Below, one piece after another: positions 1 through 35,665 of a stretch of 35,665 nucleotides of DNA (within the stretch, counting starts at the first letter, position 1; each line of letters begins with the position of its first letter). A program made the translations under genes and the position numbers. This stretch comes from Ignavibacteriaceae bacterium. Lineage in GTDB: Bacteria > Bacteroidota > Ignavibacteria > Ignavibacteriales > Ignavibacteriaceae. The stretch covers positions 1 to 35,665 of the forward strand of contig JACAFC010000090.1 of the NCBI GenBank assembly GCA_013388515.1. The letters run 5' to 3'. The notes below the pieces were generated by a model. The model made no database searches and had not been told where the DNA came from. It was given only the letters and a program-made list of their open reading frames with translations.

Positions 1-1437
1 CGTTATAACCGAACAGATAGAACTTACACTGTTTCCAATTATACTTTTGTATCCGGTGGAACTCGTAACGGACATTTTTATCAGCGCACAACAACAATGA
101 ATGGTAAATTTGATATCACTAGTCAAATTTCCAACAACCATGAAGTTAAAGCAGGAGTTGAAGTTGCATCTCATAAATTAGATTATGTTTCTTTCGCAGT
201 TCTTAAGGATAATAATCTTTACATTCAACCAACAATAGATCTTTCAGAAGACAGTCCAAACTACGATGAATACACAAAAAAGCCGTTCGTATTTTCTGCA
301 TATGCACAGGACAAAATGGAGTTCGATAAACTAATATTAAATGTCGGATTACGGTACGATGCTTTTGATGTTGATTCAAAATACTCGACAGATATTTTTA
401 ACCCATCGCCCAAAAACCCTAACATTTCTCCATTAGTTGATAAAACTAAGTTGTTAGCAGATGCACCGCTGAAACAGCAAATCAGCCCAAGAGTAGGCGT
501 TTCATTCCCAATTACTGATAGAGGAATAATTCACTTTTCATACGGACACTTTTTCCAAATGCCTCCATTTGCATATCTATATACAAATCCGAACTTTGAA
601 TATAGTTTTGCATCCGGTTCACCGGTATTTGGTAATGCAGATCTGAAACCGGAAAAAACAGTTACATATGAACTTGGTTTACAGCAGCAATTAATGGAAG
701 ATTTGGCATTTAATATAACCGGGTTTTATAAAGATGTGCGTGATTTGTTAGCTTATCAGCAGATTAGAATTAGTGAAGATGAAACATATTTTAAGTATGT
801 GAATAAGGATTACAGCAACGTTAAAGGAATAACTTTTTCACTTACAAAAAGAAAAACCGCTCAAAGCATATTTGGTGTAACACTTGATTATACTTTCCAG
901 GTTGCTGAAGGCAACGATGTTGATGCAGATGCATTTTTCCTCGATCTCTCATCCGGAAGACAGAGTGAAAAAGTTCCGGTCTTTTTGGGATGGGATCAAT
1001 CACATACCCTAAATGGCACTATTTCAGTTGGAGAGGGAAATGATTGGAATGTTAGTTTGATAGGAAGGTTTGGTACCGGATTGCCATATACCCCGCTGAT
1101 AACCGGAAAGCAAATTTATCTGCGAACAAACAGCGAACGCAGACCAACTCAAACAAATCTTGACCTTTTAGCTGAAAAATCATTTGAACTGGCCGGATTG
1201 AACTTAACCGTGTTCCTGAAAGTATTTAACCTGTTTGATGTGCTGAATGAGAGATTAATTTATACTGATACCGGCAGAGCAACATACACATTGCTGACAA
1301 GTCAAGGTTCTGCACAAGCAACAGATAAAATTTCTGAACAGATAGAGGGTGTTCACTCTGCAAAAGAATATTTTGTACAGCCGCAATTTTATTTACCGCC
1401 GCGGGAAGTGAAACTCGGATTTTCACTTGAGTTTTAA
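1..1437 (+). CDS. TonB-dependent outer-membrane receptor, C-terminal part (5' end outside window)
   Basis: The frame is open from base 1, so the gene begins before the window; only the last 478 residues are visible. What is seen looks like the strand-rich C-terminal barrel of a TonB-dependent receptor: aromatic alternating strands, the phrase GNADLKPEKTVTYELGLQ typical of these barrels, a late FLKVFNLFDVLNER segment, and a terminal Phe (GFSLEF) as expected for BAM-inserted barrels. The family imports siderophores, cobalamin, sugars or peptides using TonB energy; the substrate cannot be told from this part. It lies only 27 bases before the large secreted protein gene and probably shares its transcript. 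In the Bacteroidota such receptors also occur beside secretion-system cargo. The plug domain and TonB box are not in the window, so the subfamily is open. Confidence 0.85.
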   Translation, partial: RYNRTDRTYTVSNYTFVSGGTRNGHFYQRTTTMNGKFDITSQISNNHEVKAGVEVASHKLDYVSFAVLKDNNLYIQPTIDLSEDSPNYDEYTKKPFVFSAYAQDKMEFDKLILNVGLRYDAFDVDSKYSTDIFNPSPKNPNISPLVDKTKLLADAPLKQQISPRVGVSFPITDRGIIHFSYGHFFQMPPFAYLYTNPNFEYSFASGSPVFGNADLKPEKTVTYELGLQQQLMEDLAFNITGFYKDVRDLLAYQQIRISEDETYFKYVNKDYSNVKGITFSLTKRKTAQSIFGVTLDYTFQVAEGNDVDADAFFLDLSSGRQSEKVPVFLGWDQSHTLNGTISVGEGNDWNVSLIGRFGTGLPYTPLITGKQIYLRTNSERRPTQTNLDLLAEKSFELAGLNLTVFLKVFNLFDVLNERLIYTDTGRATYTLLTSQGSAQATDKISEQIEGVHSAKEYFVQPQFYLPPREVKLGFSLEF

Positions 1438-1464
1438 TAGTAGAACCATATGGAGAATTTTAAT

Positions 1465-4400
1465 ATGAAGAATAATTTAATAAGAAGCCTAATTTTTCTG
1501 ATTGCTGTTTTATCGTTTATTTCTGTAAATGTTTTAGGTCAGTCAGATGCTGCCAGAAGAGAACGAGAATACCAAGCCGTTAAGAATTTGATTCATGGTA
1601 ATCTGAATAAGACTTTAGGAAGTAAATCTGAAATTGAAAAACCGAAGTATCTTACACCATCTGGAGAGAATTTTCAACTTAGCAAAACATCAACTGGTTT
1701 AGATAGAAGAAAATCATTTTACATGAATGGTAATAATATCTCGACGGATATTTACAATTACGGTGGAATAGGACCAGGATATGGTTTGCTAAGAGGTGTA
1801 AACAATTTTGTTTGGAATCAGCTTGATTATGTTTTTCAATTCTGCCCAATAGTTGGTGCACAAGTACCAAATGCAAATGATACAACAAAACTAATCCAAA
1901 TTATTTCCGATGGATTGTGGGATTATCCGCAGCAGCAGTTACGAGAAGTAAGCCCTGATGGAAAAGTACTCTGGCAATGGCAGCCCCTTGCTGGTTATTC
2001 AGACCCTGAATCCGATGATATTGCATCAAATCCTGCAGACGACCTGAATGGTGATGGAAAACCAGACAGCTGGCCAATCGAATGGTACAATCCTACACTT
2101 GGAAAATATGTTTGGCCAGGATACTTATCGCAGGATGCTACAAATGCTGATTTGGAGGTTTTCTGGGCTATGGACGATAGAGAGAACCTTGAATTTCCAT
2201 ATTATCCATACTTAAACGATTCTTCGAAAAAAGGATTGGGCGTGCAAGTTGACGGCAGAGCTTTTCAGTGGAGTAACGCTTTAGCCGGTAACACAATATT
2301 TTTTGTTTATACAATCACAAATGTAAGTGACAAAGATTTAGATACAGTTTTCTTTGGCATTTATGGAGATCCTGATGTTGGCGGCGGCTCTCCTGAAAAT
2401 ACAGATGATAATGGATTTTTTATACCACCTTACTCAACTCCGCAAGTTAATGTAGATAATATTCCGGTATATGCTAGAAGTATGACCTACTTCTGGGATC
2501 CCGACATGGTTGGCAGAGGCGGTTTACCTTTGGGCTATATCGGATGTAAATTTCTTGAAAGCCCTGGAAATTCTGTTAATGCGATAGACGATGACGGTGA
2601 TGGGATGATTGATGAAAGGCAGGATGATGGAATTGATAATGATGGAGATTGGAATCCTTTGCTGCACGATTTTGGAATTGATGGAATTCCTAACACCGGC
2701 GATGAAGGTGAAGCTGATGGAGTGCCAACTGCAGGTAAGCGGCTTGCCAACGGTTCGCTCGATCCGCTCTATCCTGGTGAGAAAAATTTTGAATTAACTG
2801 ATTTGGACGAAGCTGATCAAATTGGGCTTACAAGTTTTAACAGTTGGTCTTGGGCTGGTGATAGAATATCCGATGATATTTCGATGTGGAATCGTTCAAA
2901 ACCCAGAAACTTTGGTGATATTCAACAGAGTGCAGATATTGTATTTATTTTTGGTTCTGGATACATATCACTTAAAAAGGGTGAAACAAAAAGAATTTCA
3001 ATGGCTCTGCTATGCGGAGAGAATCTACAGGATCTGTTAATCTCCGCAGAAACTGTTCAGACCATATACAATCAAAATTATCAATTCTTCAAACCGCCTG
3101 TGCTTCCAACTGTAGCTGCAGTACCCGATGATAAAAAAGTTACTCTATATTGGGATTCAAAAGCCGAGGAAAGTGTTGATCCCATTACCGGTAAAGATTT
3201 TGAAGGTTATGTTATCTATAGGAGTACAGATCCATCTTTCACCGATATCCAGGTAATTACTGATGGCAAAGGATCAAGCTTTTTAAGCCAACCCTTAACA
3301 GATTATAAAGGATTTGAGGCAAAATGGGATATCGGAAAACGTGATGAACCATTTACAGATTTAAACAACAACACTATTTATGATAATGGAGAACCTTTTG
3401 TTGATTGGACTAACGACGGTATCTGGTCTTCAAACATAGACGATGTTTGGAAAGGATATCATCCCGTTGCTTACCAGGGCCGTGGAGTTCAATACTATTT
3501 AGGTACAAATAGCGGCTTAGTTCACTCATTTGTTGATTCAAACAATGTTATCAATGGTCAAACTTATTACTATGCCGTAGTTGCTTATGACCATGGTGAT
3601 TCAACTGGAATTCCACCTACAGAAACAACTAAAAAAATTACACTCGATCCTATTACATCAAAGCTAAGATTTGATATAAATACAGTGCAAGTAATACCTG
3701 GTCCAAGAGTAAGCGGCTATGTTGCACCTCAATTCTCGGATGTTGGATTGAGCCACGATAATGGAATAGGGACGGGCGAAATTATAATAGATATTGTTGA
3801 TGATCTTGCGGTAAAAGATGGAGGTAAATATAAGTTATTTTTCCAGGATACGTTAGATGTACCATCAGGAAAAATACTCCAAAAAAATTATTCGGTTCTC
3901 AATCAAGTGCCCATCTCTCAAACATTTGTGGTTTATGATACTAAATTCACCAAACTTGAAAAATCTCATATATATGATGATTCAGTAATTGTAAGAGATA
4001 AATCAACCGGCGTTGTTTTTACCAAAAATGTAGATTACATACTCGATTATAAAAAAGGAGCAATTAGAAGAACCGATGCCAGTTCGATGGTTAGCGGTAA
4101 TACATATGAAATTATCTTCCATTACTATCCCGTTTTTCAAAGCACACATTTGAATATGGAAGATCATAATCCGGTATTTGATGGATTACTTTTAAAACTT
4201 AAAGATGACCCAATACTTGAGTTGGATACTATAACTACTAAGTGGAGTTCTGAAAGCAAAACAAATTTTAACATACAAGTTAAAAAAGGTTCAAGAACAG
4301 GCAGCCAGTTATATCCAGCAGATTATGAAGTACGATTTTCAGAACAAAAAATTGACACTGCACTTATACAAGTTACAGGCGGAACAAAAGTTGTACCAGT

Positions 4401-5034
4401 AAAATATTCAGTTAAAGAAATTACAAAGGGAATATCTAAACCCGTTTTTTCATTTTTAGTTGAAAACCCAAGTACAAAAGACAGTGCCTGGAGTCCTGGA
4501 GAAGAAATAATTTTGTTTAAACCAAATTCGTCGCCATTGCCAGCTAATTTTACTTGGGGGGTTACTGTCTATAATCCCGATACTCCTAAGGTTCCAATTC
4601 TTCCTACCGATGGAGATGTTTTAATAATTCGAACAAAGCGGCCTTACCAAAAGGTTGATGAATTTTCTTTTGGAACAAAAGAAGCTTACTACGAATCACA
4701 AATAGCTAAAAATTCTTTAGATGATATTTATGTTGTTCCAAATCCTTACATTGGTGTGAATGAAATAGAACCTACAAACAAACTGCCTGGTCAATCAAGA
4801 GGAGAGCGCAGAATCTATTTTGAGAACCTTCCTCCCAAATGCAGCATTAGAATTTATACTTTAAGCGGCGAACATGTTCAAACCATAGAACATGAGAGTA
4901 ATCTTCAGCATGGACGTGAATTTTGGAATCTGCTTAACAAGGATGGATTTAGTATTGCATATGGAATCTATTTTGCTCATATAGATGCTCCTGGTGTGGG
5001 TGAAAAAATAATTAAACTGGCTGTAATAAAGTGA
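1465..5034 (+). CDS. Very large exported protein with fibronectin-like region and T9SS-type C-terminal domain
   Basis: About 1189 residues. The start is set at the ATG at 1465 because a GGAG lies 8-9 bases upstream and the product then opens with a clean signal peptide (positive MKNN, hydrophobic core, cleavage after VLGQ); an ATG at 1450 in the same frame would add five residues. An Asp-rich stretch with DDDGDG and DNDGDW, about residues 370-400, resembles thrombospondin type 3 or EF-hand-like calcium sites. A fibronectin III-like segment follows at about 545-725 (VTLYWDS ... YVIYRS). The last ~100 residues, from VVPNPYIG, through YTLSGE, to GEKIIKLAVIK, look like a Por/T9SS sorting domain. 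The product is probably exported and surface-attached or released; no catalytic motif was recognised. The gene sits between a TonB-type receptor and a PorV-like gene, which fits this reading. The cargo's function is unknown. Confidence 0.8.
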   Translation: MKNNLIRSLIFLIAVLSFISVNVLGQSDAARREREYQAVKNLIHGNLNKTLGSKSEIEKPKYLTPSGENFQLSKTSTGLDRRKSFYMNGNNISTDIYNYGGIGPGYGLLRGVNNFVWNQLDYVFQFCPIVGAQVPNANDTTKLIQIISDGLWDYPQQQLREVSPDGKVLWQWQPLAGYSDPESDDIASNPADDLNGDGKPDSWPIEWYNPTLGKYVWPGYLSQDATNADLEVFWAMDDRENLEFPYYPYLNDSSKKGLGVQVDGRAFQWSNALAGNTIFFVYTITNVSDKDLDTVFFGIYGDPDVGGGSPENTDDNGFFIPPYSTPQVNVDNIPVYARSMTYFWDPDMVGRGGLPLGYIGCKFLESPGNSVNAIDDDGDGMIDERQDDGIDNDGDWNPLLHDFGIDGIPNTGDEGEADGVPTAGKRLANGSLDPLYPGEKNFELTDLDEADQIGLTSFNSWSWAGDRISDDISMWNRSKPRNFGDIQQSADIVFIFGSGYISLKKGETKRISMALLCGENLQDLLISAETVQTIYNQNYQFFKPPVLPTVAAVPDDKKVTLYWDSKAEESVDPITGKDFEGYVIYRSTDPSFTDIQVITDGKGSSFLSQPLTDYKGFEAKWDIGKRDEPFTDLNNNTIYDNGEPFVDWTNDGIWSSNIDDVWKGYHPVAYQGRGVQYYLGTNSGLVHSFVDSNNVINGQTYYYAVVAYDHGDSTGIPPTETTKKITLDPITSKLRFDINTVQVIPGPRVSGYVAPQFSDVGLSHDNGIGTGEIIIDIVDDLAVKDGGKYKLFFQDTLDVPSGKILQKNYSVLNQVPISQTFVVYDTKFTKLEKSHIYDDSVIVRDKSTGVVFTKNVDYILDYKKGAIRRTDASSMVSGNTYEIIFHYYPVFQSTHLNMEDHNPVFDGLLLKLKDDPILELDTITTKWSSESKTNFNIQVKKGSRTGSQLYPADYEVRFSEQKIDTALIQVTGGTKVVPVKYSVKEITKGISKPVFSFLVENPSTKDSAWSPGEEIILFKPNSSPLPANFTWGVTVYNPDTPKVPILPTDGDVLIIRTKRPYQKVDEFSFGTKEAYYESQIAKNSLDDIYVVPNPYIGVNEIEPTNKLPGQSRGERRIYFENLPPKCSIRIYTLSGEHVQTIEHESNLQHGREFWNLLNKDGFSIAYGIYFAHIDAPGVGEKIIKLAVIK

Positions 5035-5051
5035 GTAAGGAGAAAATTAAA

Positions 5052-6074
5052 ATGACATTAACAATAAAAATATTTTCTATTCTTTGTATCATTTTACATC
5101 TTAATTCATCTGCACAGATTGGAAGTTCATTAAACAAAACTGGAACAACAGCTGCTCAATTTTTAAAAATTGGGGTTGGTCCAAGAGCTATTGGAATGGG
5201 GGGCGCATATACAGCACTTGCAGATGATATTAATTCCATGTACTGGAATCCTGCCGGTATTTCAAGAATGAATGGGAAGGAAGCATATTTTAACCATGTA
5301 GATTGGATTTTGGATGTTAATTTGGACTATGCTGGCTTTGCCCTTGATGTATCGGATTTAGGAACCCTTGGCGGTTTCATTTCTGTTATGTCTATGGATG
5401 ATATGCCAATTAGAACTTTAGAGCAGCCTGAAGGTACAGGTGAACTATTTTCTTCTGGTGCTATTGTAATTGGATTATCCTTTGCACGAAATTTAACCGA
5501 AGAGTTTTCTATAGGATTTAATGCTAAATACGTTAATGAACACATTTGGAATGAATCCGCTAGAACTTTTGCGATCGATGTAGGAACACAGTATGTCATT
5601 CCTTTCCTCAATCAGTTTCGTCTTGGTGCAAGTATTTCAAATTTTGGACCTAAGATGAAAATGAGCGGCCGGGATATAATTCAATCCACAACAGTTGGTT
5701 CAGGGGAGGGTAACCTAATTAACACTGATTTACAGCTTGACGAATTTGAACTGCCGCTTCTTTTTAGAATTGGGGTTGCGGTTGATGCAATAAAAACCGA
5801 AAATAACCGGCTTACCATTGCGGCTGATGCTATTCACCCAAATGATAATAGCGAATATGTTAATGCTGGCTTAGAATATACTTGGAATGAAATCTTTTTT
5901 GTGCGGGGCGGTTATAAATCTCTGTTTGAAGAAGAAGGCGAGCAGGGTCTTACAATTGGTGCCGGTATAAACTACAGAATTTTAGATGCTTTCAAACTAA
6001 AGGTTGATTATGCCTACCAAGATTTTGGAAGACTTAAAAATGTTCAATACATCTCTTTAGGAATAAAATTCTAA
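5052..6074 (+). CDS. PorV/PorQ-family outer-membrane protein
   Basis: About 340 residues. An in-frame GTG at 5031 overlaps the stop of the preceding gene (GTGA), but the ATG at 5052 has an AAGGAG nine bases upstream and gives a standard signal peptide ending in SSAQ, so it is preferred. The mature N-terminus carries the family signature GVGPRAIGMGGAYTALADD followed by YWNPAG, shared by PorV, PorQ and FadL-like barrels. The rest is strand-rich and ends with an aromatic residue (SLGIKF). PorV shuttles cargo with C-terminal sorting domains to the attachment complex of the type IX secretion system. Position right behind a CTD-bearing protein suggests a cargo-specific PorV-like partner, which is inference. 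A strong terminator follows the gene. Confidence 0.82.
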   Translation: MTLTIKIFSILCIILHLNSSAQIGSSLNKTGTTAAQFLKIGVGPRAIGMGGAYTALADDINSMYWNPAGISRMNGKEAYFNHVDWILDVNLDYAGFALDVSDLGTLGGFISVMSMDDMPIRTLEQPEGTGELFSSGAIVIGLSFARNLTEEFSIGFNAKYVNEHIWNESARTFAIDVGTQYVIPFLNQFRLGASISNFGPKMKMSGRDIIQSTTVGSGEGNLINTDLQLDEFELPLLFRIGVAVDAIKTENNRLTIAADAIHPNDNSEYVNAGLEYTWNEIFFVRGGYKSLFEEEGEQGLTIGAGINYRILDAFKLKVDYAYQDFGRLKNVQYISLGIKF

Positions 6075-6082
6075 TATTTATC

Positions 6083-6120
6083 AGCCGGACTGAAAATTTT
6101 CCATTCATGTCCGGCTTTTT
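6083..6120 (+). terminator. Rho-independent terminator after the PorV-like gene
   Basis: A perfect 8-bp stem, AGCCGGAC (6083-6090) with GTCCGGCT (6109-6116), encloses an 18-base loop and runs directly into a T tract. It starts 8 bases after the stop codon and closes the envelope cluster. Confidence 0.85.
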
Positions 6121-6225
6121 ATTTTAAAATTCAGGTTGTATAAAAATCTCAAACTTTTTATAAAAACCTTCAAAAAACTTCAACTTTTTGTCAATTTTTT
6201 AATAAAATTATTCAAATCTCATTTC

Positions 6226-6256
6226 TTGACTTTCAAGGCATCTATGGATATTTTTT
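6226..6256 (+). promoter_or_regulatory. Probable promoter of the efp-accB-accC-gcvH operon
   Basis: TTGACT at 6226-6231 is followed after 17 bases by TATTTTTT at 6249-6256, which is close both to a -10 box and to the Bacteroidota TAnnTTTG element. It lies about 30 bases before the efp start and behind a terminator, so a promoter is required here. Confidence 0.6.
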
Positions 6257-6284
6257 CGCACCAATAATAAACTATAAAGGGCAA

Positions 6285-6848
6285 ATGGCAGATACTTCAG
6301 ATTTCAGAAATGGCTTAATTATTAAATTTAAAAACGATTTATTTACTATAGTTGAGTTTCAGCACGTAAAACCTGGCAAAGGCGGAGCTTTTGTTCGCAC
6401 CACCTTAAAAAGTCTAAGAACTGGGAGGGTTTTAGATAATACATTTCGATCAGGTGAAAGTATTGAAATCGTACGTGTTGAAAGGAAAAAATTCCAGTAT
6501 TTATACCGCGAAGCAGATTTTTTGGTTTGTATGGATAACGAAACATATGAGCAAATAAATGTACCTAAAAACCTGTTTGGTGATGGAGTAGATTATTTAA
6601 AGGAAAGTGAAGAAGTAGAAATTCTATTTAATAAGGACGAAATAATAAGTGTAGAAATTCCAATTTTCGTTTATTTAAAGGTAACCGAAACGGAACCAGG
6701 ATTTAGAGGGGATACTGCTACTGGAGCAATTAAACCTGCAAAACTTGAAACAGGTGTGAGTATCAACGTACCTCTTTTCATCAATGAAGGTGATTTATTG
6801 AAAGTTGATACAAGAACCGGTGGTTATGTAGAAAGAATGAAATCCTAA
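6285..6848 (+). CDS. efp: Translation elongation factor P
   Basis: A full-length EF-P of 187 residues. EF-P binds between the P and E sites and relieves ribosomes stalled on polyproline stretches. The KOW-like N-terminal domain holds the tip loop KPGKGGA, with Lys32 at the position modified in many bacteria by beta-lysyl or other groups. The central OB domain (VEIPIFVYLKVTETEPGFRGDTA) and the C-terminal OB domain (LFINEGDLLKVDTRTGGYVER) carry the usual signature. No EF-P modifying enzyme (EpmA/EpmB or other) is visible in the window. The next gene, accB, follows after 16 bases; efp-accB-accC is a widespread gene order. The ATG start is supported by domain length. Confidence 0.97.
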   Translation: MADTSDFRNGLIIKFKNDLFTIVEFQHVKPGKGGAFVRTTLKSLRTGRVLDNTFRSGESIEIVRVERKKFQYLYREADFLVCMDNETYEQINVPKNLFGDGVDYLKESEEVEILFNKDEIISVEIPIFVYLKVTETEPGFRGDTATGAIKPAKLETGVSINVPLFINEGDLLKVDTRTGGYVERMKS

Positions 6849-6864
6849 TTAAAAAGGAATGAAA

Positions 6865-7329
6865 ATGGACTTAAACCTAGTAAAAAAACTCATTAAAATT
6901 GTGGACACCAGCGGCATAACTGATCTGGAGGTTGAGCAGGATGGTGTAAGAATAAAAATTGCCAAAAAGATACGAGCTGTACAAGGCGGACCTAAACCTC
7001 ATGTAGTTGTCTCTCCAGCCTCAAGCGAAGAAGTAGAATCAGTTGACACTTCAGCAAAGAAAGAGAATACGGAAGAAAAAACCAACACCTTACATGAAAT
7101 ACGCTCTCCAATAGTTGGTACATTTTATCGTGCACCCGCACCGGATGCTGATCCATATATTCAAGTTGGAGATATTATTACTAAAGGTTCGGTGCTTTGT
7201 ATTATTGAGGCAATGAAACTTATGAATGAAATTGAATCCGATATAGATGGCCGTGTAATTAAGATACTTGTAGAAAATGGTAAACCGGTTGAGTTTAATC
7301 AACCATTGTTTTTAATTCAGCCCAACTGA
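6865..7329 (+). CDS. accB: Biotin carboxyl carrier protein of acetyl-CoA carboxylase
   Basis: About 154 residues from the ATG at 6865, which has an AAAGG seven bases upstream; another ATG six bases earlier would leave too short a spacer. The N-terminal helical segment ([23 protein letters not shown]) is the AccB-type oligomerisation part, followed by a flexible Ser/Glu/Lys linker and the C-terminal biotinyl domain. The biotin-accepting motif EAMKLMNE places the modified Lys at residue 118, and [17 protein letters not shown] is the typical AccB domain entry. The protein carries the carboxyl group from AccC to the carboxyltransferase in the first step of fatty-acid synthesis. The accA and accD genes are not in the window. 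Confidence 0.96.
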
Positions 7330-7354
7330 TTTCCCCAATAGATTAGAGAATAAT

Positions 7355-8710
7355 TTGTTTAATAAAATTCTAATTGCCAATCGAGGCGAAATTGCTTTAA
7401 GAATAATTAGAACATGCAAAGAACTTGGAATTAAAACCGTAGCCGTTTATTCTGAAGCTGATCGAGATTCATTGCATGTTACCTTTGCCGATGAAGCTGT
7501 TTGTATTGGTCCTGCCTCAAGCAAAGAGAGCTATCTAAAAATTCCCTTAATTATATCTGCCGCTCAGATTACGGGGGCTGATGCCATTCATCCCGGATAT
7601 GGATTCCTAGCTGAAAATGCAGATTTTTCCGAAATATGCGCCGAATCTAACATAAAATTTATTGGTCCTTCTCCAGAAATGATTAATGCTATGGGAGATA
7701 AATCTTATGCTAAAGAAACAATGCGGAAAAATGGAGTTCCAGTAATTCCAGGAAGTGATGGAATTCTTAAAAGTCTCGATGAAGGCAAGGAATTATCAAA
7801 TGAAATGGGTTACCCTGTTATAATAAAAGCCTCAGCAGGCGGCGGTGGTAAAGGAATGCGGATTGTGCGTGATGCAGCTGAGTTTGATAATGCATATCAA
7901 ATGGCACGTACCGAAGCCGAATCTGCATTTGGAAATCCTGATGTATACTTAGAGAAATACATCGAAAACCCACGTCATGTTGAAATCCAGATTATGGGTG
8001 ACACATTTGGAAATGCATACCATTATGGTGAGCGTGATTGTTCAGTTCAAAGACGGCATCAAAAATTAATTGAAGAATCTCCATCGCCAGCTCTTGATGA
8101 AGCATTAAGAAGTAAAATGGGCGAAGCTGCTATTCTTGGAGCTAAAGCAGTTAATTATGAAGGTGCCGGTACTATCGAATTCCTGCTTGATAAGCACAAG
8201 AATTTTTATTTCATGGAGATGAACACTAGAATTCAAGTTGAGCATCCAGTTGCAGAGTTAGTTTATAAGGTAGATTTAGTTAAACAGCAAATCCTTGTTG
8301 CTGCCGGCGAAAAGATAGAATCACTTCCGCAAAAACCTTTAGGCCACAGCATCGAATTTAGGATTAATGCTGAGGATCCCGAGAATGGATTCAGACCATC
8401 ACCTGGTAAAATTCAATCACTGCATTTTCCTGGTGGATTTGGAGTAAGAGTAGATTCGCATGTTTATCAGTCTTATACAATTCCACCGTACTACGATTCC
8501 TTAATTTCAAAGCTTATTGTTTGGGGAAAAGACAGAAATGATGCAATAAGAAGAGGTAAACGTGCCCTTGAAGAATTTACCATTGAGGGAATAAAAACCA
8601 CAATTCCTTTTCATATGCAGGTGCTTGAGGATGAGAGATTCTTATCCGGAAATTTTGATACACACTTTTTAGAACACTTTAATTTTAAAACTTTAGAGGA
8701 AAAAAAATGA
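7355..8710 (+). CDS. accC: Biotin carboxylase subunit of acetyl-CoA carboxylase
   Basis: 451 residues, matching the family length. It opens [20 protein letters not shown], the standard AccC start, so translation begins at a TTG codon at 7355. The ATP-grasp glycine loop ([14 protein letters not shown]) and the active-site segment [14 protein letters not shown] are intact. The enzyme carboxylates biotin on AccB with ATP and bicarbonate. It could also serve a propionyl-CoA carboxylase, but adjacency to accB favours the acetyl-CoA role. It lies 25 bases after accB and overlaps gcvH by four bases (ATGA), so the three are likely one operon with translational coupling at the end. Confidence 0.96.
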
Positions 8711-9087
8711 AATTCCCAGAAGATTTACTTTATACGAACGATCATGAATGGATTAAAGTTGAAGGTAAATTAGGAACTATCGGCATAACCGATTTTGCTC
8801 AAGGCGAGTTAGGCGATGTTGTATTTGTTGATATTGATCCTAATCTTAAAGAGATTAAAAAAGGTCAATCATTTGGTACAATAGAAGCTGTAAAGACGGT
8901 GAGCGATTTATATGCACCGTGCAATGGCAAAGTTGTAGAAATAAATTCAACTTTAACGAATTCACCCGAGGTTGTAAATTCTGATCCTTATGGAAATGGT
9001 TGGGTGATAAAAATTGAAATTCAAGATCAGAACGATTTGAGCACCTTGATGGATAGTAAAGCATATAACCAATTAATTAACAAGTAA
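8707..9087 (+). CDS. gcvH: Glycine cleavage system H protein (lipoyl carrier)
   Basis: 126 residues. The H-protein hallmarks are present: [12 protein letters not shown] near the N-terminus, [17 protein letters not shown], and the lipoylation motif [18 protein letters not shown] with Lys63 as attachment site, then [13 protein letters not shown] protein shuttles the aminomethyl group between the P, T and L proteins of glycine cleavage; in some bacteria it also acts as the relay for lipoyl groups to other complexes. No gcvT, gcvP or lipoate ligase is nearby. Its ATGA overlap with accC ties it to the biotin enzyme genes, an uncommon partnership discussed in the findings. Confidence 0.96.
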
Positions 9088-9261
9088 GAACCCAAATAAT
9101 TTAATATTTGGTGCGTCGAGAAGTAATTAACTGTTCCTTTCTTTTGTGTGCTAATAAAACTACTATCAATCTATCCATTAAAAATGTTTGTTTCCTAAAA
9201 ATGGGTGAAGAAAAATGTAACTAGTTACTTCAATCTTTCAATTACTTCTAATTTAAAAGTA

Positions 9262-10803
9262 ATGGTCAACCGCGAAACTATTTTAATTATTGATTTTGGC
9301 TCTCAATACACACAACTTATTGCAAGAAGAGTTAGAGAAGCCAATGTTTATTGCGAAATCCATTCGCATAAAATCAGCATAGATGAAATAAAGAAAATAA
9401 ATCCAATAGGGATAGTTCTTTCTGGGGGTCCCATGAGCGTTTACGATCCTGACTCACCTGATATAAAAATAGAAATTCTTGATCTCAATAAACCAGTACT
9501 TGGAATTTGCTATGGTTTGCAGCTTTTATGTAAAAACTTGGGTGGTAAGGTTGAATCTGCAAAAGACAGAGAATATGGAAAAGCTGAATTATCTATTGAA
9601 GGGAATTCACTTCTTTTTGATGAAGTTAGGAATGACAGCATCGTTTGGATGAGCCATGGAGATTATCTTACAGATCTTCCCAAAGGATTTGAGGTTATTG
9701 GAACTTCACAACACTCTCCAATTTGTGCTATTGAAAACATTAATAAAAAAATATATGGAGTTCAATTTCATCCTGAAGTAGTCCACACTAATGAAGGTAA
9801 AAGAATAATTAAGAATTTTCTCTTTAAAATTTGTAATGCACACGGAGAATGGACTGCTGAAAATTTTATTGAGGACAGTAAGAAAAGAATAAGAAGTATT
9901 GTGGGCGACAAGAAAGTAATATGTGCTCTCAGCGGAGGTGTAGATTCTACAGTTGCAGCCGTTCTTGTTGAACATGCCATAGGAGACCAGCTTATATGTG
10001 TACATATCGATAATGGATTGATGCGTAAAAATGAAAGTAAAAGTGTTGAAAAATTATTTAATGAACGATTTCATATCCCTTTAATCCATATCGATGCATC
10101 GGAAATATTTTTAACAAGATTAAAAAATATTGTCGATCCTGAAGAAAAAAGAAAAATAATTGGTAATACTTTTATCGAAGTATTCGAAAAAGAGGCAAAA
10201 AAAATTGTTGGGGCAGAGTACCTCGTGCAAGGAACCTTATATCCTGATGTAATAGAATCTGTTTCTGTCAAAGGATCTTCTGCTACAATTAAAACCCACC
10301 ATAATGTTGGGGGACTTCCTGAAAAAATGAATTTGAAGTTGATTGAACCGTTCAGAGAGTTATTTAAAGATGAAGTGAGAAATGTTGGGCGCAGTTTAAA
10401 TATTCCTAATGATTTCATTGATAGACATCCTTTTCCTGGACCAGGTTTAGCCGTGCGAATAATTGGTGATGTTACAATAGAAAAACTAGATTTACTTCGT
10501 GATGCCGATGAAATTTTTATTTCTGAGATTAAAAAAGCACATGTTTATAACGATATTTGGCAGGCATTTTCGGTTTTATTGCCAATTCAAACTGTTGGCG
10601 TAATGGGTGATGCAAGAACATATGAAAATGTCTTAGCGCTTCGAGCCGTAACATCGGTTGATGGTATGACTGCCGATTGGTATAGATTTGATACCGATGT
10701 ATTAGCTAAAATTTCTAACATAATTATAAACAAAGTAAGGGGAATCAATCGCGTTGTCTATGATATCAGTTCAAAACCTCCTTCTACTATTGAGTGGGAA
10801 TAG
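9262..10803 (+). CDS. guaA: GMP synthase (glutamine-hydrolysing)
   Basis: 513 residues from the ATG at 9262. A GTG at 9205 in the same frame would prepend 19 residues with no counterpart in the family, whereas MVNRETILIIDFGSQYTQ matches the usual N-terminus. The class I glutaminase domain has nucleophile Cys83 (GICYGLQ) and His170/Glu172 (QFHPEV). The ATP-pyrophosphatase domain has its P-loop SGGVDS at about 224-229, and the C-terminal dimerisation domain ends in the conserved SKPPSTIEWE. The enzyme aminates XMP to GMP in purine synthesis. It is preceded by about 170 bases with no clear promoter and followed after three bases by a TPR gene, so it may lead a new transcript. Confidence 0.97.
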   Translation: MVNRETILIIDFGSQYTQLIARRVREANVYCEIHSHKISIDEIKKINPIGIVLSGGPMSVYDPDSPDIKIEILDLNKPVLGICYGLQLLCKNLGGKVESAKDREYGKAELSIEGNSLLFDEVRNDSIVWMSHGDYLTDLPKGFEVIGTSQHSPICAIENINKKIYGVQFHPEVVHTNEGKRIIKNFLFKICNAHGEWTAENFIEDSKKRIRSIVGDKKVICALSGGVDSTVAAVLVEHAIGDQLICVHIDNGLMRKNESKSVEKLFNERFHIPLIHIDASEIFLTRLKNIVDPEEKRKIIGNTFIEVFEKEAKKIVGAEYLVQGTLYPDVIESVSVKGSSATIKTHHNVGGLPEKMNLKLIEPFRELFKDEVRNVGRSLNIPNDFIDRHPFPGPGLAVRIIGDVTIEKLDLLRDADEIFISEIKKAHVYNDIWQAFSVLLPIQTVGVMGDARTYENVLALRAVTSVDGMTADWYRFDTDVLAKISNIIINKVRGINRVVYDISSKPPSTIEWE

Positions 10804-10806
10804 AAA

Positions 10807-11715
10807 TTGGATTCAGCAATCAAATTAAAGCATAAAATTGCATCTGCAGATAATTTCATAGCACAGGGTAAATATTTGCACGCAATACAATTATATGAGC
10901 GAATGCTAGTAGAATTTCCTCAAAACCAGGAAGTATATTATAACTTAGCACAACTGTATGAATTGTCAGGAAATTTCAATTCTTCATTTAATCTGTTAAG
11001 CAAATATTTGGAAAGCAATCCCAATGACGTGGATATGCAGCTGTATTATGGTCAACTATTGTTTAAACATGAAGAGTGGGAGAGAGCAATTGAAGTTTTT
11101 ACTAAACTTGTGCCTGAAGAGAAACCGCTATCCCAATATTTTTTAGGTCACGCCTATTTGATGATTAGAGATCTTGAAATGTCAAGAATAAGTTTTTTAA
11201 GTTTCATATCGTTAGATGCAGATCGTGAATTAGTTTTTGAAGCTTTTGTGAGATTAGCCAAAATTGAACTTGAGATGAAAGATTTTGAACAAGCACTTAA
11301 ATACGCCAAACAGTCGGAAATATTTTTTAGTTCGAACTGGGAGTTGTATTTTATTTATGCTAATTGTTATTTGCAGCTTGGAATGGATGCACACGCAATT
11401 ACAGCAATTGAGAAAGCAATCAAACTAAATCCTCAACCTTCTGAATTATATGAATTAGCGGGAAAAATATATCTCAGAACAGGTGACAATACTAGAGCAG
11501 AAAGTAATTTTAAGAAATATATTGAGCTTAATGAATCAGTATCATCAGAAACTTATTCTCAACTTGCTGATGCTTGTTTTAAAGCTAAGAAAATAGATTC
11601 AGCTTTGGATTATTATGAGTTAGCACTTAAAATTGATCCTGGCAATAAAAGTGCTTTAATGGGTGTGCAAAATATTCATCGAAATAAAAAATCCTCTGTT
11701 TCCAAGGATGCTTAG
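10807..11715 (+). CDS. TPR-repeat protein
   Basis: 302 residues, beginning at a TTG three bases after guaA; no ATG lies near the start. The whole chain is built from tetratricopeptide repeats: A..G....AI..YE.ML...P, YYNLAQLYELSGN, KAIKLNPQPSELYELAGKIYLRTGD and DSALDYYELALKIDPGNKSALMG are clear examples. No signal peptide or membrane segment is seen, so it is probably cytoplasmic. TPR domains mediate protein contacts; the partner is unknown. Its last eight bases overlap the next gene, which also starts with TPR-like helices and then a ligand-binding domain. Spacing suggests the two are translated in a coupled way. Confidence 0.85.
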   Translation: MDSAIKLKHKIASADNFIAQGKYLHAIQLYERMLVEFPQNQEVYYNLAQLYELSGNFNSSFNLLSKYLESNPNDVDMQLYYGQLLFKHEEWERAIEVFTKLVPEEKPLSQYFLGHAYLMIRDLEMSRISFLSFISLDADRELVFEAFVRLAKIELEMKDFEQALKYAKQSEIFFSSNWELYFIYANCYLQLGMDAHAITAIEKAIKLNPQPSELYELAGKIYLRTGDNTRAESNFKKYIELNESVSSETYSQLADACFKAKKIDSALDYYELALKIDPGNKSALMGVQNIHRNKKSSVSKDA

Positions 11716-13432
11716 GAAAATAATCATATCAATTATTCTTTATGCTTTCACAATTCAAGCACAATCAGCTGATGAGATTAATAAAAAATTCACAGATGCT
11801 GTTCGAGATTTTCAGCAAAAAAAATGGACTGAGGCGTTAAGTACCTTCAGCAATCTTGCTGATAGCCAGCCTGTTCATTCAAAAACAACTCTTTCCATCC
11901 TTTTTGAAGCCAAAACTAATTTAGAGCTTGGCAATTACTCCCAAGCTGAAAAAAGATTGATAAAATTAGTGAATGATTTTCCAACCAGTATATATAGTGA
12001 TGAAGCATTACTGACTCTTTCCAAAATTTTTTATTTGAGGCAGCAGTATTTGGAATCATATGAAAAACTTTGTCAAATAATTATTGGCTCAAGTGACAGT
12101 GCCTATATATATAATGCTAGAAAAATTTCCGAGAGATTGGCTTTTGAGTATTTAAATTCAGATCAATTAAAAACATTACATGATACCACTAAAGTTACAT
12201 TGAGCAGGCCAAATATACTTTTAATGCTTGGTAAGCTTTTATTACATCGGAAAAATGTCCAAGCAGCAAAAGAATATTTCAGAAATCTGATTAATTTGTA
12301 TCCCCAATCATATGAAGCTTATTCAGCTAATGAGTTAATTAATAACATAGCAATTAGTACAACCTCAAATGCAAACGCTGCTTTAATTGGCGTTTTACTT
12401 CCTCTTGCAAAAAATTTACCCTCCTATGGAACAGCTTCAGAAATTTTAGAAGGAATAAAGTATTGTCTATCTGAATTTAATAAAGAACATTATGACAAGA
12501 TTGGATTATTGATACGAGATACAGAATTGAAAACTGATAAATTGGTAGAAATAGAAACTGAATTTGCAGAACTCAATAATCTTAAATGTATTGTTGGCCC
12601 AATGTACAGCGCTGAAGTAAAAGATGTTCTTAAAATTTTTTCTTCGACAAATTTACCAATCATCTCTCCAACAGCCACTGAAGATTATTTAACCAATATT
12701 TCGGAGAATTTTTTCCAAGCAAATCCTTCATTTATATATCGTGGAAGATTAATGGCTCAATATGTTTATTTTGTTGAAAATAAGAGAAGGATTGCAATTG
12801 TGAACGCAATTGATGGGTACTCTCCAATATTAAGCAGCAGTTTTTCTCAAGAGTTTGAAAGACTTGGTGGCAGAATATATCAGCGAGAGTCTTATAAAAG
12901 CGGTAAAATAAATTTTAAAGATCTAATAGCTAAGTTAACTTCAGTGTTTAATCAGATTGATGGATTGTATTTCCCGCTCGCAGACAGAACCGATATTCCG
13001 GCAATATTGTCTTTGTTATCTCAAATCAATCTTGACATACCGGTGTATGGAGATCAGGACTGGATGAACTTGCTTGGGTTCGAATCTACTCCATTCCTTA
13101 ATAATCAACTAATATTTTGTTCAGATTATTTTATTGATTTCAATGACCAAGAGTATCAAAATTTTAGTAAAAACTTCTTTTCCGTAACTAAAAAGGATGT
13201 AAATAGAAATGTACTTTATGGTTACGATGTAATGAAATATCTGTTAAACATTTTACGAAATTCTTTTTCCGGAAGTGAAGCGATTATACAAAAAATGAAA
13301 AATGGATATTTATCATTTGGTATTCATAATAACCTATGTTTCGATTCGAATAGGATAAATTTATATTTAAATATAATCCGGTTTACGAACGGTAAATTTG
13401 AACTTATTGATAAGTATAGATTAAATAACTAA
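11708..13432 (+). CDS. Exported protein: TPR-like helices plus periplasmic ligand-binding (LIVBP/LpoA-like) domain
   Basis: 574 residues. The start is the ATG at 11708, inside the end of the TPR gene, because it yields a signal peptide (MLRKIIISIILYAF, cleavage after IQAQS); an upstream in-frame start would bury this. Residues about 25-215 are helical repeats resembling TPR/YbgF-type units (DFQQKKWTEALSTFSNLAD, AEKRLIKLVNDFPTS). From about 225 on comes a type I periplasmic-binding fold: IGVLLPLAKNLPSYG, CIVGPMYSAEV, LPIISPTATEDYL and IDGLYFPLADRTDIP match Leu/Ile/Val-binding relatives. This helical-plus-binding-protein layout recalls LpoA, the lipoprotein activator of a penicillin-binding protein, but no lipobox is present. 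It may be a sensor or an envelope regulator; no ABC permease genes are nearby. Confidence 0.8.
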   Translation: MLRKIIISIILYAFTIQAQSADEINKKFTDAVRDFQQKKWTEALSTFSNLADSQPVHSKTTLSILFEAKTNLELGNYSQAEKRLIKLVNDFPTSIYSDEALLTLSKIFYLRQQYLESYEKLCQIIIGSSDSAYIYNARKISERLAFEYLNSDQLKTLHDTTKVTLSRPNILLMLGKLLLHRKNVQAAKEYFRNLINLYPQSYEAYSANELINNIAISTTSNANAALIGVLLPLAKNLPSYGTASEILEGIKYCLSEFNKEHYDKIGLLIRDTELKTDKLVEIETEFAELNNLKCIVGPMYSAEVKDVLKIFSSTNLPIISPTATEDYLTNISENFFQANPSFIYRGRLMAQYVYFVENKRRIAIVNAIDGYSPILSSSFSQEFERLGGRIYQRESYKSGKINFKDLIAKLTSVFNQIDGLYFPLADRTDIPAILSLLSQINLDIPVYGDQDWMNLLGFESTPFLNNQLIFCSDYFIDFNDQEYQNFSKNFFSVTKKDVNRNVLYGYDVMKYLLNILRNSFSGSEAIIQKMKNGYLSFGIHNNLCFDSNRINLYLNIIRFTNGKFELIDKYRLNN

Positions 13433-13445
13433 AACTGGGGGAAAT

Positions 13446-14126
13446 ATTTTAACCGTTAAAGAATTACCACTTGAAGATAGACCAAGAGAAAAATTAAAAA
13501 AACTTGGAGCAAGTAATCTAACGAATGCTGAACTAACTGCGATTATTCTTAGAACCGGTACAAAAGGTAAGTCTGTTTTGTTAATTGCTCAAGAATTAAT
13601 GAACAAGCATGCAAATTTTGCTTCATTAGCTTCATTGCCCTTAGCGGAATTGAAGAAAATATCTGGCATTGGTGAGGATAAAGCAGTTAGCTTATTGGCT
13701 GTTTTTGAAATTGGAAGGCGTCTTCAAGCTGAATCTAAATGGTCTTCTAATAAAAAAATTACCTCGCCCAAAGATATTGCTGAATTTTTTATACCAATTC
13801 TTCGAGATGAACTAAAGGAAAAATTTATTGTAGTTTGTCTGAACAGTGCCAATAAAATCATTAAGTATGAAGCAATTTCAATAGGCAGTTTAAATTCCAG
13901 CGTTGTACATCCTCGAGAAATATTTAAATTTGCTATTGAAAATTCCTCTGCCAGCATTATTCTCTTACATAACCATCCAAGTGGGAATTTGGAGCCAAGT
14001 AATGAGGATATATCCATTACAAAAAAAATAGTTGAAGCGGGAAAAATTTTGAATATTGAAGTGCTTGATCATATAATTGTAGCAGGTAATGCATTTACTA
14101 GCTTGGTTGAAAGACGGTTGTTATAA
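13446..14126 (+). CDS. radC: RadC/JAB-domain protein, no ordinary start codon
   Basis: Homology begins at TVKELPLEDRPREKLKKLGA (from 13452), the normal N-terminus of this family, and runs through the helix-hairpin-helix part (SLPLAELKKISGIGEDKA) to the JAB/MPN metal motif HNHPSGNLEPSNED and the end LVERRLL. The frame between the upstream stop (13422) and 13578 has no ATG, GTG or TTG. The codon where Met is expected (13449) is TTA, and the only listed rare start near it is ATT at 13446, behind a GGGGGA at 13437-13442. Starting at the TTG at 13578 would delete about 42 conserved residues. RadC proteins are predicted metallopeptidase-fold proteins of unsettled function, once linked to DNA repair. 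Either a rare start or a sequence error is present. Confidence 0.85.
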   Translation: MLTVKELPLEDRPREKLKKLGASNLTNAELTAIILRTGTKGKSVLLIAQELMNKHANFASLASLPLAELKKISGIGEDKAVSLLAVFEIGRRLQAESKWSSNKKITSPKDIAEFFIPILRDELKEKFIVVCLNSANKIIKYEAISIGSLNSSVVHPREIFKFAIENSSASIILLHNHPSGNLEPSNEDISITKKIVEAGKILNIEVLDHIIVAGNAFTSLVERRLL

Positions 14127-14227
14127 GATTTCTCAGTTATTTAATCTGTAAACAAACTTCTTATTGTATTTCTTACATATTTTTCGTAAATATAGATTAT
14201 AATTTCTTAACAATCAGACTAAAAACT

Positions 14228-14256
14228 TTGAAATTGTTCATTATTCGTACATTATT
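14228..14256 (+). promoter_or_regulatory. Possible promoter for the lipoprotein-LysM pair
   Basis: TTGAAA at 14228-14233, a 17-base spacer and ATTATT at 14251-14256 fit a housekeeping promoter loosely. It sits about 45 bases before the lipoprotein start in a 173-base gap after radC. The match is weak and AT-rich sequence gives chance hits. Confidence 0.3.
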
Positions 14257-14299
14257 AACGTTTTAATCAAAAAAATAATCTAAAAATGGAGGTTACAGT

Positions 14300-14575
14300 A
14301 TGAATTTAATAAAAGCGGTGAGAAATCTCGTAATCATTACTGCAATAACAGCTTCCGCATCTTTCTTAACTGGTTGCGGAGGACTCAGTGAGGCTCAACT
14401 TGAAGAGCTAAGAGGTTTGAAAAGTGAAGTTAGTTCGCTTGAAGCCGAAGCCAAATCTTTGAAAGATGAGCGCGCTAAACTCGAAAGAGATGTTGCTGAA
14501 AAAAATGCAAAACTTCAGCAATGCAATAAAGAAAAAGAAGAAACAAAAGCTAATTTAACAAAACTGCCTAATTAA
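14300..14575 (+). CDS. Small coiled-coil lipoprotein
   Basis: 91 residues with a strong GGAGG seven bases before the ATG. The N-terminus is a lipoprotein signal with lipobox LTGC, placing the lipidated Cys at residue 26. Everything after GGLS is one charged alpha helix with heptad spacing (LEELRGLKSEVSSLEAEAKS, then KDERAKLERDVAEKNAKLQQ), expected to form a coiled coil about 55 residues long. No Lys-Tyr-type end for peptidoglycan linkage like that of Lpp is present. Size, lipid anchor and coiled coil resemble envelope spacers such as Lpp. The next gene encodes a coiled-coil LysM protein with the same kind of ribosome site, so the two may form an outer-membrane-to-wall unit; that is inference. 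Confidence 0.85.
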   Translation: MNLIKAVRNLVIITAITASASFLTGCGGLSEAQLEELRGLKSEVSSLEAEAKSLKDERAKLERDVAEKNAKLQQCNKEKEETKANLTKLPN

Positions 14576-14605
14576 GAAATTAAAATTGAAATTGGAGGTA
14601 TATTT

Positions 14606-15283
14606 ATGGAATTTAAAAAATATTTTTTAAGCTTCTTTTCAGTTCTGTTTCTTCTTTCAGTTACAGTAATTGCTCAAGATGAAATGACGGAAGAAGAATG
14701 GGAAGCTGAAATGATGCGACTTAAGGATAAAAAGGAATCCTTAACTAAAGAAATTAGTGCACTGCAGAACGAAGTTAATAACCTGAAAGCTGCAAAAGTA
14801 CAAAGTTATGAAGATTGTATGAATGAACTTTACGCCATGATTGGGGCAACTAAAGCTGATATTGATAATTTTAGAAAAGCTGTTAATGAGCTTAATGGTA
14901 AAATTAATAGAAAAGAAGGACCTAAAGCTGACAGACAAAAAGATCTTGATGCTTTAAAAATGAACAAAATAAGTGCACTGCCAGAATTTTTTGACAAAGT
15001 TCATAATCAAATGCAGCGTTCATTAGATTCTTGGGTTGAAGAGGTAAAAGAAACTATGTACACTGTGGTAAGAGGTGATCATCTTTGGGGTATTGCAAAA
15101 AAATCTGAACATTATGGAAATGGTTTTGCATGGCCAATGATTTATAAAGCTAATCGCGATAAGATTAAAAATCCAGATTTGATTTATCCTCAGCAGGTAT
15201 TTTCAATTCCAAAGCTTACCGAAGAGGAAAAAGCCAAATACGATAAAATTAGAAAAAATTATAAACCAGCTCCGGTTCAGTAA
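14606..15283 (+). CDS. Exported coiled-coil protein with C-terminal LysM domain
   Basis: 225 residues with GGAGG upstream of the ATG. A signal peptide ends at about residue 24 (VTVIAQ). Residues about 27-150 are acidic, helical and coiled-coil-prone (TEEEWEAEMMRLKDKKESLT, EISALQNEVNNLKAAK). A LysM domain occupies about 152-203: YTVVRGDHLWGIAKKSEHYG, then WPMIYKANRDKIKNPDLIYP and QVFSIPKL. LysM binds N-acetylglucosamine-containing glycans, usually peptidoglycan. The protein therefore probably holds the wall through its C-terminus and pairs through its helices, perhaps with the lipoprotein encoded 30 bases upstream. The two genes end at a strong terminator and look like a bicistronic unit. No enzymatic domain is present. 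Confidence 0.88.
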   Translation: MEFKKYFLSFFSVLFLLSVTVIAQDEMTEEEWEAEMMRLKDKKESLTKEISALQNEVNNLKAAKVQSYEDCMNELYAMIGATKADIDNFRKAVNELNGKINRKEGPKADRQKDLDALKMNKISALPEFFDKVHNQMQRSLDSWVEEVKETMYTVVRGDHLWGIAKKSEHYGNGFAWPMIYKANRDKIKNPDLIYPQQVFSIPKLTEEEKAKYDKIRKNYKPAPVQ

Positions 15284-15314
15284 TATATTTTTAACAACCT
15301 AAAAAATATTAAAA

Positions 15315-15346
15315 AGCCCTTGTCATTTAAATGATAAGGGCTTTTT
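15315..15346 (+). terminator. Rho-independent terminator after the LysM gene
   Basis: AGCCCTT (15315-15321) pairs with AAGGGCT (15336-15342), the stem extends inward through TCATTTAAATGA, and a T tract follows. An A tract precedes it, so it could also work on the minus strand. Only about 14 bases separate it from the phoH start. Confidence 0.85.
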
Positions 15347-15360
15347 CTATTTAAATATTT

Positions 15361-16323
15361 ATGACTGCAATAGAAAAAAGAATTCTACTAGAAAATGTTG
15401 ACATGTTAAACTTGCTTGGTAACAACGATGTCAACCTAAAAATGATTGAAGATAGGTTTAATGCTGTAATTACCTTTCGCGGCGAAAATGTTATTATAAA
15501 AGGTGTAAAAACAGAAGTAGAACTTATTGAAAAAACTATCAAGGAAATGGTTTATGTTTTAAACACCAAAGGCTCGCTGAGAGAGTCCGATATCAAAACA
15601 ATTTTAGACCTTACAATCGAAGGTAAAGAAATAATTTCGTCGAAAGATTTTGATTCAATTGTGCTTTATACCAAAAATGATGTAATAAAATCAAAAACAC
15701 CTGGCCAAAGTATTTATATAGAATCTGCATCTAAAAATGATATTTGCTTTGCCATTGGACCAGCAGGTACTGGGAAAACATATCTTGCGGTAGCTATTGC
15801 AGTAGCGGCATTAAAAAAGGGAATTGTGAACAGAATAGTACTTGCTCGCCCAGCTGTTGAAGCCGGTGAAAGTTTGGGATTTTTACCAGGCGATTTTCGT
15901 GAAAAAATTGATCCCTATTTAAGACCTTTGTATGACGCACTTGATGATATGATTCCCTCCGAAAAGTTGAAAACGTATATTGAAAAAAGAATGATTGAAA
16001 TTGTACCTTTAGCTTATATGCGCGGACGTACACTCAATAATGCTTATGTAATTCTGGATGAAGCTCAAAATGCAACCGATCTTCAAATGAAGATGTTTTT
16101 GACCAGGCTTGGTGCAAATTCAAAAGCAATTATAACAGGAGATATTACTCAAATTGACCTGCCGTCAAAAACTACAAGTGGATTGGTTCAAGCAAAAGAA
16201 ATACTGCGGGGAATTGAAGGAGTTAGTTTTATTTATCTTGATAAATCTGATGTTGTGAGACACAAACTTGTTAAAGATATCATTGATGCTTATGAAAAGT
16301 TTAGAAATTCTGAAAGCGTATAA
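15361..16323 (+). CDS. phoH: PhoH-family P-loop ATPase
   Basis: 320 residues, close to PhoH-like proteins (YbeZ type). The N-terminal third is a KH-like segment (NAVITFRGENVIIKGVKTEV). The P-loop is GPAGTGKT at residues 133-140; Walker B follows as YVILDEAQNAT; the family signature VLARPAVEAGESLGFLPGD is complete and the sensor region reads IITGDITQIDLP. YbeZ-type proteins bind nucleic acid and are linked to ribosome maturation and RNA handling together with YbeY; no ybeY is in the window. The ATG lies only 14 bases after a terminator T tract, leaving no room for a usual promoter and leader. The gene converges with mazG, six bases apart. Confidence 0.93.
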   Translation: MTAIEKRILLENVDMLNLLGNNDVNLKMIEDRFNAVITFRGENVIIKGVKTEVELIEKTIKEMVYVLNTKGSLRESDIKTILDLTIEGKEIISSKDFDSIVLYTKNDVIKSKTPGQSIYIESASKNDICFAIGPAGTGKTYLAVAIAVAALKKGIVNRIVLARPAVEAGESLGFLPGDFREKIDPYLRPLYDALDDMIPSEKLKTYIEKRMIEIVPLAYMRGRTLNNAYVILDEAQNATDLQMKMFLTRLGANSKAIITGDITQIDLPSKTTSGLVQAKEILRGIEGVSFIYLDKSDVVRHKLVKDIIDAYEKFRNSESV

Positions 16324-16329
16324 TGCTAG

Positions 16330-17121
16330 TTATTTAAACCGAGTTTTACTTTCATTCCAATATTTATCCATTTCTCTTAGCGTTGATTCGTGAGGCAGTT
16401 TTCCTTTTTCCTTAAGTTTTTCCTCAACATACTTGAATCGTTCAATAAATTTTCGATTTGTTCTTCTTAAAGCATTTTCAGGATTTATTCCAAGAAATCT
16501 TGAATAATTTACCAATGCAAAAAATACATCACCAATTTCACTTTCCAATTTTTCATCAAGTTCACTTTCGACATTTGACATTTGATTTTTCACCTTCTCA
16601 ATCTCATGCATTTCCTCAATTTCTTCAATCACTTTTTTCCAAACATCTTCTTTTTTTTCCCAGTCAAATCCAACTTTTGCAGCTTTTTCTTGTAACCGAT
16701 GCGCACGCTGCAAAGCGGGTAAATTTTCCGGCACACCCTCCAAAACAGATTCTCTGCCCTCCTGAAGTTTAATGGTCTCCCAGTTCTTCTTCACATGATC
16801 GGCATCCTTTACAACTGTATCACCAAAAACATGCGGATGCCTTCTTATTAATTTTTCAGAGATACTGTCTATAACTTCATTAAGTTTGAATTTACCATCA
16901 CCTTCGGCAATGACACTGTGAAATACGACATGCAGTAATAAATCACCAAGTTCCTTTTTTAATTCATTGTAATCCTTATTATCAATTGCCTCAATTACTT
17001 CATGAACCTCTTCTAAGGTAGCATGCTTGATAGAATCGTTTGTTTGTTCACGATCCCAAGGACAATCTTTTCTGAGTCTTTTTACAATGTCTACTAATTC
17101 GTTAAATTTAGTTGAGTTCAT
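16330..17121 (-). CDS. mazG: Nucleoside triphosphate pyrophosphohydrolase MazG
   Basis: 263 residues, a two-domain MazG of the usual length. Domain 1 opens with LVDIVKRLRKDCPWDREQT, and its metal site is carried by TLEEVHEVIEAID and ELKKELGDLLLHVVFHS. Domain 2 repeats the pattern with VIEEIEEMHEIE and LESEIGDVFFALVNYSRFLG. The enzyme hydrolyses NTPs and dNTPs to monophosphates and pyrophosphate, house-cleaning abnormal nucleotides and affecting ppGpp levels. Compared with the E. coli protein as recalled, the loop between the two metal-binding helices of domain 2 is about seven residues longer (EKVKNQMSNVESELDEK), and the DNA there contains a tandem ACATTTG repeat. The gene is divergent from the RidA-family gene. 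Confidence 0.94.
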   Translation of the reverse strand: MNSTKFNELVDIVKRLRKDCPWDREQTNDSIKHATLEEVHEVIEAIDNKDYNELKKELGDLLLHVVFHSVIAEGDGKFKLNEVIDSISEKLIRRHPHVFGDTVVKDADHVKKNWETIKLQEGRESVLEGVPENLPALQRAHRLQEKAAKVGFDWEKKEDVWKKVIEEIEEMHEIEKVKNQMSNVESELDEKLESEIGDVFFALVNYSRFLGINPENALRRTNRKFIERFKYVEEKLKEKGKLPHESTLREMDKYWNESKTRFK

Positions 17122-17215
17122 TTAGTATGCTCTTAAATATTAAATCCAAAATCGAATAATTTGATTATCAATTCAAACTTAATAAAAACTTATTCTTCAA
17201 AGAAAAGGACTAATA

Positions 17216-17671
17216 ATGATTGAGGAAAAAATAATTAATCTTGGTTTTACACTTCCTGAGGCGCCTAAACCACTGGCATCTTACATTCCTGCTTTAGCTG
17301 TAAATAATTTAGTATTTACTGCTGGTCAATTACCTTTAAAGAATGGTGTTTTGTTATTCAAAGGTAAATTAGGAAAAGATGTTACAGATGATGAAGGTAA
17401 GCAGGCTGCTCAACAGTGTATACTAAACTGTTTAAGTGTTGTAAAAAATGAAATAGGGAGCTTAGATAATATCGATAAAATTATTAAGCTGACTGTATTC
17501 GTAAACAGTGCAGAAGGATTTATTAATCATCCACAGGTTGCTAATGGTGCCTCAGATTTAATAAGAAGTATTTTTGGGGAAAATGGGAAGCACGTTCGAA
17601 GTGCAGTTGGTGTTGCAGAACTTCCTCTTGATGCACCTGTAGAAATAGAGATGGTTTGTAAAACTATTTAG
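17216..17671 (+). CDS. RidA/YjgF-family protein (enamine/imine deaminase-like)
   Basis: 151 residues, the size of the longer RidA subfamily. Features include LVFTAGQLPLKNG near the N-terminus, LDNIDKIIKLTVFVNS in the middle and the signature RSAVGVAELPLDAPVEIEM, whose Arg128 and Glu140 match the catalytic Arg and a conserved Glu of RidA. RidA hydrolyses reactive 2-aminoacrylate and other enamines released by pyridoxal phosphate enzymes. Subfamilies lacking full activity also exist, so the substrate is not certain. The gene converges with trpA and their stop ends overlap by eight bases. Since TrpB is a PLP enzyme that passes through an aminoacrylate intermediate, the placement is suggestive but may be accidental. 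Confidence 0.88.
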   Translation: MIEEKIINLGFTLPEAPKPLASYIPALAVNNLVFTAGQLPLKNGVLLFKGKLGKDVTDDEGKQAAQQCILNCLSVVKNEIGSLDNIDKIIKLTVFVNSAEGFINHPQVANGASDLIRSIFGENGKHVRSAVGVAELPLDAPVEIEMVCKTI

Positions 17672-18455
17672 TATTTATTGATGTCTTAAACTCTTTTACA
17701 AAGGTAAGGGTATTTCGAAAATCTTCATTGTCCATCATCAAAGATTTTACAATTGCACTTCCAACAATAACTCCATTACAATAAGGGGCAAATAGTGCTG
17801 CATCTTGAGTAGATTTAATTCCAAAACCTACAAGTAAGGGGTTTTTTGTTACTAAATGTGATACTTTGATAACTAGACTCTTTGATTCTTCCATATCTTG
17901 AATTTGTCGTCCTGTAGTACCAGTAGTGCTTACCAAGTAAAGAAATCCCTTACTCAATTCATCAATCTTTTTAATCCTTTTATCAGAAGTGGTTGGAGCT
18001 GCAAGCAAGATAACATCCAATTCACTAAATGCATTAGTATAAAAATCGTCGTACTCATCCAAAGGTACATCTGGCACAATTATTCCATTCACACCACAAT
18101 TAACTGCATCAGCGGCAAAGTTTTTAACCCCATATTTAAGTAGAGGATTTGCGTACCCCATCAAAATAATTGGTTTATCTGATTTTTTTCTAATCTGCTC
18201 GGCATAAGAAAGTGTAAGCTTGATATTCACTCCATTTTGCAATGCTCTAAAAGATGAATATTGAATAGTAGGTCCATCCGCCAAAGGGTCGCTAAATGGA
18301 AAGCCAATTTCTATCATATCTGCACCGGCATCTAGTATCTGCAAAGCTAGTTGAGTGAAATTATTCTTGTTGGGAAAACCACTAGTTAAAAAGACTGACA
18401 ATACTTTCTCCCCATAACTATTTTTCCTTATTATATAATCTGAGATAAAAGACAA
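17664..18455 (-). CDS. trpA: Tryptophan synthase alpha chain
   Basis: 263 residues, last gene of the trp operon. It cleaves indole-3-glycerol phosphate and channels indole to TrpB. The catalytic pair is present at the same numbers as in E. coli: Glu49 (MIEIGFPFSDP) and Asp60 (LADGPTIQ). The phosphate-binding loops (GFGIKS and VGSAIVK) are also intact. Translation starts at a TTG 23 bases after trpB. The 3' end overlaps the convergent RidA-family gene by eight bases, so no separate terminator fits between them. The call is firm. Confidence 0.97.
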   Translation of the reverse strand: MSFISDYIIRKNSYGEKVLSVFLTSGFPNKNNFTQLALQILDAGADMIEIGFPFSDPLADGPTIQYSSFRALQNGVNIKLTLSYAEQIRKKSDKPIILMGYANPLLKYGVKNFAADAVNCGVNGIIVPDVPLDEYDDFYTNAFSELDVILLAAPTTSDKRIKKIDELSKGFLYLVSTTGTTGRQIQDMEESKSLVIKVSHLVTKNPLLVGFGIKSTQDAALFAPYCNGVIVGSAIVKSLMMDNEDFRNTLTFVKEFKTSINTK

Positions 18456-18478
18456 TCGGATTCCTTCTTAAATTTATT

Positions 18479-19684
18479 TCACATTTTAGTATTTAAATTT
18501 TGTTGAATTGATATTAAATCTTTGTCACCTCTACCACTAATATTAACAATTACTATTTCATCCTTTTGGGTATTGGGCATAAGATGTTCTAGATATGCAA
18601 CAGCATGAGAAGTTTCAAGTGCTGGAATTATTCCTTCAAGTGAAGACAATTGTTTTGCTGCTTGTAGTGCTTCTTCGTCTGTGACAGATTTATATTCGAC
18701 ATCCATTGTATCTTTTAGGTAACTATGTTCTGGTCCCACACCTGGATAATCAAGTCCTGCAGAGATTGAATGAACAGGTGAAATTTGTCCATCATCATCC
18801 TGAAGAAGATATGTTTTCATCCCATGAAAAATTCCCTGTTTTCCTAAAGACAGTGTTGCACTGTGCTGGTTAGTGTGCAAACCCAAGCCGGCTGCCTCAA
18901 TTCCAATTAAACGTGTAGCTGTACGAATAAAAGGGTAAAAAATTCCTATTGCATTACTTCCTCCTCCAACACATGCAACTATGTAATCCGGCAATTTATT
19001 TTCAATGGAAATAATTTGACTTTTTGTCTCAATACCAATTATCGATTGAAAATCTCTCACAATCATTGGATACGGATGAGGACCCACTACCGAACCTATA
19101 ATGTAGTGAGTATTTTTAATATTTGTGACCCAATCTCTTATTGCCTCACTTGTTGCATCTTTTAGCGTCTTACTTCCAGTAGTTACGGGTATTACTTTAG
19201 CGCCTAATAAATTCATCCTGAAGACATTTAAACTTTGCCTCTCCATATCTATCTCACCCATGTACACAGAGCACTGTAAACCAAATTTTGCACATACCGT
19301 AGCTGTGGCAACTCCATGTTGGCCTGCTCCAGTTTCAGCAATTATTCTTGTCTTTCCTAATTTTTTTGCTAGTAAAATTTGACCAAGTGTATTGTTGATT
19401 TTATGAGCGCCAGTGTGGCAAAGATCTTCTCGTTTCAGATAAATTTTTGCTCTGTTAAAAAATTTGGTAAGATTTTCTGCGAAGGTTAATGGGGTTGGTC
19501 TTCCTGTAAAACTGCTATGCAGTGAATTTAACTCTTTTTGAAAATTCTTATCCTGGCGTAATTTTAAATAAACTTCTTCTAGTTCTTGTAAAGGTGATAT
19601 TAAGGTTTCTGGAACAAACCTTCCGCCATAATTACCATATCGCCCTTTCTTGTCTGGATTCTTATAAATTATTTTATTAGTCAT
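18479..19684 (-). CDS. trpB: Tryptophan synthase beta chain
   Basis: 401 residues, beginning at ATG 12 bases after trpF. It condenses indole with serine using pyridoxal phosphate. The PLP lysine is Lys95 in [10 protein letters not shown], the catalytic Glu is Glu117 in AETGAGQHG, and the phosphate loop is GGGSNAIG. The N-terminus ([15 protein letters not shown]) is typical of TrpB1, the partner of TrpA, rather than TrpB2, which agrees with the neighbouring trpA. The C-terminal SGRGDKD, which contacts the cofactor ring, is also present. No oddities were seen. Confidence 0.98.
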
Positions 19685-19696
19685 GCTATAGTATCT

Positions 19697-20317
19697 TTAA
19701 TCAATTTCTTTCCTAAAGTGATCAACTAGGTTGAAAAATTCTTTCAGCTTCTTCTCGTCTTTTCGTCCAGGAATACTTTCAACTGAGGATGACAAATCTA
19801 TTGCTGCAGGTTTAATGTTTTGGTAGATATATTCAAGATTTGCTGATTTGATTCCTCCAGATAGAATAATTTTATTTCTTAGCTCAAGCGGTATTTCCTC
19901 CCAATCAAATTTTTTTCCAGTTCCTCCGAACTCTATTGGGGAATAAGAATCGAACAAGTATGATACGTTATTATATTGATTTATGATTGAATAATTGAAA
20001 TTAGTTCCAACTCTAAAACTTTTTATAACAGGTAAAACTATTTTTCTAACTGTATCAGGGCTCTCATCACCATGAAGCTGAATAGCATTTAGTTTGATGT
20101 CGGATCCAATTTCATTTATAGTATCAGCCAATTCATTTACAAACACACCAATTTTCATTGTAAACGGAGACAATTTTCTTATTATTTCTTTAGCAGCTGA
20201 TGGTTCAATAAATCTTTTGCTTTTGGGGTAGAAAATAAAACCCAAAGCATCAGCACCTAATTTCTCACAGAGCAGGGCATCATTAATGTTAGTAATTCCA
20301 CAGATTTTAATTTTCAA
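19697..20317 (-). CDS. trpF: Phosphoribosylanthranilate isomerase
   Basis: 206 residues. It converts phosphoribosylanthranilate to its ribulose form. The general base Cys is at residue 6 in KIKICGITN, and the general acid Asp is in AIDLSSSVESIPGRKD; the usual SSG there is SSS. LGFIFYPKSKR, NAIQLHGDE and the phosphate-binding LSGGIK are conserved. It starts at a TTG that shares bases with the trpC stop (TTGA), so it is probably translated by ribosomes finishing trpC. It is a stand-alone gene, not fused to trpC as in E. coli. Confidence 0.96.
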   Translation of the reverse strand: MKIKICGITNINDALLCEKLGADALGFIFYPKSKRFIEPSAAKEIIRKLSPFTMKIGVFVNELADTINEIGSDIKLNAIQLHGDESPDTVRKIVLPVIKSFRVGTNFNYSIINQYNNVSYLFDSYSPIEFGGTGKKFDWEEIPLELRNKIILSGGIKSANLEYIYQNIKPAAIDLSSSVESIPGRKDEKKLKEFFNLVDHFRKEID

Positions 20318-21102
20318 GCTTTACACCATTCTTTAAGTTCCTGTATTCTGGATTTTACATCATTTGCTTGCATAAGATATTCGCCAACTAAAATAGCATT
20401 TGTTCCAGCTTTTTTAAGTCTTGATACTGCAAATTTAGAATTGATACCGCTTTCGGATACTAAATATATACTGTCTGGTAACTTTTGTGATAAGATCTCA
20501 GTCGTTTCAAGATTTATCGAAAAGTCAATTAAGTTACGATTATTAACACCAATTAGCTTATTCAAACTAAAATTTATTTTTTGCAGCTGATCAACTGTGT
20601 GCAATTCAAGTAACACTTCCATTCCGCACTCAAAAGCTGCGTGTGTAAGTTCAATAATTTGACCTTGAGACAATACTTCTGATATCAAAAGTATAATATC
20701 TGCTCCATTTGCTTTAGATTCAAAAACTTGATATTCATCTATAATAAAGTCATTTCGCAGCAACGGTACTTGCTTGTGTTTTGCAATGTCCAGTAAAAAT
20801 TCTTTACTTCCTTTGAAAAATTTTTCATCAGTAAGGATTGATATTGCATCCACTCCTGTGTTCAGATAAATATCTGCTATTCCGATGTGACTAAAATCTT
20901 CTCTAATAACACCTTTTGATGGACTGGCTTTTTTTATTTCAGCAATAATGGCAATGTCTTTACGGTTTTTTAGAGATTCCATAAAAGACAAAGTTGCTTT
21001 CGAAAAGAATTCCATTTCTCTAAAAGAATTAAGTGTGAAAGTCTTTTTTAGTTTAGCAGCTTCTTCTTTTTTGATTTCAATTATTTGATTGAGAATGTTC
21101 AA
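20314..21102 (-). CDS. trpC: Indole-3-glycerol phosphate synthase with Lys-to-Asn change in active site
   Basis: 262 residues, an (alpha/beta)8 barrel closing the indole ring. Conserved parts are IIAEIKKASPSKG (catalytic Glu55, Lys57), AISILTDEKFFKGS, MEVLLELHT, IGVNNRNL and LVSESGI. One oddity stands out. Where the family has LRKDFIIDEYQ, this protein has LRNDFIIDEYQ, so Asn117 (codon AAT, 20752-20754) replaces the Lys that acts as general acid in the well-studied archaeal enzyme (Lys110). Translation begins at a TTG overlapping the trpD stop as TTGA. Function as TrpC is supported by everything else, but activity could be lowered or the proton donor could be another residue. Confidence 0.95.
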   Translation of the reverse strand: MNILNQIIEIKKEEAAKLKKTFTLNSFREMEFFSKATLSFMESLKNRKDIAIIAEIKKASPSKGVIREDFSHIGIADIYLNTGVDAISILTDEKFFKGSKEFLLDIAKHKQVPLLRNDFIIDEYQVFESKANGADIILLISEVLSQGQIIELTHAAFECGMEVLLELHTVDQLQKINFSLNKLIGVNNRNLIDFSINLETTEILSQKLPDSIYLVSESGINSKFAVSRLKKAGTNAILVGEYLMQANDVKSRIQELKEWCKA

Positions 21103-22115
21103 AATTTATTACTAAAAGTTCTTAGTTCATTTAATTTATTCAAAGCTGCTCCACTTAGAATAGAATCTTCGGCAGCAGCTTTACACTCCATTAATTCATT
21201 CGAGTAGCCTGCATTATACAAAGCTAATGCTGTATTTGCAGCAATTGTATGAAAAGCACCGTTTTGTGATTTGTTTTCAAATACATCTAAAATAATTTTA
21301 GCATTCAATTTCGAGGTATCGCCTTTTATTTGTTCGTTATCAACGAAAGGATATCCGAATGTTTTATTAGATATGCAGTATTCCTTTACATCAGACTCTT
21401 TATTGTATTCGAATAATGATGTTGTCCCTCCAAGCGAAATCTCGTCAAATTTGTTTTCGCTGCAAACAAAAGTAACCTTATCAAAATTTAAATAGTCTGC
21501 TGCTTGTGACATTAGCTTTGCTGTTTTTTCATTGTAAACCCCTATAAGCTGCCGCTTAGTTCCGGCCGGATTTGTTAAGGGTCCAAGAATATTAAAAATG
21601 GTTTTTGTACCGAGTTCATTTCTTACAGGAGCAGCATATTTCATAGCTGGATGATAAATAGGTGCGAACAAGAATGCGATTCCAATTTTATTAAGAGCTT
21701 CTTCTGACTGAGGTGGAGTTAGATTAATATTTATTCCTAATTCAATAAGTACATCTGCACTGCCGCATTTACTGGATACGGATCGGTTACCATGTTTAGC
21801 AACCTTTATCCCAGCGCCGGCAGCGGCAAATGCAGTTGCTGTAGAAATGTTAAATGAGCCGGATTCGTCTCCTCCTGTTCCGCATACATCAATTACATTT
21901 TTTTCAGCGCAGATTATCTTAATGGATTTATCTCTCATAGCCTGTGCAAATCCAGCAATTTCTATTGCTGTTTCTCCTTTAGATTTTAACGCCACTAAAA
22001 ACCCAGCAAGTAATGAATTATTGACTTTTCCCGACATGATTTCTGTCATCACATAATAAGATTCACTTAATGTTAAATCTTCTTTCTCAATTACTTTCTC
22101 CAAGTATTCTTTCAT
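21099..22115 (-). CDS. trpD: Anthranilate phosphoribosyltransferase
   Basis: 338 residues, stand-alone and not fused to trpG. It joins anthranilate to PRPP. The PRPP/anthranilate signature is complete: DVCGTGGDESGSFNISTATA, then KHGNRSVSSKCGSADVLIELG, and later RNELGTKTIFNILGPLTNPA. The ATG start has GGAG eight bases upstream, one of the best ribosome sites in the operon. It lies 22 bases after trpG and overlaps trpC by four bases. No missing residue was noticed. Confidence 0.97.
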   Translation of the reverse strand: MKEYLEKVIEKEDLTLSESYYVMTEIMSGKVNNSLLAGFLVALKSKGETAIEIAGFAQAMRDKSIKIICAEKNVIDVCGTGGDESGSFNISTATAFAAAGAGIKVAKHGNRSVSSKCGSADVLIELGININLTPPQSEEALNKIGIAFLFAPIYHPAMKYAAPVRNELGTKTIFNILGPLTNPAGTKRQLIGVYNEKTAKLMSQAADYLNFDKVTFVCSENKFDEISLGGTTSLFEYNKESDVKEYCISNKTFGYPFVDNEQIKGDTSKLNAKIILDVFENKSQNGAFHTIAANTALALYNAGYSNELMECKAAAEDSILSGAALNKLNELRTFSNKF

Positions 22116-22137
22116 CTCATTTCTCCTGTGAACTTCC

Positions 22138-22704
22138 TTATTTTTTCAGCCAGTTATTGATAATTTTTTCGCCTTCTATAGTCAAAATAGATTCTGGGTG
22201 GAATTGGATTCCTTCGACAGGAAATGTTTTGTGCCTCACTCCCATAATTATTCCATCGTCGGTATATGCAGAAATTTCTAATACATTTGGCAGCGATTTT
22301 CTTTCAATTATTAACGAGTGATATCTTGTTGCTTCAAATTTTTGTGGAATTTTTGTAAAAATTGTTTTTCCATCGTGGTTTATTTTTGAGGTTTTTCCAT
22401 GAAATAAACATGGTGCTTTGATTACTTTGCCACCATACACAACGCCAATTGCTTGGTGTCCTAAACAAACACCTAGTGTTGGAATATCTTTACCGAACAA
22501 TTCTATTGCTTTCAAGGTAATTTTTGAATCTTCAGGTTTTCCTGGGCCAGGTGAAATTAGAATTTTATCTGGTTTCATTTCAAAGATTTCAGATTCGGTT
22601 ATTTCATCATTTCTTTTCACCATAATCTGATGGGTATTATTGCCTACAATTTGTACTAAGTTATAAGTGAAAGAATCGTAATTATCAATTATCAGGATTG
22701 TCAT
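22138..22704 (-). CDS. trpG: Anthranilate synthase glutamine amidotransferase component
   Basis: 188 residues from the ATG at 22704 (a TTG one codon earlier is also possible). It supplies ammonia from glutamine to TrpE. The catalytic triad is visible: Cys80 in GVCLGHQ and His169/Glu171 in QFHPES; the oxyanion loop ISPGPGKPED is intact. It overlaps the end of trpE by 20 bases, which suggests coupled translation and equal subunit supply. In some organisms such a protein also serves PabB; the operon position favours tryptophan synthesis here. Confidence 0.97.
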   Translation of the reverse strand: MTILIIDNYDSFTYNLVQIVGNNTHQIMVKRNDEITESEIFEMKPDKILISPGPGKPEDSKITLKAIELFGKDIPTLGVCLGHQAIGVVYGGKVIKAPCLFHGKTSKINHDGKTIFTKIPQKFEATRYHSLIIERKSLPNVLEISAYTDDGIIMGVRHKTFPVEGIQFHPESILTIEGEKIINNWLKK

Positions 22705-24190
22705 CAATCACCTCTGCGTATTTCAAAGCAGTAATCATTACTGCGGATTTATTTTTTATTTCTTTAGCTTCTAGTGATGGACTGCTGTCAGCAACAATTC
22801 CGGCACCAGCTTGCCAATAAATGTTTTCACCTTTCGTAAATAAAGTTCTTATTGCTATGCACATATCTAAATTACCAGAAAAATCAAAATAACCAACAGC
22901 ACCTGCATACACATTTCTAGCTGTGCTCTCGTAATTATTTATGAGCTGAATTGCTCTGATTTTTGGTGCACCGGTTACTGTGCCTGCAGGAAAGCATGCC
23001 ATAAGTGCATCAATTGAATCTTTATCGTCTGCAAGTTCACCCTCAACTTTAGATACGAGATGCATTACATGAGAATATTTTTGAACTACCATCTTTTCTA
23101 TGACATTAACGGTACCGAATTTGCAGACTCGACCAAGATCATTTCGACCTAAATCTACTAACATTGTGTGTTCGGCTAATTCTTTAGGATCATTTATTAA
23201 TTCGCTTTCTAAATAGTTTTCTTCATCCAAGTTCTTACCTCGTTTTCTGGTACCTGCAATTGGCAGCACTTGAGCTTTTTTGTTTTTAACCTTTAAAAGA
23301 TCTTCCGGCGATGTGCCGAGTATTGAAAATTCATTTTCAAATTCCAGAAAATACATATATGGCGAAGGGTTTATAATTCTTAAAGCGCGGTAAACATTTA
23401 AAGGATCACCTTTATACTTTGCAGAAAATCTTTTTGACAATACAATCTGAAAAATATCGCCTTCAATTATATTTGTTTTACCTCCATCAACTTGTCTATA
23501 AAATTCAGAGGGATCAAAATTCTCCGAAATGTCATTTAAAACAATGAAATCAGTTTCGTAATGAATAGGTTTTGTTAATTCTATTCGAAGATTATTTAAA
23601 ATTTTTTTAGCTGAATTGTACACCATGGGCAAATCGGTATCTTCATCAACTACCACATTTGATATGAGAATGATTTGATGTTTATGATGGTCAAAAGCAA
23701 GTATTGTATTGTAAATACCAAATATTGAATCTGGATTTTCACGAATGTCAGGCTCCGTAACTTTAGATGAATCGAATTTTATGGTTTTTTCAATTAGTGC
23801 AATATTTTCATAGCCAAGAAAACCAACTAATCCTCCAGTAAAATCGGGGAGTTCCTCAAGTTTTGGTTGTTTGTACTTATTTATTTCAAATCTAATATGC
23901 TCAAAAATTGACTTGTTAAATACGCTTACTTCTTTTTGCGATTGTTCAGTGATCTTATAATGTTTATTAGAAAATATTTTACTTGGGTTTTTACCAATAA
24001 AAGAATACCTAGCCATATTTTCTGATTTTTCAACGGATTCTAGGAGAAAACTTTGTTTGCCGGTTTCTCTAATTTTTAAATATGCTAAAACCGGTGTTAG
24101 CAAATCGGCAGTAATAATCTCATAAACCGGAATTAGATTATAATCTCTCGTATAGTTTTTGAAAGTTTCAAAATCCATTGAAAATTTCAT
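22685..24190 (-). CDS. trpE: Anthranilate synthase component I
   Basis: 501 residues. It makes anthranilate from chorismate with ammonia from TrpG. The C-terminal chorismate-binding half has GTSPEDLLKVK, PIAGTRKRG, GTVTGAPKIRAIQLI and AGAGIVADSSP. The N-terminal half has the tryptophan feedback-site motif LLES at residues 49-52, so feedback inhibition by tryptophan is expected. The start is the ATG at 24190; an internal ATG four codons later is possible. It is the first structural gene of trpEGDCFBA, lying 38 bases after the terminator stem of the leader, and its transcription depends on read-through of that terminator. Confidence 0.97.
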   Translation of the reverse strand: MKFSMDFETFKNYTRDYNLIPVYEIITADLLTPVLAYLKIRETGKQSFLLESVEKSENMARYSFIGKNPSKIFSNKHYKITEQSQKEVSVFNKSIFEHIRFEINKYKQPKLEELPDFTGGLVGFLGYENIALIEKTIKFDSSKVTEPDIRENPDSIFGIYNTILAFDHHKHQIILISNVVVDEDTDLPMVYNSAKKILNNLRIELTKPIHYETDFIVLNDISENFDPSEFYRQVDGGKTNIIEGDIFQIVLSKRFSAKYKGDPLNVYRALRIINPSPYMYFLEFENEFSILGTSPEDLLKVKNKKAQVLPIAGTRKRGKNLDEENYLESELINDPKELAEHTMLVDLGRNDLGRVCKFGTVNVIEKMVVQKYSHVMHLVSKVEGELADDKDSIDALMACFPAGTVTGAPKIRAIQLINNYESTARNVYAGAVGYFDFSGNLDMCIAIRTLFTKGENIYWQAGAGIVADSSPSLEAKEIKNKSAVMITALKYAEVIDDNPDN

Positions 24191-24227
24191 TGTTTTATTA
24201 ACCCTTAAAAGTTGTACTGTGTTTAAA

Positions 24228-24261
24228 GCAAAAAACCCTTCCCAGTTTACTGAGAAGGGTT
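24228..24261 (-). terminator. trp attenuator terminator in front of trpE
   Basis: On the minus strand AACCCTTCTCAG (24261-24250) pairs over all 12 positions, one being a G-U, with CTGGGAAGGGTT (24245-24234) around a TAAA loop, followed by a run of T. It lies between the leader peptide stop and trpE, where a terminator would block the operon, so it acts as an attenuator. Confidence 0.92.
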
Positions 24262-24369
24262 AGTGGTAAAATTATTTTCTCAAGCTCACTGAGTCATATT
24301 AAAAGATATACTCCACCACCACCAAAAATTTGTGTTGGCTTGTATTTGCGAGTGATAATATGACTCAGT
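24250..24369 (-). promoter_or_regulatory. Competing RNA segments of the trp attenuator
   Basis: Besides the terminator, two pairings are visible. A perfect 14-bp inverted repeat joins ACTGAGTCATATTA (24369-24356, codons 5-9 of the leader peptide) with TAATATGACTCAGT (24301-24288, last codons and first base of the stop). Second, TTGAGAA (24283-24277), three bases past the stop, can pair over 7 bp with TTCTCAG (24256-24250), the inner 5' arm of the terminator. A ribosome that finishes the peptide would cover 24277-24283 and leave the terminator free; one stalled at the Trp codons would leave that segment open to form an antiterminator. The mechanism is inferred from known trp attenuation; folding energies were not computed. 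Confidence 0.65.
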
Positions 24370-24381
24370 TTTCTTTTTCAT
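24286..24381 (-). CDS. trpL: trp operon leader peptide with four consecutive Trp codons
   Basis: A 31-codon frame begins at ATG 24381 (MKKKTESYYHSQ) and contains NFWWWWS, with Trp at codons 20-23 (24324-24313), and ends at TGA 24288-24286. Four Trp codons in a row are very unlikely by chance. The position between a promoter and a terminator upstream of trpE is that of a trpL leader peptide. The probable promoter element ends 11 bases before the ATG, so the mRNA leader is only a few bases long and has no Shine-Dalgarno; translation would be leaderless or nearly so. The peptide itself likely has no function beyond making the ribosome sense charged tRNA-Trp. Confidence 0.88.
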   Translation of the reverse strand: MKKKTESYYHSQIQANTNFWWWWSISFNMTQ

Positions 24382-24392
24382 AATTACTTGTG

Positions 24393-24422
24393 CAAATATA
24401 GAACACTTTAGTTGTTTGTCAA
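24393..24422 (-). promoter_or_regulatory. trp operon promoter
   Basis: On the minus strand TTGACA (24422-24417) is followed after 16 bases by TATATTTG (24400-24393). The second box is an exact match to the Bacteroidota TAnnTTTG element and the first contains the matching TTG. The expected transcription start is about 24385-24388, four to seven bases before the leader ATG. Confidence 0.8.
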
Positions 24423-24480
24423 GATATAAATCATAAAATTTTAATTTAATGTGCTGTCCTTCCAATATTTCAGTAAAATT

Positions 24481-24510
24481 TTACCGAAAATCTAATCGGT
24501 TACCGAAAAT
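24481..24510. repeat. Two direct 11-bp repeats in the trp upstream region, possible operator
   Basis: TTACCGAAAAT occurs at 24481-24491 and again at 24500-24510, so the period is 19 bases. The second copy is part of the dyad TCGGT-T-ACCGA, and a palindrome GTAAAATTTTAC (24473-24484) overlaps the first. The site lies about 60-90 bases upstream of the trp promoter and about 110 before the divergent promoter. A regulator binding site is possible but unproven. Confidence 0.4.
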
Positions 24511-24619
24511 GTTTATAATGAATAGTAATTTTACATAACATGAATCAAAAAATCTAAGCTAACGATTGAAACTATTTGAAAATTCAAATACTAAACTGAA
24601 GTCTGTACCGTGCTATGTA

Positions 24620-24650
24620 TTGATTTTGTTCGTTGATTTGCTAAATTTTG
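24620..24650 (+). promoter_or_regulatory. Possible promoter of the small exported protein gene
   Basis: TTG at 24620-24622 and TAAATTTTG at 24642-24650 are 19 bases apart. The second box has one base more than TAnnTTTG. It lies 20 bases before the ATG at 24671, divergent from the trp promoter. Confidence 0.35.
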
Positions 24651-24670
24651 AATAGTTAAAGAGGTAATTA

Positions 24671-25168
24671 ATGAAAAAAGTCATAGTCATTATTGCAGTA
24701 TTGCTATCATCAAATTCCTATGCTCAGTTTAAAGAATCGGGTATACACAATTTAAGTATAAGGGATGGAATTGTTGAGCAAAGTACGGGCTCGTTATTTG
24801 GCTTTTTGAATTCCGATAATTTTTCAATGAGGCATTCATTTAACATGTCGTACTCAGCTTTCGGAAATGAAGGATTAGCTCTGGGAGTTTATACCAACAG
24901 TATGATGTTTAAATTGGCAGAGAATATGAATTTTCAGGTTGATGCAAGCATTGTACAATCTCCATATTCTACCTTCGGGAAGGAATTTCAAAATAACCTA
25001 AGTGGTTTGTATATAACTCGTGCATCATTTAATTATAAACCGTGGGACGATGTATTTATTTCAGTTCAGTACAGAAATTTGCCCATGTCATACCACTACT
25101 CTGATTATGGTTTTTATTCAAATAGATTTTATAATCCATTTTTTAGTGATGGATTTTTTAACAGGTAA
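24671..25168 (+). CDS. Small exported protein of unknown function
   Basis: 165 residues starting at an ATG with AGAGG eight bases upstream. A clear signal peptide (MKKVIVIIAVLLSSNSYAQ) is followed by a mature part of about 145 residues with alternating polar and aromatic residues, for example MRHSFNMSYSAFGNEGLALG, FQVDASIVQSPYSTFG and DDVFISVQYRNLPMSYHYS. This looks like a short beta-structured outer-membrane or periplasmic protein. The C-terminus is unusual: rich in Phe, Tyr, Asn and Arg (FYSNRFYNPFFSDGFFNR). I do not recognise the family. It is the first gene of a run toward the LytR_C protein and rsfS, 50 bases before the next gene. Confidence 0.8.
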   Translation: MKKVIVIIAVLLSSNSYAQFKESGIHNLSIRDGIVEQSTGSLFGFLNSDNFSMRHSFNMSYSAFGNEGLALGVYTNSMMFKLAENMNFQVDASIVQSPYSTFGKEFQNNLSGLYITRASFNYKPWDDVFISVQYRNLPMSYHYSDYGFYSNRFYNPFFSDGFFNR

Positions 25169-25218
25169 AAGTAGTTAAGGATTAAAATGATTTTAAAAGC
25201 GTATTATCGAGAAAGTTA

Positions 25219-25704
25219 GTGAAAGGAAAACTCTCTTCAAGTTCCAATAGAAAACCATCCAGCAAGACCTCTTCGTTTTCGAACACTGTTCTTGTTACTC
25301 TTATTATTTTTTTGGGAATAGTCATTTTATTCCTCTCGTATTCATTATATATGAAAATCCGAATAATCAATGATGATAAAAACAAAAATAATGTTGAGGT
25401 GGCTTCTGCAATTATCCAAATTGAAGTAATGAATGGGTGCGGGGTTGATGGTGTTGCTGCAAAATTTACGAGTTATTTGAGAGAAAGAAATTTTGATGTT
25501 GTTCAAGTTGGCAACTACATTTCAAACAATATTGATGAAACCATGATCATTGACCGAATTGGCAATAGAGCGAATGCAGAAAAATTGGCTGACGTATTAG
25601 GAATTGATAAGCGGAATATAATTCAACAATTAAATAAAGATTATTTTCTTGATGCTACATTAGTTATTGGGAAAGATTACAATAAATTAGAACCACTAAA
25701 TTGA
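25219..25704 (+). CDS. Single-pass membrane protein with LytR C-terminal domain
   Basis: 161 residues from a GTG at 25219 with an overlapping upstream TAG. A Ser-rich cytoplasmic N-terminus (about 1-20) leads to one transmembrane helix at about 22-45 (NTVLVTLIIFLGIVILFLSY). Residues about 66-156 match the LytR_C domain: IEVMNGCGVDGVAAKFTSYL, NFDVVQVGNY, IIDRIGNRANAEKLADVLGI and ATLVIGKDYNKL. LytR_C usually follows a LytR-CpsA-Psr catalytic domain in wall polymer ligases, but here the catalytic domain is absent. A stand-alone anchored copy next to rsfS suggests an envelope role of unknown kind. It ends seven bases before rsfS. Confidence 0.82.
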   Translation: MKGKLSSSSNRKPSSKTSSFSNTVLVTLIIFLGIVILFLSYSLYMKIRIINDDKNKNNVEVASAIIQIEVMNGCGVDGVAAKFTSYLRERNFDVVQVGNYISNNIDETMIIDRIGNRANAEKLADVLGIDKRNIIQQLNKDYFLDATLVIGKDYNKLEPLN

Positions 25705-25711
25705 GGCAAAT

Positions 25712-26116
25712 TTGGATTCATCTCTCCTGGCAAATAAAATAACCGATTTGATTTTTAACAAAAAAGGATATGATGTTAAGATTATTGATTTACGAAGTGT
25801 TACTACAATAACTGACTATTTTGTGATTTGCTCTGGCGACTCCGATACACAAGTTAAAGCCATTGCAGATGAAATTGAAAAGCAGATGCGCGATGAAGGA
25901 ATTAAACCCTGGCATACTGAAGGTTATCAAGCGCTAAGCTGGGTATTAATAGATTTTGTAGATGTTGTTGTACATATATTCAAAAAAGAAACTCGTGAGT
26001 TTTATAATCTTGAAAAGCTTTGGGGCGATGCACCTTCGATAGATGTTGTTGATCCTTTATTGAAGAAAGAAATCACCGCTTTGCCAAAAGTTAAAAGAAC
26101 TCGTAAAAAAGTTTGA
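25712..26116 (+). CDS. rsfS: Ribosomal silencing factor RsfS
   Basis: 134 residues from a TTG. RsfS (formerly YbeB, Iojap family) binds ribosomal protein uL14 on the large subunit and blocks subunit joining, which lowers translation when nutrients are short. The family core is complete: ANKITDLIFNKKGYDVKIID, TDYFVICSGDSDTQVKAIAD, PWHTEGYQALSWVLIDFVDV and VVHIFKKETREFYNLEKLWG. A basic C-terminal tail (KVKRTRKKV) extends past the domain and could bind RNA. The gene is in a short run with the LytR_C protein; argS comes after a 208-base gap. Confidence 0.95.
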   Translation: MDSSLLANKITDLIFNKKGYDVKIIDLRSVTTITDYFVICSGDSDTQVKAIADEIEKQMRDEGIKPWHTEGYQALSWVLIDFVDVVVHIFKKETREFYNLEKLWGDAPSIDVVDPLLKKEITALPKVKRTRKKV

Positions 26117-26182
26117 ATAGAAGCACCTTTCTATTGCATAATTTCTGATAAGTTCGACAAAAAATTTTTTTTGTTTATTAAC

Positions 26183-26259
26183 CATAAAGAGCTCTAAGGA
26201 GGCACAAAGTACATTAAGAAAAAACTCAATACTTTGTGTTCTTTGTGTAAAGCTTTATG
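26183..26259. repeat. Imperfect dyad repeat in the rsfS-argS gap
   Basis: Outer arms CATAAAG (26183-26189) and CTTTATG (26253-26259) and inner arms CACAAAGTA (26203-26211) and TACTTTGTG (26230-26238) nest into one long imperfect hairpin. The phrase TTTGTGTTCTTTGTG resembles intergenic dyad repeats seen in many environmental bacterial genomes. It lacks a T tract, so it is not a standard terminator. Confidence 0.6.
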
Positions 26260-26324
26260 ATTTTTGTGATAAAAAATTTTTACTGTCATTAATTTTTCCC
26301 CAAATTTTAATTTGATTAAAAGCA

Positions 26325-27953
26325 TTGAAAAAATATCTGCATGAAATATTTAACCAAGCATCTGAGAAATTAGCTTACCTGAAGGACATTAAAATAACAT
26401 TTGATATTCCTAAAAATGAATCTCAGGGTGATCTTTCATCGAATGCTGCACTTCTTCTTTCCAAGCAGTTAAAGAAACCGCCTAGAGTTATTGCGGAGGA
26501 AATACAATCTTCACTTAACATCGACAAGAATAAAATTTCAAAGATCGAAATTGCGGGACCAGGGTTTATCAATTTCTACTTCACTCCCGAATTTGTTTCT
26601 GAAATAGTCAAAGAAATTCTATCCAACTTAATTGGGTACGGAAAATCACAGAAGTATCGTGGTAAAAAAGCTAATGTCGAATTCGTTTCAGCTAATCCAA
26701 CGGGACCGCTTACAGTTGGACACGGCAGAAATGCTGTAGTTGGTGATACTTTAGCAAATCTTTTAGAATGGGTTGGATATGATGTTGACCGCGAATATTA
26801 TTTTAACAATGCAGGCAGGCAAATGCGGGTTTTGGGTGACTCAGTTAAGCAAAGATATTTGGAACTGCTGGGAAATAAAATTGATTTTCCGGAAGATTAT
26901 TATCAAGGTGAATATATTATTGAAATTGCAAAAAAACTGCATAAAGATTTTGGTAATAAATTATTTGATGAGAATCCTGAAGGGATATTTAAAGCAAAAG
27001 CTGAGCAGGAAATATTTCTTGAGATTAAAAATACTTTGGAGCGGCTTGGCATAATCCACAAAGTGTTTTTTAACGAGAACTCATTGTATGAAGATAAAAA
27101 AATAGATGAGGTCCTCGCAGAATTCAAAGAAAAGAATTTATCATATGAAAAGGATTCAGCTGTTTGGCTTAAATTGTCCCAGCTTGGGAATGAACAAGAC
27201 AAGGTTATAGTTAAAGCCACTGGCGAGCCGACTTACAGATTGCCTGACATTGCTTATCATGTAACAAAATACAAGCGTAATTATGATTTAATGGTTGATA
27301 TTTTCGGCTCAGACCATAATGCAACTTACCCTGATGTACTTGCCGGGCTGAGGGCATTAGGCTATGATGATAGCAAAGTAAAAGTGCTTATTCACCAGTT
27401 TGTTACAATTACTGAAAATGGGGAAGTGGTTAAGATGTCAACACGAAAAGCAAATTATATTACGCTTGATCAATTAATTGACGATGTTGGTGCTGATGTT
27501 GTGAGATACTTCTTCAATATGAGGGGAATAACTTCTCACATGAATTTTGATCTTGTACTTGCTAAAAAACAATCCGATGAGAATCCAGTTTTCTATTTAC
27601 AGTATGCCCACGCAAGAATAAGCTCTATAATTCGCATGGTTGAGAATGAAAACTTAAAACCCTCGACAGAAAATCTGAATCTGTTGATTACAAATGAAGA
27701 ACAAGCACTCTTGAAAAAACTCCATCAATTTGAAAATGAAGTGTTATTGAGTGCGGAGTTATTCGAAACCCATCGTATTTGTGTTTATTTGGAAGAATTA
27801 GCTGCGGCATTCCATAAGTTTTACACTTTTTGCCGAATCATTGGCTCCGAGAAAAAATTAGCCGAAGCGAGATTAGCTTTAGCAATAGCAACCCGTGCTG
27901 TCATTAAAAATGGGTTGACAATTTTAGGTGTGTCTGCACCGGAGAAAATGTAA
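26325..27953 (+). CDS. argS: Arginyl-tRNA synthetase
   Basis: 542 residues from a TTG. It charges tRNA-Arg. The N-terminal Add-1 domain (residues about 1-95) is followed by the class I site with the HIGH equivalent VGHG at 131-134 within VSANPTGPLTVGHGRN, and later the KMSK equivalent KMSTRK. The anticodon-binding helical DALR domain closes the protein (LEELAAAFHKFYTFCRIIG ... GLTILGVSAPEKM). Length and motifs agree with the standard bacterial ArgRS. It ends nine bases from the convergent comF gene. Confidence 0.97.
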   Translation: MKKYLHEIFNQASEKLAYLKDIKITFDIPKNESQGDLSSNAALLLSKQLKKPPRVIAEEIQSSLNIDKNKISKIEIAGPGFINFYFTPEFVSEIVKEILSNLIGYGKSQKYRGKKANVEFVSANPTGPLTVGHGRNAVVGDTLANLLEWVGYDVDREYYFNNAGRQMRVLGDSVKQRYLELLGNKIDFPEDYYQGEYIIEIAKKLHKDFGNKLFDENPEGIFKAKAEQEIFLEIKNTLERLGIIHKVFFNENSLYEDKKIDEVLAEFKEKNLSYEKDSAVWLKLSQLGNEQDKVIVKATGEPTYRLPDIAYHVTKYKRNYDLMVDIFGSDHNATYPDVLAGLRALGYDDSKVKVLIHQFVTITENGEVVKMSTRKANYITLDQLIDDVGADVVRYFFNMRGITSHMNFDLVLAKKQSDENPVFYLQYAHARISSIIRMVENENLKPSTENLNLLITNEEQALLKKLHQFENEVLLSAELFETHRICVYLEELAAAFHKFYTFCRIIGSEKKLAEARLALAIATRAVIKNGLTILGVSAPEKM

Positions 27954-27962
27954 GCAAATAAT

Positions 27963-28655
27963 CTAAAAATCCGCGAGCGCAACTGTTGCAGCATAAATCC
28001 TGTTTGCACCAGCATTTAACAATACTCTTCCGCATTCGCTAATTGTTGCACCGGTTGTCATAACATCATCAACAAGTAAAACGTTTTTCCCTTTCACGTT
28101 TTCCGTTTTCCGTACTTTAAATGCTCCTTCAATATTTTCTTCCCGCTCTCTCAAGGTCATAGTTGTTTGAGATTGTGTAAAGCGGAATCGTTTTACGGCT
28201 TTAACATCCAAAGTGATACCGGTCGTGATTGAAATTCCCTTAGCAATGTAATAGGATTGATTAAATCCACGCTCAGCTTTTTTAAGGTGATGAAGCGGAA
28301 CCGGAATTATTAAGTTAATATTCCAGTCTTTAAATCGAGCCACGAAAGTTTTCCCCAAATTTTCACCCAAAAATTTTCCAATGAGAAATTTCTTGTCGTA
28401 CTTAAGTGCATGAACAATGTGCTGAAGTTCTTTGTCCTTTTCAAAAATATACTGAGAGATAAATCCCGAAATAATTTTTTTACTCTCAAATTTTCTTTGG
28501 TACTCCGTTTTAATTAAATCAGGTTCAACCGGTTTTAATTTTGAGAGACAATTGGTACAAACAACTCTTTCGAGAGATGTTAATTTATTCTTACAGCCAG
28601 GACAAAATCTGGGAAGAATAAAATCAAGGAATTCAGTAAGATAATTTTTAATCAT
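27963..28655 (-). CDS. comF: ComF-family phosphoribosyltransferase-like protein
   Basis: About 230 residues if started at the ATG at 28655. An upstream ATG (28691) in frame adds 12 residues, MLLVAKFYKCRR, but that part is encoded largely next to and inside a dyad repeat and has no counterpart in ComF. The N-terminal zinc-finger-like part has four Cys (FCPGCKNKL ... VVCTNCLSKL). The C-terminal domain is a PRTase fold with PVPLHHLKKAERGFNQ, RFRFTQSQTTM and the PRPP loop VLLVDDVMTTGATI. ComF is needed for DNA uptake in naturally competent bacteria, but close relatives (GntX) are found elsewhere, so competence is not implied. Confidence 0.92.
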   Translation of the reverse strand: MIKNYLTEFLDFILPRFCPGCKNKLTSLERVVCTNCLSKLKPVEPDLIKTEYQRKFESKKIISGFISQYIFEKDKELQHIVHALKYDKKFLIGKFLGENLGKTFVARFKDWNINLIIPVPLHHLKKAERGFNQSYYIAKGISITTGITLDVKAVKRFRFTQSQTTMTLREREENIEGAFKVRKTENVKGKNVLLVDDVMTTGATISECGRVLLNAGANRIYAATVALADF

Positions 28656-28676
28656 TCTTCTGCATTTATAAAACTT

Positions 28677-28741
28677 TGCCACTAATAACACGAATTTTCA
28701 CAAATATTTAAAATTAGTGTTCATTAGTGAAATTCGTGGCA
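28677..28741. repeat. Dyad repeat upstream of comF
   Basis: TGCCAC (28677-28682) mirrors GTGGCA (28736-28741), and CACGAATTTTCAC (28689-28701) mirrors GTGAAATTCGTG (28727-28738) with one extra T. The middle has ATTAGTG twice. The wording CACGAATT / AATTCGTG resembles dispersed dyads common in intergenic DNA of many bacteria. It separates the VWA gene from comF and may be mobile, structural or a weak terminator. Confidence 0.6.
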
Positions 28742-28780
28742 TCCGAAATCCTCGTACTATGCAAATAATTTGTCTATACT

Positions 28781-30931
28781 CTACAACATCCCCTCACGTT
28801 TTCGTATAAACCATTCAACTCCAAATAACAAGATTATTGCGAGCAATAAAAACTCGTTTGACCATAGTGAGTATTCCTTTGTGTCAATTTTTTCTTTTGA
28901 TGATTTAAGATTTAACTCACTTAAAAGTTTAAAAAGTGATTTGGATTCATTTGAGTCAAAAAACTTTCCTCCCGAAACATTAGCAAGCGAATTGAGAAAT
29001 TCATAATCCATTTTAGTATTCATCATCTCAATGTCAACCTCACCAACGTTGAATAAACCCTTATCCGACCCAAGCAATTTGTTGTTAAGCTTTGCTTCCC
29101 CAACGAATGAATAATTTCCCGGCTTATTTGTTTGAACAGCTCCCTCATATAAACCATTTCCTAAAGAATTAAGACTCAACTCAAAATTCTCCTTATCCTT
29201 TTTTACACTTACTTTAACTTCGGCTTCTGATATAGGATTAAATGCATCATCATAAACCTGAGCAGTGAACTCGATTTCTTCACCTAAAGCAAAAAGTTTT
29301 TTTGTAGTTTTTACTTGAATTCGTTTCTTGTCTTCCGGACTATTAAGCCACTTAACACTGTTTAAAATAAACCGATCAAATACATCTTGGTTTTTAAGTG
29401 CCGTTTGCAATTTCCACTTCCAAATATCTTTTGCAAGAATAGCAATTGAGCGTTGATTCCCCAGCGAGCGAGTAATTATTATCGGCTTGTTTGTAGAAAT
29501 ATTGTTTAGCTTAACTTTAGCAACAGCTTCACTCTCAGGCTTTACTGTAAACTCTGCAAATGGCTGATAAACGGGCGGAAGACTATTCCATGCGGTGATT
29601 GGATCTGAACTGTTGTTTTGCAGTAAGGAATTCTTTGATTCATCTGAAGAAATGTTGGGTTGAACTTCTAAATAGTTATTGGCAGAATTATTTGCGATAA
29701 ATGGTAAATCTTTTTTAAGCTGCGATAGTTTGTTTAAATCCGTACTGCCTGAAAGAATAAATAAATAAGGGATATTTTTTTCTGAAATTAAAGCCGAAAC
29801 CTTATTCATCATTTCGGTTGTTGTTTCTCTTGATGGAAACCCTACGAGTATTAAAACTTCAGCACTGTCCAACAGCCGTTCACGAGAATTTTTCTCCAGA
29901 AATTTATTCGTGCCAATTTGAGTTACAGAATTTACGCTGAGGTTATTATCTTCAAGCAAAGTGTTCTTGATGAAAGATAAATCTGCGGATGGGCTTCCTG
30001 CTAAAAGCACAGCCTTTACTTTATTGCTCAAAACATTTATGAAAAAAACTTTTCGATTGTTTGCTTTGTTGAATTCACCATCAAGAGTTGATAAAGAGAA
30101 ACTTAGTTTTTTCTCGCCGCTCGATTTGGGAGTATAATCTATGCTGATGTTTTGAAAACCATCCGGATTGAGAGCAAAACTTTTTTGTCCTATCTGCACA
30201 TCATTTTCATAAAAGGTTAAATTAACATTCCGATTTGCAAAACCCTCGTTGAGAATTGTCACTGATAGAGTAGTTGGCGTTTCTGCATAAAGAAATTCAT
30301 TACAAAGTATATTTTTTATCTCAATGTCTTTTCTCTTTGTCGTATCTCCAACACCTATTGCAAAAACCGGAATAGCATTCTTCTCAGCAGTATAAATCGG
30401 ATTAGGGCCGTCGGTAATTACACCATCACTCAAAATTACGATTGACGAAATATTATCTTTACTCTCAGATACAAAGTTGAAAATATTGTTAAAATTAGTT
30501 GAACCTTCTTTGAATGAAATGTTATCAATACTGTCGGCATTTAATTCCGCGACTTTACTTCCGAATAATTTTAACTGAGTGTTATTTATTAAATCAGTTT
30601 TCTTAAGTTCATCCAGTATTGCAAAAATTTTTTGATTCTTATTTAAACCATCTTCAGAAAGAATAGATCTTGAGTTATCTACAAAGAAAAGAGTAACCGG
30701 TTGAAGGATATTTTTTTTAATTATTGTCACTGTAGGTTCGAAAATAGCTAAGAGCAGCAAGGTTAAAGATAGGATTCTCAAAATAGTTAGTAATAATTTT
30801 TTTGATCTTGAAATTTGAGGAACCGTGTAGCGGTAAATGAATATTGTAAATCCGACAAAGAGAATTATGGCAAGAAAAAATAGGAATGGATTAAATGTAA
30901 GAGTGATTTTCAGATTATCAATACCGAACAT
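28781..30931 (-). CDS. Membrane-anchored von Willebrand factor A domain protein
   Basis: About 716 residues from the ATG at 30931, which overlaps the phzF stop as TGATG. Two transmembrane helices lie at about 12-33 and 47-65, and a third at about 692-708 just before the end (FIRKREGML). Between them is a VWA domain whose metal site is complete: DNSRS (Asp85, Ser87, Ser89), Thr145 and Asp169 in LSDGVITDG. The following region has Ig-like strands (TTLSVTILNEGFANRNVNLT), a Rossmann-like amidotransferase-like segment (VLILVGFPSRETTTEMM) and another Ig-like region (QVYDDAFNPISEAEVKVSVK). Such architecture is known in Bacteroidota and Planctomycetes membrane proteins near BatA-type operons, with unknown function. 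No MoxR ATPase is nearby. Confidence 0.88.
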   Translation of the reverse strand: MFGIDNLKITLTFNPFLFFLAIILFVGFTIFIYRYTVPQISRSKKLLLTILRILSLTLLLLAIFEPTVTIIKKNILQPVTLFFVDNSRSILSEDGLNKNQKIFAILDELKKTDLINNTQLKLFGSKVAELNADSIDNISFKEGSTNFNNIFNFVSESKDNISSIVILSDGVITDGPNPIYTAEKNAIPVFAIGVGDTTKRKDIEIKNILCNEFLYAETPTTLSVTILNEGFANRNVNLTFYENDVQIGQKSFALNPDGFQNISIDYTPKSSGEKKLSFSLSTLDGEFNKANNRKVFFINVLSNKVKAVLLAGSPSADLSFIKNTLLEDNNLSVNSVTQIGTNKFLEKNSRERLLDSAEVLILVGFPSRETTTEMMNKVSALISEKNIPYLFILSGSTDLNKLSQLKKDLPFIANNSANNYLEVQPNISSDESKNSLLQNNSSDPITAWNSLPPVYQPFAEFTVKPESEAVAKVKLNNISTNKPIIITRSLGNQRSIAILAKDIWKWKLQTALKNQDVFDRFILNSVKWLNSPEDKKRIQVKTTKKLFALGEEIEFTAQVYDDAFNPISEAEVKVSVKKDKENFELSLNSLGNGLYEGAVQTNKPGNYSFVGEAKLNNKLLGSDKGLFNVGEVDIEMMNTKMDYEFLNSLANVSGGKFFDSNESKSLFKLLSELNLKSSKEKIDTKEYSLWSNEFLLLAIILLFGVEWFIRKREGML

Positions 30932-31800
30932 CAAAATACCAGATTAGCTTTTAATACTGTGACGGCATTGCCTGAAATGTAAAGTTCATTCTTTACCGGA
31001 TTGAATGTAACTCTTACTCGTCCATCTTTTCCGATAAAATCACCTTGTTCAAATGCTGCTTGGATGATTGCTTCCTGTTGTTTTATAAAGCCGAGAGTTT
31101 TCAGAACTAAAAGCAAAGGTCCGTTAGTTGAACCAGTAACTGGATCTTCGTTTATTCCATAGTATGGAGCAAAGCAGCGGCTGTGAGCATTTGTGTTCTT
31201 ATCGAAAGTTTCAAGCGTAAAAACAACTATAATCCCGAATTCTTTCTTTTGCTTTCCTAGTTCAAGAAGTTCGTTAAAATTGGGCTTAAGGTTTTTAAGA
31301 TCATCTAAACTTCTAACATTAACATAACATGTATCTTGATTTACTATAATGAAAGGTAAATTTTTATTTAGCTGCGTCTTTTTGATTCCAAGAACTTTAA
31401 GCAATGCATCTTGAGACTTTTTATAAATAGAAATTTTCGGAATAGGTATCTGCATGAAGTAATGATTACTAACCCTGTGGCAATTTAAAACTCCAGATAA
31501 AGTTTCGAACTTAATTTGCTGACCTTCACGAAGCAATTTTTTTTCAGTTAGAAAATGAAGTGAGGCGATTGTTGCATGTCCGCAAATCTTTACCTCTGAC
31601 GTAGGAGTAAACCATTGCAGCTTATAATCGGCAATTTTCGATTTGGAAAGAAAAGCAGTTTCCGACAAATTCATTTCCCTTGCAATTAACTGCTTTTGTA
31701 TTGTGCTTAATCCGTTTCCAAAAGTTACTGCAGCGGGATTTCCTTTAAATGGTAAATTTGTAAACGCATCTATTTGGAAAATCTCAAGTTTCTTTTTCAT
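30931..31800 (-). CDS. PhzF-family isomerase-like protein
   Basis: 289 residues. The family fold is a two-domain hot-dog-like barrel related to diaminopimelate epimerase. Conserved parts include QIDAFTNLPFKGNPAAV, the catalytic Glu47 in REMNLSETAFL, QWFTPTSEVKICGHATIAS and the C-terminal GINEDPVTGSTNGPLL. PhzF itself isomerises a phenazine precursor, but no other phenazine genes are present, so the substrate here is unknown. The start is an ATG 17 bases inside the end of surE, and the end overlaps the VWA gene by one base. Translational coupling across surE, this gene and the VWA gene is likely. Confidence 0.9.
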   Translation of the reverse strand: MKKKLEIFQIDAFTNLPFKGNPAAVTFGNGLSTIQKQLIAREMNLSETAFLSKSKIADYKLQWFTPTSEVKICGHATIASLHFLTEKKLLREGQQIKFETLSGVLNCHRVSNHYFMQIPIPKISIYKKSQDALLKVLGIKKTQLNKNLPFIIVNQDTCYVNVRSLDDLKNLKPNFNELLELGKQKKEFGIIVVFTLETFDKNTNAHSRCFAPYYGINEDPVTGSTNGPLLLVLKTLGFIKQQEAIIQAAFEQGDFIGKDGRVRVTFNPVKNELYISGNAVTVLKANLVF

Positions 31801-32563
31801 TCATCAAGCTTTCAATATGCCAGTTTTTCATTTTTTTAAAAGTTTCATAGTCAGTCAAATCAAAATGAATTGGGGTTATTGAAACATAATTGTTTCGAAT
31901 CGCAACTTGATCAATGTCTGCATCAGTATCAACATCAAACATTTTACCTGTAAGCCAGTAATAATCTTTGCCATAAGGATCTTTACGTTGTTCATAAACA
32001 TCATCCCAAGTGGATTTTCCTTGCTTGGTTAACAGTATTCCGGCAATCTCTTCTTCGGAAACATCTGGAACATTAACATTAAGCATAGTTCCAAGAGGCA
32101 GCTTTTGGTTTTTCATTTTAAGTGCAAGTCTTCGTGCAAGCTTTGCGGCGTAATCAAAATTTTTTGGAGCGTGATTTGTAACCGATATTGCTGCAGAAGG
32201 AACTTCCATAATTGCTGCTTCGCGTGCCGCTGAAACTGTTCCCGAATAAATTATATTGATTGCTGCATTGGAGCCGTTATTTATTCCTGATAGGACTAAA
32301 TCCGGCGGCTCTTTCATAATATTTCTAATTCCCATTTTCACACAATCGGCAGGAGTGCCGTCCACAGCATAACCGAAGAAATCACCATTTTTATAATAAG
32401 GTGTTACTCTTAAAGGAATTTTCATAGTGATTGCATGTCCAACTGCACTCTGCTCATACTGTGGAGCGACCACTATAATTTCAGCTATTTCTTTTAGCGA
32501 TTTAACTAATGCGGCAATACCGGGAGAATCTATGCCATCATCGTTTGAAACTAATATTTTCAA
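31784..32563 (-). CDS. surE: 5'/3'-nucleotidase SurE
   Basis: 259 residues from a TTG. It removes phosphate from nucleoside monophosphates. Metal and active-site residues are in place: Asp8/Asp9 in SNDDGIDSPG, the QSAVGHAIT loop, and LVSGINNG-like segment LVLSGINNGSN followed by YSGTVSAAREA. The N-terminal Rossmann-like half and C-terminal beta extension agree with the family length. It is the first gene of surE-phzF-VWA on this strand. The 244-base gap upstream, shared with divergent pgeF, shows no clear promoter boxes by eye, only AT-rich sequence. Confidence 0.95.
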   Translation of the reverse strand: MKILVSNDDGIDSPGIAALVKSLKEIAEIIVVAPQYEQSAVGHAITMKIPLRVTPYYKNGDFFGYAVDGTPADCVKMGIRNIMKEPPDLVLSGINNGSNAAINIIYSGTVSAAREAAIMEVPSAAISVTNHAPKNFDYAAKLARRLALKMKNQKLPLGTMLNVNVPDVSEEEIAGILLTKQGKSTWDDVYEQRKDPYGKDYYWLTGKMFDVDTDADIDQVAIRNNYVSITPIHFDLTDYETFKKMKNWHIESLMNEKET

Positions 32564-32807
32564 GGGGTTCCCAAAAGTTTTTGTTAAAAAAGATTTATTA
32601 AGGTTTTAAACTACATTTCTAATTTAATCACTTTTGATTTAATTAATAGGTTTTAAGTTTGATTCTTTAATTACCTATTTTTACTTACACGCGAGCAATT
32701 TTGGGAGAACTTAATAAGCCCTTTATGATTTTGCACACAATACATTATTTAACCCAGCAAATTTTAATTAAATTTAGCAGTCATTTTTATGGAGAGATAA
32801 ACAACTA

Positions 32808-33545
32808 ATGCTTGTTCTAAAATCAAGTTTGCTTAACCGTTTTCCGCAAGTTGTGTTTGGATTTTCAACAAAAGTTGGATTGAGACGAAGCAAACCTTAC
32901 TACTTTAATATGTCTTTGTCAGTTCAAGATTCCCAAGAATTAGTGCTGCAAAATAGGAATTATTTTTTCAGACGATTGGGCTTGAATGATTCAACTGTAG
33001 CGACTCAAAAGCAAGTTCATGGTGATAAAGTTACTTTCATTGATGAAGGAACTAACTGCGGCGAAAGTGATGCTATGCTAACAGATAAACCGAATTTGGG
33101 TTTGGCAATAAGCAGTGCTGATTGTCCGGCGATTTTTCTTTGCGATACAAAAAAAAGAGTGATTGCTGCAGTTCACTCTGGATGGAGAGGAACTGAAAAG
33201 AAAATTCTTTTGAAAGTATTGACAAGGCTTAAAGAAGATTTTAATTCTAATCCGGTTGATTTAATTGCGTATGTTGCACCGTCCATTAGCCAAAAAAATT
33301 ATGAAGTAGGTGAGGAAGTTGCTTCGATATTTGATTCTAAATACTCGATTAAAAAGAATTCTAAATACCTTTTAGATCTTCAAAAAGTGAATCGCGATAT
33401 GATGATTAACTTTGGTATGCTTAAAAAGAATATTCAAGTTTCTTCATTATGTTCTTATGAAATGAATGATCTGCTTCATTCTTATCGAAGAGATGGTGAA
33501 AGGTCAGGTAGAGCTTTTGGTGTAATTGCAATGAAAGAAAATTAA
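32808..33545 (+). CDS. pgeF: Purine nucleoside phosphorylase of the YfiH/PgeF (laccase-domain) family
   Basis: 245 residues; the ATG has GGAGAG about ten bases upstream. The zinc-binding residues are seen in KQVHGDKV (His), SADCPAIFL (Cys) and AVHSGWRGT (His), and the end CSYEMNDLLHSYRRDGERSG is the family signature. These proteins were long annotated as laccases; FAMIN/YlmD/YfiH work showed purine nucleoside phosphorylase and adenosine deaminase activity. In some bacteria PgeF also edits peptidoglycan precursors. Both roles come from family knowledge. The last base overlaps the next gene start (TAATG), so coupling is likely. Confidence 0.92.
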   Translation: MLVLKSSLLNRFPQVVFGFSTKVGLRRSKPYYFNMSLSVQDSQELVLQNRNYFFRRLGLNDSTVATQKQVHGDKVTFIDEGTNCGESDAMLTDKPNLGLAISSADCPAIFLCDTKKRVIAAVHSGWRGTEKKILLKVLTRLKEDFNSNPVDLIAYVAPSISQKNYEVGEEVASIFDSKYSIKKNSKYLLDLQKVNRDMMINFGMLKKNIQVSSLCSYEMNDLLHSYRRDGERSGRAFGVIAMKEN

Positions 33546-34465
33546 TGCAAAATGAAAAACTAAAAATACTTATCATATTCAGTCTAATCTGCCTTGCTTG
33601 GGGCTCAACATGGGGAGCAATTAGATTAGGGCTCGAATCACTAACGCCACTAATTTCTGTTGGATTAAGATTCACGCTCGCCTCCATTTTGATTTTAACC
33701 ATTATGAAATTTAACAGTGTTCGGATTCAAACCGACAAAGTTTCAGTTAAGCTGTATCTTCTTATGGCATTCGGTTCATTTGTTATTCCATTTGCTTTGG
33801 TTTACTGGGCAGAACAGTTCGTACCATCTGGTTTAGCATCTGTGCTATTTGCTGTGTATCCTTTTTTTGTTGCGTTATTTTCGTACTTGGCTATTCCTTC
33901 GGAAGAAATTGACATTTACAAAATTTTGGGAATAGTTTTTGGTTTTACCGGAATTGTTACGATTTTTTACGATGGGTTAAATGTAGATTTAAGCTTATAT
34001 ATATGGGGCATGGTTGCAATTATTCTTAGCGCAATCATGCAAGCTGGAATAGCAGTCACCTTAAAGAAACATGGTCATCATCTTCATCCGCTGTCAATGA
34101 ATTTTGTACCAATGCTGTTAGCAGGAATTTCTTTGATTTTTTTTGGAATGTTAACTGAAAATACATCAAAACTTGTTTGGGATGCGAAAGCATTTGGTTC
34201 AATAATTTACCTTGCTGCAATAGGATCGGTACTAACATTCACATCATATTACTGGCTCTTAAAGCGGGTAAGTGTGATATTGCTTTCGCTTATTGCTTTC
34301 ATTACTCCAATAATTGCTCTTATTCTTGGCTGGATATTTTTTCACGAACAATTATCTAATCGTGTTTTGATTGGAAGCATACTAGTATTAATCGGATTGC
34401 TGACAGCAAACCTAAAGAACTTTAATAAATTACACTCTATAACATTATCAAGAAATGATTCATAA
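33545..34465 (+). CDS. EamA/DMT-family transporter
   Basis: 306 residues with about ten predicted transmembrane helices arranged as two EamA repeats. The first half opens with LKILIIFSLICLAWGSTWGA and contains PFALVYWAEQFVPSGLASVL; the second contains LYIWGMVAIILSAIMQAGIA and FTSYYWLLKRVSVILLSLIA, ending in the typical ILGWIFFHEQLSNRVLIGSI. DMT exporters move amino acids, nucleobases or other small metabolites; the substrate cannot be predicted. It starts with the TAATG shared with pgeF and ends 29 bases before folB. The C-terminal tail is short and polar. Confidence 0.92.
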   Translation: MQNEKLKILIIFSLICLAWGSTWGAIRLGLESLTPLISVGLRFTLASILILTIMKFNSVRIQTDKVSVKLYLLMAFGSFVIPFALVYWAEQFVPSGLASVLFAVYPFFVALFSYLAIPSEEIDIYKILGIVFGFTGIVTIFYDGLNVDLSLYIWGMVAIILSAIMQAGIAVTLKKHGHHLHPLSMNFVPMLLAGISLIFFGMLTENTSKLVWDAKAFGSIIYLAAIGSVLTFTSYYWLLKRVSVILLSLIAFITPIIALILGWIFFHEQLSNRVLIGSILVLIGLLTANLKNFNKLHSITLSRNDS

Positions 34466-34494
34466 TTAGCACTACTAAACAATAGGATAACTTA

Positions 34495-34866
34495 ATGAAA
34501 AATATAATTCGAATTAAGAAAGCAGCTTTTTATGGTTACCATGGAGTCCTTTCCGAGGAACAAAGTGTTGGTGGAAAATTCGAAGCAGATGTTGACATCT
34601 ATACTGATTTTTCTGAAGCTGCGAAAAAAGATAGTTTGAAACAAACAATAGATTATAACGCTGTTTATAAATTTCTTTACAAAATGGCTCTTGAACAAAA
34701 ATATTATTTAATTGAAGCGCTTGCATCAAAAATTGCAGATGAGCTGCTAAGAAATTTCGAACGAATACAAAAAGTAAGTGTACGGGTTAGAAAAAATAAT
34801 CCTCCTTTAGGTGGAGTTGTTGATTGTGTAGAGGTTGAAGTTGAGAAAGAACGCTCAGAGATTTAA
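34495..34866 (+). CDS. folB: Dihydroneopterin aldolase
   Basis: 123 residues with AGGA about nine bases before the ATG. It converts 7,8-dihydroneopterin to 6-hydroxymethyl-dihydropterin in folate synthesis. The family marks are FYGYHGVLSEEQSVGGKFEA, TIDYNAVYKFLYKM, LIEALASKIADELL and VRVRKNNPPLGG with the catalytic Lys in RKNNPP. The next gene is folK, catalysing the next step, and may overlap it. Epimerase activity on dihydroneopterin is also possible for this family. Confidence 0.95.
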   Translation: MKNIIRIKKAAFYGYHGVLSEEQSVGGKFEADVDIYTDFSEAAKKDSLKQTIDYNAVYKFLYKMALEQKYYLIEALASKIADELLRNFERIQKVSVRVRKNNPPLGGVVDCVEVEVEKERSEI

Positions 34867-34897
34867 AAAATCTAAATCAAATCTCGCACAAAATATT

Positions 34898-35395
34898 GTG
34901 AGCAATGTTTTCATTGCACTTGGCTCAAATAAAGGAGATAGAATAAATCATCTTAGGCAAGCAGTTTTACGGATGAGTAATAATTCTAAAATTACTTTGT
35001 TGAATAAATCATCTGTGTACGAAACTAAACCATTTGGCAATGCGAATCAACCGGATTTTCTAAATGCAGTCATTAAAGTTAAAACCTCTTATTCATTAAC
35101 AGAAATGATTGATTATCTTAAAAATCTTGAAACGGAGCTTGGCAGAAAAGAGTCAACAAAGTGGGGACCAAGAGAAATTGATTTGGATCTGTTATTTTTT
35201 GATGAGATTATCTTTAAAAATGATAAGGTGAAAGTCCCGCACTATGGAATTCAAGATAGAGACTTTGTACTAACTCCGCTTAAAGAAATTGCTGCCAGCT
35301 TTTTTCATCCTGCATTAAAGCTAAAAATTCAGGATATTTGCACTGACAATATTTCCAAAACAATTATTAGAAAAACCAGATATAAAATAAATTGA
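34898..35395 (+). CDS. folK: 6-hydroxymethyl-7,8-dihydropterin pyrophosphokinase
   Basis: About 165 residues from a GTG at 34898, which makes the protein open as SNVFIALGSNKGDRINHLRQ, the normal FolK start. A TTG at 34835 in the same frame would add 21 residues and overlap folB by 32 bases; this cannot be excluded and neither start has a good ribosome site. ETKPFGNANQPDFLNAV and the metal/ATP signature WGPREIDLDLLFFDE are intact. It transfers pyrophosphate from ATP to the pterin, the substrate of FolP. The gene lies 14 bases before the deoxynucleoside kinase, an order common in Bacteroidota. Confidence 0.93.
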   Translation: MSNVFIALGSNKGDRINHLRQAVLRMSNNSKITLLNKSSVYETKPFGNANQPDFLNAVIKVKTSYSLTEMIDYLKNLETELGRKESTKWGPREIDLDLLFFDEIIFKNDKVKVPHYGIQDRDFVLTPLKEIAASFFHPALKLKIQDICTDNISKTIIRKTRYKIN

Positions 35396-35409
35396 ATTAA
35401 GGAAAAAAT

Positions 35410-35665
35410 TTGGACGAAAATTCTAAAATATCATATATAGCTATCGAAGGTGTTATTGGAGCAGGAAAAACTTCCTTAGCTAGAAAGATTAAAGATAAAC
35501 TAAATGCTCAGCTAATAGTTGAACAATTTGAAGTGAATCCTTTTCTTGAAAATTTTTACCTGGATAGAAAACGTTATGCATTCCAAACGCAAATGTTTTT
35601 TCTTGTAAATCGATTTAAGCAGCAGCAGGAACTAAATCAAGAAAATTTATTTACCGAACATCTAG
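35410..35665 (+). CDS. Deoxynucleoside kinase (dAK/dGK type), 5' part, cut by window end
   Basis: Translation starts at a TTG with AAGGA seven bases upstream. The first 85 residues are visible. They carry a P-loop, IAIEGVIGAGKTSLARKI, then EQFEVNPFLENFYLDRKRYA, where the Glu and Asn-Pro-Phe are typical of bacterial deoxyadenosine/deoxyguanosine kinases, and FQTQMFFLVNRFKQQQEL, the usual QxxF helix. The enzyme phosphorylates deoxynucleosides for salvage. Specificity cannot be set from this part. It sits after folK in the pterin run. Confidence 0.9.
   Translation, partial: MDENSKISYIAIEGVIGAGKTSLARKIKDKLNAQLIVEQFEVNPFLENFYLDRKRYAFQTQMFFLVNRFKQQQELNQENLFTEHL

Follow-up and report, generated by a model that had tools for sequence, protein, structure and literature searches.

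A putative ribosome-mediated attenuator with tandem tryptophan codons, probably nearly leaderless and modular, precedes the trp operon in Ignavibacteriales

Results

A candidate attenuator upstream of trpEGDCFBA

The trp operon of an Ignavibacteriales bacterium is preceded by a short upstream open reading frame (uORF) with four consecutive Trp codons, an RNA stem that encloses these codons, and an intrinsic terminator, an arrangement that is very probably best explained as a ribosome-mediated transcription attenuator. The original prediction, made from the letters of the DNA, was of a complete trp attenuator with a WWWW leader peptide; it is supported by the full set of elements, by their conservation in relatives, and by covariation of both the stem and the terminator, in a geometry compatible with the footprints of a ribosome. 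From these features we infer the transcription start, translation of the uORF, stalling, RNA switching and a response to tryptophan.

The leader lies within a window of 35,665 nucleotides, the whole stretch of DNA that was analysed, in a 3.89 Mb assembly of 293 contigs. TrpE relatives among named records are mostly from Ignavibacteria and Ignavibacteriales metagenome-assembled genomes. GTDB places the class Ignavibacteria under Bacteroidota, and the NCBI phylum for the class is Ignavibacteriota; the initial description of a "Bacteroidota-type genome" was right in substance. Gene order downstream of the leader is trpEGDCFBA, with trpE starting at 24190 and the open reading frames overlapping or nearly so. 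The features of the locus, all on the minus strand, are as follows.

24393 to 24400, minus strand: promoter box of the -7 type, TATATTTG (Bacteroidota TAnnTTTG), from sequence
24286 to 24381, minus strand: leader uORF (trpL-like) of 31 codons plus stop, peptide MKKKTESYYHSQIQANTNFWWWWSISFNMTQ, from sequence and from conservation of a Trp-bearing uORF before trpE
24356 to 24369, minus strand: segment 1, 5' arm of a 14-bp stem, codons 5-9 of the uORF, from covariation and the swap test
24313 to 24324, minus strand: four TGG codons (WWWW, codons 20-23), the putative stall codons, from sequence
24288 to 24301, minus strand: segment 2, which pairs with segment 1 as the 3' arm and falls in the final codons of the uORF, from covariation and the swap test
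24277 to 24283, minus strand: putative antiterminator arm UUGAGAA, 5-11 nt downstream of the stop codon's first base, from the motif in relatives and constrained folding
24249 to 24261, minus strand: segment 3, 5' arm of the terminator, from sequence and covariation
24234 to 24246, minus strand: segment 4, 3' arm of the terminator, running into T6 (24235-24230), from sequence and covariation
22685 to 24190, minus strand: trpE, which opens the operon and encodes anthranilate synthase component I, matching NCBIfam TIGR00564 above cut-off
17664 to 22707, minus strand: trpG, trpD, trpC, trpF, trpB and trpA, the contiguous remainder of the operon, with an NCBIfam match for each protein

This layout agrees with what had been proposed in order along the minus strand: a promoter, a 31-codon peptide with four consecutive Trp codons, an inverted repeat of 14 bp spanning the peptide gene (24369-24356 with 24301-24288, 100% complementary), a short segment past the stop able to pair with a terminator arm (UUGAGAA at 24283-24277, complementary to UUCUCAG in the 5' arm), and a 12-bp terminator with a T tract before trpE, whose arms prove to be 13 nt long with one G-U pair (12-13 bp) and are followed by T6. 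The tandem codons of the uORF thus specify the product of its own operon, and an intrinsic terminator stands between the uORF and the first gene. Elsewhere in the source genome, runs of four TGG codons are few. Folding energy of the whole leader is far below that of dinucleotide shuffles (z = -4.9, none of 200 as good).

The start of the uORF has features of its own. TTGAC at 24422-24418 (minus strand) is likely the upstream promoter element, and the position of the promoter box would set the transcription start at about 24389-24386. Among 28 Ignavibacteriales leaders, 25 have a TAnnTTTG-like box ending 4-20 nt before the leader ATG, against 6.5 expected from shuffles, and motifs resembling a Shine-Dalgarno sequence were found in none of 45 leaders, that of the source genome included. 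The 5' untranslated region is therefore probably no more than 5-8 nt long, which would make the uORF nearly leaderless.

No Rfam family matches the window at its gathering score, and the matches below cut-off near the leader include no amino-acid leader or T-box family; two identities suggested there, PyrR and ncr1575, were discarded as weak sub-threshold matches sitting on the terminator region. TrpR (PF01371) was found above cut-off in none of the genomes of 21 relatives, with E. coli positive as a control, a result that favours attenuation. Control of the trpE leader by a riboswitch, a T-box or TrpR is thus unsupported.

Conservation of the leader before trpE

Loci in 30 Ignavibacteriales, the source genome among them, were chosen by TrpE only, and the choice is therefore not biased by the leader. 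A Trp leader precedes trpE in all 30, and 29 pass an automatic test that asks for a Trp-rich open reading frame and a terminator within 350 nt of trpE; in the exception (L115) the leader lies 276 nt upstream. One member missed by the first open reading frame filter (L126) carries two Trp codons that are not adjacent, together with a terminator. Applied to shuffled sequences the same test gave 0 of 600 positives, and none on reversed strands; judged against these controls, conservation in the order rules out a chance origin of the leader. Four further members of the order were also positive.

Beyond the order, the automatic test was passed by 6 of 21 loci from other orders of the class and by 23 of 35 from other classes of the phylum. 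Further leaders (L058, L087, L101, L110) were recognized by eye, and in several of the negatives another gene seems to stand immediately before trpE. WWW leaders stand before trpE in most of the other classes sampled (L077-L111), some of them with antiterminators of 10-15 bp. No WWW leader was found before trpE in one family (f27) with genomes of 2-3 Mb (L094, L095, L096, L098).

Of the 84 genomes of the order that bear trpE, 78 gave a match 7-222 nt ahead of this gene with a covariance model built from 22 leaders and run without reference to trpE. Only two of the 72 matches at E <= 1e-5 lie elsewhere, and both are leaders of other amino-acid genes. Among the six genomes missed, two that were inspected (G036, G232) have Trp codons and a terminator, and a third (G194) is the one with the two spaced codons (L126). 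Peptide sequences drift, and the Trp codons, the stem and the terminator are retained next to trpE. The original prediction had named relatives lacking the Trp codons or the terminator as the finding that would count against it; by both the TrpE-chosen sample and the model, relatives have both.

A covarying stem encloses the Trp codons

As had been noted from the single sequence, the strongest upstream hairpin encloses the Trp codons, and comparison of leaders adds that its stem covaries. In 22 aligned leaders 82.5% of cells in the 14-bp stem are paired and 7 of its 14 pairs have changed on both sides; for the terminator helix the values are 99.2% of cells and 7 of 12 pairs. Stem and terminator together contain 36 cells with double changes against 11.4 in shuffled data, and the signal collapses in slid controls. 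In a swap test, segments preceding the Trp codons pair far worse with the post-Trp segments of other species than with their own (0 of 5000 permutations, both inside and outside the order). Three relatives (L121, L134, L049) have the stop codon moved further upstream and retain segment 2 as RNA, so that the stem is conserved as RNA and not for the peptide. The core of the stem does not overlap UUGAGAA, and a weak extension of it overlaps by 2 nt only; in five relatives (L122, L137, L139, L140, L141) the same nucleotides serve both the upstream stem and the antiterminator.

The putative antiterminator

In the source sequence the antiterminator is the weakest link of the attenuator reading. The claim of a short arm of 7 bp holds as to length, and the helix taken alone is no better than in shuffles (z -0.6, 23 of 100); its energy as a duplex is -7.6 kcal/mol, compared with about -18 for the terminator. 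Support for the pairing comes from relatives. Most of the 22 leaders have a TGAGA(A)-like motif located around stop +4 to +9, and a matched change is found in one (L132), where CTGTAA in the arm faces TTGCAG in the terminator. As a group, Ignavibacteriales show antiterminator pairing of 5.72 nt against 4.55 in shuffles (0 of 60), with a folded energy that is weaker than shuffled, and the swap test for this helix is only modest within the order (48 of 5000). Outside the order, several lineages have antiterminators of 10-15 bp (z about -5), which co-vary with their own terminators (0 of 5000).

Folding was also constrained by a ribosome of assumed footprint size placed either on the Trp codons or on the stop. 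In the source leader the 5' arm of the terminator is then paired upstream over about 6.4 nt with the ribosome on Trp and 0.5 nt with it on the stop; median values for 28 Ignavibacteriales are 5.9-6.2 versus 0.75 nt, and those for 17 leaders outside the order 8.0 versus 1.4 nt. Under the same assumed footprint, the position of UUGAGAA fits an arm that is free in the first state and covered in the second. In the three relatives with stops further upstream, a ribosome at the stop would leave the antiterminator arm uncovered.

Predicted mechanism and alternatives

The attenuator would operate as follows. RNA polymerase is expected to start just upstream of the uORF, which would let a ribosome load close to the very 5' end. 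Under a shortage of charged tRNA-Trp, the ribosome would stall on WWWW, inside the loop closed by segments 1 and 2, with a footprint that stops short of segment 2. UUGAGAA would then be free to pair with the 5' arm of the terminator, the terminator would be absent, and trpEGDCFBA would be transcribed. With plentiful tryptophan the ribosome would reach UGA and its footprint would lie over UUGAGAA, allowing the terminator to form and transcription to end. After release of the ribosome, or when the uORF is not translated, the segment 1/2 stem would re-form and hinder the antiterminator; it may also pause RNA polymerase during ribosome loading. Besides the weak antiterminator, three features speak against this scheme: the near lack of overlap between the stem and UUGAGAA, the gap of 31 nt from segment 1 to the Trp codons, by which a stalled ribosome would leave segment 1 uncovered, and the early stops of L121, L134 and L049.

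The relative strength of the stem invites another reading, in which a true antiterminator is lacking, switching is done by the 14-bp stem itself (by pausing RNA polymerase, for instance, or by coupling it to the ribosome), and the position of the ribosome alone decides termination. Within the order, covariation of the stem is far stronger than that of the antiterminator, whose energy is also weaker than shuffled; this reading is nonetheless unlikely, considering that the post-stop motif is kept in most of the 22 relatives, with its one matched change, and that other classes, as well as a Cys leader of the same genome described below, have strong antiterminators at the expected place. Control at the level of translation or by Rho, whereby stalling would expose or hide the initiation region of trpE and the intrinsic terminator would not be the target, is suggested by the proximity of the trpE start (95 nt) and by comparable uses of uORFs known in other bacteria. 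We consider it very unlikely in view of the strong terminator with T6 before trpE, paired and covarying over the 22 relatives, and of a whole-leader fold that is dominated by this terminator and not by structure around the trpE start.

Hardly any likelihood attaches to the idea that the terminator belongs to a free-standing gene for a small RNA or small protein, with the Trp codons there by coincidence. Termination would indeed also release the leader as a small RNA of about 155 nt, and rnTrpL of Sinorhizobium meliloti acts in trans (PMC7298713), but the peptide drifts while Trp codons, stem and terminator persist beside trpE, and codons are swapped to suit the downstream gene in related leaders. 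A small-RNA role may nevertheless exist as an additional function of the attenuator leader.

The same design before other amino-acid genes

Twenty matches of the trpE-leader model at sites other than trpE were inspected, and most are leaders with a codon run that suits the next gene, as checked for representatives of the downstream genes by NCBIfam; this matching also speaks for the attenuator reading at trpE. The leaders recognized before such genes, together with one found elsewhere in the source genome, are these.

L202, L203, L204, L212, L213, L217: WWWW leader before TrpB-like enzymes
L201: WFWW leader before trpB
L209, a relative: HHHFH leader before hisG
L216: CCC leader before cysK
L199: CCCC-MM leader before cysH
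L211 (1600-2013), L214, L215: CCCC-MMM leader before O-acetylhomoserine sulfhydrylase (metY)
L266: CCCC-MM leader before O-acetylhomoserine sulfhydrylase
L200, a relative: leader rich in F, W and Y (aromatic) before DAHP synthase
G000:C284:8658-8805 (L252, about 1502-1660), plus strand: CCC leader MNQKLYNNRFELNAIACCCRINTKQSKDFV, followed by a stop, with terminator, upstream of cysE and cysK in the source genome outside the window

In the Cys leader of the source genome the helix between antiterminator and terminator arm has 10 bp (z -6.2, 0 of 300). At all five Cys/Met loci before metY or cysH (L211, L214, L215, L199, L266) the leader terminator is followed by an Rfam SAM riboswitch, and in the two inspected at that point a second terminator lies beyond the riboswitch. 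Terminator sequences differ in most of the leaders before trpB and TrpB-like genes. Several other matches of the model were set aside, five as terminators lacking a matching leader (L206, L207, L208, L210, L218) and one as doubtful, a Cys-containing open reading frame before a secreted-looking protein (L205). An HHHH pattern matched the source genome 28 times, and none of the 20 matches inspected was a plausible leader of a his gene; a TGY-run pattern over the relatives gave mostly noise, a tighter pattern being used in its place.

These sequences make it likely that Ignavibacteriales possess a modular leader-peptide regulon, in which one near-leaderless design of uORF, stem and terminator carries codons matched to the gene behind it (Trp, Cys, His or aromatic). 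Some metY and cysH genes would be placed behind a Cys and Met attenuator and then a SAM riboswitch with its own terminator, forming a two-step gate that senses charged tRNA first and SAM second.

Discussion

The trp attenuator of E. coli (trpL; the Yanofsky model) comprises a uORF with tandem Trp codons, alternative hairpins and an intrinsic terminator before trpE. The Ignavibacteriales leader resembles it in its short tandem-Trp uORF, predicted alternative hairpins, intrinsic terminator and complete downstream trp operon. It differs in that the stem of segments 1 and 2 holds the Trp codons in its loop, 31 nt downstream of segment 1; in the post-stop location of a putative antiterminator arm of only 7 bp; in having probably almost no 5' untranslated region and no Shine-Dalgarno sequence; and in that no TrpR was found in the genomes searched. 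Priority is uncertain, since some attenuators of this group may have been predicted already in a comparative survey by Lopatovskaya et al. from 2010.

Leaderless uORFs with a Trp run are known from trpLE(G) of S. meliloti, which is subject to transcription attenuation and shows no transcriptional repression by tryptophan (PMC7298713); that system is like the one predicted here in both the uORF and attenuation, but is alphaproteobacterial with a peptide of 14 amino acids, and no sequence relation is claimed. In Actinobacteria, classical attenuators with UGG runs have been predicted for trp and trpS, along with Cys-run leaders (PMC1262725); Cys leaders of Mycobacterium lack clear terminators, whereas those of Ignavibacteriales have them, and the lineages differ. 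The uORFC-8-2 motif of Rhodobacterales, a Cys-codon leader with a terminator attributed to ribosome-mediated attenuation (PMC8632094), has two Cys codons before cysS, in contrast to CCC or CCCC before cysE, cysK, cysH and metY. Closer to the present lineage, a paper on Flavobacterium psychrophilum, a member of a related group, reports "strong clues" that amino-acid operons there are preceded by leader-peptide attenuators; trp is not described in its main text, where no comparable anatomy was found (PMC9723704).

The literature searched thus describes trp attenuators in Proteobacteria and Actinobacteria, with none found that has this lineage, architecture and modular reuse. The mechanism is already known, trp attenuation being a textbook example; the lineage, the architecture and the reuse seem undescribed in that literature. 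The predicted departures from known attenuators are the enclosure of the Trp codons by a covarying stem, the post-stop antiterminator arm, the nearly leaderless uORF and the reuse across pathways.

The trp leader is the rule before trpE across an order and occurs frequently in the phylum's other classes. With this family of leaders, the loading and stalling of ribosomes on uORFs that are nearly leaderless could readily be tested. The tandem arrangement of Cys/Met leader and SAM riboswitch would, if true, be an unusual natural logic gate.
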